Assembly: GCF_018156225.1 (NCBI RefSeq)
Contig: NZ_JAGTAR010000028.1
Location: forward strand, 1-64,000
Origin: Carboxylicivirga sediminis
Lineage (GTDB): Bacteria; Bacteroidota; Bacteroidia; Bacteroidales; Marinilabiliaceae
DNA: 64,000 nt
Direction: 5' to 3'
Program-made: the position numbers and the translations under genes
Part shown: positions 1 to 64,000 of the stretch, in pieces
Layout of the letters: the number at the start of each line of letters is the position of its first letter
Numbering within the stretch: position 1 is the first letter of the stretch
The notes under the pieces: model-generated
Databases searched by the model: none
What the model was told of the DNA's origin: nothing
The model's input: only the letters and a program-made list of their open reading frames with translations

Positions 1-40
1 ACCCCGCCGTGACTAACAACCCTTGTTGTTTTTGCGGCTG

Positions 41-74
41 CAAAGATAAAGGTTTTTATTTTTAATATCCAAAA
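41..74 (-). promoter_or_regulatory. Leftward Bacteroidota-type promoter for a gene off the left edge
   Basis: Read on the minus strand, positions 48-41 give TATCTTTG, an exact match to the Bacteroidota -7 box TAnnTTTG. A TTTTG at 74-70 lies 21 bases upstream, close to the usual -33 spacing. The gene it drives would start outside the window. Confidence 0.4.
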
Positions 75-244
75 CTATTTTTGAAAAACTTTTAGTCTTT
101 TTTTGAATCAGGAAAACTAAGATATTACCTCTTATCCTCCTTGTCAAGACTACGCCCTTTTTACCTCTCAATACGTATCGACATAAGCCTGTAGCCCCTA
201 TCAATCCTGCTTTTCATGACAACCATTGTTCTCAAAAGCGGCTG

Positions 245-275
245 CAAAATAACACAGGATTTTTTTATTATCCAA
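245..275 (-). promoter_or_regulatory. Second, weaker copy of the leftward promoter-like segment
   Basis: The stretch around 221-279 repeats the layout of 18-75: TTGTT, then GCGGCTGCAAA, then ATAA, a T-rich run and TATCCAAA. Its -7 box on the minus strand reads TTATTTTG, one step from consensus. It may be a tandem promoter or a relic of a duplication. Confidence 0.22.
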
Positions 276-370
276 ATGGAAAATCGAGAAAAATGATGGC
301 GCACGTGAGGCCTTGACAGCTTAGAGGCTGAATGGGTGAGAGTTGGAGAGAATAAAAATTTATAAAAAAA

Positions 371-393
371 AAAGCTCCCGAATGGGGAGCTTT
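371..393 (-). terminator. Rho-independent terminator of the metallochaperone gene
   Basis: AAAGCTCCC at 371-379 pairs with GGGAGCTTT at 385-393 around a short loop. On the minus strand the stem is followed by a run of ten T. It lies just after the stop of the HMA-domain gene and probably ends the leftward metal cluster. Confidence 0.8.
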
Positions 394-414
394 GATTCTT
401 TTCAGGGGATAACA

Positions 415-750
415 TTAATGGTGATGCCCTTCACAACACTTGGCTTTGGGTTTAACGCATTCACCATCCTTTAATTCTTCAACCTCAAACTCGAGTTTCT
501 CAAAAGCTTTAACCAGATTTTCTTTAGTTGTCTTATCTTCACGATATTTAACGGTGACCGTCTGGCCTTCAAAGTCAACTTTCAGATCTTTGACCCCTTT
601 CTCGAAAGGCATATTCTTGGTAATCTTATTCACACAACTTTGGCAATCCATTTCTACTTTATAGGTTACCTCAGTCAATTTTTTCTTATCGTCGGCATAT
701 GTGCTTACTACAAATAATGCCATCACAACTAATACTAATAGTTTTTTCAT
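415..750 (-). CDS. Exported HMA-domain metal-binding protein (copper-chaperone type)
   Basis: This is a 111-aa protein with an N-terminal signal peptide (residues 1-19), so it should act in the periplasm. It is a single heavy-metal-associated (HMA) fold. The metal-binding motif is MDCQSC with Cys36 and Cys39, where the family usually has MxCxxC. A second potential metal site is the tail, with Cys98, Cys105, Cys106 and three terminal His. The function inferred is binding or transfer of Cu(I) or another soft metal; which metal cannot be told from sequence. It is the last gene of a leftward group with a TonB-dependent receptor (21 bp upstream) and a His/Cys-rich protein, an association seen in many Bacteroidota, which supports metal handling. 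A strong terminator follows. Confidence 0.85.
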   Translation of the reverse strand: MKKLLVLVVMALFVVSTYADDKKKLTEVTYKVEMDCQSCVNKITKNMPFEKGVKDLKVDFEGQTVTVKYREDKTTKENLVKAFEKLEFEVEELKDGECVKPKAKCCEGHHH

Positions 751-771
751 GATTCTATGATTTACAAATTA

Positions 772-3024
772 TTAATCTCTATCTATTGAAAAACGGAGTC
801 CGAAATAAAAACGGCGCCCCATAATTGGCCCCCAGATAAGAGAGCTGTCAAAATAGTTACCAAATGGATCATCACCGGCAATTATCGGATTATCTTGCTT
901 GAAATTTCCATGGTTTTCAGCTCCAACATACACATTCCATTTACGAAAGTATTTTGTCACCTGTGCATTAACAACCTGATATGCATCAAAAGACTCCGGG
1001 CGTTGATATTCTGCAGGATTATCAGCTACTGAAGGCACACGCCCTTTCCCATTGAACTGCGTAGTAAAATCAAATTGCCACTTTTTAAGGGGCGTTGAGT
1101 ACGAGAGATTGATTAATCCTTTCGTACGACTTATCAGCGGACGGTCCATTAACTCTCCACTATAAGTAGCTTTTACATCATTCAAACGCCAGGCAGCCAC
1201 CATATCCAAACCTCTTAGTAATTCATACTTTCCTTCAACCTGGAAATTATTGGCATATGATTTACCATCCAGGTTATAGAAATAAACCGCACTTGAGCTT
1301 TGGTCCATATCGACAATCAGCTGATTTTGAAAATCCGTCCGATAATACTCTGCATTTAATGTCAGCTCTCTTCCTCCAACCTTTATATACTGTGTAATAT
1401 TTGCGCCATAATTCCAGGCTTCTTCCTGATCTATATTATTGGCGATATTAACCTCACGAGCACTGGCCAGCAAATAGCTGTTTTCAGCTAATACATTTGG
1501 TGTACGGTAGCCTTTTCCAGCAGAGGCCCGTAATATGGTATTGGGCATTAAATTGTATTTGATATGCAAACGAGGAGTCAGTAGCGTTCCAAATTCGTTA
1601 TGAAAATCAGCGCGTCCACCAGCAATCAACGTTAATTTATCGGGCAATGAATAGGTGTACTGAAAATAAGCCCCGGGCACCAGCTCTTTTCTGCCCAACA
1701 TTTGCACATCGGCTGGCGACATAAAATTCATCATGAGCGTTTCATCGAATTCATCGGACTGAAAACTCAAACCTGTATTAAATTTGTTATTGTCATTACC
1801 GATGACTGACTGAAAAATCAGGTTGGCATAGAACGATTTTTGCTCAGCATCATATACTTTTCTTCCATAAAAAGAGTTTTGCTGGTGATAAGCATAGTTA
1901 GCCACCAACGCCAAACTGCTTACCTCATCGTCAAAAACATAACCCGCTTTATAGAATCCTTCATATCGGCGGGTATCAATATTGATACCATACAGCTGGT
2001 TTGATGCTCCAATTTGCTGATCTTCAGGCCGCGTTCCATTAAAACCCATTTGACCACCCAAGCGATTCTCATCCAAAACCTTAATGCCTACTTGAGATGT
2101 AAATCCGTTCTTATTATTGTAGTCCCATCGGTTTATAAAGTTTACTTGTTTCAACAAGGGTTCATCACGAAAGCCATCATTATTATCATCGGTTGATTTC
2201 TGATCTTCTGAATAGTGTGCCAAAATAGCAGTGGTCCATTTGTCATTAATATGAATGGAACCATTCACATTACTTTCCCAACGGCCCGTATGATTGGCAT
2301 ACATATTCAAAAAGAACTTTTCAGAATTGACTGGCTTTTTGTATTCGACATTTATTTGCCCGGTTAATGATTCATATCCATTAACAACAGTTGATGTCCC
2401 TTTGGAAATCTGAATCGATTCCATCCAGGCACCTGGTATATAGTTTAAGCCATATAAAGTTGCTAAGCCTCTGAAATTAGGAATATTCTCGGTCATCATT
2501 TGCACATAGTTACCTGACAGACCGAGCAACTGAATTTGCTTGGCACCTGTTGCCGCATCAGAGTAGGACACATCAACTGATGCATTCGTTTCAAAACTCT
2601 CACTAAGATTACAGCAGGCAGCTTTACAGAGCTCAGCACCCGTGATGTTCACCTTCGTCAGCGGATCGATACGCGACATGTGGGAGCCTGCTTTTTTGCC
2701 GGCAACCAATACCTCATCCAATTCGTCGCTTTTAAGAACAACCTCCAAAGATTGTTCATCGTTAACAATTATAGTATCCGGTTTATACCCTATGTAACTA
2801 ATCACAAGCAGGCTATTGCCCTTTGGTTGTTCAATTACGAACTCGCCATTAAAGTCGGTCACCGTACCAATTTGGGTATTGGCCCAGTACACGTTGGCAC
2901 CAACCAACTCAAGGGTTTTATCCTTTTCGATGGCTTTAACAACGCCAGTAATCTCCTTTGTAGCCTGAGCATAAAGCGATAGTTCACAAACTACCAGCAG
3001 TAAAATAAAAATTATTCGATTCAT
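772..3024 (-). CDS. TonB-dependent outer-membrane receptor, probably for a metal or metal complex
   Basis: A 750-aa TonB-dependent receptor. I chose the internal Met at 3024 because it opens a clean signal peptide ending in SLYAQ; the longer frame starting at 3066 adds a hydrophilic leader. Next comes a carboxypeptidase-D-like regulatory domain (about residues 20-100, ITGVV to EVVLKSDELDEV), then a plug domain (about 115-215), then a 22-strand-type barrel ending in an aromatic-rich FGLRFSIDRD. The plug contains an unusual Cys-rich stretch, LCKAACCNLSESFETN, typical of receptors encoded beside HMA proteins in Bacteroidota. The substrate is not identifiable from sequence; copper or another transition metal is inferred from the neighbours. 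TonB may come from the two tonB genes at 10.2-12.0 kb. Confidence 0.88.
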   Translation of the reverse strand: MNRIIFILLLVVCELSLYAQATKEITGVVKAIEKDKTLELVGANVYWANTQIGTVTDFNGEFVIEQPKGNSLLVISYIGYKPDTIIVNDEQSLEVVLKSDELDEVLVAGKKAGSHMSRIDPLTKVNITGAELCKAACCNLSESFETNASVDVSYSDAATGAKQIQLLGLSGNYVQMMTENIPNFRGLATLYGLNYIPGAWMESIQISKGTSTVVNGYESLTGQINVEYKKPVNSEKFFLNMYANHTGRWESNVNGSIHINDKWTTAILAHYSEDQKSTDDNNDGFRDEPLLKQVNFINRWDYNNKNGFTSQVGIKVLDENRLGGQMGFNGTRPEDQQIGASNQLYGINIDTRRYEGFYKAGYVFDDEVSSLALVANYAYHQQNSFYGRKVYDAEQKSFYANLIFQSVIGNDNNKFNTGLSFQSDEFDETLMMNFMSPADVQMLGRKELVPGAYFQYTYSLPDKLTLIAGGRADFHNEFGTLLTPRLHIKYNLMPNTILRASAGKGYRTPNVLAENSYLLASAREVNIANNIDQEEAWNYGANITQYIKVGGRELTLNAEYYRTDFQNQLIVDMDQSSSAVYFYNLDGKSYANNFQVEGKYELLRGLDMVAAWRLNDVKATYSGELMDRPLISRTKGLINLSYSTPLKKWQFDFTTQFNGKGRVPSVADNPAEYQRPESFDAYQVVNAQVTKYFRKWNVYVGAENHGNFKQDNPIIAGDDPFGNYFDSSLIWGPIMGRRFYFGLRFSIDRD

Positions 3025-3166
3025 TTTTAATTCATTCATCGGGTCATTCGCACCAATTATGTGCAAAGACCATGTTATTAGGTTGATAACACAGGTTAGG
3101 CAAATAGCGAGTACTCAAACAAAGTACTCATCTATTTCATTTCAAATACATGAACTGATGAATGAA

Positions 3167-3634
3167 TCATAACAGAAAAACGCAATTCATCTCCGGCGAA
3201 GGCTCGTTGGATACTTTTTGAATTACGTTATAATGATTTTTTGCGGTTTTATAAGATGAAACCTTTAATTCAGCATAAAACTTTTCATGAAACAAGACCT
3301 CAAGCGCTGCAGCTTCGAAACGGATCTGGCCTATATTTGTTTTCGCCAGTAAGGAAGCTTTCTTAAAATCATGCTTGCAACTCCCCTCTTCTGATGCGTG
3401 GTGATGAACATGTTGACCTGTTTCCTCCTGACATGTCATGCACTGATGCGCGCAACTACAATCGCTGCAGGCATGGTCGTGCGAATGCACGGTAGTTATT
3501 ATCCGTGTAATAGTTTCGTTTTCGTCACAACCATTACAATGATGTTGAAAAATATGCACACCCAATACCGATGGCAAAACAGCCATTACCAGTAACAGGC
3601 TTAAAACTCTATATTTCATTGCATACTTCTTCAT
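3167..3634 (-). CDS. Small exported His/Cys-rich protein, putative metal binder
   Basis: A protein of 155 residues from the Met at 3634; an alternative Met lies at 3619. It begins with a hydrophobic signal sequence, followed by a dense metal-ligand region (residues 27-90) with HHCNGC, HSHDHAC, CSCAHQC, MTCQEE, HVHHH and SCKH clusters. The C-terminal half is ordinary. I do not recognise a named family with certainty. It resembles the small His/Cys-rich proteins often encoded beside TonB receptors and HMA proteins in Bacteroidota. It is the gene immediately before the receptor (about 140 bp gap) in the same direction. A role in sensing, buffering or handing over a metal in the periplasm is inference. 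Confidence 0.65.
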   Translation of the reverse strand: MKKYAMKYRVLSLLLVMAVLPSVLGVHIFQHHCNGCDENETITRIITTVHSHDHACSDCSCAHQCMTCQEETGQHVHHHASEEGSCKHDFKKASLLAKTNIGQIRFEAAALEVLFHEKFYAELKVSSYKTAKNHYNVIQKVSNEPSPEMNCVFLL

Positions 3635-3699
3635 CACATGCAAAACAACAAAATTTTGCAATGCCGCCCAAAATTTTAACAACTGATTTACATCACTGA

Positions 3700-4797
3700 T
3701 TAATCTTCACTTATGCCGTCCCACCCACTAATGCGAGCCAGAATCCACCACATGGCATAAGCTTTACGATTACTTGTAATATGTTGCGTGGTATGCTGCC
3801 CAAAGGCCACTTTGCTGTTGGGATAAATCTTGTTTTCAAAATAATCAACGCCCAACTGATGCGTATCTTGCCAATCTTGATAAAAATAGCCTTCCTCGGT
3901 AGAGCTATTGTTATATTTATAGGAGTTTCCATCATCCCCGGCATCATCCCAATAATTATCATTCATACAATGAGAGTCAATACTGAAATAATCGAGGCAT
4001 AAGAACTTATTCTGCTGACAATATTCATTAACAATGGCTGCCTGAGGAGCAGGATCGCCCTCATCCAGATTACCACTATCACTGGCATGACCTGTCATAA
4101 AAACAAAATACACCGGATTCTGACGCAGTCCATCTCCACTGCCTATTTTGCTTCCACCTACACCATACTCATCAATCAACGTTTTCATTCCAGGCAGATA
4201 AACGCCTTCCAAATCATGATTACGAATACTGCACCAGGCCCACATCACCACGTTTATTTCCGCATTATCAGGATCATCCAGGTAATTGCGAGTGGTTTGA
4301 ATAAAGGCGGACTCATCACGGCTCAAATCAGAAGCATCAACGCCGTCCTCGGCATAATATTCAATTACGTAATCCTGGAGATCCAACTTCCCCTGCTCTG
4401 AGTTATCATTGAATTTTCCGTCTTTATCTACGTAAGACTTTGTAACCGCAAACAATGCATCATCACCTGTCTTATAATCCTGAAGACCAAACAGCCCATA
4501 TGTAACGTGCGTTCCGTGCGATGTATGCTGATAGGCAATGTGCAGATTGTTTCGGGCGATATCGATATATTTCTGAGGTATCGACCTCACCACGTCCTCC
4601 TTTGCAACCAGATAATCAGCTATGAATTTATCACCGGTCAACTCATTTAATTCAAAATCTCCAACCACTTCATCCTCTTCCTCAACCCTTTCCTCTTGTT
4701 CATCAACAGGTTTACTACTTTCCTTTTCATTACAGCTAAATAGCGATACCGACATGCCAAATGCCAATAAATAGATACATGTTAGTTTCATAGTCAT
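3700..4797 (-). CDS. Lipoprotein of unknown function
   Basis: A protein of about 365 residues with a lipoprotein signal (Cys in SLFSC near residue 22), so probably membrane-anchored. The first codon of the frame at 4800 is TTG; ATG codons at 4797 and 4791 are likelier starts. A Glu-rich linker follows the lipobox. The mature domain has conserved-looking blocks: QHTSHGTHV, NVVMWAWCSIRNHD, YFVFMTGHASDSG, FSIDSHCMNDNYWDDAG and FGQHTTQHI. Several His, Asp and Ser residues in these blocks suggest a hydrolase-like pocket, possibly SGNH-like, but I cannot identify the family. It lies 65 bp upstream of the His/Cys-rich gene on the same strand and may be cotranscribed; no direct link to metals is visible. 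Confidence 0.7.
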   Translation of the reverse strand: MTMKLTCIYLLAFGMSVSLFSCNEKESSKPVDEQEERVEEEDEVVGDFELNELTGDKFIADYLVAKEDVVRSIPQKYIDIARNNLHIAYQHTSHGTHVTYGLFGLQDYKTGDDALFAVTKSYVDKDGKFNDNSEQGKLDLQDYVIEYYAEDGVDASDLSRDESAFIQTTRNYLDDPDNAEINVVMWAWCSIRNHDLEGVYLPGMKTLIDEYGVGGSKIGSGDGLRQNPVYFVFMTGHASDSGNLDEGDPAPQAAIVNEYCQQNKFLCLDYFSIDSHCMNDNYWDDAGDDGNSYKYNNSSTEEGYFYQDWQDTHQLGVDYFENKIYPNSKVAFGQHTTQHITSNRKAYAMWWILARISGWDGISED

Positions 4798-4902
4798 CAA
4801 GTTTGAGCAGGAAGATATTTAAGAATTTCGCATTAGTCAAGTTATTGGTGAAATTAGCTGCATAAGCTCATTATTCATTTTTTCCATCTAATTTTGCCGT
4901 TG

Positions 4903-6090
4903 ATGGCAACACTTTTCATATACAATCCGACTTGCGACATGGCTGTTGAAAACGGGACATTCAGTTATATGCCTCCACAACAGCTTGCTAAATTCGAAGC
5001 AGACATCAGTCCCATAATGGCATTTTTGGGACAAGCCAACGACTTTGTGTTATATGAAAGTGAAAGACCGTTGAGTTTTGAACAATTCTGGGAAAAGCTA
5101 AAGGTAAACTTACCACAGTTTATCAATAAAGAGCATCTGCAAAACATTGTCGTTAATCGGATTTTCCCTTGGGGATGGAGTCAACTTATCGGGCACCGAT
5201 ATATCAAGCTATGCCAATCAGAATCACTTCGAATTAATGCTAGTCCAGACACTTTCAAGAACTTCTTTAGCAGACAAACCAGTGTAAACCTGATAAATGA
5301 ATTAAGCAGCCATTCACTACCTCACTTTATTGAATTACCAACACTTCCTAGCGTTGTTTCTGACATTAAGGACATCTATCAGCAGTTTAATCATTCCAGC
5401 CAGGGCATTGTGCTAAAAACCCTTTGGAGCTCCTCGGGACGCGGACTACTTTTTATCCGTAACCAACAGCAGCTTGAAAATAGCACGAAATGGGCGGAGG
5501 CCCAGATTAAAAAACATGGTTCATTAATACTGGAACCTATCTACACAAAAATACAGGATGCCTCTCTTCAGTTTAATGTATTGACAAACGGATCCATTGA
5601 ATTTATAGACATTAATTTTTTTGATGCTGATAGCAGTGGCCATTTTGAGAAAGAATATTTTCATGTTCCTGACACTATAAAAAAACACCTTCCTATAGAC
5701 AATAGCTGGTTGAAAGATACAGCTGATAAAATTATCTTGAGCCTGCAAGCATTGCATATTCCGGATTTCTACCAGGGCCCAATAGGCATTGATGCCATGT
5801 TTATTATCAATGATGACAATGCAGTAAGATTTTACCCTTTGGTGGAAGCGAATTTAAGATGCAACATGGGCTTAGTCAACCTGAGCATTAAGCGCCTGAT
5901 ACATCCAGATGCATCGGGAAGCTGGCAAATATCACAATTTAAACCAGGAGAAGCGGATGAATTCTACCACCGGCAACTTCAGGCCCACCCTATTGAAATA
6001 AGTAATGGCAAAATCACTAAAGGCTTTTTTCCGCTAACCCCTTTTCATTCAAACAGCCGATTTGCAGCATGGGGTATTGCTGATAATTGA
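4903..6090 (+). CDS. ATP-grasp-like protein of unknown substrate
   Basis: A protein of 395 residues from the ATG at 4903; the open frame could begin at a TTG three codons earlier. Features fit an ATP-grasp fold: a Lys-containing strand with a Gly-rich loop (IVLKTLWSSSGRGLLFI, about residues 170-190), an acidic hinge strand (SLILEPIY) and a late block GPIGIDAMFI...PLVEANLRCN with acidic and Asn residues suited to Mg-ATP. An N-terminal NPTCDMAVENG motif and WGWSQLIGHRY are distinctive. The family would ligate a carboxylate to an amine or thiol, but no substrate can be read from the sequence and no pathway partner is next to it. It is a single-gene unit, divergent from the lipoprotein gene and closed by a hairpin at 6161-6194. 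Confidence 0.62.
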   Translation: MATLFIYNPTCDMAVENGTFSYMPPQQLAKFEADISPIMAFLGQANDFVLYESERPLSFEQFWEKLKVNLPQFINKEHLQNIVVNRIFPWGWSQLIGHRYIKLCQSESLRINASPDTFKNFFSRQTSVNLINELSSHSLPHFIELPTLPSVVSDIKDIYQQFNHSSQGIVLKTLWSSSGRGLLFIRNQQQLENSTKWAEAQIKKHGSLILEPIYTKIQDASLQFNVLTNGSIEFIDINFFDADSSGHFEKEYFHVPDTIKKHLPIDNSWLKDTADKIILSLQALHIPDFYQGPIGIDAMFIINDDNAVRFYPLVEANLRCNMGLVNLSIKRLIHPDASGSWQISQFKPGEADEFYHRQLQAHPIEISNGKITKGFFPLTPFHSNSRFAAWGIADN

Positions 6091-6160
6091 CTGTAATGCA
6101 TCAATGACACGGACTCGTGTCTCTCTCATTCCGAAGAGTTTTAGTCGTTTCTAATAAAAA

Positions 6161-6194
6161 AAACCGGCCTTACTCGTTAGTAAAGCCGGTTTTT
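6161..6194. terminator. Bidirectional hairpin terminator after the ATP-grasp gene
   Basis: AAACCGGC (6161-6168) pairs with GCCGGTTT (6185-6192), extended by TTAC/GTAA. An A-run precedes the stem and a short T-run follows it, so it can stop transcription from both sides. Confidence 0.75.
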
Positions 6195-6366
6195 CAATAA
6201 CCTAAACCCAAATCTATGAAAAAAATCTACTGATAGGGTTATTTCAATATACGTGCCAAAAAACACCACAACTCATGCTTTAGATTTTTTTAATACATGC
6301 GTTAAAATACCTTTACTCTTTAGGTGATCACAAGCAATGTTATTGACATCTAATAACCCATCATTA

Positions 6367-7080
6367 TTAGAAGAAAACAACTACACCATTGGCAGACACC
6401 TGCACATTACTCCTGGGATGATGAGTAAACATCCATCCGCTTAAAAAGCCCAAACCTGCCCCCAAAACTGTATCTGAAAGCCAATGTTTGTTTTTATACA
6501 TACGGGCAAAAGCTACTGATGCCGGAGCAACATACAGCCAGCGGCTATAGGTCTCGGCATAAGGAGTAAAGGCTGCAAAGGCCAGTGATACATGTCCTGA
6601 TGGCATTGACTTATAAGCATCATTGCCATTGAACGGATCAAATTCAAATGCGCCTTCGCTTACAAATGGCCTGGCACGACCTAGGGATATTTTTATGATT
6701 TCGGTAGCTGCAGCTGTAGTGGCAATCGCCTTTATGGCGTTCCAGGAAGTTGAACGCAGCTTTTCATCTTTAAAGACATATCCTGCGCCATAAGATAAGC
6801 CAACAGCCGGCACAATCAATAGCTTCTCTCCAAACACATTTGCCACATCGGAAATCGCATCACCTGCACCTCCCTGGTTATTTTGCATCCAAGTATTAAG
6901 TGGCTGATCCACTAAAAAAGCCAAGGCCACACACGAAGTGCCGATAACAGAAATACGGGTAACATTTTTTCGGTAGTTTTTCAGTTGCAACTGATAATCC
7001 TGTGTTTCATCAGCATACTGGGCATGCATGGTATAACAGACAAGTATACCAGCCAATGTTAAAGTGAGTTTTTTAATCAT
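6367..7080 (-). CDS. PAP2-superfamily membrane-associated phosphatase
   Basis: A 237-aa protein from the ATG at 7080, which opens a signal peptide ending in TMHAQ; the open frame extends further upstream without protein-like features. The three PAP2 motifs are all present: KISLGRARP (K-x6-RP), PSGH with its catalytic His, and RMYKNKHWLSD (R-x5-H-x3-D). The family removes phosphate from lipid phosphates such as undecaprenyl diphosphate or phosphatidylglycerol phosphate; the substrate here is open. Hydrophobic helices lie around the motifs. A -7 box (TATCTTTG on the minus strand, 7092-7085) sits only a few bases before the start codon, so the transcript would be almost leaderless. Directly upstream is the 41-bp phased palindrome array. 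Confidence 0.85.
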   Translation of the reverse strand: MIKKLTLTLAGILVCYTMHAQYADETQDYQLQLKNYRKNVTRISVIGTSCVALAFLVDQPLNTWMQNNQGGAGDAISDVANVFGEKLLIVPAVGLSYGAGYVFKDEKLRSTSWNAIKAIATTAAATEIIKISLGRARPFVSEGAFEFDPFNGNDAYKSMPSGHVSLAFAAFTPYAETYSRWLYVAPASVAFARMYKNKHWLSDTVLGAGLGFLSGWMFTHHPRSNVQVSANGVVVFF

Positions 7081-7084
7081 CAAA

Positions 7085-7092
7085 CAAAGATA
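7085..7092 (-). promoter_or_regulatory. -7 box of the PAP2 gene
   Basis: The minus strand reads TATCTTTG, an exact TAnnTTTG match, 5 bp before the start codon. No TTTG at the usual -33 distance is present, which would suit a promoter that needs an activator. Confidence 0.4.
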
Positions 7093-7117
7093 GCAATTGA
7101 CTATGAAAGTGAAGATT

Positions 7118-7379
7118 GATATCGCTGGTATATCAGAGCGCTCACAGGCCGCCAACGCATTCCTGCAGTGGGAAAGCTTGTTTTTTGCGCCAGATAGGCG
7201 TTCCTGCCGCAGGAAAAGGTGTTTTGTACACCAGGCAAGTCATCCTACCACAGGATTTCATAACATTTACTTCAGTCGCTCTTTCCCATGGCGGGAATGG
7301 TTGTCTGTCAAAAAAAACATGGTTTCCCACCATGGGATTGACCATCTTTTTAACCAGACACGCTTTCCCATGGCAGGAT
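7118..7379. repeat. Array of 15-bp palindromes at an exact 41-bp period
   Basis: Six 15-bp imperfect palindromes start at 7160, 7201, 7242, 7283, 7324 and 7365, exactly 41 bp apart. All share TCC-N7-GGA; consensus WTTCCYRYNRYRGGAW at best copies. Copy 2 (TTCCTGCCGCAGGAA) is perfect. The 26-bp spacers share no obvious sequence. A weaker dyad, TGATAT-N7-ATATCA (7117-7135), has its centre at 7126, again in register, so there may be seven units. No further copy is seen at 7413 or 7085. The period is not a multiple of three and open frames through it are not protein-like. It lies upstream of the PAP2 promoter. It could be a phased operator array or a family of intergenic palindromes. Confidence 0.85.
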
Positions 7380-7639
7380 TGACAGACTTAACAATAGTGA
7401 GATTCAACCCAAAATAATGAAAGGATAGCGGGTTGTTTTGAATAATTTGGAAGGAAGAGAATGGCTGTTTAGTGCCTCATTATTGCATTAACCCGGGCTA
7501 AAGGCGATTTCTCTGGCAGGTATAACACAAATAAGACTGGAAGAGTTAACATACCGGTGCTGACCTTTTTGTATCCTCTCCATAAGAAAGCAATGGGATG
7601 AACGACATGCTTCATAAGTCATTCATCCCCTTCATGCAT

Positions 7640-7834
7640 TTAGCTTTTCTTATAAAGCAACAATGCCGAATAGGTGGCCACACCCTGATCGGAGTGTCCG
7701 CTAAACTTAATGTCAATCAAATTATCGGTTGTTATTACTTCTTTTTTAATAAAGTCATTGATTTGCTCATCTAAAGACTTATCAAAATCATCCGTTCCAG
7801 TATATTGAAAATGCTTTGTTAGTACGTTACTCAT
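7640..7834 (-). CDS. Small Cse60-like protein
   Basis: A 64-aa soluble protein. Its C-terminal half, LIDIKFSGHSDQGVATYSALLLYKK, has the pattern of Cse60-type small proteins (I-D-I-K-x-S ... YSALIIY). Cse60 was named as a sporulation-associated protein in Bacillus, but homologues occur widely in non-sporulating bacteria and the function is unknown. The gene stands alone, 100 bp after the start of the next leftward gene. A long inverted repeat (GGGATGAA at 7595-7602 with TTCATCCC at 7622-7629) lies just downstream and might help end the transcript, although no T-run follows. Confidence 0.65.
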   Translation of the reverse strand: MSNVLTKHFQYTGTDDFDKSLDEQINDFIKKEVITTDNLIDIKFSGHSDQGVATYSALLLYKKS

Positions 7835-7935
7835 AACACCTCTTTTTAAAATTCAACATCAATTTCCTACTCCTACGGCTGAGGGCTATTTAAGATACAA
7901 AAAGATTTTCAATTTTTGACGAAATAACCAATTGC

Positions 7936-8931
7936 TTACTGCTGCAGCTCCATCCAGTTTATGAATGCACTAAATTGCGATTGGTTATCGTTTAACCACA
8001 GCAACACTTCTGTGCTGTATTTGGCATTGCAAATAAAGTAAGCATACGCCTGCGCATGGCCTGCAACGTATAACTGATTGAAAAAATCGACATACTGAAT
8101 ATCAAAAAAATCCATCTCCCCTGTTTGCTCCTCATTCAGCATAGAAAACAGAGCCAATGTTTGATTTATTAAGGTATAAGGTTCATCAGGATTATTAACT
8201 ACCGCTTCTCTGGCAATGGCGTTTAGTTTTGATTCGGCCACTTTTAAACCTGATACTCTTGCATGCTTACTCACCGGAGCTGCGAAGGCCGGTTTTTGAA
8301 CCATCGCCACATGCCACCTCACCTGCAAATCATCAAGTAGTGTTGATTTCTTTTCTTCATCAACTTCAATCAACAAACAGTAATACAACGGCAACATACT
8401 TTTCAGCACTTCTCCACGAGACTTCATAATGGACGACAGCAACAGATGACTGGGGATATGATTATTATTCAATCGTAAAGCTTTTAACAGTGCGTCTTCC
8501 GCCTTTTCATCTTCATTGATACGCTGGTAACTTTCTGCTATGTTATAATAAAGCAAATACTCATCAGGATACTTCTTCAGTGCCTTGTTATACTCTCTGA
8601 TAGCTCCTTTAATATTGCCTTTATTATTAAGCACTGCGCCATATATTAAAAGGGCATCCAACCAATAATCACTTTTCTCGCCTAACACATTTCGACTATA
8701 AAACAGGGCCTCATCATAATCCTTAATCGTCAAATAAGTATACGCCAACTCATAATGAGCTTCTACGCATTTCTTATCAAAAGCGATTGCCTGCTTATAT
8801 TTATTGATGGCATCCTGATACAATTCATGTCCGAATAATGCCTGCCCTTGCCTGATGAATTTATCAGCTTCGCTCTGCTGAGCCTTTACAGAAAAAAAGC
8901 CCATCATCAGCACCAATACTAAATATCTCAT
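7936..8931 (-). CDS. Exported tetratricopeptide-repeat (TPR) protein
   Basis: A 331-aa protein with a signal peptide (residues 1-18, ending VKAQ) followed by about five TPR units between residues 20 and 190. Typical repeat cores are visible: AIAFDKKCVEAHYELAYTYL, AIREYNKALKKYPDEYLLYY and AEDALLKALRLNNNHIPSHL. The C-terminal 140 residues have no recognised domain. TPRs form protein-interaction surfaces, so this is likely a periplasmic or outer-membrane-side scaffold; no enzyme activity is expected. It is encoded alone on the minus strand, about 90 bp after the start of DUF4837, and the two could share a transcript. Confidence 0.8.
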   Translation of the reverse strand: MRYLVLVLMMGFFSVKAQQSEADKFIRQGQALFGHELYQDAINKYKQAIAFDKKCVEAHYELAYTYLTIKDYDEALFYSRNVLGEKSDYWLDALLIYGAVLNNKGNIKGAIREYNKALKKYPDEYLLYYNIAESYQRINEDEKAEDALLKALRLNNNHIPSHLLLSSIMKSRGEVLKSMLPLYYCLLIEVDEEKKSTLLDDLQVRWHVAMVQKPAFAAPVSKHARVSGLKVAESKLNAIAREAVVNNPDEPYTLINQTLALFSMLNEEQTGEMDFFDIQYVDFFNQLYVAGHAQAYAYFICNAKYSTEVLLWLNDNQSQFSAFINWMELQQ

Positions 8932-9024
8932 GCTGTAATGATAGACTTTTATTTGTTATCCATCAAACTTTTTCAACCTGCGGCAACTCTTTAACGCTTG
9001 TTAACTTTATGGCTCATGCACCTT

Positions 9025-10041
9025 CTAATTGACATGAATGGTTTTTAAAACAGCCTCTACCTCACGCATATAAATACCCTTCTTAGGTTTGGCTGGCGCA
9101 TATACATACCCGCTAATCATCAGCAGTTGGTTGTTGTCGGTATCCTTATAGAAATAATCAACAAAAGGGCCTCCCATAAAATCACCTTGTACTTTCCATA
9201 AGCCACGAAGCTCTATCCACTGCCGGTTGGCAAACTTCGCTTTATTGACAGATACCGGAAACTGCTCCTCTGTAGTCATAAACGATCCCCGATTCTCACC
9301 TGGCACCTGTTTGCGCAATAAATTATTCCGAAATCGCAATAAGCTTTGGGCATTGATTTCTCCTAAAGAGTCCAAGGGGCATTGATAAACAAATATACCC
9401 AACTGACTCCCAAGTCGCTGTGTATCGAGCCAGCTAAACTGTCCTTTATTTTTCTTGAGTTTAAAACCCTTGGGAAAATAAATGGTGAACGGGTAATTAG
9501 ACTTTATATGCGATACGGCTTCTGGCTGATACAGATTGATGTATGAATCTGCCATTGACTGAATATCTCCACCATAAAAGAACCCTTTCATGGTCGGCCA
9601 CTTTTGCTTAAGCAGCGACTTTAAATCGACTGGCGATCGGACAATCACTTCAGCCACATATTGATTAATGGCCCACTCATGCTTGCGATACTCGACCCTA
9701 TTAACAACTTCCTGCGGGCGAACTGACACTAACATGATATTACGATAGGTTCGGAAGTGACGCTTAAACTGTTCATAGTTAATGCGCGTTTTTTTGAACA
9801 TGGTTTCTTCTTGCGGCAAAGCAGGAAACTCGTCCTTTAATATGGCTTTTAGATATTGTCCTTCATCAGCTTCCCAATATTTATCTTCTACCACCACCAA
9901 CAATTCGCCAGGCGAGCCAATGGCACGAGTTTTAAATGTCGTTGGTTCATCAGCACAAGCAGCAACAATAATAATCGACACCACTACGGTAATAGCCAAT
10001 AACCAAATACGATTGCTAATATTATTCATATAGTTTTTCAT
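9025..10041 (-). CDS. DUF4837-family lipoprotein
   Basis: A 338-aa protein with an N-terminal hydrophobic segment and a lipobox (IVAAC, Cys near residue 29), so a membrane-anchored lipoprotein. The order of blocks matches the Bacteroidota DUF4837 family: AIGSPGELLVVVEDKYWE near the N-terminus, FRTYRNIMLVSV, a central YPFTIYFPKGFKLKK, then GENRGSFMTTEEQFPV and FVDYFYKDTDNNQLLMISGYVYAP. The family has no established function. Its usual presence across the phylum supports the taxonomic reading of this window. No partner gene indicates a role. Confidence 0.82.
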   Translation of the reverse strand: MKNYMNNISNRIWLLAITVVVSIIIVAACADEPTTFKTRAIGSPGELLVVVEDKYWEADEGQYLKAILKDEFPALPQEETMFKKTRINYEQFKRHFRTYRNIMLVSVRPQEVVNRVEYRKHEWAINQYVAEVIVRSPVDLKSLLKQKWPTMKGFFYGGDIQSMADSYINLYQPEAVSHIKSNYPFTIYFPKGFKLKKNKGQFSWLDTQRLGSQLGIFVYQCPLDSLGEINAQSLLRFRNNLLRKQVPGENRGSFMTTEEQFPVSVNKAKFANRQWIELRGLWKVQGDFMGGPFVDYFYKDTDNNQLLMISGYVYAPAKPKKGIYMREVEAVLKTIHVN

Positions 10042-10244
10042 ACCATTGGGGTTTTGAGTTAATAATAAATAAGGTCAGCATCAGAAGCTTTCTGATTAAG
10101 CCAGGATAGTCATTAATAAAGTAAGGTTGCAGAAGGAAAACGACACCGGCTAAGCTTTTATAATCGCTTAATCTTTAGGCACGGATGAAACAATTTTTAT
10201 TAGCTCAACCAGTGTCGATTCTATATATAGATTGGTTTGAAGAG

Positions 10245-10913
10245 TTATTGTAAAACAAAGTTGACAGGAATGGTGTAAGCCACCCGCACCGCTTTATCCC
10301 GCTGCCTGCCTGGTGTCCATTGAGGCATATTATTAACCACCCGCAAGGCTTCGGCAGATAAATTGGCATCGGGGCTACGAGCCACCTTTGCTTCAACTAC
10401 CTCGCCCTTTTCATTTACTACAAATGAGATGAAAACCTTACCGGTAATGCCAGTCTCTACACAAATCACCGGATACTTTATACTTGTCGCTATATATTTC
10501 AGCAAAGCTGCCTGCCCTCCAGGAAATTGAGGCATGTGCTCTACCACGTAAAAAGTAGATGGTTCGGCATCAGGCTCAGGAGCAATCTCAGGAATTTCTA
10601 TAGACACCCCTGTATCTTCACTATTAATATCCGGATCACAATCGGGCCCATCATAAGTATCAACAACCAATTTTATCTCCGTAAGTATTTTTGGCTTTGG
10701 CAATTCTTTTTTAGGTTCCTCAGGATGTGTTATTGGTATAATGTCCTGCACCTCAATAAAAGGATCATCTTCAATTGGTTGATAAGGTACTGAGGCAGTT
10801 GTTCCCCATTCAAAGGCGGCCAAGGATGCCCCCAATGCAACTATTAAACCAACCTGAAAAAAGATACCTCTCTTATTCTCTAAATCTGCGTGTCTGTATT
10901 TTTTTGCTTTCAT
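10245..10913 (-). CDS. TonB-family energy transducer, copy 1
   Basis: A 222-aa inner-membrane protein from the ATG at 10913; the frame extends upstream without features. It has a short basic N-terminus, one transmembrane helix (FFQVGLIVALGASLAAFEW), a Pro/acidic periplasmic linker and a C-terminal TonB domain (FPGGQAALLKYIATSIKYP to PVNFVLQ). The C-terminal block GKVFISFVVNEKGEV and WTPGRQRDKAVRV is the typical Bacteroidota TonB pattern. It should couple the proton motive force, through ExbB/ExbD encoded elsewhere, to outer-membrane receptors. A paralogue lies 400 bp upstream on the same strand. A perfect GC-rich palindrome at 11097-11114 lies in the gap between them. Confidence 0.88.
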   Translation of the reverse strand: MKAKKYRHADLENKRGIFFQVGLIVALGASLAAFEWGTTASVPYQPIEDDPFIEVQDIIPITHPEEPKKELPKPKILTEIKLVVDTYDGPDCDPDINSEDTGVSIEIPEIAPEPDAEPSTFYVVEHMPQFPGGQAALLKYIATSIKYPVICVETGITGKVFISFVVNEKGEVVEAKVARSPDANLSAEALRVVNNMPQWTPGRQRDKAVRVAYTIPVNFVLQ

Positions 10914-11316
10914 GACGATATGGTTTTGTGAGGTTACTAATGTTAGTTGTTTGGTTAGTTTCAAGCAGCATTCCATTATTTGTACTGTTGCGAATAAAAA
11001 TCTTTACAAAATCCATTACCGCCTCTATTACTGCATTTTACAAACCTCAACTTTTCACTTACTGGATTAAATACCAGGCGACCAAACTCTATTCAAATCG
11101 CCCGGCCGGGCGATTTCGCCCATGCCTCATCCGCAAAAGCGCACAATAAAGCCGATGGTTCACCTTTTGTCTTTCGATTCGAATATTGCAGGGTCGTTGT
11201 GAACGCATCGGCTTTTATTCTGAAAAATTATTGAGAACGTTTTCTCAACTAAAAAAGGGTCTTCATTAAATCATTTTCTCATACACAATACTTTTTACAT
11301 AAATTAAACATCACTG
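10914..11316. other. Intergenic region between the two tonB genes
   Basis: No gene is visible in these 403 bases. The only clear element is the palindrome at 11097-11114, followed closely by a further half (TTTCGCCC). The remainder is A/T-rich and should include the promoter of tonB copy 1, though I find no exact -7/-33 pair. Confidence 0.5.
11097..11114. promoter_or_regulatory. 18-bp perfect GC-rich palindrome between tonB genes
   Basis: ATCGCCCGGCCGGGCGAT is a perfect palindrome in an A/T-rich gap. Its core CGCCCGGCCGGGCG differs by one symmetric pair from the core at 12224-12237. It has no T-run, so an operator is likelier than a terminator (inference). Confidence 0.45.
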
Positions 11317-11997
11317 CTATTGCAGCTTAAATACAACAGGAACAGAGTACGATACTTTTACGGGACGTCCACGCTGCTTGCCCGGCTTCCATTTAGGTAA
11401 GGACTGCACAACGCGAATAGCTTCCCGTTCCAGATTGGGATCGACACCACGATAGGCTTTCACATTGGTGACCTCCCCTTTTTCATTAATCACAAATGAA
11501 ACACTTACTCTTCCCTGTACGCCATTCTCCTGGCAAATGACCGGATATTTCACGTGCGAGGTAATGTACTTGATTAAGGCCGCATCGCCCCCCGGAAACT
11601 CAGGCATCTGCTCAACAATTATAAAAATCTGGTCATCGGTATCTTCCTCTTCCATGTTTAGTTCTGACAAGTCAACTTCGAAATCTTCATCAACGTCAAC
11701 ATCATCAATTTCCAGCTCTTCCTCCAGTTCAACATCATTATCCACTATCTGAATAATATCTGTTGCACGGGGTGGTGGAGGCGGTGGCGGAGGTTTTACC
11801 TCTTCCTGCCGGGTTATTGGCGGAGCTTCTTCTTCAAACACCTCTTCATCCACCCACGCCAGGGCGTCAGATGTGGCATCCATACTGCTCCACTCAAAAG
11901 CCACCAATATGGCTCCCAAGGTAATAATCAGTCCTATTTGAAAAAACAGAGACCGCTTGCGCTCCAGGTCGGCTTTCTTACTTTTCTTTACTTCCAT
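11317..11997 (-). CDS. TonB-family energy transducer, copy 2
   Basis: A 227-aa TonB protein from the ATG at 11997; a TTG two codons upstream is less likely. Layout: basic N-terminus, transmembrane helix (FFQIGLIITLGAILVAFEW), an eight-Pro run after KPP, a very acidic linker rich in Glu and Asp (about residues 95-135), then the TonB C-terminal domain (FPGGDAALIKYITSHVKYP to VPVVFKLQ). It is clearly paralogous to the copy at 10245-10913, sharing RGIFF/RSLFF-type N-terminal and TonB-domain blocks, but the linkers differ. Two TonBs may serve different receptor sets. Its upstream region contains the second GC-rich palindrome, shared with the divergent sigma-54 activator gene. Confidence 0.9.
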   Translation of the reverse strand: MEVKKSKKADLERKRSLFFQIGLIITLGAILVAFEWSSMDATSDALAWVDEEVFEEEAPPITRQEEVKPPPPPPPPRATDIIQIVDNDVELEEELEIDDVDVDEDFEVDLSELNMEEEDTDDQIFIIVEQMPEFPGGDAALIKYITSHVKYPVICQENGVQGRVSVSFVINEKGEVTNVKAYRGVDPNLEREAIRVVQSLPKWKPGKQRGRPVKVSYSVPVVFKLQ

Positions 11998-12223
11998 AGG
12001 CAACGGATTTTTAAAAGTTACACATCATCATTGGTCGCATTGCAACTATCAGCCCAACTAACCAATGGCGTATTCATTTATTGCCAAGTAGCATACCAAA
12101 CCTTCCTGTTAAGTCATCTATCCTTTCCGAATTAAGCAACAACCCACTATATAACTGCCAGTTAAATACTCACACAAATACTTTGAATTAGTCATAAGCT
12201 CTGACTCAGTTGTGCATTAATGC

Positions 12224-12237
12224 CGCCCAGCTGGGCG
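12224..12237. promoter_or_regulatory. 14-bp perfect GC-rich palindrome, second copy
   Basis: CGCCCAGCTGGGCG is a perfect palindrome. With the core at 11099-11112 it defines CGCCCRGCYGGGCG. It lies about 40 bp upstream of the -7 box of the activator gene and about 230 bp from the start of tonB copy 2. A shared operator for one regulator is inferred. Confidence 0.45.
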
Positions 12238-12277
12238 AAAACAGACTGACTACTTAGGCGATTGAGAATTAAAAGAG

Positions 12278-12285
12278 TAATTTTG
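12278..12285 (+). promoter_or_regulatory. -7 box of the sigma-54 activator gene
   Basis: TAATTTTG matches TAnnTTTG exactly, 41 bp before the start codon. No TTTG lies at the standard -33 distance. The activator itself therefore seems to use the housekeeping sigma factor. Confidence 0.4.
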
Positions 12286-12326
12286 CAGCCAACACAGACT
12301 GTAAGCAAACAACAAACTGGCTAACA

Positions 12327-14099
12327 ATGAATTCAAACGAGACCTCATCTTCACATCAACAGCTGCTTAATGAAGCTTTAAACATGTTTGTTAAGAACAT
12401 GGATACGGCCTTCTTTAAACTGGTGGTGATAGATGAGCAGGGCCTCATTATCCAGTTACACGGCCAATTGTCTTTTCCTAAGAAGTTTACGCTTAACAAA
12501 GGACAAAACTGGCTGATGCTTGAAGAGCGCATTCAATGGGAAACCAGCAAACAGCAAGGTATTGTTCGTTTAGGCAATTCTGTTTATAACCTCATCAAAT
12601 ATGAGGAGGAAGGCACTGTGCAACTGCCTTATAAGGTATTTCTTATTTCATCCATCGACATTGATTTCCCCTGGCTTAAACTGGCTACCTCAGTAATCAA
12701 CACGAATATTTTAGCCTTATTAAAAGGAGCTGACATGCAAAGGCAGATGGATAATACGCATCAGTTCACGTTTGCGATGATGAACGCTTTAAAAGTGGGA
12801 ATTATATCGGTCAGTACTGCAGGTGAAATACGATACGTCAATAATCAGGCCTGTCAATGGATCAATATTCGCAGACGCGATTTGCTGAAAATTCCCATTA
12901 AAAACCTCATCCCAAACTGGAAAAATATTTATCAGCTGGTGAGCTCCGGCGAAAAGTTTCTCAATGAAGAAATAGCCATCACCACACCCGACCGCAAAGC
13001 CAAGTTCAATGTCACCGTCACACCCATTCTTAATCAAGAGCAGGTAAGCTTGATTGGTATGGTCATTGCCATCCGCGAGTTGGAAAATGTGTATCATCTG
13101 GTGAATAAATACACTGGCATGCAGGCTCGCTTTACCTTTAAAGATATTATTGCCAAAAGCCAGAAGATGCGCAAACTGGTGGACTTTGCCAAGAATATTT
13201 CTGACAGCCCGTCGACCATATTGATAGAAGCCGAGAGTGGCACCGGCAAGGAAGTATTTGCACAAAGCATACATAATGCCAGCAGCAGACACGACAAGGG
13301 TTTTGTCGCCATTAACTGCGCGGCCATCAGCGACAACCTCATCGAAAGTGAACTATTTGGATACGATGACGGAGCATTCACCGGCGCTAAAAAAGGTGGT
13401 CATCCTGGTAAATTTGAACTGGCCAATGGCGGTACTTTATTCCTGGATGAAGTTGGTGACATGAAACCCGAGGTACAGGTAAAACTATTGCGCGCCATAC
13501 AGGAAGGTGCTATTACGCGCGTAGGGGGAGAAAAAAACATTCCCGTTGATGTGCGCATTATTGCTGCCACTAATAAAAATCTGAAAGAAGAAGTTGAAAA
13601 GGGTAATTTTCGATTAGATTTATTCTACAGACTAAGCGTTATCCCATTAAAGATACCTGCATTAAGAGAGCGCATGGAAGATCTGCCATCGCTTATTCGC
13701 TTCTTCCTGAATAAAAAATCAGTTCGGCTACAAAAACAAGTACCACAAATTCGCTATTCCACTTTACAACAGTTTTTGGATTACGACTGGCCAGGCAACA
13801 TCCGCGAACTAGAAAATGCCATTGAACAATACGTCATATTGGATGGCGACATCTCCTTCGAAAATCTGAAGAAAGAGCTGCAAAGTCCGCAGCACGTTAA
13901 ACAACCAACAAACACGCCTCAGACGAATAACAGCGATACACCGCTTAAGCTGACCACCGTAAAAGAAATGGAGCGCGAACTTATTTTAAAAACCATAAAG
14001 CACTTCAACAACAACATGACGCATGCGGCCAATTCCTTAGGGGTAAGCAGAAATACCTTATACCTCAAGATTAAAAAGTACGACCTGCCTATTACTTAA
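12327..14099 (+). CDS. Sigma-54-dependent transcriptional activator with PAS domain, probable hydrogenase regulator
   Basis: A 590-aa activator. Residues 1-140 form an unassigned sensory region, 150-255 a PAS-like domain (IRYVNNQACQWINI, KFNVTVTPI), 270-510 a sigma-54-interacting AAA+ domain and 548-588 a Fis-type helix-turn-helix. The AAA+ part has Walker A EAESGTGKE (301-309; the usual first Gly is Ala), the sigma-54 contact loop GAFTGA (349-354), Walker B GGTLFLDEVGD and the arginine region LRAIQEGAITRVGG. There is no phosphoreceiver domain, so the signal is probably sensed by the PAS or N-terminal region. It stands just before the hydrogenase genes, which begin with a -24/-12 promoter, so it most likely activates them. 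The signal (H2, redox or a product of the sensory hydrogenase) is not known. Confidence 0.9.
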   Translation: MNSNETSSSHQQLLNEALNMFVKNMDTAFFKLVVIDEQGLIIQLHGQLSFPKKFTLNKGQNWLMLEERIQWETSKQQGIVRLGNSVYNLIKYEEEGTVQLPYKVFLISSIDIDFPWLKLATSVINTNILALLKGADMQRQMDNTHQFTFAMMNALKVGIISVSTAGEIRYVNNQACQWINIRRRDLLKIPIKNLIPNWKNIYQLVSSGEKFLNEEIAITTPDRKAKFNVTVTPILNQEQVSLIGMVIAIRELENVYHLVNKYTGMQARFTFKDIIAKSQKMRKLVDFAKNISDSPSTILIEAESGTGKEVFAQSIHNASSRHDKGFVAINCAAISDNLIESELFGYDDGAFTGAKKGGHPGKFELANGGTLFLDEVGDMKPEVQVKLLRAIQEGAITRVGGEKNIPVDVRIIAATNKNLKEEVEKGNFRLDLFYRLSVIPLKIPALRERMEDLPSLIRFFLNKKSVRLQKQVPQIRYSTLQQFLDYDWPGNIRELENAIEQYVILDGDISFENLKKELQSPQHVKQPTNTPQTNNSDTPLKLTTVKEMERELILKTIKHFNNNMTHAANSLGVSRNTLYLKIKKYDLPIT

Positions 14100-14105
14100 T
14101 ACAAC

Positions 14106-14173
14106 TGTCCTATATAATTACACTGTATTTAATTAGGACACTCTCAAACTACAAGTGTGTACTTTTAGTACAC
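14106..14173. promoter_or_regulatory. Candidate upstream activator sites for the hydrogenase promoter
   Basis: Two dyads lie 75-140 bp upstream of the -24 element, the usual place for sigma-54 enhancers. One is TGTCCTA (14106-14112) with TAGGACA (14134-14140). The other is GTGTAC (14157-14162) with GTACAC (14168-14173), centre 14165. Binding by the activator encoded at 12327-14099 is inferred. The first dyad could instead be a terminator stem, though it has a long loop and no T-run. Confidence 0.35.
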
Positions 14174-14246
14174 TTCATTTACTGGCTCCATACTTTAATT
14201 AAAGATGATTTTCTTTATTGGCTGAAATACTTACCATTAAGTCTTT

Positions 14247-14262
14247 TGGCACAAGCTTCGCT
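14247..14262 (+). promoter_or_regulatory. Sigma-54 (-24/-12) promoter of the hydrogenase operon
   Basis: TGGCAC at 14247-14252, five bases, then TCGCT at 14258-14262. The GG and GC doublets have the required 12-bp offset; consensus is TGGCAC-N5-TTGC(A/T), with one mismatch. Transcription would start near 14273, which rules out starts of the first gene upstream of that point. Confidence 0.65.
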
Positions 14263-14280
14263 CTTATGGCATCAAACAAA

Positions 14281-14553
14281 ATGACCATGGAAGCAACAAT
14301 TTCTCACAAGATTCTGATATGCCTCGGCAGCTCATGTCATTCCAGGGGCAATGCCGAGAATCTGAAAATAATACAGGATTTCGTGAAAGAGCGAAAGATC
14401 GATTCTCAAATTGATTTCAGAGGACACCTGTGCCATGAGATGTGCAACAGGGGGCCGGTTATTGAACTTGATGAAATTGTTTTTGAAGAAGTCACCCCGA
14501 GCAACCTTCCAACTATTTTGTCCAAACACTTTGATAAGGCCACATGCATTTAA
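14281..14553 (+). CDS. Thioredoxin-like [2Fe-2S] ferredoxin (NuoE-like), first gene of hydrogenase operon
   Basis: A protein of about 90 residues with the thioredoxin-like ferredoxin fold of NuoE/HydC-type subunits. The four cluster ligands are visible as CLGSSC (C-x4-C) and CHEMC (C-x3-C), the latter followed by NRGPVIELDE. The frame is open from a TTG at 14218, but the -24/-12 promoter at 14247-14262 lies inside that extension, so the start must be ATG 14281 or 14287. The gene overlaps the next one by 10 bp. It should pass electrons to or from the neighbouring hydrogenase subunits. No NuoF-like flavoprotein is encoded nearby, unlike bifurcating HydABC complexes. Confidence 0.85.
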   Translation: MTMEATISHKILICLGSSCHSRGNAENLKIIQDFVKERKIDSQIDFRGHLCHEMCNRGPVIELDEIVFEEVTPSNLPTILSKHFDKATCI

Positions 14554-16253
14554 AACCAATATATACCGAAACAAACGACTGTAAGGATTGCTACAAATGC
14601 ATCCGCGAGTGCCCTACCAAAGCCATTAAGGTGAGTGACAACCGGGCCTCGGTGGTTGATTCTTTATGTATCTATTGTGGGCATTGTGTGGCCATCTGCC
14701 CTACCGGTGCCAAAAAAGTAAGAGACGGTATTTCCAGAGCCAAACTGCTGCTGAAAGAAAAAAAGGAAGTGTATGTATCACTGGCACCATCTTACGTTGC
14801 CGAATACGGAATAGACTCACAAAACCTCCTGAGTAAACTTAATGCTCTGGGATTTACAGGTGTTTCAGAAACTGCTATTGGAGCCCAGGAGGTATCCAGG
14901 CAAGTGGCTAATTATCTGAACGTACGCCAATCGGGTGTATATATTTCATCGGCTTGCCCAGTGGTGGTAGAGCTCATACGCAAATACTACCCTCAACACA
15001 CCATGGCTATTACACCCTATATGTCACCCATGCTGACACATGCACGCATGCTGCGTCAATGGTATGGTCAGGAAATAGGTGTGGTATTCATCGGCCCATG
15101 CATCGGCAAGAAATCAGAAGCTGATTATTCTGATCTGGTTGATGTATCCTTGACCTTTCAGGAGCTTAACGACTGGATCAAATCAGAAAAAATAAACACA
15201 CAAACAGATAAACAAATATCCTTTAGCCCTTACCCAGCTCGTGAAGGTGTCATCTATCCCCTGGATGGTGGCATGGTAGAAACTATCAGGCGAGAAAACA
15301 AGAATGATGAAAGCACCTTCATGAGCTTTACTGGTCAGAACATGGTACGTAATGTACTGGATAATTTAGATGAACTGGGCCACGACAAACCTCTATTTTT
15401 GGAGCTGCTTTCCTGCGAAACGGGCTGTCTTAACGGGCCGGGCATGAGCGCTAAATCCGCTGTTGCCAGTAAATATCTCCAGGTTCGTAACAGCTTCTGC
15501 CAGCGTCAAAACAGCTGCGAAACAGACAGAAAAGAAGAACAGGCTGTGAATATCGAACGCGACTTTTTCAATATAGAAACGGTGGAGAAGGAACCATTCG
15601 GAGCAGAACAGATAAAGGAAGCCCTGCACAGCATCGGGAAAAACAGCGTGGCTGACGAGCTCAACTGCAGCGGTTGCGGTTACGATACTTGTCGCGATTT
15701 TGCCCACGCACTGCTAAGTGGCAATGCCGAAACAGCTATGTGTGTTTCATACATGCGCATGGTGGCTCACCATAAAGCCACTATTCTGTTACAAAAAATT
15801 CCATCGGGGGTAGTCATAGTGGATGAAAACTGCAAAGTGGTGGAGATGAATGCCAGCTTTGCCCGCTTGATGGGTAACGAAACCGAGCTGTGCTACGAGG
15901 CCAATCCGGTCATGCGCGGGGCCGACATGAGCAAATTAAGCTCCTTTGCCAAGCTGTTTAAAACAGCCATTCACACCGGGAAAGAATATTACGAGCTTCC
16001 TGTACAGGAAAATAACCGTAACCTTCAGTTATCCATCTTCAACATTCAAAAACACAAGCTGGTAACCGGTATTATACAGAGCGCCCAGCAGCCACAATTC
16101 AGACAAGACATTGTGGAGAAAAGAACCAAAGAGGTGATTAAAAAGAACATGGAGACGGTTCAGAAGATTGCGTTTTTGCTGGGTGAGAATGCCTCATTCA
16201 CCGATTCGTTGCTGAACTCCATATTGGATGCCCAAAATAATGAGCATGCATAA
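14544..16253 (+). CDS. Sensory-type [FeFe]-hydrogenase with PAS domain (HydS-like)
   Basis: A 569-aa protein. Residues 10-60 hold two [4Fe-4S] motifs (CKDCYKCIREC, CIYCGHCVAIC). The H-cluster domain (75-310) keeps the ligand Cys residues: SSACP with Cys138, GPCIGKKSEAD with Cys186, and LLSCETGCLNGP with Cys291 and Cys295. In the first motif the catalytic enzymes have a Cys pair; here the proton-shuttle Cys is Ala137, a known hallmark of sensory (group C, HydS) hydrogenases with low turnover. Then come a [4Fe-4S] domain (Cys375, 378, 383, 400) and a PAS domain (about 415-520) with a helical tail. The protein probably senses H2 or redox state and signals through PAS to the next gene, a SpoIIE-type phosphatase whose start overlaps its end. 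Confidence 0.88.
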   Translation: MHLKPIYTETNDCKDCYKCIRECPTKAIKVSDNRASVVDSLCIYCGHCVAICPTGAKKVRDGISRAKLLLKEKKEVYVSLAPSYVAEYGIDSQNLLSKLNALGFTGVSETAIGAQEVSRQVANYLNVRQSGVYISSACPVVVELIRKYYPQHTMAITPYMSPMLTHARMLRQWYGQEIGVVFIGPCIGKKSEADYSDLVDVSLTFQELNDWIKSEKINTQTDKQISFSPYPAREGVIYPLDGGMVETIRRENKNDESTFMSFTGQNMVRNVLDNLDELGHDKPLFLELLSCETGCLNGPGMSAKSAVASKYLQVRNSFCQRQNSCETDRKEEQAVNIERDFFNIETVEKEPFGAEQIKEALHSIGKNSVADELNCSGCGYDTCRDFAHALLSGNAETAMCVSYMRMVAHHKATILLQKIPSGVVIVDENCKVVEMNASFARLMGNETELCYEANPVMRGADMSKLSSFAKLFKTAIHTGKEYYELPVQENNRNLQLSIFNIQKHKLVTGIIQSAQQPQFRQDIVEKRTKEVIKKNMETVQKIAFLLGENASFTDSLLNSILDAQNNEHA

Positions 16254-17433
16254 CCGGTGTTTTTACATAGAAGCAGAATTGTGCCAGGAGACCAAAGCCT
16301 TGCAAAACGTTTGCGGTGATTCATGTGAGTCGCGCAAGCTAAAAGAGGAAGACAGATTGATTACTGTGCTGTCTGATGGATTGGGCTCAGGCGTAAAAGC
16401 TAATATACTGGCCACCATGACCACCAGCATGGCCCTTCAATTTACTGCCAAGAACGATCCGTTGGAGCACACCTCCGACTTTATCATGAATACGCTGCCG
16501 GTAGATTCGAAGCGTCAGATAAGTTATTCTACCTTTAGCATTCTGGATATTAACTGCTTTGGCGATGCCAACATTGTAGAATACGATAATCCGCCTATTC
16601 TAATATATCGCAACGGCGACTTTATCGACCTAAAGCCCACGGCAAAAAAGGTGCAGCGTCCCGAAGGTCAGTCGGCAGAGGTACTATATTCGAGTCTTAA
16701 ATTATTGAAGGAGGATCGCATTATTATGGTGTCGGACGGCATCACACAATCGGGCATGGGTAATGCCAACACCCCTTTTGGCTGGGGAACCGATGGCCTC
16801 AAGGAGTTTATCCGCCAGAACATCAGAAGCTGCCCCGACCTGTCGGCCCGGCAGCTGGCCCGCAAAATTATGCAACGGGCCAAAGCCAATGATGCCAACA
16901 GCTTCAAAGACGATGCCACCTGCCAGGTCATCTATTGCCGAGAGCCACGCAAACTGGTACTGGCTTCAGGACCTCCGTATTATAAAAACTACGATGCCCT
17001 GCTGGCCGAACGTATTGATAACTTTAAGGGTAAGAAAATCATCTGTGGAGGTACCACCTCAAAAATTATCTCGCGCGAACTGAAACGCGAGATAAGCATT
17101 GAACTGAACAACTATAACCCAGAACTGCCGCCTGTGGCAGAGATGGATGGCATTGACCTGATAACAGAGGGCATCCTCACACTGGGAAAAGTTTCATCAA
17201 TATTGGAGCAATTAAACAGTCATTCGGTAACAGGCGACGGACCGGCTGAAAGGATGGTCAAACTATTTCTTGATAGCGACTCGATACTCATACTGGCGGG
17301 CACACAAATTAATAATGCTCACCAGGACCCTAATCTGCCCGTTGAACTGGAGATAAGGCGCAACATCATTAAAAAGATAGCGGCCATACTGGAAGATAAG
17401 TTTTTAAAAACACTGGAAATAGAATACCTGTAA
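16228..17433 (+). CDS. SpoIIE/PPM-type serine phosphatase of the hydrogenase operon
   Basis: A 401-aa protein. The N-terminal 240 residues are a PPM phosphatase of the SpoIIE type, with metal-binding Asp motifs VLSDGLGSG (about 47-55), IIMVSDGIT (about 170-178) and DDATCQV (about 230-236). The C-terminal 150 residues (from ASGPPYYKNY) form a further conserved-looking domain that I cannot name. The start is open: ATG codons at 16228, 16240 and 16246 are in frame, and the last would overlap the previous stop by 8 bp. The gene position after a PAS-type sensory hydrogenase matches clusters in other anaerobes where phosphatases accompany HydS. The likely role is to turn the H2 signal into protein dephosphorylation; neither a kinase nor a phospho-target is encoded in the window. 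Confidence 0.82.
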   Translation: MPKIMSMHNRCFYIEAELCQETKALQNVCGDSCESRKLKEEDRLITVLSDGLGSGVKANILATMTTSMALQFTAKNDPLEHTSDFIMNTLPVDSKRQISYSTFSILDINCFGDANIVEYDNPPILIYRNGDFIDLKPTAKKVQRPEGQSAEVLYSSLKLLKEDRIIMVSDGITQSGMGNANTPFGWGTDGLKEFIRQNIRSCPDLSARQLARKIMQRAKANDANSFKDDATCQVIYCREPRKLVLASGPPYYKNYDALLAERIDNFKGKKIICGGTTSKIISRELKREISIELNNYNPELPPVAEMDGIDLITEGILTLGKVSSILEQLNSHSVTGDGPAERMVKLFLDSDSILILAGTQINNAHQDPNLPVELEIRRNIIKKIAAILEDKFLKTLEIEYL

Positions 17434-17446
17434 GCAACAATCAATT

Positions 17447-17716
17447 ATGCTGACAACACCAAAATACAAAGTTCAGTTATGCTGTGGCACCATGTGCTAT
17501 ATAATGGGCGGTGCCGAGTTACACTTGCTTATTGAAGCATTACCTGACCAATTGAAAGACAAAGTGAGCATTGAAGGGATTCCATGCATTGGTAAATGCG
17601 ATACCAATGAAAAGCTGCATCCCTGTGTTCTTATTAACGGTGAAGAACTCAACAACGCAAGCACACAAAAGATTATTAAACAACTACTAACACTCGATAA
17701 TAATGACGTATTATAA
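17447..17716 (+). CDS. Thioredoxin-like [2Fe-2S] ferredoxin (NuoE-like), second copy
   Basis: An 89-aa paralogue of the first gene of the operon, with ligands CCGTMC and CIGKC (C-x4-C and C-x3-C). It lacks any other domain. It starts 13 bp after the phosphatase and overlaps the following catalytic hydrogenase by 14 bp, so translation is probably coupled. It is the likely electron partner of that hydrogenase. Having one NuoE-like protein in front of each hydrogenase suggests two parallel pairs, one sensory and one catalytic (inference). Confidence 0.82.
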   Translation: MLTTPKYKVQLCCGTMCYIMGGAELHLLIEALPDQLKDKVSIEGIPCIGKCDTNEKLHPCVLINGEELNNASTQKIIKQLLTLDNNDVL

Positions 17717-19163
17717 CAACGCTGTTATAACGAAGAGGGAGCTGCTGGTGCGCCTGATTAAGCTACTGAACAACGACGCACTGCTGGATGAGATTGATCG
17801 CATACCACTGCAGATGCGGCCACGCACCAACTCACCCATCCGCTGCTGTGTGCATAAGGACAGGGCTGTACTCAAATACAAGATTATGGCACTGCTTGGG
17901 TTTAACATAGCCGATGAGGAGGACGAATTAACGCCATTACGTGAGTATGCTGAACAGGCATTAAAAGGCTATACGCAGAATGGCAATTTCCTGACAGTGG
18001 TAGATGAAGCATGTAGCTCGTGTGTGCAGGTCAACTACACAGTAAGTAACTTGTGCCAGGGTTGCGAAGGGCGTCCCTGCCAGGTCAACTGCCCCAAGGA
18101 TGCCATCATGGTGATTAACGGCAAAGCCAATATTGACCATCAAAAATGTGTTAATTGCGGCATTTGCCATAAAGCCTGCCCCTTTCATGCCATTGCCTAT
18201 CTGCCTGTTCCTTGTGAAGAATCGTGCCCGGTAAAAGCCATTCGCAAAAATGCCGATGGCATTGAAAAGATTGACTTTGATAAGTGCATCCATTGTGGCA
18301 AATGCATGACGGCCTGCCCCTTTGGTGCCATCTCTGAGAAATCGCAGATATTAAACCTTTTTTATAATATCAAGCATCAGAAAGAGAAAACGGTAGCCAT
18401 GGTGGCACCCGCCATTCTGAGCCAGTTTAAAGCCAGTGCCACACAAATATTAAGCAGCATAGAGTCAATTGGCTTTGATGCCGTGATTGAAGTGGCCGAA
18501 GGGGCTAACATGACCACCGACCATGAAACCAGCGAACTACTGGAACGTCTGGAGGAAGGTGCTCCATTTATGACCACCTCATGCTGCCCTTCTTATGTAC
18601 AGTTTTCTGAGAAGCATGCACCTGAATTGAAACCATTTATCAGTCATACGCCATCACCAATGGACTATACGGCAGACATAGCCAAAGAACGTTATCCTGA
18701 CCATAAGGCCGTGTTTATTGGCCCTTGCTTGGCTAAACGTTCCGAAGCCTATCAGAATCCGAATATCGACTATGTGATTACCACCGAAGAACTGGGCGCC
18801 CTGTTTGCCGCGCTGAAGATCGACCTGGAAACGGTAAGTCCCAACGCTGGTATATCTGACAATGTGCGTCCCGAAAGCCGTGGCTACGCAGCCTCGGGTG
18901 GCGTAACAAATGCCATTCGATCAGTACTATCGGCCGGCCTGCAAATCAGTACCGAGCTAATAGATGGTATCGACAAAAAAAGTATTCGTCTGCTGAAAGC
19001 ACTGCCTGGAAAAAAACAACATACCACAGCCTTTTATGAAGTAATGGCCTGCGACGGCGGATGCATCAGCGGGCCCGTTAATGTGGCCCCATTAAAAGTG
19101 AGCCAGAACAAACTAAAAAATGCTATTCGGGAGATTGAACCCGCAGAAGCACTTAACGAGTAA
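17703..19163 (+). CDS. Catalytic [FeFe]-hydrogenase, group-B-like
   Basis: A 486-aa hydrogenase that makes or consumes H2 with ferredoxin-type electrons. An N-terminal region (1-100) typical of the group B type precedes an Fe-S segment (104-206) with CSSCVQV, CQGCEGRPCQVNC, CVNCGICHKAC and CIHCGKCMTAC. The H-cluster motifs are complete: TTSCCPSY (Cys294 proton shuttle, Cys295 ligand), SPM at 318-320, GPCLAKRSEA (Cys342) and EVMACDGGCISGP (Cys450, Cys454). No [2Fe-2S] plant-type N-terminal domain is present. It is the last gene of the operon and is followed by a strong terminator. The maturases HydE, HydF and HydG are not in the window and must be encoded elsewhere if the enzyme is active. Confidence 0.92.
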   Translation: MTYYNNAVITKRELLVRLIKLLNNDALLDEIDRIPLQMRPRTNSPIRCCVHKDRAVLKYKIMALLGFNIADEEDELTPLREYAEQALKGYTQNGNFLTVVDEACSSCVQVNYTVSNLCQGCEGRPCQVNCPKDAIMVINGKANIDHQKCVNCGICHKACPFHAIAYLPVPCEESCPVKAIRKNADGIEKIDFDKCIHCGKCMTACPFGAISEKSQILNLFYNIKHQKEKTVAMVAPAILSQFKASATQILSSIESIGFDAVIEVAEGANMTTDHETSELLERLEEGAPFMTTSCCPSYVQFSEKHAPELKPFISHTPSPMDYTADIAKERYPDHKAVFIGPCLAKRSEAYQNPNIDYVITTEELGALFAALKIDLETVSPNAGISDNVRPESRGYAASGGVTNAIRSVLSAGLQISTELIDGIDKKSIRLLKALPGKKQHTTAFYEVMACDGGCISGPVNVAPLKVSQNKLKNAIREIEPAEALNE

Positions 19164-19174
19164 TTGCACATAAG

Positions 19175-19222
19175 CGAATGGCCACTGCTAACGAGCAGTC
19201 ACACACCCATTCGGTTATTTTT
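19175..19222 (+). terminator. Terminator of the hydrogenase operon
   Basis: A two-part stem: CGAATGG (19175-19181) with CCATTCG (19207-19213), and inside it ACTGCT with AGCAGT around an AACG loop. A T-run at 19217-19222 follows. Confidence 0.75.
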
Positions 19223-19402
19223 TATACATTCCTTTTGGTTAATTGAACCCATCCGGTCTCCACATGCCGGGTGGGTTTAATGCGTAATAGTGGTATCCCA
19301 TTAAGTCATAGAGCTTTGCTATCATGAGTGAATCTTTTACTTATTGCAGTTAACTACATGCGGAAACACAGGTGTTGGCAGCAATCTATGATAGAAAAAA
19401 GT

Positions 19403-19846
19403 CTAATCGGTAATTCTGGAGAAAGCATGCGTACTAGCACAATCAAAACAACCTATATCGTAAAGAAATAACCCGGACTTTTCATTCACAAAATCAAACA
19501 CGAAACGCTGCTCTCTTTCACCATCAAAATAATAGATTTTGTAGAGCTTCTTATCATCCATTGCACTTACAACCGTATCTATCCGGTAATAGGTCTCTCG
19601 CCTAAGTTTTGCATCCACACACTCCCTAAAAAGTCGGTTACTATTAAAGGATATGGTCATTTCATAACCCTCTGTCTCCAGAGTAATATTAGTCCATCCT
19701 CCATTAGTAGCCTCCCAGTTCCAGTCACCAATGAGCTACTCAACATCCAAGCTTTCCTGTTGCAGAAAATCCTCCAAAGCCGAATCATTGTCGCATCCAA
19801 TTGTGATGAACACAAGAAAAATGACAGATATAGAAAAAGGCCTCAT
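19403..19846 (-). pseudogene. Lipoprotein gene broken by one in-frame TAG
   Basis: From ATG 19846 the minus strand encodes a lipoprotein signal (MRPFSISVIFLVFITIGC), then 18 residues ending in LDVE, then TAG at 19738-19736. In the same frame it continues with LIGDWNWEATNGGW, ITLETEGYE and the 85 residues from Met at 19660 to the stop at 19403. Without the TAG it would be a 147-aa lipoprotein with the LIGDWNW opening of lipocalin-like Bacteroidota lipoproteins. CAG, GAG or AAG to TAG is the simplest cause. Either the gene is recently dead, the base is a sequencing error, or only the downstream part is made, which would lack export. Its function is unknown. Confidence 0.75.
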
Positions 19847-20023
19847 CATCCTAATATTAAAGTTTTTAGGTATAATAATTTACGCCATCTTCAAGTAGTA
19901 TCAAAAATATGATGCCTGATATTATCTACTCTCCCTCTGCTATCTGGCGTGTCCTTAAGCACGAGCATCTTTAATAAAGTTAGAATGCACAGAAGGTAGC
20001 GAGGGGCAGATATACATAACAAA

Positions 20024-20722
20024 TCAGTACCAGCCTGCTATTTGCATAATGGCCACCAACACAACCGTGATAATAGCAGCTACCCCGATGGACAAGCTGC
20101 TGACAGCACCTTCTGTTTCGCCCATTTCAATGGCTTTGGAAGTGCCTATGGCGTGGGCCGCAGTACCTAAGCCTAAACCTTTGGCTATAGGATGTGTGAT
20201 GCGCAATAAACGAAAAATTACACTTGCCATCGAAGCCCCTATCAGGCCGGTCAGAATAATAGATACCACCGTTATCCCTTCGATACCGCCTATATCATTA
20301 CTAAGCGCAATACCAATGGGCGTTGTAATGGAATGCGGCAAAAGGGAGCGTTCCAGCATGTCGTTGAGGCCAAACACACGCCCCAAAAGTAACACCGAAA
20401 CAAGAGAGGCCAACACGCCACTGACAATACCACTGATAATAGCCAGCTTATATTTCACCAACAGCCTGCGCTGACGATACAAGGGTAAGGCCAGCACTAC
20501 CGTAACAGGCCCCAGGAAATCATGAATAATACCGGCTCCCTGCATGTATTGCTCATAGGGTATATGGGCCAACTGCAATAGCACCACAATCACAAATATG
20601 CTTATGAGCAATGGGTTAATCCAGTTCTTTCGAAAGTAATTGCGCAGCCACATGCCGCCATAAAACAGACCTACGGTAAGCAGTATGCCAAACAGGTGAT
20701 TATTGGTTAAAGCCTCAATCAT
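20024..20722 (-). CDS. lrgB: LrgB-family membrane protein
   Basis: A 232-aa membrane protein with six to seven hydrophobic helices. The LrgB family signature is present: FLGPVTVVLALPLYRQRRLL early, LPHSITTPIGIALSNDIGG in the middle, and GLGTAAHAIGTSKAIEMGETEGA near the end. LrgA/LrgB pairs form holin-like or metabolite-transport systems; pyruvate and other small acids have been reported as cargo in Firmicutes, and glycolate/glycerate in plant homologues. It overlaps lrgA by 8 bp in the same direction, so they are cotranscribed. Confidence 0.9.
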   Translation of the reverse strand: MIEALTNNHLFGILLTVGLFYGGMWLRNYFRKNWINPLLISIFVIVVLLQLAHIPYEQYMQGAGIIHDFLGPVTVVLALPLYRQRRLLVKYKLAIISGIVSGVLASLVSVLLLGRVFGLNDMLERSLLPHSITTPIGIALSNDIGGIEGITVVSIILTGLIGASMASVIFRLLRITHPIAKGLGLGTAAHAIGTSKAIEMGETEGAVSSLSIGVAAIITVVLVAIMQIAGWY

Positions 20723-21068
20723 TGTTCTTCTTTTTAATTATGAATTGAGTAACCAGCGCTGAAACCACCATTACAAGCAGAGTAGATAGTACAATGGTGC
20801 CGATAACCCCTGCCAGGTGTCCGTCAATTAACTGGTAGGCCACCATCACACTCACCCCGGCAGGAATAAAAAAGAAAGGCATCTTCTCAAGAAAGAAGTT
20901 AGCCGTTTCGGCAATATGCGCCTCCTTTACAACTCCGGTGATTAAAAGGATAAGTAAGATTAGCATGCCCACAATACTTCCGGGTAAGGGCAATGACAAG
21001 CCTTTACTAAGAAGTTCGCCCGCAAAATTGATTGATAGTATAATGGCTAATTGCCTAAATATTCTCAT
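20715..21068 (-). CDS. lrgA: CidA/LrgA-family membrane protein
   Basis: A 117-aa protein with four transmembrane helices. It has the LrgA hallmark LPLPGSIVGMLILL and the later block FFLEKMPFFFIPAGVSVM. It is the small holin-like partner of LrgB, whose gene overlaps its end. Upstream on the same strand are an NtrC-type regulator and a histidine kinase, not the LytS/LytR pair that controls lrgAB in Firmicutes; whether they regulate it is unknown. A -7 box lies 30 bp before the start. Confidence 0.9.
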   Translation of the reverse strand: MRIFRQLAIILSINFAGELLSKGLSLPLPGSIVGMLILLILLITGVVKEAHIAETANFFLEKMPFFFIPAGVSVMVAYQLIDGHLAGVIGTIVLSTLLVMVVSALVTQFIIKKKNND

Positions 21069-21097
21069 TCTCTTCCCCTATGTGTATTTGAAGTGTG

Positions 21098-21105
21098 CAA
21101 AGATA
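21098..21105 (-). promoter_or_regulatory. -7 box of lrgAB
   Basis: The minus strand reads TATCTTTG, an exact TAnnTTTG match, 30 bp before the lrgA start. No good -33 partner is seen at the standard spacing. Confidence 0.35.
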
Positions 21106-21353
21106 AGGGAATAGTGGACAATAATATGACTTGTTAAACTTTAGACACAAGCGTTAAGATTGATTTACAATACTTGGATTAACCGCAGAGAACTCCGATA
21201 ACAAAGAGAATTGCTAAAAATTCTCTTTTTACTTCTTTACCTCTGCAGTAAAATCAATTAAGCGGACTAACCGTGTCTTTACGCATGGTAGCTGAGAGAA
21301 TTACTGGACATACTCTGCTTGTTCCTTCAACTCTGCGGTGGAGAATATAGGCA

Positions 21354-22748
21354 TTACTCATCCAGCCCTATCCCCTTCACTATTTCAATATTGAATTTCT
21401 TGATTTTTCGTTTGAGGGCATCACGACTGATACCGAGCAGAGTTGCTGCCTTTGTCTGATTAAACTCAGTTTGCTTCAGGGCGGCCTCAATCAGCTGCTG
21501 TTCGTGCTCATCAATATTAAGCGTGCCGTTGGTCACAGCCGGCTTAGCTGCTGTATCTTCTCCCCTTAAAGGAAAATCTTCGGGTTGCAGGGTGTCGCTA
21601 TCTGCTAAAATCATGGCCCGCTCCACCATATTGCGCAGCTCGCGCACATTGCCCGGAAAGTGATAGCGCTGCAACTTATTCACTAATGCTGGAGCAATTG
21701 CAGGCACACTCTTACGCTTGCGCTTGGCAATGTCCTTCACAAAATGCTTCAACAAGGGCAACACGTCTTCGGGGCGCTCGCGTAGTGGCGGTATGTTTAT
21801 TTCAATGGTGTTAATCCGGTGAAACAAGTCGATTCTGAATTGCTTTTCGTTGATCAGTTCCTCGATGTTTTTATTGGTGGCTGAAATGATGCGCACATCA
21901 ACCGGTATCTCTTTATTACTACCAACACGTTTAATCCGGTTTTCTTCGATAGCCCGCAGCAGTTTGGCCTGCAAGGCATAAGGCATATCTGCAATTTCAT
22001 CCAGGAACAGGGTGCCCTTATTAGCCAGTTCAAAATAGCCCTTCTTCTCATCGCGCGCATCGGTAAAAGCACCTTTTACATGGCCAAAAAACTCACTCTC
22101 GAGCAAGGTTTCAGGAATGGCCGAGCTATTAACAGGCGCGAACACCTGCTTCTTACGCGGACTGCCAAAGTGAATGATGCGTGAGATGATTTCCTTACCA
22201 GTACCGTTCTCGCCAGTCACCAGCACATTTACATCGCCATCTTCGGCCGCCTTCAGAGCCATCTGCAGCACCTTTTTTATCTGCAGACTCTCGCCAACAA
22301 AATCCTTTTCAATCATGCCCTCCAACTCCTTTGACACCAGTGCCCCACGGTTTTCAGCTGCTTCGAGCTTCGACTGCATAAGCAGAAACTTCTCAGTACG
22401 CTCAATAGCCAGCTGTATATCCATAATCTGAAAGGGTTTACGAATAAAATCCGATGCACCCTGCCGCATAGCCTGTATCACCATGTCCATATCACCATAA
22501 CCGCTAATCATGATGATCTCCAGGTTGGGGTACTCTTGCTTGACTTTCTTCAGGATGTCCAGCCCGTTCATGCCCGGCAGCATCACATCCAGAATAAGCA
22601 CCCCTGGCCGCTCCTTTTCCAACACCGCAAAGCCCTCATTGGGCGTATTAGCAGTAAAAACATTGAATTTACGCTTCTCAAGGTGATATTTCAGCTTTTC
22701 GGTTATACGAGATTCATCGTCTAGTATGAGTACTTTCAGCTCGTTCAT
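21354..22748 (-). CDS. NtrC-type response regulator with GAFTDA loop
   Basis: A 464-aa response regulator: receiver domain (1-120; phospho-acceptor Asp54 in LILDVMLPG), AAA+ sigma-54 domain (145-385; Walker A TGENGTGKE at 178-186, Walker B GTLFLDEIAD) and a C-terminal Fis-type helix-turn-helix (FNQTKAATLLGISRDALKRKI). The sigma-54 contact loop reads GAFTDA (226-231) in place of GAFTGA; the fourth-position Gly to Asp change occurs in some family members, and its effect on sigma-54 contact needs testing. It follows the histidine kinase by 13 bp, so the two form a two-component system. Its target promoters are not evident here. Confidence 0.9.
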   Translation of the reverse strand: MNELKVLILDDESRITEKLKYHLEKRKFNVFTANTPNEGFAVLEKERPGVLILDVMLPGMNGLDILKKVKQEYPNLEIIMISGYGDMDMVIQAMRQGASDFIRKPFQIMDIQLAIERTEKFLLMQSKLEAAENRGALVSKELEGMIEKDFVGESLQIKKVLQMALKAAEDGDVNVLVTGENGTGKEIISRIIHFGSPRKKQVFAPVNSSAIPETLLESEFFGHVKGAFTDARDEKKGYFELANKGTLFLDEIADMPYALQAKLLRAIEENRIKRVGSNKEIPVDVRIISATNKNIEELINEKQFRIDLFHRINTIEINIPPLRERPEDVLPLLKHFVKDIAKRKRKSVPAIAPALVNKLQRYHFPGNVRELRNMVERAMILADSDTLQPEDFPLRGEDTAAKPAVTNGTLNIDEHEQQLIEAALKQTEFNQTKAATLLGISRDALKRKIKKFNIEIVKGIGLDE

Positions 22749-22761
22749 TTAATTCTGTTTT

Positions 22762-24852
22762 CTATAAATTATCAGCCAGTGGTAAAATCACCACCATAGC
22801 GGTTCCTTTGCCCGGTTCACTTTCTACTTCAATGCGCCCCCGCATTTCTTTAATGAGGCTATATGATATTGATAAGCCTAAACCAGTACCTTTTCCCAGC
22901 TGTTTGCTGGTTACAAATGGCAGGAATATATCGGTTTTACGATTATGCGATATGCCCACTCCATTATCACGGATGCATAGATACACATTTTCATTTTCAT
23001 AGTAGGTTTCTATGGTCACCTGCATCTTTAGTTCTGGTTCTTGGTGTTTGCGTTCCTCCACAGCATCTTTCGCATTCGACAGCAGGTTGTGTATTACCTG
23101 CTCCAGTTTGTGGGGATTACCCAAGACGCAAGGCAAGTCACCAGACAAATTTGTAAAGAGGCTAATGTGGTGATTGGCATACTGACTACCAATCATGGAG
23201 GTGGCCGCACGCACACATTCACTCACATCAAACTCCTCTTCCACCTCGTCCTTTTGCCCACTGCTAAATATGCGTATATGATCCACAATCTGACGCACCC
23301 GGACAATGTCTTCAAATATTTCATTCACCGATTTATTGAGGAATTCTCTATCTGCCTGCTCCTCCATCAGCTCGTACTTAATACTCTCGGCCGACAAGGA
23401 GATGTTCTGCACGGGTTGGTTGATTTCGTGGGCAATACCCGCCGCCAGCTCACCCAACGAAGTCAAACTGCTTTGGTGCATGATTATTTGCTGTTGCTCC
23501 TCCTGTTTTTTCAGGGCTTCGGCAATGCGCTGCTCCAGGTTCTTATTTTCCTGCCCTTTGAGGTAGTAGCGGTAATAGATGATAAACACCAGGATGGAAG
23601 TAATGATAATGGTAAACCCAAATGACAGGCGCCATTTTATAAGGTTCTCCTTTTCCAATTCCAATAGGTAGTTTTTGTTTTTGGTTTGCAATATCTCATT
23701 CTCACGCTGCTTCTCTTCCAGAGCCTGCAGAGCCAGGGCATCCACAAAGTTGGTGATGTTCTCTTCCATCACCATAGCTTCCGACAGATCGGAATGCAAA
23801 ATCCGGTACTCATAGGCCTTCTGGTAATTGCCAAGTGCCTCATATGCCTCCGATAACACCAGGTAATTATCGCGCAGTAAATCATTGGCATCCGCCACCT
23901 TTGCCAACTTCACACTTTTATTGTAGCTACTAATGGCTTTCCGATAATTTTCTCTTTGCGCCTCAATCATACCAATACGCATCAAACTCATAGCTGCTTC
24001 CCAGTGCCCGTTTTGCTCAATCTGCATCTTCAGCGCGTTCTGGTAATACTCATGCGCCTGCTCCAAATCACCTTTAAAAAAATAGGCATTGGCTATGTTG
24101 CTCAATAGTATGGACACATTCTGCCGATCGCCCCGTTCTTCCAGCATCTGCTGCATGCGAGTAAAATAAATCAGGGCTGTATCATACTCTTTCTGGTAAA
24201 ACCATATCTGGCCAATCTGATCCAACAGTCGAATTACCTCACTTTTGGCTTCGTCCCCTTCCTCTTCTTCTACCATCTCCAGTGCCTTCTCATAATAGGT
24301 CAATGCCTGCGAATAGTCGGCTATATTTTTGTAAACATCGGCCATATTCTTATAGGTCTCTGCAATTTTTTTCCAGTTCTTTTCAGTGATATACAGATTG
24401 AGCGAACGCTTGTAGTTCTTCAACGCTTTTTCGGACTGACTCAAACGAAAATAGGTAGACGAAAGGGTAGACATACTTTGGTTATCACCAATAAGTCGAT
24501 ACTCAAGAAGTGATTTTCGATACGACTCCAGCAAGCGCTCATAGTCGTTGGTAAAATAATAGCCCATCCCCAGGTTATTGTATGCCTCGGCCTTGCCGCG
24601 CTTATCATCAATGCGGCTGGCTATCTGCAGGGCCTGCTCGGCATACTTAATGGCACGCTGTGGGTCACTGTAGATATGTGATTTAGACAGTTTATTGTAA
24701 ATCTGCACCTGCTCTTTAGTAGAGGCATTCTGTAGCTTTTTCAGCAAGGCTTCATTGCTGTCATCCTGAGCGCTTATACCAGGCCAATGGCACAATGCAA
24801 GTAACAAACAAATTAACGGAAACAGGTATTTTGAGATAGTTGGCTGACGCAT
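22762..24852 (-). CDS. Sensor histidine kinase with periplasmic TPR domain
   Basis: A 696-aa kinase. A signal peptide (to about residue 28) is followed by about eight TPR units (40-370), a coiled region, one transmembrane helix (LSFGFTIIITSILVFIIYY, about 405-425), a coiled-coil linker, and a kinase core. The core has the phospho-acceptor His in GELAAGIAHEINQP, an N box (LEQVIHNLLSNAKDAV), G1 (DNGVGI) and G2 (GKGTGLGLSIS). TPR input domains are common in Bacteroidota kinases and probably bind a protein or peptide. The NtrC-type regulator gene follows directly. Ligand unknown. Confidence 0.9.
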   Translation of the reverse strand: MRQPTISKYLFPLICLLLALCHWPGISAQDDSNEALLKKLQNASTKEQVQIYNKLSKSHIYSDPQRAIKYAEQALQIASRIDDKRGKAEAYNNLGMGYYFTNDYERLLESYRKSLLEYRLIGDNQSMSTLSSTYFRLSQSEKALKNYKRSLNLYITEKNWKKIAETYKNMADVYKNIADYSQALTYYEKALEMVEEEEGDEAKSEVIRLLDQIGQIWFYQKEYDTALIYFTRMQQMLEERGDRQNVSILLSNIANAYFFKGDLEQAHEYYQNALKMQIEQNGHWEAAMSLMRIGMIEAQRENYRKAISSYNKSVKLAKVADANDLLRDNYLVLSEAYEALGNYQKAYEYRILHSDLSEAMVMEENITNFVDALALQALEEKQRENEILQTKNKNYLLELEKENLIKWRLSFGFTIIITSILVFIIYYRYYLKGQENKNLEQRIAEALKKQEEQQQIIMHQSSLTSLGELAAGIAHEINQPVQNISLSAESIKYELMEEQADREFLNKSVNEIFEDIVRVRQIVDHIRIFSSGQKDEVEEEFDVSECVRAATSMIGSQYANHHISLFTNLSGDLPCVLGNPHKLEQVIHNLLSNAKDAVEERKHQEPELKMQVTIETYYENENVYLCIRDNGVGISHNRKTDIFLPFVTSKQLGKGTGLGLSISYSLIKEMRGRIEVESEPGKGTAMVVILPLADNL

Positions 24853-25030
24853 GGGTTTTAAGGAATCGTTTGTCGTTTAAAAATAGAAAAGTTTTTATAA
24901 ACACTACTGCCAACGGTCTACTTCTTTAAAAAAGGCGGATTAAAGCACCTGTAGCAGTGCCACATAGCAGCAACTATTCACATCTGTTAACACAGCGATT
25001 TTTATCATGTTTTTTTGCCGCATAAAGTCA

Positions 25031-25062
25031 TTGTTTATCAGTGGTTCAGCGCATTATTTTTG
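25031..25062 (+). promoter_or_regulatory. Bacteroidota promoter of the beta-barrel gene
   Basis: TTG at 25031-25033 and TATTTTTG (exact TAnnTTTG) at 25055-25062 are separated by 21 bases, giving a 5' leader of about 30 bases before the ATG at 25098. Confidence 0.5.
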
Positions 25063-25097
25063 TCCTGATTTTATCAATGCAATATTAAGGGAACACT

Positions 25098-25871
25098 ATG
25101 AAAAAATTAGTTTTGATGGCTCTATTTGCTGTCATTGCGACACAGGTTGACGCCCAAAATAACCTAAGCGTCGACTGGGGAAACACGACTAACTACATTG
25201 CCCACGGTCGTACATTAAGTGCCAATCAGGCCTGTTTTCAACCTGGCGTGTATTATAGTTTTAACAATGGCCCAACTGTTATGGCCTGGTTCAGCCTTCC
25301 ATACGACAGACAATTTCATGCGCTGGATGAGTGGGACATCATAATCGATCACAGTGTTAATATTTACAAACGAGAACAGGATTGGAATATCAACCTGCAT
25401 GGCTATGTTAACTATTGGTATCTGCCCGTTAACGAAGAGTCGGACAAACAGAACTATTACCAGGGTATGAAATATAATGCAGGCATCCATTTTCCGTTTA
25501 TGTTATCCAAGAGTAACGGTCTGAAGCTAACAACTGGTTATGATTTTTACTACTATCATCAACTGGGCAGGGACATGAATATACGTGCTGCTGGTATTCA
25601 TGAATTTTTAATGAAATTTAACAAAAGTTACAAGAAGGTCAATCTGGAAGCTAAGTCTGTGATTAGCAACAATCAAGGAGCGGTAGATAACCGTATTGAG
25701 CCCGGTTGGGGATTCTTCTCACAACATTTGTCATGTTCCTTTAATATTAAGGCAATATCTTTGCGAACAGGTATTAACTATCAGAGAACATTAGAGGCTC
25801 TTGAGCCAACAGGAATAGATAAAGATCTGCTATGGTTCTCGTTAAATATCGGCAAGAGTTTTAAACTGTAA
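25098..25871 (+). CDS. Exported protein, probable outer-membrane beta-barrel
   Basis: A 257-aa protein with a signal peptide (1-19, ending VDAQ). The rest is made of short amphipathic, aromatic-rich strands such as DWNINLHGYVNYWYLPV, GLKLTTGYDFYYYHQL and LWFSLNIGKSFKL, with an aromatic/hydrophobic C-terminus. This pattern fits a small outer-membrane beta-barrel of about 10-12 strands. No named family is recognised. It stands alone with its own promoter and terminator, divergent from the TPR histidine kinase gene, so a functional link to that kinase is possible but unproven. Confidence 0.7.
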   Translation: MKKLVLMALFAVIATQVDAQNNLSVDWGNTTNYIAHGRTLSANQACFQPGVYYSFNNGPTVMAWFSLPYDRQFHALDEWDIIIDHSVNIYKREQDWNINLHGYVNYWYLPVNEESDKQNYYQGMKYNAGIHFPFMLSKSNGLKLTTGYDFYYYHQLGRDMNIRAAGIHEFLMKFNKSYKKVNLEAKSVISNNQGAVDNRIEPGWGFFSQHLSCSFNIKAISLRTGINYQRTLEALEPTGIDKDLLWFSLNIGKSFKL

Positions 25872-25920
25872 TTTCTTTTCATACCTAGCAAAGGTTAGGT
25901 TAATAATGGTGATAAAGGTG

Positions 25921-25955
25921 TAGAGTTGGTTCTGGCGAGCCAACTCTATTTTTTT
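25921..25955 (+). terminator. Terminator of the beta-barrel gene, overlapping the end of folK
   Basis: TAGAGTTGG (25921-25929) pairs with CCAACTCTA (25940-25948), followed by seven T. On the opposite strand this T-run encodes the last Lys codons of folK, so the convergent genes share these bases. Confidence 0.8.
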
Positions 25956-26338
25956 GCCCACACCTGATTAACCAACTCCTTCAAAAAATCGCGGGTGTAA
26001 TAATCATCATCTGTAATCTCATCATCGTAAACAACAATATCCAGATCAATTTCGCGCGGACCAAATTTGGGGCGGCTTCTATCCCTTCCCATTTTATCTT
26101 CTATCGCCTTTAGCTTTGCATTCAGTACTTCAAAAGGCATTTTCACCAGTATGAGCACCGCACAGTTTGAAAAATCAGCCTGTTCTGTAATCCCAATTGG
26201 TTGTGTGGTCATCACCTTAGAAGTTTTAATGACTTCTGCAATCCGATTAAGCTCATGCAAGGCTTCAGGTATTTTCGTCTCGGCACTAATATTTGAGCCA
26301 AGTCCTATAACGGCATATACTGCACGATCTTGTTTCAT
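25946..26338 (-). CDS. folK: 2-amino-4-hydroxy-6-hydroxymethyldihydropteridine diphosphokinase (HPPK)
   Basis: A 130-aa enzyme that transfers diphosphate from ATP to 6-hydroxymethyl-7,8-dihydropterin in folate synthesis. Recognised by the start VIGLGSNI, the pterin-binding region around QPIGITEQADFSN, and the HPPK signature DRSRPKFGPREIDLDIV with its Mg-binding Asp residues. It is slightly short for the family (usual 135-165 aa). It is the last gene of the run folM-like, folB, folK, which supports the assignment. The end of the gene overlaps the terminator of the convergent neighbour. Confidence 0.92.
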   Translation of the reverse strand: MKQDRAVYAVIGLGSNISAETKIPEALHELNRIAEVIKTSKVMTTQPIGITEQADFSNCAVLILVKMPFEVLNAKLKAIEDKMGRDRSRPKFGPREIDLDIVVYDDEITDDDYYTRDFLKELVNQVWAKK

Positions 26339-26358
26339 TGGCTAAAACTTAAAAGCAT

Positions 26359-26709
26359 TTATTTTTGAGCAGAAAGGGTAATCGAAACACTCTCGGAGAA
26401 ACGCAAGGCATGCAGCTTATCCACCTCTACTTCGACCGACTGAACCCGCTCATACTGCATAATAGTATCGAGAATCATGCGTGCCAGCGCTTCGAGCAAG
26501 TTAAAGCGGCTATTCTCTACCTTCTCAATAATTTGTTTAGTAATGGTGCGATAATCAAGGGCATCATCGGGCAAATCACTTAATTCTTCTTTGCCGCTTG
26601 CGTAGTGAATGGTGATATTCAGCATTACATCTTGTCGCTTACCTATTTCATGTGGATTAAAACCAACATAGCTCCGCAGCAACAAGTTCTTTATCTTTAA
26701 TTTACCCAT
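26359..26709 (-). CDS. folB: Dihydroneopterin aldolase (FolB family)
   Basis: A 116-aa protein that converts dihydroneopterin to 6-hydroxymethyl-dihydropterin and glycolaldehyde, or epimerises the related pterin phosphate if FolX-like. Family blocks are IKNLLLRSYVGFNPHE at the N-terminus with the substrate-binding Gly and Glu, LDYRTITKQI in the middle, and SRFNLLEALARMI with the conserved Glu. Its product is the substrate of FolK, encoded 20 bp downstream. Confidence 0.88.
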   Translation of the reverse strand: MGKLKIKNLLLRSYVGFNPHEIGKRQDVMLNITIHYASGKEELSDLPDDALDYRTITKQIIEKVENSRFNLLEALARMILDTIMQYERVQSVEVEVDKLHALRFSESVSITLSAQK

Positions 26710-26743
26710 AGTATAGTTTTTGGTCTATGGATAAAACGAACAA

Positions 26744-27463
26744 CTATATTAAATGTTGAGCAGAATCACAATAGATAATCTGGCCACTGATGTTTTCATT
26801 AGTAATAATCAAATCGATGGTTGATGCAATATTAGCCAGTTCCACTTTGTTTTTCAGTGGTGTACTTCCAACCACTGAATTAAAATAACTATCATCTTTG
26901 CCTTCCGGTGGTAGCACGGGACCAAGCGCTATACCATTCACTCTTATCTCGGGCGCCCATTCTAAGGCAGACATTTTGGTATATTCTGCCAAACTCTTTT
27001 TAGCTAACAGATACATGGCATGCGACGTATCATTGGTAATGATGGCAGTATCTAACAGGTTAATAATAGATCCATGTCCTCCGACTTTTCGATACTGCTG
27101 CCCAATAATCATAGGGGCATACAAGTGAATGGCCATCATCTCTTCCATATCTTGCAAAGATACTTCTCGCAAAGTACCTGGCGCATAACGGCTGGCGTTA
27201 TGAATAATCACATCGGGTATACCATAATCGCCGAACACCTGCTTAATATATGCAGGTAGTTGCTTCCAATCGCTTAAATTGTAAGTCAAGAGAGTAAACT
27301 GCTGGTCAGGATATTTGTCACTCAACTCGGTCACTAATAGCTCCCCTTCCTTCTGGCTTTGATTAACATGAATCAGCACATCGTATCCAGCCCTTGCAAA
27401 ATGCTGTGACAGATACCTGCCTACGCGCTTGGCTCCCCCTGTAATTAACACCTGCTTATTCAT
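26744..27463 (-). CDS. folM: Short-chain dehydrogenase, pteridine/dihydrofolate reductase-like
   Basis: A 239-aa SDR. The cofactor motif reads TGGAKRVGRYL, with an Arg typical of pteridine reductases (PTR1, FolM) in place of the Gly of ordinary SDRs. The catalytic pair is in YLLAKKS (Tyr-x3-Lys), and RVNGIALGPVLPPEG matches the pteridine-reductase substrate loop. It sits directly before folB and folK, so reduction of dihydromonapterin or dihydrofolate is likely. Its ATG shares a base with the stop of the gene upstream (TAATG), which implies coupled translation. The gene symbol is assigned by motif and context. Confidence 0.75.
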   Translation of the reverse strand: MNKQVLITGGAKRVGRYLSQHFARAGYDVLIHVNQSQKEGELLVTELSDKYPDQQFTLLTYNLSDWKQLPAYIKQVFGDYGIPDVIIHNASRYAPGTLREVSLQDMEEMMAIHLYAPMIIGQQYRKVGGHGSIINLLDTAIITNDTSHAMYLLAKKSLAEYTKMSALEWAPEIRVNGIALGPVLPPEGKDDSYFNSVVGSTPLKNKVELANIASTIDLIITNENISGQIIYCDSAQHLI

Positions 27464-27924
27464 TATCCGTAAATTAGTGCAACAATCTTTTCTAGCCCAG
27501 CTTTATCAGCCTGGTCAAACGCAGAGTATTCCTTACTATCAACATCCAATACGGCTACCACACGCTTTTCCTTATCAAAAACAGGTACTACAATCTCTGA
27601 ATTGCTGGCCGATGAACACGCAATATGCCCCGGAAAATCATGCACATTATCAACAACAACAGTTTCTCCACTATTTATACCGGCCCAGCAAACACCTGTA
27701 TCCTTTTTTAACTTAAGGCATGCAACGGGTCCCTGATAGGCCCCTACCAGCAATTCACCTTCAATTAATTCATAAAAACCAGTCCAATAGTAATAGCTAA
27801 ATTTATGTTGCAGAATAGCATTAATTGTAGCCATGCGCGACACTGGATTAGTCGTTGCCTGAATGAGCTCTTTAATCTGTTCATATACGCGCTCGTATCG
27901 TTTAATTTTGCTTTGTTCGTTCAT
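27463..27924 (-). CDS. msrC: Free methionine-(R)-sulfoxide reductase (GAF-domain, fRMsr)
   Basis: A 153-aa GAF-domain enzyme that reduces free L-methionine-(R)-S-oxide using thioredoxin. The three functional Cys are at 69 (PVACL), 79 (TGVCW) and 103 (GHIACSSASNSEIVVPV), with the same 10- and 24-residue spacings as in the E. coli enzyme. The blocks YYWTGFYEL and VVAVLDVDS are also diagnostic. It is translated just before the folM-like gene. The link between folate synthesis and Met oxide repair is through one-carbon metabolism at most; cotranscription is the visible fact. Confidence 0.9.
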   Translation of the reverse strand: MNEQSKIKRYERVYEQIKELIQATTNPVSRMATINAILQHKFSYYYWTGFYELIEGELLVGAYQGPVACLKLKKDTGVCWAGINSGETVVVDNVHDFPGHIACSSASNSEIVVPVFDKEKRVVAVLDVDSKEYSAFDQADKAGLEKIVALIYG

Positions 27925-28027
27925 ATAGAATATCGCTAAGATTTAATCTAAGTATTTTTAACTTTTTTCTTCAATTAGTCAAACCCGAGAGGAATATCTT
28001 CCCCGAAATACTTTATTATTAATAAAA

Positions 28028-28058
28028 AACCGGTGCAAATTACAAATTTACACCGGTT
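28028..28058 (-). terminator. Terminator of the ECF sigma factor gene
   Basis: AACCGGTG (28028-28035) pairs with CACCGGTT (28051-28058), with inner AAATT/AATTT pairing. A T-run follows on the minus strand, just after the sigma gene stop. Confidence 0.8.
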
Positions 28059-28080
28059 AATATGTTTTCAAAACAGAAAT

Positions 28081-28581
28081 CTATTTATCCTTAAGCATTT
28101 CCTGCAACTTCTTACGGGTAAAGAATATACGGCTCTTCACTGTACCAATTGGTAAATCCAGCTTTTCAGCAATTTCCTTGTATTTAAATCCTTGCGTATG
28201 CATTTTAAACGGAATTCTGAATTCATCATCCAACTTCTCTACCTTGGAATTCATTTCCATTACGGCATATACATTTTCAGGTGTTTCGGATGCGTAATTC
28301 CTTTTATACGCCGCACGAATAGCATCTTCTGTGCTATCAAAAGTGCTCCTGGTTTTCTGCACTCGGCGATAGTTGTTAATAAACGTGTTCTTCATGATTG
28401 TAAATACCCAAGCCTTAAAGTTGGTGTTATTTACAAATTGGTCCCGGTAAGTCAAAGCCTTCAGCGTTGTTTCCTGCAACAAATCGCGGGCATCTTCATC
28501 ATTGGCAGTTAAACTTAATGCAAAGTACAAAAGCTTATCCTGCATGCTAAGTAATCGTTGATCAAATTGTACTGCGGTCAT
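28081..28581 (-). CDS. ECF-type sigma-70 family RNA polymerase sigma factor
   Basis: A 166-aa sigma factor with only regions 2 and 4. Region 2 includes DARDLLQETTLKALTY and FKAWVFTIMKNTFINNYRR; region 4 is FKYKEIAEKLDLPIGTVKSRIFFTRKKL. No anti-sigma factor gene is adjacent, which is unlike the sigma/anti-sigma pairs that control SusCD loci. It is a monocistronic unit with its own promoter and terminator, so it may be regulated by level or be one of the stand-alone core ECFs of Bacteroidota. Its regulon cannot be read from this window. Confidence 0.9.
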   Translation of the reverse strand: MTAVQFDQRLLSMQDKLLYFALSLTANDEDARDLLQETTLKALTYRDQFVNNTNFKAWVFTIMKNTFINNYRRVQKTRSTFDSTEDAIRAAYKRNYASETPENVYAVMEMNSKVEKLDDEFRIPFKMHTQGFKYKEIAEKLDLPIGTVKSRIFFTRKKLQEMLKDK

Positions 28582-28616
28582 ATCGTTGTGTTTTACTTCG
28601 TTACAAAATTGTTGAA

Positions 28617-28647
28617 CAAATATACTTCAAAAGAACATTTCTTACAA
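28617..28647 (-). promoter_or_regulatory. Promoter of the ECF sigma factor gene
   Basis: On the minus strand TATATTTG (28624-28617, exact -7 box) is preceded by TTG at 28647-28645 with a 20-base spacer. The leader would be about 30 bases. Confidence 0.55.
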
Positions 28648-28782
28648 TATTTTCAGATGCTTTTATCTTTTTTAATTTTAATCATTCTAAATAACAACAC
28701 CACACAATCCTTATACAACAACAGTTGCAGAACTAATTTAATGTTCAATCTAAATTAGCAACCTTTCAAAAAAAATTTAGAC

Positions 28783-28815
28783 AAAAAAAGAGGCACATAA
28801 TGCGCCTCTTTTTTA
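28783..28815 (-). terminator. Terminator of the T9SS protein gene
   Basis: AAAAAAGAGGC pairs with GCCTCTTTTTT across a short loop. It lies 18 bp after the stop of the 1318-aa gene and has T-runs on both strands. Confidence 0.8.
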
Positions 28816-28832
28816 TTCTCAAGTTGTTGTTC

Positions 28833-31800
28833 CTATTTAATTAATAGTTTTTGCTTATAAGTCTTACCATTAATACTCATGGTCACAATCTTCATGCCCT
28901 TTGGCAAATCACCCAACTGCAATTGCTGAGTCCAATTAGTTGAATTTTTATAGAAATCTCTAACCACAATAGCTCTTCCTGCCATATCATATACAACAAC
29001 GGATACCTCGCCTCTTTCATCAGACTCTAATGTCAAATCAACAAATGAGGTAGCCGGATTCGGCCCAACTTTAAATACATCATTGTCATCGCCCCTAATT
29101 GGACTGATACTTGTACCTGTTTCCTGTATAATTAAATCATCAATCACCCATCCCCATCCAACAGAATTTGCGTCGGAGTGCATTCTGAAACGAATAAGAA
29201 TAACATCTCCTGGCTCAAATTTATCATGAAGGTTAATGGTATGCTCAACAAATAAATCTTCAGAGTTCGGTTGAGAACTAATATTTGAATATTCATTGGC
29301 AGAATCGGCAAAATCTTTCCATTTATCATACTTATTGACATCATATCCGTCAGCCAATGGCACCCATGTCGAACCATTAACAGTACCTTCAACAACTACA
29401 TAATCCCAAAATTCCGGATCCCCGAATTTAGTTCCGACTTCTCCAGGCTCAACCAATGCTATATCTCTATAAGACAATATAGCATCCTCCCTATCATTCA
29501 ACACTTTAATAGGGTAGTTTAATACATAGTATGACTCTTTATTCTCAACATATGGGTGTGTCGAATGAATAGCAGCATCATTAAACAACATATCAGATAT
29601 CACAAAATCTTCCCCACTAAAGTCATTCCTTCTAGAAGCAAAGCTATTCATATACTTCTCCACGGCATCCTCAAACTGAGGGTTGGACATCCAGAGGTAA
29701 TTTGACTTCTTAACTTCTGCACCAACGTAAGCATAAACCTGCGTAGAGAGTTGACTTTTAAACGACTGAACTTCAACCTGCATACGAAACTCACCAGCGG
29801 ATACATCTTCATAAGTGGCTTGTAATTGTTCATCAATATAAAGTTCTACTTTATCGTAATCACGATATAAGTCAACCTTATAATCGAAATAACCAAGTGG
29901 CGACTTAGAGGCCGAAGTAATTACCGGAGGTTTAATAGTCTCCACAATTTCATTAAAATCCAATGTCCAAACTCCTAATCCATGTGTGCCCACGACCAGT
30001 TGTTTGCCAACAAATTTCATATCCCAGATACTAACGGCCGGTAAACCATTATCTGCAAAATGCCATGTAGCACCTTTATCGGTAGACTCAAAAATTCCAA
30101 TCTCAGTACCAGCCCATATAATATCTGTATTAAAGGGCATTACAGCAAGAGAATAAACTGCTACATTAGGAAAGCCATTCTGACTTTCTCCATTATTAAA
30201 CTGAGTAAGATCGGTCCAACTATCTCCTAGGTCATTTGAATAAAGAATTTTAGAATGGTTATTAGCAGCAAATAAAACAAATGCACTGCGTTCTTCAGTA
30301 GGATGAGCAATAATATCAGATATATATGCTCCAGCATTATCCGCCTTATTTCCACTACTATATGATTTACCTCCATTGGAAGATACTGCAATATCATAAT
30401 TAGCTGACATCGCGTTGCCTGCCCATATATATCTACTATCCACTGGACTAACAGCTATATGTGGATTATAATCGCCAGCAGGCCAGGTTCCTGATGGCAT
30501 CGGAGTTGATGACCAGTTAATTCCAAAATCATAGGACACCCATATTCCGGATTTTGCACCCACCAAAAGCATATCTGGAGCTGACATTTCGTTTGCAATA
30601 CGGGTTACAAAAGGTGAATTATCCTCACCCATATCAGGTATCCCGGCACTAAACCAGTTTTCACCTCCATTATGACTTATTCGTATATCATTATAATATA
30701 GCGATATGGCTATTTTTTCAGGTGAATTATTATTCCAAGCAGTTTCAAAACCATCTCCACCAAGTGCTCGACTCCAAGCTCCCAACTTACTACTTCCCTC
30801 GGGAGATAACCAAGTACCATTATCCTGTGTTCCGCCAATATAGACTTCAATATCCGGATGTTTTGACACTCCATAAAACTGAGTTGTTACATAGCCGTTT
30901 ATTGGGCTTGACCAGTTTACTCCACCATCATCTGACATTGCAATTCCACCATCGTTACAATTTACAATTCTAAATGGTTGTCCTGCACTTTCAATAACAT
31001 GAAGATTATGATGATCAGCATGAGCATAGGTAGGGCTGCTCGTATTTTCATACCATACTGTCAATTGCTCTGAAGAAATGCTTCTGCTTTTTAGTTCATA
31101 TTTATCCAGAACTATACTAACATTCGGAATCGCATTTACATCCCAAATTAGTCCGTTTGCCATTGCAGGGTTAACACTGATTATTCGTTTCGTATCAACT
31201 CCTCCATCGATTCCAATTTCCGAATCTGCAGCACCAGCATTGTAGGCCAATGAATGCACATAAATTTGCTCATAAGAGTTTTCAGTAAGATTATACTCAC
31301 CATTATTATCATGATCCCTAAAAGAAACCATTAGCTGTTCACCTGTTTCATTATCTGTCACAACGAAAGGAACATCTACATAGTCCTTATAAGTATACGA
31401 AGATGATGATGGGTTAGCAACCTCTCCAGCCGAATCAGTGAATCTGTGAGCTTTCTGTGAGTTACCAGTACCAAACTGTATTTTAACATCCCGGAATAAA
31501 TCAGTTTTGGCAAAATCAACATTAACGCCACCACCCAGGTATTGTCCTTCAATATTAAGAAATGTAAATATCTCCGAAGTACCATCTATAATATCGTACA
31601 CGTCAGTCCCCTGACCAGAAACCTTAGCCCCGACAACCACCTTATGCAAATCCAAACCACCTACAAACAATTGACTTTTTATAGAAGGGTGAGCTACCAT
31701 TGTATTATTGTACCATCCTTGTCCTGATAAAAATACAACCTTTTCTTCAGGCGTACTTTCAAGCCAATTATCACCACCATCTGTTGAAATATACAGGTTA

Positions 31801-32789
31801 GATTGCGATGTTAAGGCATACATATAATCCGAATCAACTGTTGACAAACATAGTTCAATTCTACCTTCACTTATTTCTTTAGCCATCAACCAATTCTCTC
31901 CACCATCAATAGAACTAATAATTCCTTTTCCATTAACAGCTGCGAATTGCTTATTAAAATCACCAGACAAACATCTAATATCCTGAATTTTACTTGCACC
32001 CAAACTATATTTTTCTTTCCAAGTTGCACCACCATCGAGCGTTTTGAATATACCCGTATTGGTAACAACAACCACTTCATTTTCATCATCTGGATTAACA
32101 ATCATCCGATTAACATACTCAAAATTTGAGTCACCTATGGTTGAGCCTAACTGTACCCAGTTTTCACCTTTATCAGTTGACTTAAAAATTCCATTTCCCT
32201 TTATCGCGTCAAGGTTGCCAAACCCCTCACCAGTACCAGCATAGATAACAGAAGTGTTTGACTGGGCCATCGCCAGACAACTAACAGCCAGATTTGGCCA
32301 TTCCGGGGTTAAACTTGTCCAGTTTGTTCCCGTATCAGTTGTTTTCCAAACTCCACCTCCAACAGGTCCAACAAACCATGTATTACCAGTAGCATCATCC
32401 GGATCTGCAATAAACCCACGCGTTCTGCCCCCTACATTCCCTGGCCCCCTTTCTTTCCAATCTAAACTAACGGATGCTTTTAAGCCATTTACTTTCCTGG
32501 CTTTTTTAAGTTCAAGTAAAGCCTGATTAAATAAATAGTTGTTATCTGGTTCACCACCCGTTTTAAGCAAATGAATATACTCTAAAAACTTATCTGGCTT
32601 ATCTTGCTTGGCATAACCTTGTTTTCGTCTTTCGATTTTTTTCTGCACCTGATCTGCAATCAGTTCTTCAGAGGTATACCCATTTTTTTTACTGAACTTT
32701 TTTATTTTCCCCTCTGGCCTTTGTTGAAGAACAACTGTAATACTAATAATTGCAATTACAGCTAAAAATAAAGTCAAAAATTTTCTCAT
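28833..32789 (-). CDS. Large secreted Asp-box (sortilin/BNR-like) protein with T9SS sorting domain
   Basis: A 1318-aa secreted protein. A signal peptide (1-20) leads into a region with at least nine Asp-box motifs (S-x-D-x-G-x-x-W), such as STDKGENW, SIDGGENW, STDGGDNW, SDDGGVNW, SHNGGENW, SYDFGINW, SNDLGDSW and STDKGATW, between about 180 and 960. These build beta-propellers of the VPS10/sortilin or BNR kind. A jelly-roll-like segment ends in GWGWVIDDLIIQ, and the last 80 residues (VGPNPATSFVDLTL ... KTYKQKLLIK) are a type-A T9SS sorting domain. It should be exported and attached to the cell surface or released. Binding or hydrolysis of a glycan or protein is possible; no catalytic residues can be assigned. 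A small lipoprotein gene precedes it by 30 bp. Confidence 0.88.
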   Translation of the reverse strand: MRKFLTLFLAVIAIISITVVLQQRPEGKIKKFSKKNGYTSEELIADQVQKKIERRKQGYAKQDKPDKFLEYIHLLKTGGEPDNNYLFNQALLELKKARKVNGLKASVSLDWKERGPGNVGGRTRGFIADPDDATGNTWFVGPVGGGVWKTTDTGTNWTSLTPEWPNLAVSCLAMAQSNTSVIYAGTGEGFGNLDAIKGNGIFKSTDKGENWVQLGSTIGDSNFEYVNRMIVNPDDENEVVVVTNTGIFKTLDGGATWKEKYSLGASKIQDIRCLSGDFNKQFAAVNGKGIISSIDGGENWLMAKEISEGRIELCLSTVDSDYMYALTSQSNLYISTDGGDNWLESTPEEKVVFLSGQGWYNNTMVAHPSIKSQLFVGGLDLHKVVVGAKVSGQGTDVYDIIDGTSEIFTFLNIEGQYLGGGVNVDFAKTDLFRDVKIQFGTGNSQKAHRFTDSAGEVANPSSSSYTYKDYVDVPFVVTDNETGEQLMVSFRDHDNNGEYNLTENSYEQIYVHSLAYNAGAADSEIGIDGGVDTKRIISVNPAMANGLIWDVNAIPNVSIVLDKYELKSRSISSEQLTVWYENTSSPTYAHADHHNLHVIESAGQPFRIVNCNDGGIAMSDDGGVNWSSPINGYVTTQFYGVSKHPDIEVYIGGTQDNGTWLSPEGSSKLGAWSRALGGDGFETAWNNNSPEKIAISLYYNDIRISHNGGENWFSAGIPDMGEDNSPFVTRIANEMSAPDMLLVGAKSGIWVSYDFGINWSSTPMPSGTWPAGDYNPHIAVSPVDSRYIWAGNAMSANYDIAVSSNGGKSYSSGNKADNAGAYISDIIAHPTEERSAFVLFAANNHSKILYSNDLGDSWTDLTQFNNGESQNGFPNVAVYSLAVMPFNTDIIWAGTEIGIFESTDKGATWHFADNGLPAVSIWDMKFVGKQLVVGTHGLGVWTLDFNEIVETIKPPVITSASKSPLGYFDYKVDLYRDYDKVELYIDEQLQATYEDVSAGEFRMQVEVQSFKSQLSTQVYAYVGAEVKKSNYLWMSNPQFEDAVEKYMNSFASRRNDFSGEDFVISDMLFNDAAIHSTHPYVENKESYYVLNYPIKVLNDREDAILSYRDIALVEPGEVGTKFGDPEFWDYVVVEGTVNGSTWVPLADGYDVNKYDKWKDFADSANEYSNISSQPNSEDLFVEHTINLHDKFEPGDVILIRFRMHSDANSVGWGWVIDDLIIQETGTSISPIRGDDNDVFKVGPNPATSFVDLTLESDERGEVSVVVYDMAGRAIVVRDFYKNSTNWTQQLQLGDLPKGMKIVTMSINGKTYKQKLLIK

Positions 32790-32819
32790 ATATTATATAG
32801 GTTTAAGTTATATGCCATT

Positions 32820-33230
32820 TTATTTTTTATAATCCTGTATATCAACCTTATAGTCAATCATCTTCTCATTGGTATTTGGATCATTAGAAATCATACCTGG
32901 TTTTGAATGAATTACCAATATCGTGCTACTTTGCCATTCTACGGTAGCATTATACTTTTGTTCACTGTATAGCCACTTCCTTTCTAAAACATCATAAACT
33001 GAAAATCGCAAGTTATTCCCCGGCATTTCCATAGATGGTTTATCTATCACATAGCAAAGTGCTAATGACTTTAAATCATTTAATTCTACAACAACTGATT
33101 CTCCCAATTTAGCAACCGCAATATCTTGGATGCTTTCATTATGAACTAAACTCTTTCCGCTACCACAACACACACATGTCATTGCAAGTACCGCAATGCT
33201 TAAGTAATTTATAAATAGATTCTTTCTCAT
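32820..33230 (-). CDS. Small lipoprotein of unknown function
   Basis: A 136-aa protein with a lipoprotein signal (lipobox around CVCCGSG, Cys near residue 22). The mature part (about 110 residues) looks like a compact beta-domain: VVVELNDLKSLALCYVI, LRFSVYDVLERKWLYSEQKY and SSTILVIHSKPGM. No family recognised. It lies 30 bp upstream of the large T9SS protein on the same strand and is probably cotranscribed, so the two may work together at the surface. It is divergent from the paralogue trio. Confidence 0.65.
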   Translation of the reverse strand: MRKNLFINYLSIAVLAMTCVCCGSGKSLVHNESIQDIAVAKLGESVVVELNDLKSLALCYVIDKPSMEMPGNNLRFSVYDVLERKWLYSEQKYNATVEWQSSTILVIHSKPGMISNDPNTNEKMIDYKVDIQDYKK

Positions 33231-33430
33231 AATTCGAGGATTAAAAACATGTAAATATACTAAACCTGCCCATGTAACAGCAGCCTTTTGTCAAAAAGAC
33301 TCATTAATAGCAACCCGATTTCATAAAGCCATAACGAATTATAAACTATTACATTGCAGTCATCTAATATATTTTTTGTACATTTAATAAACAATGACCA
33401 TTATTAGCTATTGACCCTAAATTTAATGTA

Positions 33431-34111
33431 ATGAAAGCTTTTTTTCCTACAACGCTCCTTCTAACTTGCATTATTGCAGTCAACGCTCAAATCAATCCCT
33501 CCTTCACACGTTGGGAACCCCGCGAAATAGAAGATATTCGGCTTGATGAAATAACCGGAAGCCCATACCTCATAGATTCATTTCAAAATGGCTTTATTCT
33601 TTTGGAATCAGAACTATTAATTCCATTAAAACTAAGATACAACATCCATACAGATGCCATAGAATTCAGACACGATGAAAAAACCTATCAATTGCAGAGC
33701 CATCCAAATATTAAAATGATTACGATTGCTGATCGTGTATTTCAGTTTCTTGAGTTCAAGAAATCTAATACAAAAACCCAAAAGAGCTATCTTGAATTAA
33801 TAGCTGACGGAAAAGTTAGCTTGTATTGCAGACACCAAACACAGTACTATCCTAACAGGCCAAATCAAGAAATTGGTGATTCGTATAACGGCCTTAAAAA
33901 ACCAGAGTATATAACTCAAAGTCTTTCGTATTTTTCAAAGTTGGACAATGAAATGCCTGTTGAGTTCAATTCTCCTAAACAACTTTATACACTATTGAAC
34001 TCAACCATCAAGGATCAGGCGGAAATTATTAGTGAAAAAAACAAAACTCGCTTCTGGAATAAGAACGATTTAATTGACTTATTTAATCAACTTAACAACC
34101 CGAATAAATAG
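33431..34111 (+). CDS. Exported protein of unknown family, tandem paralogue 1 of 3
   Basis: A 226-aa protein with a signal peptide (1-19, ending VNAQ). It is the first of three adjacent homologues. Shared blocks, in order: a LDEITGSPYL-like opening, an LRYN(I/V)xxDAIEF strand, an RVFQFLEF-(K)KSN turn, YLEL...GKVSLYCRxxTQYYP, and a C-terminal FWNKNDLIDLF close. I recognise no named family. The pattern YNxxxDxIEF...Y is reminiscent of small Bacteroidota exported proteins of unknown role. It is followed directly by paralogue 2 (7 bp between stop and start). Confidence 0.72.
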   Translation: MKAFFPTTLLLTCIIAVNAQINPSFTRWEPREIEDIRLDEITGSPYLIDSFQNGFILLESELLIPLKLRYNIHTDAIEFRHDEKTYQLQSHPNIKMITIADRVFQFLEFKKSNTKTQKSYLELIADGKVSLYCRHQTQYYPNRPNQEIGDSYNGLKKPEYITQSLSYFSKLDNEMPVEFNSPKQLYTLLNSTIKDQAEIISEKNKTRFWNKNDLIDLFNQLNNPNK

Positions 34112-34118
34112 GAATGAC

Positions 34119-34811
34119 ATGAAAGCAAAAAGTTTTATTACATTAACAATGGTGTTTCAATCACTATGTGTTTTATCACAGGTTAATGACGCATCAACCA
34201 ATCATTTATTTGCGTTTAATATGGATTACGCCAGACTTGGCACTGTATTTAATGACATGCCCCTGGATAATATAAATGGAAGCCCCTTCCTGAATGAGGA
34301 ATTCAAGAATGGCTTCATTCAAACTAGATCTGATTCAATTATATCCCTCGTTTTGCGTTATAATGTATATAACGATGCAATTGAATTTAAAATTAATGAT
34401 GAGATTTATGCTATAAAAAATAATGAAAGCCTAAAGATGGTTACCATTGAAGAGCGGGTTTTTATGTATAAAGAGTTTATTAAATCAAACGGTACAAAAC
34501 ATAACGGATACCTTGAATTACTTTCGCATGGAAAGAATGAATTGTATTGCAGATATAGAATTCGCTACTACCCGCGAGTACCTGAAGAGGCATATAAAGA
34601 AGCAATAGAACCTGAATTCAAAATGCAGAGTCTATCTTTCTTTTATGCCGATAGCTTTACTACTCCTATAGAGTTTTCCACTAAAAAGCAATTATCTTCT
34701 TTGATGGATGAGAAGACGCAAGAATCCATTCATAAAATATCGCGCAATAGAGCAATAAAATACTGGAACAAAGAGGATTTAACAAATCTATTTACCACTC
34801 TCAATAAATAA
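34119..34811 (+). CDS. Exported protein of unknown family, tandem paralogue 2 of 3
   Basis: A 230-aa protein. The open frame reaches back to 34074 inside the preceding gene, but the ATG at 34119 begins the signal peptide (MKAKSFITL ... CVLSQ). It carries the family blocks: LDNINGSPFLNEEF, LRYNVYNDAIEFKI, ERVFMYKEFIKSNGT, YLELLSHGKNELYCR and KYWNKEDLTNLF. Similarity to its neighbours is clear but moderate, so the duplication is not recent. Same strand and tight spacing indicate an operon. Confidence 0.72.
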   Translation: MKAKSFITLTMVFQSLCVLSQVNDASTNHLFAFNMDYARLGTVFNDMPLDNINGSPFLNEEFKNGFIQTRSDSIISLVLRYNVYNDAIEFKINDEIYAIKNNESLKMVTIEERVFMYKEFIKSNGTKHNGYLELLSHGKNELYCRYRIRYYPRVPEEAYKEAIEPEFKMQSLSFFYADSFTTPIEFSTKKQLSSLMDEKTQESIHKISRNRAIKYWNKEDLTNLFTTLNK

Positions 34812-34843
34812 TCGTTCAAACACATTAATTTTAACAAACAACA

Positions 34844-35545
34844 ATGAAAGGCATTCAACTAATTTTCTTTGTAGCCAATTTGTTTTATACTAATGGTTAC
34901 GCACAAAACAATAGCATCATACGTTCAGGAGACACTTACTTATTATCACTTGAATATCGCACAGAAGCAGCCAACAGCACAGTTGAAGGCTTAACTCTAG
35001 ATGAAATCAAAGGCAGTCCATACCTTAGCAAAGACTTTGCAGACAGTTATATACTAACAAAAAAGGACTCCATTGTTGGTCTGCGTTTACGTTACAACAT
35101 CTATAACGATGTTATTGAATTTGAGAAAGAGGACAAGGCCTATGAACTGCCCTATAATTATGATTATTTGAAGGTGGTTATAAATCACAGGGTTTTTCAA
35201 CGAATTAAATTTATGAAGTCAAACAATACAGAACATATAGGTTATCTTGAATTAGTTGAAGACGGGCCAGTAAAACTCTATTGCAGACGAAGGACTAGGT
35301 TCTATCCTGCAAAGCCTGCTGATCCTTATGGTGAGGCCAGACAAGCTGAATTTAGGGAACAAAGCCTGTCTTTCTTTTGTAGTACACAGGATAAATCTCC
35401 TTTTGAATTCGAGAATAAAAAAGATTTACTAAAGGTTTTGCCAGCTGACCTTCAAGATAAGGCTGTCAAATACCTGAAAGGGAATAAAACAAAGTTCTGG
35501 AATAAAGAAGATTTAGTAAGACTATTTGACAATTTAAACAATTAA
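34844..35545 (+). CDS. Exported protein of unknown family, tandem paralogue 3 of 3
   Basis: A 233-aa protein with a signal peptide (1-20, ending GYAQ). Family blocks: LDEIKGSPYLSKDF, LRYNIYNDVIEFEK, HRVFQRIKFMKSNNT, YLELVEDGPVKLYCRR and KFWNKEDLVRLFDNLNN. It closes the operon and is followed by a strong terminator. A role shared by all three, perhaps as subunits or as variants binding different ligands, is speculation. The divergent neighbours (lipoprotein plus T9SS Asp-box protein) may be functionally related by position only. Confidence 0.72.
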   Translation: MKGIQLIFFVANLFYTNGYAQNNSIIRSGDTYLLSLEYRTEAANSTVEGLTLDEIKGSPYLSKDFADSYILTKKDSIVGLRLRYNIYNDVIEFEKEDKAYELPYNYDYLKVVINHRVFQRIKFMKSNNTEHIGYLELVEDGPVKLYCRRRTRFYPAKPADPYGEARQAEFREQSLSFFCSTQDKSPFEFENKKDLLKVLPADLQDKAVKYLKGNKTKFWNKEDLVRLFDNLNN

Positions 35546-35582
35546 ATATTCTATAGATTTTTTTTATTTTGAGATGCATATG

Positions 35583-35613
35583 GGTTAAGCTACACAATAG
35601 CTTAACCTTTTTT
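35583..35613 (+). terminator. Terminator of the paralogue-trio operon
   Basis: GGTTAAGCTA (35583-35592) pairs perfectly with TAGCTTAACC (35598-35607) around CACAA and is followed by six T. Confidence 0.85.
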
Positions 35614-35770
35614 ATAACATTCTTGCAAAGCCTTTATAATTCAGACGAACTCACCAAAATCAATACTCAGAATTAGTCTTAATTTATACTCTGCAGTTTA
35701 TTTATCTATAATATTAAGTAATAAATCTGAATCCATCGTTTAACTTCAACATTAAAGGCGATACATAAAA

Positions 35771-35798
35771 AGCCTCCAGTCGTCAATAACTGGAGGCT
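35771..35798 (-). terminator. Terminator of SusCD operon 1
   Basis: AGCCTCCAGT (35771-35780) pairs with ACTGGAGGCT (35789-35798). On the minus strand a T-run follows the stem. Confidence 0.8.
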
Positions 35799-35852
35799 CT
35801 TCTTATGCTCTTAATTAAACGCTAAACAAAACGTTTAGTTAGAAAATATCTT

Positions 35853-36785
35853 CTATTTTTTATACTCGCCAATTGTAAACTCCTCGCTGGTAGTATTAAT
35901 ATTAGCTTCGCCAGCGGCAGCTTTAGTTAAAACACTACCAGCTTGCATAATATTAAACCACAATCCATCATTTACTCCCTCAGTTATTTTAGAACCGAAC
36001 CAATCATGAATTGTAATTGTACCATTGTCATCGAATGTGGCAGTTATAAAGCCGTCAGCAGGTATTGCAGGATCTCCTTCTTCTCCATACCAACCATTTA
36101 TAGCTGCAGGATTGGTATCATCCTTAACAATATCTTGACCAACTGGAATCTTAATCTCCTTACTGTCCAAATCCACAACCCCGTATATATCTAAGTTAGA
36201 ACCACCAGGAACAAAACCAGTAAATACTATCTTGCTAACATCATCCGGATCAGGTTTAGTAGATACAGTGTATACAGTCTCACCATTAAAATATGAAATT
36301 CCTAAACCATCATAAGTACCAATAATGATATTAAGAGGATGCTCATCATCACTAACTGTTACCATACACATATTCTCAGCACTAGGTTTTGTGTTGGCAA
36401 TGTCAGTAAATACCAAATAGAACATTTTATTACCCTCGTAAATGTCATTATTCATTGTACGTATTCGTATCTCTGCCTCGCCATAGCCTTCTGAAAACTC
36501 AATCGTTTTTGAAGAAATAACTTCAAAATCTGTACCTTCGATAGCTGGTTTTGATATTCCTTCAATACTAACATCATATTTAATTGAAACTGCACCACCA
36601 CCTGGTAATCCAGCTAAAGAAACAGGTATACTCAGCTCGTTGCCACCTTCTGCAACCTGCAAACTGCTACTAAGAAAAGCAACACTCTGATCTCCAGCTT
36701 TAAAAACTATAGGATCATTCTTATCACAGGAAGCAAAAAGTACAATTCCTGCCAAGAACAACAATGTATATTTTAAATATCTCAT
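35853..36785 (-). CDS. Lipoprotein with Calx-beta-like domain, third gene of SusCD operon 1
   Basis: A 310-aa lipoprotein (lipobox FASC, Cys20). Residues 30-150 resemble a Calx-beta fold: SVAFLSSSLQVAEGGNELSIPVSLAG, then GTDFEVISSKTIEFSEGYGEAEIRIRTMNNDIYEGNKMFYLVF, then TVSDDE. The C-terminal half (150-310) has no recognised domain. It follows the SusD gene by 19 bp. In Bacteroidota, lipoproteins at this position (SusE/SusF-like, surface glycan-binding proteins) bind the transported ligand, so a surface ligand-binding role is inferred. Confidence 0.75.
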   Translation of the reverse strand: MRYLKYTLLFLAGIVLFASCDKNDPIVFKAGDQSVAFLSSSLQVAEGGNELSIPVSLAGLPGGGAVSIKYDVSIEGISKPAIEGTDFEVISSKTIEFSEGYGEAEIRIRTMNNDIYEGNKMFYLVFTDIANTKPSAENMCMVTVSDDEHPLNIIIGTYDGLGISYFNGETVYTVSTKPDPDDVSKIVFTGFVPGGSNLDIYGVVDLDSKEIKIPVGQDIVKDDTNPAAINGWYGEEGDPAIPADGFITATFDDNGTITIHDWFGSKITEGVNDGLWFNIMQAGSVLTKAAAGEANINTTSEEFTIGEYKK

Positions 36786-36804
36786 AATGTCTAATAATTA
36801 GTGA

Positions 36805-38247
36805 TTAATAGCCTTCGTTTTGAACCATATTACTATTCGATTCCATTTCACCAATTGGTATTGGCATAGCCCATAAGTGGCCTGGGAATGTAATATCAAC
36901 AGGACCTGTAATACGATCATCCTCATCTACTCGTTCAATTGTTTTGTTTAAACGTGCATAGTCATAAAGCAAATGTCCTTCAAAACAAAGCTCTCGTCTT
37001 CTTTCGTTAAACAAATCTGTCATAGTAATGATACCAAGCTCTGTTGCCCCTCTGTTGGCTCTAATTTTATTAAAATCAGCAACAGCCTGGGCCATTGTAC
37101 CTTCACCATTTAGGTATGCCTCACAACGAATTAGGTACATTTCAGAAAGTCGCAATACCGGAATGTTATTCTGCTTATTAACACCATCTTTTCCAGGATA
37201 CTTATCTGGCCACACGTAACCAGGATAATTCCCTTTAGACTCTTCTGCAAATACATCAGCTCTCACATCAGTTTCTTCGTAAAGTGCCAACAAGTTATTT
37301 GTAGCACAAACGTCTGCATAAGAACCGTCTGGATCATAGATGTAACCAATTTCAGACCAATAAGGCGCATATGATTGGTTTTGGTCACCATATACTTCAA
37401 AGATAATTTCAGAAGCACCATTCGTCCCCCAAACTGAACCATATTCAGCAGCAGTATAAATTTCAAAATCTTCATTCGCGATTACTTTACTTGCATATTC
37501 CTCAGCTTTCGAGTAATTACCCATGTACAAATATACTCTTGCTAACAAAGCCTGAGCTGCAGCAGCATCAGCAAACGCCTTACTATCTACCTCTTCTCTG
37601 GCAATACCCCCATCTTTAAACAATGGTAAGGCCGCTTCAAGATCAGTCACAATCTGGTTATATACTTCAGCAACAGTATTTCTTGCTGGTTCACCAATCT
37701 CGGAAACTAAAACAACTGGTACACCAAGACTCTCCTTTTGGTAAGTATATGGTTGTGCATATACACGCACTAAATCAAAATGACCAAGAGCTCTTACAAA
37801 AAGTGCTTCAGCTTTTAAATGATCTATCTCCTCCAGATCAACTCCCGGTTCAGTTGCAGGATCGTAAGTTTCATCAATGGCGTTAATTACATTACTAGCC
37901 CTTGTAATAGCCTGATAAGCAGTCGCCCATAATCCAGCGGTATTTGCTGAATTCTGAGACCAGTTATAGTCAGTCTGATATCGACCTGAACTTTTAGGAC
38001 TGGATTTTGCATTATCTGCTTTTAGGTCTGCAGTAATAGTAAACTCAGCACCATACCAATTCACACTATATAAAGGTGCATATGCCCCCATGGTTGCCTG
38101 ATTCAGACCATCAAAGTTAGATAAAGTCAACTCATTTGATTGTGACAACAACGGCTCTTTCTCCAGGAAGTCATCCCCACATGATGTTAAGAACAAAACA
38201 GCAAGTAAGACTCCAACTAAGCTTATATGTTTTTTCATATTATTCAT
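36805..38247 (-). CDS. SusD/RagB-family nutrient-binding lipoprotein, pair 1
   Basis: A 480-aa lipoprotein (lipobox FLTSC; ATG at 38247, or 38238 three codons later). It has the SusD layout: N-terminal LLSQSNELTLSNFDGLNQATMGAYAPLY, TPR-like helices (ALFVRALGHFDLVRVYAQPY, AAAAQALLARVYLYMGNYSKAEEYA), and C-terminal RLSEMYLIRCEAYLNG and FNERRRELCFEGHLLYDYARLN. It forms the lid over its SusC partner in the outer membrane and captures oligosaccharide or peptide. Ligand unknown. It begins 11 bp after the end of SusC. Confidence 0.93.
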   Translation of the reverse strand: MNNMKKHISLVGVLLAVLFLTSCGDDFLEKEPLLSQSNELTLSNFDGLNQATMGAYAPLYSVNWYGAEFTITADLKADNAKSSPKSSGRYQTDYNWSQNSANTAGLWATAYQAITRASNVINAIDETYDPATEPGVDLEEIDHLKAEALFVRALGHFDLVRVYAQPYTYQKESLGVPVVLVSEIGEPARNTVAEVYNQIVTDLEAALPLFKDGGIAREEVDSKAFADAAAAQALLARVYLYMGNYSKAEEYASKVIANEDFEIYTAAEYGSVWGTNGASEIIFEVYGDQNQSYAPYWSEIGYIYDPDGSYADVCATNNLLALYEETDVRADVFAEESKGNYPGYVWPDKYPGKDGVNKQNNIPVLRLSEMYLIRCEAYLNGEGTMAQAVADFNKIRANRGATELGIITMTDLFNERRRELCFEGHLLYDYARLNKTIERVDEDDRITGPVDITFPGHLWAMPIPIGEMESNSNMVQNEGY

Positions 38248-38258
38248 CTTTTTAAATA

Positions 38259-41200
38259 TTAAAATCCTACTTCTAAACCAAACGTGAAGTTACGAGTCTG
38301 AGGATAAATAATGTAACCTCCACCAGTACTACTTCGCTCAGGATCGTAATATGGAACATCGTGCCAGCTATAAAGGTTATTTCCACTTACATATAACTTA
38401 GCAGCAGATACACCAATCTTATCTAAAACTATCTTAGGTAGATTGTAACCAAAAGTCAAGTTCTGAAGGCGAACAAAATCACCCTTATACAAGAAACGAC
38501 TTGTTCCCCACTCATTTGAACCAGTTGAATTATTCATTAATGGCTTAGGTGTGCCAGTAACATCGCCTGGTTTCTTCCAGTAGTCTAACAAATTAGCAGA
38601 TTGATTTGAACTCCAGTTATAACCATCTGAATTTGTGTAGCGACTTTCCATTACATATACAGACTGCCCCAGCATGTATCTAAATTGAGTATTTAGGTAA
38701 AATCCTTTATAGCTCACATTAAAACCGAATCCACCTTCAATATCTGGCTCAACTTTTCCTTTGTAAACACGACGCGCACTACCATAATCATAGGTCATAG
38801 AACCATCTTCTGTATACCACATTCCTAATCCATTAGATGGATTAACTCCTGCCCAATCGTACACATAATAGTTAGAGAAGTCGCCTCCTACACGATGTCT
38901 TCTCCACCATCCATCACCAATTTCTTCTTCGCCTCCTAGATCATCAATAGTAGTATTGTTATGTGCTAAAGTGCCAAAAACATCAACTTTAAGATCTCTC
39001 ATGCTAACAGCCCGATAGTTAAGGCTAACTTCTATACCTTTATTGGTCATCTCACCAATATTCTGACGAAGGCTTGCGAAACCAGCTGTACGTGAGATTG
39101 GCACATCCAACAACATATCTGTTGTTTTCTTATTATAAACTTCAATTGTACCATCAACTTTATTGAAGAATGCGAAATCAAGACCAATATTTGTTGTAGC
39201 TGACATTTCCCAACCTAGATTTGGATTTGTCAGGTTTTCAGGCCCTAAAATCGTTTTACCATTGTATTCTCCAGATGCATAAGTTCCATACTGGTCATAG
39301 ATACCAATAGCATCATTTCCTGCAACACCATAACTACCTCTAAGCTTCAGCATATTAATCCAAGGCACATCATTTATAAACGCTTCATTATGAAGATTCC
39401 AGCTGGCACCAACCGACCAGAAAGTACCCCAACGTGTATCTGCTCCAAACTTTGAGTTACCATCTTTACGGAACGATCCTTTAACAAAATAACGATCATC
39501 ATAGCTATACTCAAGCGTTCCAAGGTATGATAACAAAGTATACTCAGAATAAGCATAATCAACAGTTGAGTTTTCGCCTGTAGCATTAGACAAGTAAGGA
39601 ATTACTGCACCAACTTGTTCTCCAGAAGCATAATGATTCTGATATTTATAATGCATTGCTTCATAGCCAGCCATAGCACTTGCACGATGCTTCTCTGCAA
39701 ATATTTTTGAATAGCTAACAATATTAGATGAATTCAATCTCTGCATTCTACCATTAGAAACCTGGAGTGTACCCAACTCTTCTCCCGGAGGTCCTGAATA
39801 AGGACTCCAGAATCGACGTCCTTCTTCAAATAACATATCCATTGAATTTGTCGTTCTGAACACTAAGTCCTTTATTGGCTCATACTTCAAGCTTAACGCT
39901 CCAATAAAACGATACTGCTTACTCCACTGATCGTCATATTCTGCTGCTGCCAGGTGATTTGAGTTATTATTTGATGGTAAATCAAAATTGTAAACTCCAG
40001 TATTTCTTGAAGTAGGATTTCCATCGGCATCAACATAAGGTAAATCCCAAGGCATGAGGTTTTGAGAAGCCCAGAATGGATTTACATAGTACATTGATTC
40101 GTTAGGTCTATCTTTTTGATAAACATATGAACCTTGCGTTTTTAATCCAATTGAGAATTTTTCATTGAAATCTTTATCAATGTTTGAACGAAAACTATAA
40201 CGTTCAAGTGATGTAGCCGTCATAATTCCTTCCTGGTTAAAGTATCCACCAGAAATAAAATACCTTGTATCCTCATTTCCACCATTTGCAGTAAAGTTTA
40301 TATCCTGCATGCTGGCTGTGCGAAATGCACTTTCTTCCCAGTTGTATGTTTCAATATCCGATGGCAATGTCTCAGCAGCAAAGAAACCGCCTTCAACTGT
40401 ATTTGGGTCCTTACCTGAATTAATTATTGCATCACGCTTATAGGTATAAATCTCATCAGCAGTCATTACTCTGTAATCATGATCATTTGTAACCTTCGAA
40501 ACTCCGAAGTTGGCAGTTACAGAAAAACGATTCTGACCTTTCTTTCCTGATTTTGTAGTAATTAAGATTACACCATTTGATGCTCTAGAACCATATAAAG
40601 AAGCAGCTGATGCATCTTTCAATACAGTCATAGACTCAATATCCTTAGGGTTAATTGTTGAAAGAATATTACCTGTAGAGGTAAAGTATGAGAAGTTTCC
40701 TGAAGAAACTGGTACACCGTCAATAACAATCAAGGGTTCTTTTCCTGCATTAATAGAACCGTTTCCTCGAATACGGATATCCGTTGCTGCACCTGGCTGT
40801 CCAGTTGTCGAGTTAATCTGCACACCAGCAATTTTACCTGCAATTGCTTTATCAACACTTTCAACTGGAACATCTTTAATTTGATCCGTTTTGATTACAG
40901 CAACAGACCCGGTATTGGCTTCACGCCGCTGAGTACCGTATGCAACAACTATTACTTCATCAACATCGACTGCATCACTTTTCATAATTGCATTGATTGT
41001 TGTTTGCCCAGTATAGGCAACTTCTTGTGTCGTCATTCCAACAAAAGAAAAAACAATCGCCGATGCGTCATTAGGAACCGCCAAACGATAAGTACCATCG
41101 GGGGTGGTTACTGTTCCTATAGTAGTTCCTTTAACAAACACTGAAACACCAGGAATGGGACTCCCATCCGTAGCATCAGTCACAGTACCGGTTACGTTAG

Positions 41201-41267
41201 TAGTCTGTGCTATAACTTGCAGACCAACCATAACCATAAACGAAAGTGCGAGAAGTACTTTCTTCAT
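38259..41267 (-). CDS. SusC/RagA-family TonB-dependent transporter, pair 1
   Basis: A 1002-aa outer-membrane transporter. Order: signal peptide (to VIAQ), carboxypeptidase-D-like domain (VTGTVTDATDGSPIPGVSVF ... TTINA), a plug starting at DEVIVVAYGTQRREANTGSV and holding the family block AGVQINSTTGQPGAATDIRIRG and DIESMTVLKDASAASLYGSRASNG, then the barrel to FTFGLEVGF. It forms an operon with its SusD partner and a Calx-beta lipoprotein. Its first 90 codons and leader are closely similar to those of the other two SusC genes. No catabolic enzyme gene lies in the operon, so the substrate is unknown. Confidence 0.94.
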   Translation of the reverse strand: MKKVLLALSFMVMVGLQVIAQTTNVTGTVTDATDGSPIPGVSVFVKGTTIGTVTTPDGTYRLAVPNDASAIVFSFVGMTTQEVAYTGQTTINAIMKSDAVDVDEVIVVAYGTQRREANTGSVAVIKTDQIKDVPVESVDKAIAGKIAGVQINSTTGQPGAATDIRIRGNGSINAGKEPLIVIDGVPVSSGNFSYFTSTGNILSTINPKDIESMTVLKDASAASLYGSRASNGVILITTKSGKKGQNRFSVTANFGVSKVTNDHDYRVMTADEIYTYKRDAIINSGKDPNTVEGGFFAAETLPSDIETYNWEESAFRTASMQDINFTANGGNEDTRYFISGGYFNQEGIMTATSLERYSFRSNIDKDFNEKFSIGLKTQGSYVYQKDRPNESMYYVNPFWASQNLMPWDLPYVDADGNPTSRNTGVYNFDLPSNNNSNHLAAAEYDDQWSKQYRFIGALSLKYEPIKDLVFRTTNSMDMLFEEGRRFWSPYSGPPGEELGTLQVSNGRMQRLNSSNIVSYSKIFAEKHRASAMAGYEAMHYKYQNHYASGEQVGAVIPYLSNATGENSTVDYAYSEYTLLSYLGTLEYSYDDRYFVKGSFRKDGNSKFGADTRWGTFWSVGASWNLHNEAFINDVPWINMLKLRGSYGVAGNDAIGIYDQYGTYASGEYNGKTILGPENLTNPNLGWEMSATTNIGLDFAFFNKVDGTIEVYNKKTTDMLLDVPISRTAGFASLRQNIGEMTNKGIEVSLNYRAVSMRDLKVDVFGTLAHNNTTIDDLGGEEEIGDGWWRRHRVGGDFSNYYVYDWAGVNPSNGLGMWYTEDGSMTYDYGSARRVYKGKVEPDIEGGFGFNVSYKGFYLNTQFRYMLGQSVYVMESRYTNSDGYNWSSNQSANLLDYWKKPGDVTGTPKPLMNNSTGSNEWGTSRFLYKGDFVRLQNLTFGYNLPKIVLDKIGVSAAKLYVSGNNLYSWHDVPYYDPERSSTGGGYIIYPQTRNFTFGLEVGF

Positions 41268-42270
41268 AGACTAATAGGTTTAAATTAATAAATAGGACAA
41301 TTTTTTAATCGGTTCAAAAATAACAATTGTAAGCTAGTTTTAAAACTTTTTAACATTATATTTTACTGACATAAGTCATGTCCGCTTAATAATCTTACAT
41401 TTTAAAACCTCAAACCGGCCAGCCACAAACTTTTTTGATAGTTTTTGACCTTTTTCGTTATAGATTCCATTTAACACATTTTAACCAACAACTACCCAAG
41501 GCACACTTTTTAACTCAACCACCCTATACTGCATAACATTTATCATTTTTTTTTACACCAAAAGTCGCGCAATCTTTTAATCTTACCGAAAATTGCGAAT
41601 AAGAAACTATCCATTAGTCTACACTAAAGAACTTCGCATTCAAATAAGCACATAATTAAAAGGGAGAGTTGAAAAATTAGGAGGATCATGCACAAAGCCC
41701 GATCTAATGACCGGGTTTTGCTGGAAAAAATAACCAATACTTATCCTATTTAAGCATTAGCTTCATAATAAGTAGCTATTCTTTAACAGCTATCATTATC
41801 TCTTTTTAGTATTTTTTACAATAATTGAAGTCTTAATAATTTTTAGGACACCCACAGAATAGCAAGGTGGCACAATCTCTTCGACCGTGAATATACATAT
41901 TTATTTTAATTTTCATAATAATTTAGTAACGCTCAAACCACGAAAACAATAAATGCCATCGAGAAAAAATACGCATAAAAGGCCAGATTAAATCCAAAGC
42001 AAAACCACATAAAACTACACAAACACCAATATCCGTCATTACAAAAGAACTCTTCTTAAAACTATTAATTATGAACATAGGAATATCTAAGACATCAGAT
42101 ACACCAAACATCGTTGTTTCAATAATTTTCTATCAAGCCTAGTAGTCGAACTCACTGCATACCATTTCCGTCTAAAGAATTCATCAATCAGCCTCAATAG
42201 GTTTGACAGATCATGTATTAATTAAAAAACTGATTAGGTCGAAATCATGTTAATTACCTGCCTATCTGCA
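41268..42270. other. Long gene-poor region upstream of SusC pair 1
   Basis: About 1 kb of A/T-rich DNA with no convincing gene. The first 30 bases are the leader shared with the other susC genes. Two weak items are noted: a 21-codon reading frame at 41688-41753 behind an unusually good Shine-Dalgarno sequence (AGGAGG), and a 62-codon minus-strand frame at 41923-42111 with a membrane-protein-like composition. Either may be a relic. The region probably carries the susC promoter, but no exact -7/-33 pair was found. Confidence 0.5.
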
Positions 42271-42272
42271 AA

Positions 42273-42304
42273 AAAGCTGCCCTTTAGTTATAAGGACAGC
42301 TTTC
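42273..42304 (-). terminator. Terminator of SusCD operon 2
   Basis: AAAGCTG-CCTT pairs with AAGG-CAGCTTT around a short loop. On the minus strand the stem is followed by a T-run, about 30 bp after the SusD stop. Confidence 0.75.
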
Positions 42305-42335
42305 TTATCTATTCACACATTAATTAAAACACTGT

Positions 42336-43982
42336 TTAATTTTGATCCTCAGGACCTAAGTTTGGATTCGCATCGATTTCTTCTTGAGGAATTTTAAATA
42401 TCCACTCATCATTTACTGATGGCCTAGCTTGTTGAAATCCACTTTGGTACAAATCAGCAGATGCACCAGAACCACCATTTGCAGCATGATCAATTCCCTC
42501 ATCCCAACGAATCTTATCTGTATAAAGGAATCCTTCTCCCCATAATTCTAATGCTCTCTGGAATTTAATGTGTTCTATTAATTTTTCTTTAGTATCATAT
42601 ATAGTAACATCATAGGCATTATCACGTTCTTCGCCTAAAGGTTTTAACGCATTTTGTGCAGCACTAATATTGTCTAACATAGCTTCTGCCTCTGCTTCAA
42701 TCAAATACATCTCAGAGGAACGCATTAAAATAATATCATCCGGATCTGTAGTTCCAGGTGCTTTATTTCTCATTTTTACGTGCATATATGGATGCGTATT
42801 ATGTGCAGAAGTCCATCCATACACACTGGCAAGCCTATCAATTTCTGCATCAAACTCTTCTTCCGTAGTATATATCGGGTTTGTATTATTTTCCCAACCG
42901 CCCTCGCCATTCGACGCAGATAAGTTTGAATTTGGAGCATCTTTTAAGAATTGATCTTTTCTATAATCTGTATCAGGAATCTGAGCGTATAATCTCTTAT
43001 CCATAATTTTAGGATTATTCCGCACCTGACTACCATTAAATGTATTACTCATTAAATAAAAGTAAGAACGAAAATAGGTAGTTTCTGTAGAAATTACATT
43101 ACTCCCCCAAATAACCTCAGGCAGAAGTGTTGTATTAAATCCAGACTTCCAATCATCTTCATCCATTAAAGGGTAATCTTCACGTGCTAACTTAGCTGCA
43201 TCAGCAGCTGTTCTCCAGTCTCCCATATTTAATGCAATTCGAGCTTTCAAACCATACGCAACATCAATGTTTAGTTGAGATTTGTCAAAAGCATTGCCGG
43301 TCGGCCTTGAAGTTGCATCTTTAAAATAATCTATAGCGGTATTAACATCTGACATGCACTGGTCATATATGACTTCAACTGTTGATCTGGGCTCACTGGT
43401 AAAGGGAGCTTCAGAAGAAAATAACAACGGTACACCAGGATCTGTTGCCGGATTGCCAATTAGATAACCTTTAGCATAGTGCTGAACCAAAGAAAGATAG
43501 GCATATGCACGGTATGTATACGCTTGTCCGATGATTTCTTTCATTTTTGCATCCTCAGGAATCGTTCCTTCAGCAGCTTTATTAATAATGGCATTGGCAC
43601 TTGCAATTATGTGATAGCGCTGATACCACAACTGCTTAGTTGTTCTTGACGTTTCCAGATTATGGGAAATCCATCTGGTTTCGTCTTGCCACCCGAGATT
43701 ATTTGCCGGGGCACTGTGTATTAGTCCTCCTGCTAAATTATCTCCCATTGGCACCCAATAATGATTACCGGATCTATAACTATCTCCGCCAGAAAGCAGA
43801 GTTTGTGGCTGGACATATAGTAAACGATGCAATCCGTTAAGGATTAGAGCCATATTTTCTGCAGATGCTAATGCATCATTGGAAGAAATAGCATCTGTTG
43901 GTTTTGTTTCCAGAAAATCATCGCTACATGATGTTATTGCAATAGCTACTATCACTAATAACACAATTATCTTTTTAAACAT
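42336..43982 (-). CDS. SusD/RagB-family nutrient-binding lipoprotein, pair 2
   Basis: A 548-aa lipoprotein (lipobox AITSC). SusD features: FLETKPTDAISSNDALASAENMALILNGL at the N-terminus, helices around IIGQAYTYRAYAYLSLVQHYAKGY, and C-terminal ILMRSSEMYLIEAEAEAM and FQRALELWGEGFLYTDKIRW. It is longer than the other two SusDs here, with extra material in the ligand-facing middle region. It starts 31 bp after its SusC partner. Ligand unknown. Confidence 0.93.
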   Translation of the reverse strand: MFKKIIVLLVIVAIAITSCSDDFLETKPTDAISSNDALASAENMALILNGLHRLLYVQPQTLLSGGDSYRSGNHYWVPMGDNLAGGLIHSAPANNLGWQDETRWISHNLETSRTTKQLWYQRYHIIASANAIINKAAEGTIPEDAKMKEIIGQAYTYRAYAYLSLVQHYAKGYLIGNPATDPGVPLLFSSEAPFTSEPRSTVEVIYDQCMSDVNTAIDYFKDATSRPTGNAFDKSQLNIDVAYGLKARIALNMGDWRTAADAAKLAREDYPLMDEDDWKSGFNTTLLPEVIWGSNVISTETTYFRSYFYLMSNTFNGSQVRNNPKIMDKRLYAQIPDTDYRKDQFLKDAPNSNLSASNGEGGWENNTNPIYTTEEEFDAEIDRLASVYGWTSAHNTHPYMHVKMRNKAPGTTDPDDIILMRSSEMYLIEAEAEAMLDNISAAQNALKPLGEERDNAYDVTIYDTKEKLIEHIKFQRALELWGEGFLYTDKIRWDEGIDHAANGGSGASADLYQSGFQQARPSVNDEWIFKIPQEEIDANPNLGPEDQN

Positions 43983-44013
43983 AGTTATTATGTTTTAATT
44001 ATTTGCTTATTAT

Positions 44014-47000
44014 TTAAAAGGAAACATTTAATCCTATCGAAATGATTCTTGATGGCCTAAAGTCATCACCATCAGTTGTTCCCGACAAGTTATATTGAGG
44101 ATCGAGCCCGTCTCTCTTACTTTTAAGAAATAAATTTTCTCCAGTAAGTGATAATCTTAAATCATCAACACCTAATCTATCAGTAATAGAACTGTTAAAA
44201 GTATAGCCAATGTTAATATTTTTCAATGTCCAGAAAGACGCATCTGTTAAAAATCTGGAAGATTGTGACTGTACTAAATCAACATTTCCATTTTCCATCC
44301 TAGGCACACTAGTTACATCGTCCGGGTTACGCCAAGCATTGAGAATGTCCGGATGAAGTGAACTACCATAACGTCCACTGTGCATCATAGCCGCATAGCC
44401 ATAGTCTAAATATTTACCCCCAATACCAAAAGTCATTAACACATTTAAGTCAAATCCTCTATAGCTAAAATAATTAGATACTGAACCTAACAAATCAGGT
44501 ATAGCAGAGTCTCCAGTGTATGCTCGTTCAGTTGCCTCCCAATCATTTGTTGTTTCCTGATTTCCGTTAGCATCTAAAACAGGTACACTTTCACCATCTT
44601 CATTAATTTCATACATCCAGAACAGTTGATCTCCGTTGCTAGGATCTACGCCCGCAGTTTGAAGGATATAGAAGTCATAGACTGATCTTCCTTCTGCCCA
44701 CCGTTTTGAACCATCTATGAAAGGATCAGGAATACTCGTTATTTCATTTTTAAAGGTTGAAGCCTGTAATGTCATATCCCATTTAAATCCACCCTTATTA
44801 ATGAGATGTCCGGTTAAACCAAATTCAATTCCCGAATTGGACATATCGGCAATATTCGATGGCACAGTATTTAAACCATTACTTAAAGGTATTGGCAAAT
44901 CATAAAGTAGATCCGTTGAAGTTTTCTTATAATATTCAATAGTACCATCAAGAAGATTATTGAATAACACAAACTCTAAAGCTACATCAAAACTACCAAC
45001 AGTTTCCCATTGCAGCTCAGAATTACCTATTTCTGACCAATAAATAGCAGGGTTACCTGCGTTTGATGTCAAACCGTATCTTGGCTGAGACAGGAAGAAA
45101 TCACCCAAATTATCGTTACCTACCTGACCATACGAACCACGTAGTTTCAAATGATTAACCCAATTCACAGCTTGCATGAAGTTTTCTTGATCTATCCTCC
45201 ATGATGCACCAACAGAATAGAAGTTACCCCATCTTGATTCTTTATCAAAAACCGATGAACCGTCTCTTCTTACTGATGCACTAATATAATATTTACCATT
45301 ATAATTATAATTTGCCCTTAAGAAGTAACCTTCAATAGTTTTTTCAGTAGTAGCTCCACCTAAACCAATTGGCTCTGCAAAATTATCAAATTCATAGATA
45401 CCTGTGGCAACTTGCTTAATGGCTGAACCGTCAAAACCGGAAAAGATTCTTTGATAGCTTTCGTGCCCAGCAGTTAGTTCTACACTATGAACATCATTAA
45501 AGTATTTTTTAAATGACAAAACCTGATTGAAGTTTTCAACATCTCTCCGATACCGCTCTTCTCCATATCTTCCGGTTGGTTGTGCATCACCAATAATGTG
45601 GTTTTCATATTCTTTAACAAGACCTTCATTGATATCTCTACTGTATGTTACTCTAAAATTAAGACCTTCAATTATTTCAGCATCAGCAAAGAACCTAAGT
45701 CCGTATGTATTATTTTTTTGTCTCTCATCATTTAACAGTAATTCCTGAAGAGCATGACGACCTTGGTATATTGGCCTTGAACCAATGTTGTATTCAGAAT
45801 ACCCTTCACCTGCATCAAAGACAGGCTTTCCTCCGGCATCTAACACCAAGTTTCCATCTAAGTCATTTACATACACCGGGTAAATCGAGCCTATGTTTTT
45901 TGCAAATCCGAAAGGATTGGCAATACTACCTTCTCCTGCGGAAGTAGGCCCGGCAGATTCCGAAATAGTGATATTTCCACTACCACCAAGCTTTAACCAA
46001 TCTGTAGCCTCAAACTCAGCATTTAAGCGTGAAGTAATACGATTAAAATTGGTGGTTACCACGTAGCCTTCTTCATCAAGGTAAGAAGCGGAGAAAAATA
46101 CTTTATGCTTGTCGCCTCCACCACCGACATTAACATTGTAGTTTGTTCTCACTCCGGTCTGTTCCATTGCATCATACCAGTCAAGACTTTTATAAATTAT
46201 CCTTGCACCTGGGTTTAACTTTCCATCAGTTCCTACAATTTGATTGTTCGCTACATTAAATGGATTATAGCCTAAGTTATTGTAAATATTTGCAGAAGCA
46301 TAGGCAGGATCTCCACCTCCTGCACTTGAATTCTTTAAAGCTTCCCACATTGTTTCATAATATTGCCCCGGAGAAACTTCATCATAATTTGAAATAGCTC
46401 TGCTAACCACACCAACCTGAGCAGATACAGACGTTCTTATTGCTCCTTTTGTACCACTCTTAGTAGTAATCATTACAACACCATTAGCCGCTCGCGACCC
46501 ATACAAGGCTGTTGAAGAGGCATCTTTAAGAATAGTAAAAGACTCGATATCATCCTGACTAATCGTATTTAAGGAACCCTCATACTGCACACCATCCACA
46601 ATATATAATGGATCTGTACTACCATTTAAAGTTCCTACTCCGCGTATAACAATATCAGGTGATGAACCAGGTTGACCTGATGCAGACGTAAATTGTATCC
46701 CTGTTGCTCTACCCTCAATGGCAGCAATTGGAGAGGTCACATTTCGAGATGATAATTCTTCCGCTCCCACTACGGCAGCAGAACCAGTAAACGCCTCCTT
46801 AGTTGTTGTTCCAAAAGCAGTTACTATCACCTCCTCCAATCCAAGGGCATCTGACTCTAAGACCACATTAATTGTGACTTGCCCGTTAAAAGCCACTTCT
46901 TGAGTTGTCATTCCTACAAACGAGAATACAATAGTTGCTGCATCATTTGGAACGGAGAGCGTAAAAGTACCATCGGGTAAAGTAATTGTACCAATGGTTG

Positions 47001-47142
47001 TTCCTTTAACAAATACAGATACGCCAGGTATAGGAGTTCCGTCGGCTGCATCTGTAACAGTTCCGGTAACATTAGTATTTTGAGCTAATGCCTGTAAACC
47101 CACCAGAACTATAAACGAAAGTGCAAATAGTACTTTCTTCAT
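44014..47142 (-). CDS. SusC/RagA-family TonB-dependent transporter, pair 2
   Basis: A 1042-aa transporter with signal peptide (to ALAQ), carboxypeptidase-D-like domain (VTGTVTDAADGTPIPGVSVF), plug (LEEVIVTAFGTTTKEAFTGSAAV; GIQFTSASGQPGSSPDIVIRG; DDIESFTILKDASSTALYGSRAANG) and barrel ending IGLNVSF. The N-terminal ~85 residues are nearly the same as in pairs 1 and 3, while the plug and barrel differ strongly, so substrates probably differ. It is followed only by its SusD gene and a terminator, making a two-gene operon with no enzyme. Confidence 0.94.
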   Translation of the reverse strand: MKKVLFALSFIVLVGLQALAQNTNVTGTVTDAADGTPIPGVSVFVKGTTIGTITLPDGTFTLSVPNDAATIVFSFVGMTTQEVAFNGQVTINVVLESDALGLEEVIVTAFGTTTKEAFTGSAAVVGAEELSSRNVTSPIAAIEGRATGIQFTSASGQPGSSPDIVIRGVGTLNGSTDPLYIVDGVQYEGSLNTISQDDIESFTILKDASSTALYGSRAANGVVMITTKSGTKGAIRTSVSAQVGVVSRAISNYDEVSPGQYYETMWEALKNSSAGGGDPAYASANIYNNLGYNPFNVANNQIVGTDGKLNPGARIIYKSLDWYDAMEQTGVRTNYNVNVGGGGDKHKVFFSASYLDEEGYVVTTNFNRITSRLNAEFEATDWLKLGGSGNITISESAGPTSAGEGSIANPFGFAKNIGSIYPVYVNDLDGNLVLDAGGKPVFDAGEGYSEYNIGSRPIYQGRHALQELLLNDERQKNNTYGLRFFADAEIIEGLNFRVTYSRDINEGLVKEYENHIIGDAQPTGRYGEERYRRDVENFNQVLSFKKYFNDVHSVELTAGHESYQRIFSGFDGSAIKQVATGIYEFDNFAEPIGLGGATTEKTIEGYFLRANYNYNGKYYISASVRRDGSSVFDKESRWGNFYSVGASWRIDQENFMQAVNWVNHLKLRGSYGQVGNDNLGDFFLSQPRYGLTSNAGNPAIYWSEIGNSELQWETVGSFDVALEFVLFNNLLDGTIEYYKKTSTDLLYDLPIPLSNGLNTVPSNIADMSNSGIEFGLTGHLINKGGFKWDMTLQASTFKNEITSIPDPFIDGSKRWAEGRSVYDFYILQTAGVDPSNGDQLFWMYEINEDGESVPVLDANGNQETTNDWEATERAYTGDSAIPDLLGSVSNYFSYRGFDLNVLMTFGIGGKYLDYGYAAMMHSGRYGSSLHPDILNAWRNPDDVTSVPRMENGNVDLVQSQSSRFLTDASFWTLKNINIGYTFNSSITDRLGVDDLRLSLTGENLFLKSKRDGLDPQYNLSGTTDGDDFRPSRIISIGLNVSF

Positions 47143-47503
47143 AGATAAAAGGTTTAAAATTAATAAATAGGATAATTATCCGTTATTTTTTCCGAATACA
47201 ATATAACACTATTTGCCTTATTTTAAAACTTTTTAACTTTTGATACGTATACAGCTATTTCACACCTCATACATAATATTATTTTATAGCGCTACAAAAT
47301 AAACTGATAAAAATCAGTTTTTCAGATTACCACTGCACATATAAGCTTTTCAAAGCCACTTATAACAACCTTAATATTAACAGTATCCGACATATGCAGC
47401 CATAAAAAAAAGGCAGCTGATAGCTGCCTTTTTTATAAAAAATTTCATCAATCTATTTATACCTCAAATCATTTACAAGATTGACTTGTTGAAATCACAA
47501 TGA
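47143..47503. other. Intergenic region between SusCD operons 2 and 3
   Basis: No gene. Near 47143-47175 it has the leader shared by the three susC genes; at 47406-47434 it has the terminator of operon 3. The remainder is A/T-rich. Confidence 0.6.
47406..47434 (-). terminator. Terminator of SusCD operon 3
   Basis: AAAAAGGCAGCT pairs with AGCTGCCTTTTT around GAT, with A- and T-runs on both sides. It lies 70 bp after the SusD stop. Confidence 0.85.
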
Positions 47504-48919
47504 CTAGTATTTTGGATTTTGAGCTAATTCCGGAGAAATATCCCTTTCACGCTGCGGAATTGCCACAATAATCCTGTAATCATCGTAATGTACATTTCCA
47601 ACCGAAGGAGATGTAATAGACTTCTTATTTCGCACTAAATCAAACATACGATGATTCTCACAGAACAACTCCCTTCTTCTTTCGTCGAGAATCTCATCCA
47701 AGTTAACTGATACAGCATCTACATATGAGTTAATTCTATTTTTTCTTAATTCATTGTAGTACCAAACTGCATCATTTGAACCGCTTGCTACTCCTCCTTT
47801 TAGTTTGGCTTCAGCTGCAATTAAATAAACCTCAGATAGTCTGATAACCTTAGCATTATTAGTATACAAGGGAGTACTGGTTCCCTCTTGACCTTCGTAC
47901 TTAACTGTGTAATAAGCAAGGTAATCACCATCCAAATCCTTTTCTCGAATAGATTGTGAACGAATATCGTCAGTTTGCTCTAACAACCACTCTGCATATA
48001 TATCACTTGCTGAGCATTCAGCATATCCATCTGGATTTGTATAGTAACCTAATGAATTTCGTTGAGCATTCTCATTATCAGTTACTGTAAGCTCAAACAA
48101 AGACTCACTTGTTCCTGTTTTTGCCCAAACACTCAAATAGTTATCCTGAGTATATAATGCATAATCACTATTATCAATAACATCATGAGCCAACTCTAAT
48201 GCAGAATCATATTCTCCTAGATATAAATAAACCCTGCTTAACAAGGCTTTTGCTGCCCATTGGTTAATCTTTCCTGACGCCTCAACCTTCTTCTCTGATA
48301 AAAGAGGAATTGCCTTCTCCAGATCAGCCACTATAAAATCATAAGTTTCCTTAAGCGTTGAACGCTTAAACTTTTCAGCAACTCCGTAATATGCATCATT
48401 CAAGACAATCCCTGAATTCTGAGCATTCAAATCCGCAGCTACCCCAGGTAATTGTGCGTATGTTCTTGCAAGTTCAAAATGACATAAAGCTCTAATTGCA
48501 TACAGCTGACCGACTAAGCTTTCAAACTCCTCTTTATTTTCGTCCTTATCACTAATCCCATCAAGGAATAACATTACATTATTAGCTCTTGCTGAAGTGT
48601 AATAGAAACGCTGATATATACCGCTTGCTACACCAGAGTTAGCATCCGTTTGAAAAATCACTATAGGTTGAAAGTGGTTTGCAGACAAATCCCTTAACTG
48701 AACATCACCTCCTTTACCATCAGCATAAATGCCATAATCACCAGCATACCCGTAACGATGAACCAAAGTGCTATACACTCCGTTAACGGCCTTATTCAGG
48801 TCATTCACATTACTAATTGCCTCTTCTCCAGGAAGACTACCTGAAGGCAGTTGCTCCAATTCATTAGTACAGCTTGCAAATAATCCTATTAGCAATACTA
48901 TTATATATAAATTCTTCAT
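47504..48919 (-). CDS. SusD/RagB-family nutrient-binding lipoprotein, pair 3
   Basis: A 471-aa lipoprotein (lipobox FASC, Cys16). SusD features: LPSGSLPGEEAISNVNDLNKAVNGVYSTL, helices AIRALCHFELARTYAQLPG and AAKALLSRVYLYLGEYDSALELA, and C-terminal RLSEVYLIAAEAKLKG and DERRRELFCENHRMFDLVRN. It starts 22 bp after its SusC partner. Ligand unknown. Confidence 0.93.
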   Translation of the reverse strand: MKNLYIIVLLIGLFASCTNELEQLPSGSLPGEEAISNVNDLNKAVNGVYSTLVHRYGYAGDYGIYADGKGGDVQLRDLSANHFQPIVIFQTDANSGVASGIYQRFYYTSARANNVMLFLDGISDKDENKEEFESLVGQLYAIRALCHFELARTYAQLPGVAADLNAQNSGIVLNDAYYGVAEKFKRSTLKETYDFIVADLEKAIPLLSEKKVEASGKINQWAAKALLSRVYLYLGEYDSALELAHDVIDNSDYALYTQDNYLSVWAKTGTSESLFELTVTDNENAQRNSLGYYTNPDGYAECSASDIYAEWLLEQTDDIRSQSIREKDLDGDYLAYYTVKYEGQEGTSTPLYTNNAKVIRLSEVYLIAAEAKLKGGVASGSNDAVWYYNELRKNRINSYVDAVSVNLDEILDERRRELFCENHRMFDLVRNKKSITSPSVGNVHYDDYRIIVAIPQRERDISPELAQNPKY

Positions 48920-48941
48920 ATTTCCTTATTATTTTAGCTTC

Positions 48942-51900
48942 TTAGAATCCAACATTAACTCCAAAAGAATAAGTACGAGCAAGAGGAGTATCTACCGTAC
49001 GATAACCATTTAAAGACACTTCAAGCTCCATATCCTTTGTAGCTGCATACAAATATGCCAGATTATTAACATTAAAGCTAACAGATACGTTATCAACACC
49101 TATTTTCTGATACCAATCCTTTGGCAAATTATAATTTAATGAAACTTCTTTTAAACGGATATGATCAGTCGAATGCAGATGTCTAGTTGACCATCTATCA
49201 GATCTTAACGAACTACCAATAACTGGCCTTGGGTTATCCACGACATCTCCAGGCTTCTGCCAATAGTTACCTGCAACATCCTCGTGCAAGTTAAAGCTGA
49301 AGTTTCTTACTCCATCATGGTGTGAGAAATAGCCAGGATAATCAAACAACTGACCACCAAATTGATAAGTCATTAATACGTTCAATGAAATTCCCTTCCA
49401 TGTGAATGTATTTGAAAATCCACCAGAAATAGTTGGGTAAGACGCACCCTGAGGTCCCCTGCCAGCTTCTGAATATACATACGTCATATTATCATCCGTT
49501 GCAGGCTTTGATGGATCAATCAGAAATTGACCAAGTCCACTCTGAGGATCAACGCCAACATATGTAGGCAGATAGAATGTATACAAATCCTCATTTTCAC
49601 GATATAAATAAAGATTTCCATCACCGAGAATAATATCCTCACCACCAGGCAATTTCTCAACTTTTGCTTTCAAAGTAGCAAGAGACAAATCAACATCCCA
49701 TCGAACCTGTGATTTTAAAACATCTTGACCATGGAATTCAAATTCTAAACCACTGTTAGAAATCTCACCATAATTTTGCAATGAACTACTCACCCCTGTT
49801 AAATATGAAGCTGGCACATTCAACAATAAATCTTTCGTGTATTTATTAAAGTATTCAGCAGTAAATGTAAATCGCTGGAAGAATGTCAAATCCAAACCTA
49901 AGTTAATATTCTGACTTTTCTCCCAACCAAGATCATTATTCGCTACCTGATCCAGATAAATTGCAGGGGCACCTCCATAAGCTCCTCCAAAATAATACAA
50001 GCCTAGATGCGAGTATGAACCTGTTGGCAATGCGCCATTTGTACCATATGAAAATCTAACTTTACCATCTGTGATAATCTCATTTTTAAAGAAATCTTCT
50101 TGAGAAAATCTCCACGAAGCAGAACCACTATAAAAAGTACCTTGCCTGTTATCTGCACCTAATTGTGAAGATTCATCAGAACGCACACTAGCAGCCAAAT
50201 AATACTTATCCGCATAATTATAGTTTACATTTCCAATGTAAGAGATCATAAAGCGATTATAAAATCCACTTGAAACCTCGCGAGGCTGTGCATTCCCTAA
50301 CTCGGGCAACTTATCTGTTGAATAATCAGATGCAGATGCAAATACATAGTTATTCTTGTAATCCTGAACCTCAAAACCTAATAATCCATTTACATTATGA
50401 ACTTCATTAAAAGTTTTCATGTAATTGAACATATTAGTTGAAGTCATAGTAATAACTTCATTATCCTGCTTCTCTCCTAATCCATTTAAACTAGCTCCAT
50501 CAATTGAATTTGGCCCCCAATAGTTAAATGATTTAACCGAGACGTAATCAACCGAATTTGTTGATTTAAATGACAACTCAGGCAAAATTTGAACTTTTGC
50601 TGCAATATTATTTAGAGCGCGGTAAGTTTTGTTTGTTACAGATGCTTCTTTTGGAGAAAGCGCGTGTATTGGGTTTTGAACACGTGCGTTAAATGATGCA
50701 TCCATATTCAATGTGCCATCTTCATTATATGCATCCATCGTTGGATTTGAACTATATAACATCGAAAGCGGACTTGCAGTTGAAATACCTTGTCCTTGAT
50801 CTGACTGGTCACCCCTACCTTCTTGCTCGGTATAAGACAATTGAGTTTTAAAACTTAGATCAAGCCATTTGCGAGCCTTATTATTTACGTTCAAGGTTGT
50901 ACTATAGCGATCAAAATTACGATTCCGAACTATACCCTCTACCTTCTTGATTCCAACAGATGCATAGAAGTCTGTTTTTTCATTTCCACCACTTGCTGAA
51001 AACTGATAATCCTGATCACTTCCTCCATCATAAATAATATCACGCCAATCTGCTCCATTACGTTCTTCAGAAACATATGACCAACTAGGGTCCATATATT
51101 TAGATTCAGCCCAAGCTTTAGCATCTGCCTGAATTGTCGCATCACCATAATTTGGTTGACCGGGAACCAACGCCTTTTCTCCTTGCAAATAGTATCCTTC
51201 CAATGCTGCCTTATGATATTGTGCATAGTCCACTCCTGACATCATTTTGTATGAATCAGTAGCCATTTCAGACCATCCTTGACTTACCTTCAAGTTAAAA
51301 CGAGTATCTCCTGACTTACCCTTCTTCGTTGTAATAATAACTACCCCATTAGCGGCTCTTGAACCATACAAAGAGGCAGCTGCTGCATCCTTAAGAATAG
51401 TCATTGATTCTATATCATCAGGATTAATTGTCGACAAGATGTTACTAGAAACTCTTGCTCCAAAATCACCCGTTGTCACAGGCACGCCATCAATTACATA
51501 AAGAGGCTGTGTAGAACCACTAATGGAGCCAATTCCTCGAATCTGAATTTCACCACTTGCTCCTGGATCTCCAGTTGTTGAAGCAACACGAACACCAGAG
51601 ACCTTACCAGCAAGAGCCTTGTCGACAGATTCTGTTTTTGAAGACAGAATCTTTTCTGTTTTTACATTAGATGCTGAACCTGTAAAAGAAGATTTTTTTG
51701 CAGTCCCATAAGCTACTACAATTACTTCATCAACATCAACAGCATCACTCTGCATTGCTGCATTAATAACAGTTTGACCTGTATAAGCAATCTCTTGGGT
51801 TGTCATACCAACAAAAGAGAAAACAACAGCAGGCGCATCATTAGGAACCGATAAAGTGTACGTACCATCCGGAGTGGTAACTGTACCAATTGTTGTTCCT

Positions 51901-52040
51901 TTTACAAACACTGAAACTCCAGGGATGGGACTTCCATCTGTAGCGTCAGTCACTGTACCGGTTACATTAGTCGTTTGAGCCAAAACAGACTGCAAACCCA
52001 ATATAACCAAAAACGAAAGTGCGAAAAGTACTTTCTTCAT
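48942..52040 (-). CDS. SusC/RagA-family TonB-dependent transporter, pair 3
   Basis: A 1032-aa transporter: signal peptide (to VLAQ), carboxypeptidase-D-like domain (VTGTVTDATDGSPIPGVSVF), plug (DEVIVVAYGTAKKSSFTGSA; SGVRVASTTGDPGASGEIQIRG; DDIESMTILKDAAAASLYGSRAANG) and barrel ending FGVNVGF. N-terminal domain and leader are nearly those of pair 1. It forms a two-gene operon with SusD. As in the other two pairs, no sulfatase, glycoside hydrolase, polysaccharide lyase, protease, anti-sigma factor or hybrid two-component system is adjacent. Confidence 0.94.
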   Translation of the reverse strand: MKKVLFALSFLVILGLQSVLAQTTNVTGTVTDATDGSPIPGVSVFVKGTTIGTVTTPDGTYTLSVPNDAPAVVFSFVGMTTQEIAYTGQTVINAAMQSDAVDVDEVIVVAYGTAKKSSFTGSASNVKTEKILSSKTESVDKALAGKVSGVRVASTTGDPGASGEIQIRGIGSISGSTQPLYVIDGVPVTTGDFGARVSSNILSTINPDDIESMTILKDAAAASLYGSRAANGVVIITTKKGKSGDTRFNLKVSQGWSEMATDSYKMMSGVDYAQYHKAALEGYYLQGEKALVPGQPNYGDATIQADAKAWAESKYMDPSWSYVSEERNGADWRDIIYDGGSDQDYQFSASGGNEKTDFYASVGIKKVEGIVRNRNFDRYSTTLNVNNKARKWLDLSFKTQLSYTEQEGRGDQSDQGQGISTASPLSMLYSSNPTMDAYNEDGTLNMDASFNARVQNPIHALSPKEASVTNKTYRALNNIAAKVQILPELSFKSTNSVDYVSVKSFNYWGPNSIDGASLNGLGEKQDNEVITMTSTNMFNYMKTFNEVHNVNGLLGFEVQDYKNNYVFASASDYSTDKLPELGNAQPREVSSGFYNRFMISYIGNVNYNYADKYYLAASVRSDESSQLGADNRQGTFYSGSASWRFSQEDFFKNEIITDGKVRFSYGTNGALPTGSYSHLGLYYFGGAYGGAPAIYLDQVANNDLGWEKSQNINLGLDLTFFQRFTFTAEYFNKYTKDLLLNVPASYLTGVSSSLQNYGEISNSGLEFEFHGQDVLKSQVRWDVDLSLATLKAKVEKLPGGEDIILGDGNLYLYRENEDLYTFYLPTYVGVDPQSGLGQFLIDPSKPATDDNMTYVYSEAGRGPQGASYPTISGGFSNTFTWKGISLNVLMTYQFGGQLFDYPGYFSHHDGVRNFSFNLHEDVAGNYWQKPGDVVDNPRPVIGSSLRSDRWSTRHLHSTDHIRLKEVSLNYNLPKDWYQKIGVDNVSVSFNVNNLAYLYAATKDMELEVSLNGYRTVDTPLARTYSFGVNVGF

Positions 52041-52549
52041 AGACTAAAGGTTTTAAATTAATATACTAGTTGTTTATAAAAATTACGCCACTAAAATAGT
52101 ACTACTTCCTATTTAAAAATAACTACAATTCATGATTATAGTCATGCTATTTTTCTTTTGCTTTCAATTTGAAAGCACTATAGCAATTTACTATCTGATA
52201 TTTTTTGCGGGCGCAAGTATAACAATTATTCCATAACTCTTATGTACTCTAGTATACAATTATTAGATTAACATTTTTTATCTACTTTTATCTCTTAATA
52301 AAAGTTGTCTTTCAAACTATTATTTTTAAGTTAATTTGTCTTAATTCCGAACTGTCTTTAGTTAATTTTCATTAATCTTTAAGGGCGGTAACATTCCGAA
52401 ACAATCCTTAAAAGTGATATTGATATCATTCATCGAATTCGGTTTTTCGATTGAATAATTTTACTTTTGAAACCCAAATAAGCAGCAGGCAACCTTTGTG
52501 ATATTGCCTTACTCATAATACTAGATTCAAACTTTTAAACACCAATACT
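52041..52549. other. Divergent intergenic region between SusC pair 3 and mutS
   Basis: About 510 A/T-rich bases without a gene. It begins with the shared susC leader. It should hold the promoters of both divergent genes; I find only partial -7 boxes, such as TATACTTG on the minus strand near 52220. Confidence 0.5.
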
Positions 52550-55171
52550 TTGGCTAAAACAACAAAAGCTCCGGTTCAAACTCCCTTAATGAAACAATAC
52601 TATAGCATTAAGGATAAATACCCTGATGCTATCCTGCTATTCAGAGTTGGGGATTTTTACGAAACCTTTTCAGAGGATGCCATTAAAGCCTCAGAAATAT
52701 TGGGCATTACCTTAACAAGAAGAGCCAACGGAGCTGCATCCTATGTTGAATTAGCCGGTTTTCCTCATCACGCCTTAGATACCTACTTGCCTAAACTGGT
52801 AAGAGCTGGTGAAAGAGTGGCTGTATGCGACCAACTGGAAGACCCAAAAATGACAAAAAAGATTGTCAAGCGTGGTGTTACAGAGCTCGTCACCCCTGGT
52901 GTTGCCATCAATGACAATATATTAGAGCATAAAGAGAATAACTTTCTGGCCAGCGTACACATCGATAAAAAAGTAGCTGGTGTAGGTTTTTTGGATATAT
53001 CAACAGGTGAGTTTCTGACTGCTGAAGGCTCATTTGAATACATTGAAAAATTACTAACCAATTTTAAACCTAAAGAGGTTTTATTTGAGAAAGGCAAACG
53101 AAAGGACTTTGAAAGCTATTTTGGTGACAAATACTATACCTATGCTTTTGACGATTGGGCATTTGCCACGGACTCGGCTCACGATCGCCTTTTAAAGCAC
53201 TTTGAAACTAATTCGCTGAAAGGATTTGGCGTGCACAACCTCAGCTATGGCATAACGGCTGCAGGAGCTATACTGCATTACCTCGACCTGACTCAGCACC
53301 ACAAAGTACAACACATCACTACACTGAGTAGAATTGATGAAGACAAATATGTGTGGCTTGATAAGTTTACCATACGCAACCTGGAGCTATTTTCATCATT
53401 GAACGAAGGGGGAAAATCACTTACCGAAGTAATTGACTGCACCATTAGTCCGATGGGCTCACGAATGCTTAAACGCTGGATTGCTCTTCCACTGAAAGAT
53501 GTTAAGCCAATAGAAGACCGCCTGGGAGTAGTTGAACACTTCTTTAAAGAACCTGATCTCAAAAGCAACATCACCGATGAGTTACATTCCATTGGTGATT
53601 TAGAGCGATTGGTTGCAAAAGTAGCAGCCGGACGCATTACGCCGCGGGAACTCATTCAGCTAAAAACAGCCCTTTTTGCCATTGAACCTATAAAAGAAAG
53701 CTGCCTGAGAAGCACAAACGAGCATTTGCAACACATAGGTGACCAGCTTAATCCATGCACAACTATCCGTGAACGTATTCATAGAGAGATTGAAGCGGAG
53801 CCTCCAACACTTATAGCCAAGGGAGGCGTTATCCAAACCGGTGTTAATAACGAGCTGGATGACCTGCGCAAAATTGCCTATTCAGGCAAAGATTACCTGG
53901 CGAGCTTACAACAACGCTTAAGTGAAGAAACCAATATCACCAGCATCAAAATTGCCTTTAATAATGTGTTTGGCTATTATATTGAAGTCAGAAACACGCA
54001 TAAAGACAAAGTTCCTGCTGAATGGATTCGCAAACAAACCCTGGTGAATGCCGAACGATACATCACTGAGGAACTAAAAGACTATGAATCGAAAATACTG
54101 GGGGCCGAAGAAAAGATTCAGGCCATTGAAACAAAACTGTACAACGATTTAGTACTGGCGCTCTCTGAATTCATTCCGGCCATTCAGCTAAATGCTATTC
54201 TTCTTGCTAAAATTGATGTATTGATATCTTTTAATAATCTGGCAACAGTATCAAAATATGTTCGCCCGGTCATTAATGATGAACTGGAATTAAGCATCAA
54301 GGCAGGCCGACATCCGGTGATTGAAAAACAGTTACCCGCCGGTGAAGAATATGTACCCAATGATCTTTACCTTGATAACGACAAGCAGCAAATCATTATC
54401 ATCACAGGACCGAATATGGCCGGTAAATCAGCTCTTCTTCGTCAAACGGCACTTATCACACTATTGGCACAAATAGGCTGTTATGTGCCAGCTGAGTCAG
54501 CTACCATCGGAGTAGTTGACAAAATATTCACACGTGTAGGCGCTTCTGATAACATTAGTTTGGGTGAATCAACATTTATGGTGGAAATGAATGAAGCCGC
54601 CAGCATCCTGAATAATCTGACTCCCCGCAGCCTGGTTCTATTTGATGAATTGGGACGAGGCACCAGTACTTATGACGGCATCTCCATTGCCTGGTCTATT
54701 GTGGAATATATCCATGAACATAAGCGCGCCGGAGCTAAAACACTTTTTGCAACTCACTACCATGAGCTCAATGAAATGGAGAAGACTCATAAACGTTGTA
54801 AAAACTATAATGTTTCGGTAAAAGAGGTTGATAATAAGGTGATATTCCTGCGCAAGCTGGTGCCAGGTGGCAGTAACCACAGCTTTGGTATTCATGTGGC
54901 TAAAATGGCCGGAATGCCAAAAAGTGTCGTTAACCGGGCCAACGATATATTGGGCGAGTTGGAGAAGTCAAACCGCAAAGGTGAATTAAACAAACCAATG
55001 GATGACATCTCCAATAATCGCGAAGGCATGCAGTTAAGTTTCTTCCAACTGGATGATCCTGTTCTGACACAAATACGCGATGAAATACTCACCTTGGATG
55101 TAAATAATTTAACCCCTGTTGAGGCCCTGAATAAATTAAATGATATAAAAAGGTGGGTTGGAGGCAAATAG
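52550..55171 (+). CDS. mutS: DNA mismatch repair protein MutS
   Basis: An 873-aa MutS that binds mismatches and starts methyl-independent mismatch repair with MutL. The mismatch-binding Phe-x-Glu is in VGDFYETF near residue 35. The ATPase core has Walker [14 protein letters not shown], DxxxG signature region [18 protein letters not shown], Walker [17 protein letters not shown] and the switch His in FATHYHEL. The C-terminus is the usual dimerisation region. The start is TTG at 52550, giving MAKTTKAP, as in relatives with a short basic leader; the first ATG (52589) would cut into the conserved TPLMKQYY block. Confidence 0.96.
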
Positions 55172-55213
55172 CTTCCAGTCCCTATTTTTTCTGCAAAAAA
55201 TGATATTTTTTTG

Positions 55214-55244
55214 TTTGGAGATAAAAAAAAAGCCTCTATATTTG
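55214..55244 (+). promoter_or_regulatory. Promoter of the tRNA-Gly/tRNA-Leu unit
   Basis: TTTG at 55214-55217, 19 bases, then TATATTTG (exact TAnnTTTG) at 55237-55244. This is a textbook Bacteroidota promoter. Transcription would begin near 55251, about 85 bases before tRNA-Gly. Confidence 0.65.
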
Positions 55245-55335
55245 CATCCGCATTTGAGAAACAAACTCTGACACGCAGAGCGGGCAAATGACACTGAAAG
55301 TAGGACACCAACTAGGTTTGGTGAAATACAAAACT

Positions 55336-55411
<76 letters not shown>

Positions 55412-55416
55412 AGGAT

Positions 55417-55503
55417 GCCCGAGTGGTGGAATTGGTAGACACGCAGGACTTAAAATCCTGTGGCCATTAGGCCGTGCGGGTTCAAGTCCCGCCTCGGGTA
55501 CCA
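55417..55503 (+). tRNA. tRNA-Leu (anticodon TAA)
   Basis: A class II tRNA with a long variable arm. Acceptor GCCCGAG (55417-55423) pairs with CTCGGGT (55493-55499), anticodon loop CTTAAAA gives TAA, the variable arm contains GGCC-ATTA-GGCC, and the T-arm is GCGGGTTCAAGTCCCGC. CCA is encoded at 55501-55503. The next gene downstream is a tyrosine recombinase, so its 3' end is a likely integration site. Confidence 0.96.
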
Positions 55504-55523
55504 ATCTAGATTCATCTAGAACC

Positions 55524-55559
55524 AAAAGCGCTTAAAACGAATGTTTTAAGCGCTTTTTT
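55524..55559 (+). terminator. Terminator of the tRNA unit
   Basis: AAAAGCGCTTAAAAC (55524-55538) pairs perfectly with GTTTTAAGCGCTTTT (55543-55557) around GAAT, and a T-run is included. It separates the tRNAs from the integrase region. Confidence 0.88.
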
Positions 55560-55604
55560 GTTATCAGTAACTCCCAATAAAACATGTTCAAAACTGTAGT
55601 GTGA

Positions 55605-55755
55605 GTGAACAAGACGTGAACAGCCATTATTTTGGAATCCTGTTCACGCTAACACCTAAACCACTGGTTCACAGAATACAATTTGACTCATATTGATATT
55701 ATTTGAACTTGGTTTTGAGATTTTAACTTTTCAACTTTCGTGAACAAAGTGAACA
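55605..55755. repeat. Cluster of six GTGAAC hexamers between tRNA-Leu and the integrase
   Basis: GTGAAC occurs at 55605, 55616, 55740 and 55749 on the plus strand and at 55642-55647 and 55667-55672 on the minus strand (GTTCAC). Two pairs are direct repeats 11 and 9 bp apart. Such clusters next to an integrase gene are typical of arm-type binding sites or of autoregulation by the recombinase or its excision factor (inference). Confidence 0.6.
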
Positions 55756-55783
55756 AGCTCAAAACCTTAAAAAAAGTATTGTT

Positions 55784-56989
55784 ATGAGGTTTTATTTATG
55801 TTTTGCCCTGCGCAAAGAGAGGATTCGCAAAGATGGAACATGTACTGTCTTTGCAAGATTTACCTACAACAAAAGACGACTGGAACTTTCTACATCAGTT
55901 ATAATCAGACCAGATGATTGGGACGAAGTCAAACAGTTAGTCAAGGATAACTCAAAAAATGCAGATACGTTAAACAATAGGCTAAAGAAAGTAGACACTG
56001 CACTTCATGACACTTATAATCGATTAGTGTCATCAGGAAAAACTTTTACTGTTGACGATATTAAAAATGAATTCCTTGGGAAAAGCGATTCGAAGGGTGT
56101 ATTGGAGGTTTTTGATTATTATCTGAAGACAATTGAAAATAATATTGGTCATGGCTATGCCTACCGCACCTTAAAACACTATCGAGTTTCGCGCAAAAAA
56201 TTAGCTGTGTTTATCCAGTCTCAACTTCGAAAGAAGGATATTCCAATTACAGATGTTGACTACAATTTCCTTAACCAATTTGACATACATTTGAAGACAG
56301 AATATGGCGTTCATCAGAATACAGCCTGGAATTACCACAAACACCTCAAAAGAGTGATGAATTTGGCCATTTCGATGGAATATATCCAAAAGAGTCCGTA
56401 CAATCAGTTTAAAACAAAATTAGAACAGGCCAATCGTAATTTCCTAACCAAAGATGAGCTTCACAGACTCGAAACAAAAAGCCTAGAAATTGACCGACTA
56501 TCCATCGTCAGAGATATATTCATTTTTGCCTGTTATACAGGCTTAGCCTATTCGGATATTTCGAAGTTAAGTCCGCGTCATATTCAAAAACGAGACGATG
56601 GTAACCAATGGATAATTATTAATCGAACAAAAACCAAGTCGCAATGCAGTATCCCCATCTATCCAAATGTTCTTAAAATACTTGAACGATACGCCGATTA
56701 TCCTGAGGCACTTTTAAAAGGTAGGGTATTACCAGTTGCTTCCAATCAAAAACTCAATAGCTACTTAAAAGAGTTGGCAAACATCTGCAACATCAACAAA
56801 AACCTAACGATGCATATGGCCCGACATACTTTTGCCACAACTGTGACATTATCAAACGGGGTACCTATTGAAACGGTTTCAAAAGTACTTGGACATAAAT
56901 CTTTAAAAATTACTCAGATTTATGCCAGAGTATTGGAAAATAAGATATCAGAAGATATGATGGCTATTAAAGGTAAATTGGGGATGTAA
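55784..56989 (+). CDS. Tyrosine recombinase/integrase of a Bacteroidota integrative element
   Basis: A 401-aa integrase. An N-terminal arm-type DNA-binding domain (1-100, RKDGTCTVFARFTYNKRRLELST) precedes a SAM-like core-binding domain (105-210) and the catalytic domain (220-401). Catalytic residues seen: Lys in TKTKSQ (283/285), His344 and Arg347 in HMARHTFA, His371 in LGHKSL and the nucleophile Tyr380 in TQIYARV. The first catalytic Arg is replaced by Ala255 in TGLAYSD, a known feature of the Bacteroides conjugative-transposon group, exemplified by IntDOT with Ser at that site. It lies 280 bp after tRNA-Leu. No relaxase or other mobilisation gene is nearby, so the element may be short, decayed or bounded by an unseen attachment site. 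Confidence 0.92.
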   Translation: MRFYLCFALRKERIRKDGTCTVFARFTYNKRRLELSTSVIIRPDDWDEVKQLVKDNSKNADTLNNRLKKVDTALHDTYNRLVSSGKTFTVDDIKNEFLGKSDSKGVLEVFDYYLKTIENNIGHGYAYRTLKHYRVSRKKLAVFIQSQLRKKDIPITDVDYNFLNQFDIHLKTEYGVHQNTAWNYHKHLKRVMNLAISMEYIQKSPYNQFKTKLEQANRNFLTKDELHRLETKSLEIDRLSIVRDIFIFACYTGLAYSDISKLSPRHIQKRDDGNQWIIINRTKTKSQCSIPIYPNVLKILERYADYPEALLKGRVLPVASNQKLNSYLKELANICNINKNLTMHMARHTFATTVTLSNGVPIETVSKVLGHKSLKITQIYARVLENKISEDMMAIKGKLGM

Positions 56990-57162
56990 TTGGCGCAACG
57001 TAAAACTTGAATATTGCCGACATGCTGACTTATTCTTTGGAGATACGATAGTTAAATATCTGAAGGTTACTAGAATGTATACATCTTCTACCAAAATGTT
57101 TAAGTGCCAAACATGCTTTACTCACGACCTTTGTATCATGATAATTTAAATTAAAAAATTGA

Positions 57163-58116
57163 ATGATGAGCGACAAAAGATTTGGAAAAAAAGGTTGGAC
57201 ACCTGAGTTAATGAAGCCTCAAAATGGTAAAACATTTGTAATAACGGGAACTACAAGCGGTACAGGATATGAGGCTGCCAAGATACTTTTATCGAAAGGT
57301 GCCAAAGTGGTGATGCTAAACCGTAATCCTAAAAAATCGGAAGATACGATTGCTGCCTACAAAAACGAGCTTGGGAACAACATAGATGTATCGTACATCA
57401 CTATCGATTTGGGCATACAGGATTCGGTAAAGAAAGCTGCTAGCGAGGTGCTAAATACCGTTTCGCGCATTGATGCACTAATGTGTAACGGAGCTATCGC
57501 GCAAGTACCCAAACAAGTAATTACTGTTGATGGCTGGGAAAGTCAAATGGGGGTGAATTATTTCGGGCATTTTACACAGCAGGCTTTGCTGTATCCTCTT
57601 ATTGAAAAGTCGAAGGGACGTATAGTAACGGTTGGCAGCATGGGCTATAACATGGGTATTAAAACCATAAAGTTTGATGATTTAAACTGGGACAAAGACT
57701 ATAAGGCCAATGATGCCTATAGCCAAAGCAAGTTAGCTCAGATTATGACGATTTATGAATTACAAAATAGATTGGCTGCAGCCGGTAAAACTGATGTGAA
57801 AGCGTATGCATGTCATCCCGGCTCTTCCAGAACAGCACTAATTAAAACAAGTGGTAGTTTTATGATGAGGCTAACCTTTGGCCTGATGAAATTATCCCCA
57901 TTAACACAACCTGCTGAAAATGGTGCCTACCCAGCATTGATGTGTGCTACCGAAGAGGATTTAGATGAAAAAGGTTTTTACGGCCCTACAGGACGAAGCA
58001 ATTGGGTTGGCCCAGTTGGAGCACATCATTTAGAGCCACATGCCAAAGATAAAGCTGTAGCCAAAAGGTTATGGGATTTATCGGAACAGGAAACAGGCAT
58101 TAAATGGAACATTTAA
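57163..58116 (+). CDS. Short-chain dehydrogenase/reductase (SDR), retinol-dehydrogenase-like
   Basis: A 317-aa NAD(P)-dependent oxidoreductase. The cofactor motif is TGTTSGTG (usual TGxxxGxG), the structural motif NAG reads CNGA, and the catalytic Tyr and Lys are in YSQSK. HPGSSRT follows, as in extended SDRs of the retinol-dehydrogenase/protochlorophyllide-reductase-like group. The substrate is unknown. It is the first gene of a rightward set: SDR, a broken membrane protein gene (10 bp gap), EFR1 ferredoxin and AraC regulator, all after an integrase, so the set may be on acquired DNA. Confidence 0.85.
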   Translation: MMSDKRFGKKGWTPELMKPQNGKTFVITGTTSGTGYEAAKILLSKGAKVVMLNRNPKKSEDTIAAYKNELGNNIDVSYITIDLGIQDSVKKAASEVLNTVSRIDALMCNGAIAQVPKQVITVDGWESQMGVNYFGHFTQQALLYPLIEKSKGRIVTVGSMGYNMGIKTIKFDDLNWDKDYKANDAYSQSKLAQIMTIYELQNRLAAAGKTDVKAYACHPGSSRTALIKTSGSFMMRLTFGLMKLSPLTQPAENGAYPALMCATEEDLDEKGFYGPTGRSNWVGPVGAHHLEPHAKDKAVAKRLWDLSEQETGIKWNI

Positions 58117-58126
58117 AGCGAAAAAC

Positions 58127-58627
58127 ATGGACATATTAAAAACAGCAACCGACTGGGCAAGAGCCGAAGTATTTTCAACCACCTTCTTCATTATTGCAGG
58201 AGTTCTGTTTGTGGCGGCAGGCATTGGTTTTTGACAGTTAGGAAAAACCGATATGGCAAGAGCATACATCATTCCTACCCTGGTAGCTGGGGCCTTGCTT
58301 ATGACCATTGGGTTTGGATTATTTTTTACCAACAAAACACGAATTACGAGCTTTGAGGCCCACTACCATCAGGATGTCTCAGCTTTTGTAGAGTCAGAAA
58401 TGGTTCGTGTTGATAACACATTGAAAGAATACCAAACTGTAGTATTCAAAGCTATTCCGCTTATCATTATTGCTGCAGCTTTGGTCCTCTTATTTATAAA
58501 CACGCCTGTTTGGCGGGCAATAAGTATCACAACCATTGCTATGCTAATTGTTATTTTATTGATAGATGGAACAGCCCACGCCCGAATTGCGGACTATAAA
58601 GAACAATTAGAATTAGTAGAAAATTAA
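58127..58627 (+). pseudogene. Four-helix membrane protein gene broken by one in-frame TGA
   Basis: From ATG 58127 the frame gives 35 residues with a membrane helix (TTFFIIAGVLFVAAGIGF), then TGA at 58232-58234, then QLGKTDMARAYIIPTLV and on to the stop at 58627. The intact protein would be 166 aa with about four helices (second GALLMTIGFGLFFTN, third IPLIIIAAALVLLFI, fourth AISITTIAMLIVILLI). A Trp codon (TGG) to TGA change explains the break, since GFWQLGKTD fits related proteins. An internal ATG at 58253 could start a 124-aa fragment lacking the first helix. The family has no assigned function. It may be a true nonsense mutation or a sequencing error. Confidence 0.78.
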
Positions 58628-58633
58628 GAAAAA

Positions 58634-59428
58634 ATGCAAATATTATACTTTACAGCCACTGGAAACAGTTTACACATCGCCAAATCGTTAGGTGGAGAAT
58701 TACTTTCTATCCCACAAATGATTAAAGCAGGAAGGTACGATTTTACCGACGATAAAATTGGTATTGTTTTCCCGCTTCATGCCTGGGGAGTACCCTCTTA
58801 TGTGGTTGATTTCTTGAAAAAAGTAACTTTTAACAGCAATTATCTTTTTGCTGTAACAACCTATGGCATATACTCCGGTGCAGTAGCAAAACATTTAACC
58901 GACATTGGTAATGAGGCAGGATTCTGGTTTGACTATATCAATAGAATAAAGATGGTAGACAACTATTTACCTACCTTTGATATGAAGAAAGAGATGGAAA
59001 AGGAGCCTAAAAAGCAGATTGAAAAACAACTGGCAGCGGTTAAATCAGATATTGATGCTTCTAAAAAATGGATTTTAAAAGAATCGTTCATAGATAAAGC
59101 CATGTTTAATTATATGGCCAAAAGAGGGAACAAACCTTTTAATGAGAAGCGTTTAAAAGTTCATGTATATGGCGAAGGAATTGAAAATTACATGTATATA
59201 GAAGATAGCTGTACACAATGTGGAATGTGTGCCAAAGTATGTCCGGTTGATAATATAAAGATGGACACTGAAAATGGAAAGATTGTTTTAAGCGATAAGT
59301 GTTTTATGTGTTTTGCCTGTATACATCACTGCCCATCAAACGCCATTCATATTAAAGGAGAAGTTAATAGCAATAGATTTAGGAATAGTAACATAAAGCT
59401 AAGTGAAATTGTTAAAGCCAATAGTTAG
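58634..59428 (+). CDS. EFR1-family ferredoxin with flavodoxin-like domain
   Basis: A 264-aa electron-transfer protein. The N-terminal flavodoxin-like domain (1-150) has the FMN-phosphate loop FTATGNSLHIA at the start and FPLHAWGVPSYVVDF after it. The C-terminal domain has two [4Fe-4S] motifs, CTQCGMCAKVCPV and CFMCFACIHHCPS. EFR1 proteins occur in anaerobes and pass low-potential electrons, but partners are not well defined. Here the likely partner is the SDR upstream or an oxidoreductase elsewhere. It is 6 bp after the broken membrane-protein gene, so the three were one operon. Confidence 0.88.
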   Translation: MQILYFTATGNSLHIAKSLGGELLSIPQMIKAGRYDFTDDKIGIVFPLHAWGVPSYVVDFLKKVTFNSNYLFAVTTYGIYSGAVAKHLTDIGNEAGFWFDYINRIKMVDNYLPTFDMKKEMEKEPKKQIEKQLAAVKSDIDASKKWILKESFIDKAMFNYMAKRGNKPFNEKRLKVHVYGEGIENYMYIEDSCTQCGMCAKVCPVDNIKMDTENGKIVLSDKCFMCFACIHHCPSNAIHIKGEVNSNRFRNSNIKLSEIVKANS

Positions 59429-59510
59429 CGTTTAATTATTCATATAATCTTATCAAGAACTATAAAAATGGCCAAAGTTGTTCTTGTAATGTCACATTAA
59501 ATTTTGGGTA

Positions 59511-60434
59511 ATGAATCATATAAACTTTAAAAATATTACGGAATTTAGTAAGGCTCAGCACTTACCTGAACCTGAGAATCCACTTTTTAGCATTGGAAAT
59601 AAAACGTTAAATGCTGATGAAGTGCATAATTGCGTCGCTTCAAACGAAGAAGTTAGCTATACTAACCAGTTTTATCTTATCAGCCTTAAAAACATAGTTT
59701 CGGGCGAGATAATTTATGGTAGAACAAAGTACGACTGCAGCACCGGAACCTTATTGTTTTCTGCACCGAATCAAACCTACACAGTAAAAGACATTGTGGT
59801 TAGTTCAGAATCGTGGTTTATAGCTTTTCACGAAGATTTTATTCGCGGACTCGATATACAAAAGCGAATGAAGAAGTATAATTTTTTCAACTACAACGTA
59901 AATGAGGCCTTGCACCTTTCTCCTAAAGAAGAAAAAATTATCAAACTTATTTTTAAAGGGATTGAAGCAGAATATAATAACAACCAGGATGAGTTTAGTA
60001 AAGGAATTATTCTTTCGCATCTTGAAGCTTTACTAAAATATGCCGACCGTTTTTATAAGCGTCAGTTCTTGAACCGTAAGGAAATTAATAAAGCGCTGTT
60101 TACACGTTTCAAGGAAATACTGGATGCTTATTTCGATTCGAACCAACTGGAAGAGAAAGGAATACCAACGGTTGAATGGCTGGCAGGCCAGTTAGGAGTT
60201 AGTCACCGATATATGCGCGATACTATAAAGGCCGAAACAGGTAAAACAGCCATTGACCAAATTAATTGGTATTTAGTTGAAGAAGCCAAGAATTTACTTC
60301 TGTCCCCCAATACTTCAATCTCGGAAACAGCCTATAAATTGGGCTTTGAGTACCCTCAGTATTTTTCACGGCTGTTTAAGAAAAAAACCGGCATGAGCCC
60401 GAAAGAGTATATTGCGAATCCTTCAAATAATTAA
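59511..60434 (+). CDS. AraC-family transcriptional regulator
   Basis: A 307-aa regulator. The N-terminal 190 residues form a cupin-like ligand-sensing domain (SFFNYN region, VSSESWFIAFHEDFIRGL). The C-terminal 100 residues carry two helix-turn-helices: VEWLAGQLGVSHRYMRDTIKAE and SISETAYKLGFEYPQYFSRLFKKKTGMSPKEY, the latter with the family signature. It follows the SDR/EFR1 genes with an 82-bp gap and probably controls them, as is common for SDR-AraC pairs in Flavobacteria and Bacteroidota. Effector unknown. Confidence 0.9.
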   Translation: MNHINFKNITEFSKAQHLPEPENPLFSIGNKTLNADEVHNCVASNEEVSYTNQFYLISLKNIVSGEIIYGRTKYDCSTGTLLFSAPNQTYTVKDIVVSSESWFIAFHEDFIRGLDIQKRMKKYNFFNYNVNEALHLSPKEEKIIKLIFKGIEAEYNNNQDEFSKGIILSHLEALLKYADRFYKRQFLNRKEINKALFTRFKEILDAYFDSNQLEEKGIPTVEWLAGQLGVSHRYMRDTIKAETGKTAIDQINWYLVEEAKNLLLSPNTSISETAYKLGFEYPQYFSRLFKKKTGMSPKEYIANPSNN

Positions 60435-60758
60435 TCAACTGTGAAAAGTGAAACAGCCATGTTGACCAAATTGCAATATTTAAGGATTATGAACCTTCTC
60501 AACTCTAAATACCCTATCGTTGTAAGAAAGCTTTTCAAAAGCACCTGTTAAACACATCAATAGACTGACCATTTGCAAATCCTCTATAATTAAAAGGCCA
60601 CCCGAAGGCAGCCTTTTGATGTGAATAAATCACAATACACAAACAAAATTACAGGTTAAATCAAAAATCATATAAATAACAACAGAAGCAACTTAACCAA
60701 TCGCTAAATGAAACAAGCTGCCCCAGTGTTATCTTTCGAACTACTATTTTTTACCTTC
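60435..60758. other. Intergenic region between convergent AraC and KDG genes
   Basis: No gene seen in 324 bases. A hairpin AAAAGGC (60592-60598) with GCCTTTT (60611-60617) could end either convergent transcript; its T-run is short. Confidence 0.45.
60592..60617. terminator. Possible terminator between convergent genes
   Basis: AAAAGGC pairs with GCCTTTT across a 12-base loop that itself has a partial CC/GG pairing. The run of T is only four bases long, so efficiency is uncertain. Confidence 0.45.
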
Positions 60759-61427
60759 TTACTTCAACTTATGCACAATAGCAATTGCTTTTTTTACCGT
60801 TTCGGTCAATGATGCATAGTTACCTGAAGCGATTACTTCTTTGCTAATCAGTTGTGACCCCATCCCCACACAATGAACGCCGGCCTTAAACCAGCGACTC
60901 AGGTTTTCTTCGGTTGGCTCCACACCGCCAGTTGGCATAATGCTCGACCATGGACAAGGCCCTTTTACGGCTTTTACAAATTCGGGCCCGCCAACCTGTT
61001 GCCCCGGGAAGATCTTCACTACCTCGGCTCCCAACTCTTCGGCTTTTGAGATTTCACTCAACGAACCACAACCTGGCGACCAGCTAACTTTACGTCGGTT
61101 ACACATTTTAGCCATCTCCTCGTTTAAGATTGGCGACACAATAAAATCGGCCCCCAACTGCATATATAATGCCGTGGTAGCTGCATCGATAATGGAGCCT
61201 ACACCCATGGCCATTTCAGGTAACTCCTGCCGCACATACTTAGTTAACTCACCAAACACCTCGTGGGCAAAATCACCGCGGTTGGTAAATTCAAACACAC
61301 GGGCACCACCTTCGTAACAAGCTTTTAGCACTTGCTTACAAATTTCCACATCGGCATGATAGAAAACCGGTACAATACCTGTTTCTTTCATTTTGAGGGA
61401 AACGTCTATTCTTGAAAATTTTGACAT
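60759..61427 (-). CDS. eda: 2-dehydro-3-deoxy-phosphogluconate aldolase (KDPG/KHG aldolase)
   Basis: A 222-aa class I aldolase that splits KDPG into pyruvate and glyceraldehyde 3-phosphate. The Schiff-base Lys138 is in AEVVKIFPG, the catalytic Glu46 in VFEFTNRG, and the phosphate-binding loop is MPTGGVEPT. It is the last gene of a leftward set with a KDG kinase, a TauE/SafE exporter and an SDR, which fits the final step of 2-keto-3-deoxygluconate breakdown from uronates. Confidence 0.9.
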   Translation of the reverse strand: MSKFSRIDVSLKMKETGIVPVFYHADVEICKQVLKACYEGGARVFEFTNRGDFAHEVFGELTKYVRQELPEMAMGVGSIIDAATTALYMQLGADFIVSPILNEEMAKMCNRRKVSWSPGCGSLSEISKAEELGAEVVKIFPGQQVGGPEFVKAVKGPCPWSSIMPTGGVEPTEENLSRWFKAGVHCVGMGSQLISKEVIASGNYASLTETVKKAIAIVHKLK

Positions 61428-61501
61428 AACTCAGTTGTTAGATAGTAGTCAGTGGTCGGTAGAATTGTACTACTGACTAATAACTACTGACCATATACTT
61501 T

Positions 61502-62533
61502 TTATCTGCTCACACGACCTGAAGCATCACCACTCATTAGTTTCTCCACTTCGGCAACCGTTACACGGTTGTAGTCACCGTAAACTGTATGCTTTAAGCA
61601 AGAGGCTGCCACCGCAAAATTCAGGGCTGACTGCAAATCATCTTTGCAGGTTAACAGGCCATAAATTAAGCCGCCCATAAACGAGTCACCACCACCAACA
61701 CGATCAACAATGTGAGTTATTTCGTAGCTAGGCGATTTGTAAAGCGTTTCTCCATCATACAGTACACCAGCCCAGCTATTATGATTGGCACTGTGCGAAC
61801 CACGAAGGGTCGTAATCACTTTCTTCACTCGAGGGAATTTTGCCATGATTTTCTGGGACACTGACAGGTAGGCTTCTGCTTCCACATGTCCGCCTGTTAC
61901 GTCAACACCCTCCGGATGAATATCCAGAGCCATGGCCGCATCTTCTTCGTTACCTAGTACAACATCACAACCAGCCACTAAATCAGGCATTACTTCGCCT
62001 GCTGTTTTACCGTATTTCCACAGGTTTTTACGGTAGTTGATATCAGTCGAGACTGTGATACCTCGTTTGTTGGCCGCTTTAATGGCTTCCAAGCAAACAT
62101 CGGCAGCCGACTGTGAGATAGCTGGTGTTATACCCGTCCAATGAAACCAGTTGGCTCCGTCAAACACTATATCCCAGTCTATCATACCACTCTCAATCTC
62201 AGAAATGGCTGAATGGGCACGGTCGTAAACCACCTTACTGGCGCGACTAACGGCTCCTGTTTCCAAGAAATAAATACCCATGCGGTCGCCACCATAAACA
62301 ATATCGCTGGTATCGACACCTAAACCGCGCAATTGCTGAACGCACGATTGAGCAATGTCATTCTCAGGCAAGCGCGTGATAAAACTCACAGAAATACCGT
62401 AGTTTGCCAGGGATACGGCTACGTTTCCTTCTCCTCCGCCAAAAGTGGCTGTAAATTCATCGGTTTGATTAAATCGTTTATATCCCGGTGTTGCTAAACG
62501 CAACATGATTTCTCCAAATGTTACAACTTTCAT
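61502..62533 (-). CDS. kdgK: 2-keto-3-deoxygluconate kinase (PfkB-family sugar kinase)
   Basis: A 343-aa PfkB-family kinase. The start MKVVTFGEIMLRL and the GGGEGNVAVSLANYG block bind sugar; the C-terminal signature DRVGGGDSFMGGL holds the catalytic Asp and anion-hole Gly residues. The assignment as KDG kinase, rather than another sugar kinase, rests on the adjacent KDPG aldolase gene, whose substrate it would make. The gap to eda is 74 bp. Confidence 0.8.
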   Translation of the reverse strand: MKVVTFGEIMLRLATPGYKRFNQTDEFTATFGGGEGNVAVSLANYGISVSFITRLPENDIAQSCVQQLRGLGVDTSDIVYGGDRMGIYFLETGAVSRASKVVYDRAHSAISEIESGMIDWDIVFDGANWFHWTGITPAISQSAADVCLEAIKAANKRGITVSTDINYRKNLWKYGKTAGEVMPDLVAGCDVVLGNEEDAAMALDIHPEGVDVTGGHVEAEAYLSVSQKIMAKFPRVKKVITTLRGSHSANHNSWAGVLYDGETLYKSPSYEITHIVDRVGGGDSFMGGLIYGLLTCKDDLQSALNFAVAASCLKHTVYGDYNRVTVAEVEKLMSGDASGRVSR

Positions 62534-62707
62534 AATACAATTTGTTGTTTAGAAAATAAACACAGAGACACTGAGGCACTGAGTTTATTTTTATTAAAGG
62601 AACTTTGCGACTTCATGATTAACGGCTATAAGCCAAAGCACAATTATTTTTACATTTACTATTGCATAACAGATCTCTGCGATCATTTGCTTAATCTGCG
62701 TGAGGTT

Positions 62708-63454
62708 CTAAAACACCCACAACTTAATAGCCATCAAAACAATAGCTGCTAACACAATACGTTTGATCCACTTATCGCCTTTATTGACCGAGAAATGGCT
62801 GCCTAACCAACCGCCAGTAGCACTTCCAATGGCCAGTATAGAGCCGGCTTTCCAGTCAATCATGCCTTCGTAGATAAATACCCCCAAAGCTGCAACGGTG
62901 TAGATTAATGCCACTGTCACTTTTAAACTATTGGTCTTAACCAGTGAAAATCCATTGATTTTAACCAATGCCAGCATCATAATAAAGCCAATGCCAGCGT
63001 GTAAAAAACCGCCATAGATACCAATCAGAAAAAAAGCAAGGTAAGCCACTATTCTTCGATTCTTACTTAGGTTTTCTCCTTGCAAACTTTGGTAAGATGG
63101 ATTAAAAGCCATTAAAATAGCCACCACCATCATCACAACAGACAAGATGCGGTTAAACAGTTTAGCAGGTATATCAACCGCAATATGGGCACCAATAACA
63201 GCACCCATGAGTGCGATACAACCCAAAACAACACCAAACTTCCCGGGCGATACGTTTTTCGCTTTAAAATTGCTGACTGCCACAATGTTTTGCGCCAGCA
63301 GCGCAATTCGATTGCTTCCGTTAGCAATGGCCGGAGGAAGACCTAAGAAAATCATCAAAGGCAATGTGATGAGTGAGCCTCCTCCGGCCACTACATTAAT
63401 GAATCCGGCGCCAACACCCGCCAGCACCAGAATCACATAGTTTACTAAATCCAA
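62708..63454 (-). CDS. TauE/SafE-family membrane transporter
   Basis: A 248-aa integral membrane protein with about eight transmembrane helices. It opens with VLAGVGAGFINVVAGGGSLITLP, the diagnostic Gly-rich repeat of the TauE/SafE (DUF81) family, and has the second-half repeat GIYGGFLHAGIGFIMM. The family exports sulfite, sulfoacetate and other organosulfonates or carboxylates. Its place between a KDG kinase and an SDR suggests the cargo may be a sugar acid or a sulfonated sugar; this is inference. Confidence 0.85.
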   Translation of the reverse strand: MDLVNYVILVLAGVGAGFINVVAGGGSLITLPLMIFLGLPPAIANGSNRIALLAQNIVAVSNFKAKNVSPGKFGVVLGCIALMGAVIGAHIAVDIPAKLFNRILSVVMMVVAILMAFNPSYQSLQGENLSKNRRIVAYLAFFLIGIYGGFLHAGIGFIMMLALVKINGFSLVKTNSLKVTVALIYTVAALGVFIYEGMIDWKAGSILAIGSATGGWLGSHFSVNKGDKWIKRIVLAAIVLMAIKLWVF

Positions 63455-63500
63455 AATAAAAAAACCTGTCGCAGCTCATTAACTGCACCTATTCTATTAA

Positions 63501-64000
63501 TTAAATGCCTAATGCTTGTCCGCCACCAATCTGAATGGTTTCAGCCGTGATAAACGACGCATCTTTGCTGGCTAAGAATGAAACTACAGATGCTACTTCT
63601 TCGGGCTGTCCCAGTCGTCCCAACAAAATATTGTTCTTCCACGAAGCAAAAACTTCCGGTTTTGTCTCTTTAATCTGGGCATGGAAAGGTGTGTCAATCG
63701 TACCAGGAGATACGGCATTAACACGGATTTCATACTCGGCTAAATCCTTCGCTAGAGCACGTGTAATGGCATGAACACCGGCTTTTGATGTACCATAAAT
63801 ACCGGCACCTGGTCCACCTGCATTCCAACCAGCATTTGATGTATAGTTGATGATAGAAGCATTCTCACCCTTCTTAAGGAATGGGATAGCTGCGCGAGAC
63901 GCGTAGAATACTGAATCAAGGTTCAAAGCCATAACGAAGCGGTAAAACTCAGTTGTCATCTCTTCGAAACGCTGACGGCCACCAAGACCACCGGCGTTGT
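63501..64000 (-). CDS. SDR-family oxidoreductase, 5' end cut by the window edge
   Basis: The C-terminal 166 residues of an SDR. The frame is open to base 64000 and starts with NAGGLGGRQRFEE, the family NAG motif, so about 80-90 residues, including the TGxxxGIG cofactor motif, lie beyond the window. The catalytic pair is in YGTSKAG (Tyr-x3-Lys), followed by VNAVSPGTIDTPF. Met at 63959 is internal and should not be taken as the start. With kdgK and eda next to it, it may be a 4-deoxy-L-erythro-5-hexoseulose uronate (DEH) reductase or a KduD-like dehydrogenase, feeding 2-keto-3-deoxygluconate. Confidence 0.85.
   Translation of the reverse strand, partial: NAGGLGGRQRFEEMTTEFYRFVMALNLDSVFYASRAAIPFLKKGENASIINYTSNAGWNAGGPGAGIYGTSKAGVHAITRALAKDLAEYEIRVNAVSPGTIDTPFHAQIKETKPEVFASWKNNILLGRLGQPEEVASVVSFLASKDASFITAETIQIGGGQALGI

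What the first reader, a model, noticed from the sequence alone, without database searches (positions are those of the whole stretch)
7118..7379. Six (perhaps seven) 15-bp palindromes at an exact 41-bp period
Palindrome starts are 7160, 7201, 7242, 7283, 7324 and 7365: five intervals of exactly 41 bp, although the spacers show no shared sequence. All six keep TCC-N7-GGA; some arm positions change on both sides together (T/A to C/G at positions 5 and 11), as if symmetry itself is selected. A weaker seventh dyad is in register at 7126. A period of 41 bp is close to four helical turns, so all dyads would face the same side. The array lies immediately upstream of the -7 box of the PAP2 gene, at roughly -45, -86, -127 and so on. 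Possible readings: a phased operator array for a cooperative regulator, a nucleoid or curvature element, or an intergenic palindrome family comparable in idea to neisserial dRS3/NIME arrays. I know of no described Bacteroidota element with this geometry.
Basis: partly seen in the sequence, partly recalled or inferred. Interest (0 to 1): 0.78.

Follow-up and report, generated by a model that had tools for sequence, protein, structure and literature searches.

The report
Orphan DUF6261-linked phased palindrome array
A row of six short DNA palindromes, spaced exactly 41 bases apart, turns out to be a stray copy of a kind of array that sits in front of many genes of an unstudied bacterial protein family (DUF6261), in which the spacing and the mirror symmetry are kept while the letters change.

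Summary
The array is real: six TCC-N7-GGA dyads at 7160+41k. It is one of three such arrays in this genome. A second, 76% identical over 232 bp, lies just upstream of a DUF6261 (PF19775) gene. It is not a PAP2 operator: the sister genome has the PAP2 gene without the array. Arrays with unrelated palindromes but the same period recur, chiefly in Bacteroidota, where a second, weaker dyad tends to lie exactly half a period away. Conversely, with no motif or spacing imposed, 50 of 135 DUF6261 genes not picked for arrays have a triple-dyad array upstream, 38 of them at 41-43 bp and 9 at 20-22 bp. In an earlier 99-gene set it is 38 upstream against 3 downstream. Palindrome letters differ even between orthologues whose proteins are 88-96% identical; symmetry and period persist; mismatches show no RNA signature. 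Best reading: a DNA platform of helically phased dyads, most likely read by its own DUF6261 protein; the window holds an orphan copy. Binding is inferred, not shown.

The parts
7158..7389 (.). whole array, an orphan (ex-situ) copy; homologous over its full length to G000:C67:70646-70877, the array upstream of a DUF6261 gene
   Evidence: BLAST 76% over 232 bp; sister locus lacks it
7160..7174 (.). palindrome 1 TTCCTGCAGTGGGAA (5 of 7 pairs)
7201..7215 (.). palindrome 2 TTCCTGCCGCAGGAA (7 of 7 pairs)
7242..7256 (.). palindrome 3 ATCCTACCACAGGAT (5 of 7)
7283..7297 (.). palindrome 4 TTCCCATGGCGGGAA (5 of 7)
7324..7338 (.). palindrome 5 TTCCCACCATGGGAT (5 of 7)
7365..7379 (.). palindrome 6 TTCCCATGGCAGGAT (3 of 7)
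7175..7364 (.). five 26-bp spacers between the palindromes (palindromes 2-5 also lie in this interval), with a weak second dyad centred half a period (20.5 bp) from the palindromes; mean pairing 0.48 against 0.28 at offset centres
   Evidence: family-wide signal
7387..7471 (+). fragment of a separate MITE-like repeat abutting the array; not part of it
   Evidence: (copies in G010 x3, G004 x1)
6367..7080 (-). PAP2 gene, downstream neighbour; present without the array in G011
   Evidence: Pfam PF01569 E 4.5e-18

Best explanation
The window holds an orphan copy of a DUF6261-associated, helically phased double-dyad array. Shown: in its usual place such an array lies some 60-320 bp upstream of a DUF6261 gene. 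It has 3-11 strong dyads at 41-43 bp, usually with a weaker dyad exactly half-way, so that symmetry centres recur every 20.5-21 bp, two helical turns, on one face of the DNA. The letters differ from gene to gene and turn over quickly; period and symmetry do not. Copies without the gene occur elsewhere in the same genomes, as here beside PAP2. Inferred: the array is a DNA (not RNA) platform on which dimers of the neighbouring DUF6261 protein line up cooperatively, controlling its own gene and perhaps marking or bridging the orphan arrays elsewhere. Protein and palindrome diversify together, which gives each DUF6261 copy its private site. Unit gain and loss (41-bp steps) and copying spread the arrays.
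For: Forward link: 17 of 117 GTDB hit loci carry a DUF6261 gene next to the array, 16 of 17 with the array upstream; against a generous 2% (my estimate from the highest copy number seen) p is 2e-10. Reverse link: 50 of 135 DUF6261 genes not picked for arrays have a 3-dyad array (score >=16 of 18, periods 20-75 free) upstream: 41 x21, 42 x16, 43 x1, 20-22 x9, and 37, 63, 66 once each. For the earlier 99: upstream 38, downstream 3, Markov sequences 4 of 495. Co-occurrence over 393 genomes of the order: DUF6261 in 6 of 7 genomes with a period-41 TCC array and in 40 of the other 386 (p 1e-5); for match lengths of about 41-43 or 21 bp 10 of 17 against 36 of 376 (p 2e-6); for other spacings 4 of 19 against 42 of 374 (p 0.26). 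Half-period dyad in 33 such arrays 0.514 against 0.248, p 2.6e-6, and in Bacteroidota GTDB hits 0.46-0.53 against 0.27. DNA not RNA: mismatches on the gene's sense strand GT 60, AC 65, p 0.72 (41 arrays). Symmetric turnover: TCTACAAAATGTAGA and TCTGCAAAATGCAGA at syntenic loci (90% identical over 2.4 kb; proteins 96%), TTCCAAACGTTTGGAA and TTCCGCGCGTGCGGAA with proteins 88% identical. Palindrome likeness follows protein likeness in 17 pairs: rho 0.80 with residues 2-32, 0.74 with the core. The gene and array stand alone: the next gene after DUF6261 in 10 loci belongs to 10 different families.
Against: No DNA-binding fold is recognisable: the model is all-helical (mean pLDDT 87, pTM 0.54), Foldseek gives no match at E <= 0.001 in PDB or BFVD, and no PDB sequence relative was found. 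85 of 135 unselected DUF6261 genes show no array at the threshold. Of the 7 copies in this genome one has a clear array (C67), two have weaker 42-bp ones (C45, C39), and four show none (the seventh was examined with a rough start). Palindromes differ between proteins that are 88-96% identical, which fits few contact residues or no sequence reading at all. Likeness of palindrome and protein can come from shared descent alone; the excess of N-terminal over core coupling is not significant (rho 0.38, p 0.13). One DUF6261-negative genome (G287) has period-41 palindromic arrays. The half-period dyad is missing in several period-41 arrays. The genes counted are not independent (orthologues within genera), and the genomes, though not the genes, were partly chosen for having arrays.
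Confidence: 0.6

Rival explanations
1. REPtron-like selfish repeat: DUF6261 (or another enzyme acting through it) copies the array around the genome, as RAYT transposases do for REP sequences; the phasing serves that reaction.
For: Gene plus array in cis and orphan arrays elsewhere in the same genome; homology between the window copy and C67 covers only the array, 232 bp; the sister genome lacks the window copy.
Against: DUF6261 shows no nuclease or transposase domain: only PF19775 in the three copies scanned with Pfam, nothing but weak matches elsewhere (best PHROGs E 0.0009 in one of 16 members, best PADLOC E 0.001 to PDC-M67A, best NCBIfam E 0.06). Palindromes lack the REP tags (GTAG in 1 of 54 arrays, CGTC in 4 of 54, at least 2 of 3 units). 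Y1 transposase genes occur in genus members with and without TCC arrays. Copy number is low (3 TCC arrays). No target-site duplication could be read, because both species carry unrelated sequence at the PAP2 site.
Confidence: 0.2
2. Neutral minisatellite: tandem units gained and lost by slippage, with symmetry maintained by quasi-palindrome template switching rather than by selection.
For: The C122 array in G011 is exactly two units (82 bp) shorter than in G000. That array differs at 24 of 180 sites, against 11 of 282 in the downstream flank, though the upstream intergenic flank is as diverged (17 of 98). Arrays are homogeneous inside and differ between loci. Counting only columns not fixed by the search, palindromes are not significantly more conserved than spacers between the window array and its homologue (13 of 54 against 52 of 156, p 0.23).
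Against: Does not explain the concentration at 41-43 or 20-22 bp with other periods free, the half-period second dyad, or the place upstream of one gene family.
Confidence: 0.12
3. Multi-hairpin RNA leader or attenuator of the downstream gene.
For: Arrays lie upstream of DUF6261 genes; in the GTDB set of 70 arrays the pair nearest the centre is paired less often (0.52) than the next two (0.89, 0.91), as in a hairpin with a three-base loop (that set was filtered for pairing).
Against: No excess of G-U over A-C mismatches on the sense strand (60 to 65) nor per-array skew. No Rfam match near gathering score in the window region. The two orphan copies of this genome lie in tandem and convergent settings. 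Some dyads are perfect even palindromes without a loop.
Confidence: 0.05
4. Cooperative operator array of the PAP2 gene.
For: Lies upstream of PAP2, dyads phased on one helix face.
Against: Absent at PAP2 in the sister genome; the PAP2 gene matched in five further genus genomes without the array segment. Other copies and arrays stand beside unrelated genes.
Confidence: 0.03

Closest known systems
F-plasmid sopC (parS_F) with SopB
   Same: tandem 43-bp units, each with a 16-bp inverted repeat bound by a protein dimer, beside the gene of its binding protein (passages of PMC9178275)
   Different: sopC lies downstream of sopAB with a ParA ATPase; here the array is mostly upstream, no ParA was among the neighbouring genes scanned, unit letters change from gene to gene, there are orphan chromosomal copies, and DUF6261 resembles no solved protein
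REP / REPIN elements with RAYT (TnpA_REP) genes
   Same: dispersed intergenic palindromes whose letters differ between families, with a gene linked in cis to its own repeats (recalled; starts of abstracts seen and passages of PMC3733652)
   Different: no GTAG or CGTC tag as a rule (1 and 4 of 54 arrays), no HUH transposase domain in DUF6261, 41-43 bp phasing, alternate strong and weak dyads
BrickBuilt MITE of Porphyromonas gingivalis
   Same: intergenic minisatellite in a member of the Bacteroidales, units gained and lost
   Different: 23-nt unit inside an element with leader, tail and terminal inverted repeats (passages of PMC4596501); here a 41-43 bp unit and no leader or tail homology around the copy
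Neisserial dRS3 / NIME arrays
   Different: dRS3 is one fixed sequence (recalled); here the letters are free, the spacing is fixed, and there is a linked gene family

Membership tests
DUF6261-associated phased double-dyad arrays (defined here) | at least 3 dyads at 41-43 bp | tested here: met
   six at exactly 41 bp
DUF6261-associated phased double-dyad arrays (defined here) | second dyad at half a period | tested here: met
   0.48 against 0.28 in the window array; weak, and absent from some spacers
DUF6261-associated phased double-dyad arrays (defined here) | upstream of a DUF6261 gene | tested here: not met
   no DUF6261 ORF in the window; its homologue at C67 has one 100 bp downstream. Hence 'orphan copy'
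ParABS / sopC centromere | ParA ATPase gene beside the binding-protein gene | tested here: not met
   next gene after DUF6261 in 10 loci and the gene beyond the array in 3: none is ParA; only nearest neighbours were scanned
ParABS / sopC centromere | ParB-type DNA-binding protein | tested here: not met
   DUF6261: no other Pfam family in the three copies scanned, no Foldseek match at E <= 0.001
REP / RAYT (REPtron) | HUH Y1 transposase encoded between the repeats | tested here: not met
   DUF6261 is not PF01797; the three Y1 genes of this genome lie on contigs C42, C46 and C111, not on the array contigs
REP / RAYT (REPtron) | GTAG-tagged hairpin | tested here: not met
   1 of 54 DUF6261 arrays with GTAG at the foot in at least 2 of 3 units
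CRISPR array | near-identical repeats with unrelated spacers, cas genes | tested here: not met
   repeats differ and spacers are homologous between copies and mirror-symmetric; cas genes were not searched
MITE | terminal inverted repeats and target duplication | tested here: inconclusive
   homology ends with the array; target site could not be read because the sister locus differs
autoregulatory operator array | bound by the product of the adjacent gene | not testable with these tools
   needs gel shift, DAP-seq or ChIP

The most novel reading that the evidence does not exclude
DUF6261 proteins and their upstream arrays are co-diversifying, mutually private protein-DNA pairs: a family of helical proteins that builds an ordered filament on DNA whose two-turn dyad spacing is fixed by the protein while the letters drift freely, with possibly dozens of orthogonal pairs in one genome (38 gene copies in G540) and orphan arrays acting as distant docking sites. 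This would be a chromosome-organising or addressing system unlike ParABS, REP or known operator arrays.
Probability: 0.4. Interest if true: 0.9.

Novelty: categorically new. Interest (0 to 1): 0.8.

Why it matters
It gives a protein family of unknown function (DUF6261; found in 46 of 393 genomes sampled from the order, and in 38 copies in one genome) its first testable partner: a DNA array in front of its own gene. It also gives a rare natural case in which spacing and mirror symmetry, rather than letters, are the conserved information in non-coding DNA. If the pairs are orthogonal they would be a ready set of sequence-addressable DNA scaffolds, several of them in gut bacteria such as Parabacteroides and Bacteroides, and a model for how binding specificity evolves.

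Tried and rejected
PAP2 operator: rejected. Universal 41-bp period for any palindrome array: rejected. The reversed-arm control AGG-N7-CCT, searched only in the 42 genomes that had shown control hits and with a capped listing, gave periods from about 26 to 52, so 41-43 bp belongs to this family, not to palindrome arrays in general. 'Every GTDB hit is a member': rejected. 25 of 117 hits have no inner pairing, and the non-Bacteroidota ones among the weakly paired have no second dyad (0.25 against 0.25), so they are ordinary 41-bp repeats; the CTCCTT..AAGGAG repeats of Thiomargarita and others came in this way. RNA: rejected on mismatch type. Y1 transposase as the mobiliser: not diagnostic. Purifying selection on palindromes from the C54/C67 comparison: withdrawn, because the search itself fixed 6 of the 15 columns (p 0.0015 with them, 0.23 without). 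In the C67/G011 orthologues palindromes are no more conserved than spacers (3 of 75 against 8 of 130 in the five units compared). N-terminus as the reading head of DUF6261: suggestive in single pairs, not significant over 17 pairs, and 53 close pairs show no overall N-terminal peak of differences. ORF-context statistics (inside an ORF of at least 100 aa 33, tandem 18, convergent 7, divergent 5, edge 6, of 69) rest on crude ORF calls and were given no weight.

each drew 393 genomes of the order; I take the draw to be the same, since the handles shown agree.

Full report
What is there. The window region 7158-7389 holds six 15-bp dyads with TCC-N7-GGA at exactly 41-bp steps. A chain of six is far outside chance (60 Markov simulations of the window reach 1 or 2). 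Genome-wide, the two-dyad pattern at 41 bp occurs 15 times and the reversed control 0 times; the 15 are three arrays of six, on contigs C54 (the window), C67 and C122. The window array and the C67 array are the same element, 76% identical over 232 bp with homology ending at the array edges. The spacers are therefore homologous, against the first report.

Not a PAP2 element. The sister genome G011 (94% identical over the PAP2 gene) has no array there: 88 bp separate the matched flanks instead of 484. At E <= 0.001 nothing else in the 14 genus genomes matches the array segment except G000:C67 and G011:C55, although the PAP2 gene itself matched in G011 and five further genomes. C67 and C122 arrays are shared with G011 at orthologous places; the C122 copy there is exactly 82 bp, two units, shorter, and one spacer of the C67 copy has lost 1 bp. 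The three G000 copies lie in tandem (C54), divergent (C67) and convergent (C122) settings.

A family with free letters and fixed geometry. Sorted by inner pairing, the strongest class (56) is 40 Bacteroidota, 13 other and 3 unassigned; the middle class (36) is 22 and 14; the unpaired class (25) is 10, 14 and 1 (taxa assigned by me from the record titles). In Bacteroidota a second dyad appears exactly 20.5 bp from the first: mean pairing 0.525, 0.455 and 0.456 in the three classes against 0.27 at offset centres. Outside Bacteroidota it is 0.363 against 0.251 in the paired class and 0.25 against 0.25 in the other two (first seen on 70 arrays filtered for pairing). Consensus units fall into 47 sequence families in that filtered set. 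With spacing free between 26 and 56 bp, 24 of 295 genomes of the class and 36 of 393 of the order have a TCC triple match. Among the loci re-read, regular chains have periods of 41, 42, 43 or 21, with exceptions at 14, 29, 48 and 52 once each and 54 twice. Several of them are not of this family by the half-period test: G223 and G454 (41 bp), G348 (43 bp) and G370:C104 (42 bp), among others. Irregular matches are at about the level expected by chance (my own estimate).

The link to DUF6261. Pfam on the nearest flanking proteins of a first set of arrays (30 proteins) turned up PF19775 (DUF6261) three times, next to unrelated arrays in unrelated genomes, one of them the C67 array of this genome. 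A profile built from these and their relatives then found DUF6261 next to 17 of 117 GTDB hits, 16 with the array upstream and one (L139) downstream. The reverse test was made without any motif: three 6-bp-arm dyads at any equal period 20-75 within 650 bp upstream. Of 99 DUF6261 genes not picked for arrays, 38 pass upstream and 3 downstream; Markov sequences 4 of 495. On the final set 50 of 135 pass: 41 bp 21, 42 bp 16, 43 bp 1, 20-22 bp 9, and 37, 63 and 66 once each. These genes include orthologues within genera and so are not independent. Their genomes were partly chosen because they had TCC arrays, but G006, G008, G013 and G014, which showed no TCC pair at 41 bp, have such arrays too (L312, L313, L316, L390, L392, L393, L395, L410). 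In 33 of these arrays the half-period dyad is again present on average (0.514 against 0.248, p 2.6e-6; missing in some, such as L326, L386 and L410), and the last dyad centre lies 57-319 bp (median 146) from the start codon. Across 393 genomes of the order DUF6261 occurs in 46: in 6 of 7 with a period-41 TCC array and in 4 of 19 with other spacings. In a class-wide sample it occurs in only 4 of 149, this genome included. Of the genomes chosen, the array genomes without DUF6261 were G287, G223, G232, G370, G454, G502 and G097; of these G287 has clearly palindromic 41-bp arrays. The gene after DUF6261 in 10 loci is different each time, so gene and array stand alone.

DNA, not RNA; letters turn over. 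On the gene's sense strand, mismatches in the dyads are G-T 60 and A-C 65 (p 0.72; 41 arrays), so neither strand is favoured as a folding RNA. Orthologous loci in one genus, 90% identical over 2.4 kb, carry TCTACAAAATGTAGA in one species and TCTGCAAAATGCAGA in the other, changed on both sides. Proteins 88% identical carry TTCCAAACGTTTGGAA and TTCCGCGCGTGCGGAA. Over 17 pairs palindrome likeness follows protein likeness (rho 0.80 with residues 2-32, 0.74 with the core); the difference between the two is not significant, and shared descent alone could give both.

The protein. DUF6261 is about 250 residues and very diverse (15 further members 11-27% identical to the first). The model is all-helical, with a short non-helical N-terminus, a 57-residue helix and a disordered tail. 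There is no structural neighbour at E <= 0.001, no solved relative by sequence, and only weak matches in NCBIfam, PHROGs and PADLOC (best E 0.06, 0.0009 and 0.001). One paper in the held library contains the word DUF6261, once (seen in the search listing only); none contains PF19775. Searches for 41-bp palindromic repeats in Bacteroidota (titles and abstract starts of the listed papers seen) listed no description of these arrays. Absence from this open-access library is not proof of absence from print.

Mechanism. Shown: cis position, period, alternate dyads, DNA-level symmetry, turnover of letters, orphan copies. The nearest working analogue is sopC with SopB (43-bp units, 16-bp palindromes; PMC9178275 passages), but the membership tests fail (no ParA beside the genes scanned, no ParB-type protein). 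The REPtron analogy explains orphans but fails on the enzyme and the tag. Neutral slippage explains unit number changes but not the period, the half-period dyad or the gene link.

Verdict.

Noticed in passing
window 7387-7471: fragment of a separate dispersed MITE-like repeat (81-84% identical copies at G010:C130 twice, G010:C10, G004:C97) that abuts the palindrome array; the copies read have inverted ends with GAGTTCGA-like sequence.
   Followed up: partly
G000:C45:216800-219300 (L334) and G000:C39:29600-32100 (L335): two further DUF6261 genes of this genome have 42-bp arrays with other palindromes (TACAAGCTCTAGTA; TGCG..CGCA) upstream.
   Followed up: partly
G540 (4.3 Mb, one contig) and G624: 38 and 33 DUF6261 copies in one genome; of 27 G540 genes examined 7 have arrays at score >=16 and 13 at >=15 (periods 40-43).
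   Followed up: partly
L070 and L127: 2.2 kb around an array is 96% identical between a Candidatus Parabacteroides MAG and Bacteroides sp. An322: recent transfer or mis-binning.
   Followed up: no
L090, L092, L095, L151 (Verrucomicrobiales RYN_621): 41-bp arrays with a second palindrome in the spacer (AAAACTAGTTTT-like) outside Bacteroidota, without a DUF6261 hit in the loci held.
   Followed up: no
G550, G611, G433, G075: AGG-N7-CCT palindrome arrays with other spacings (about 26-36 bp), probably different repeat families.
   Followed up: no
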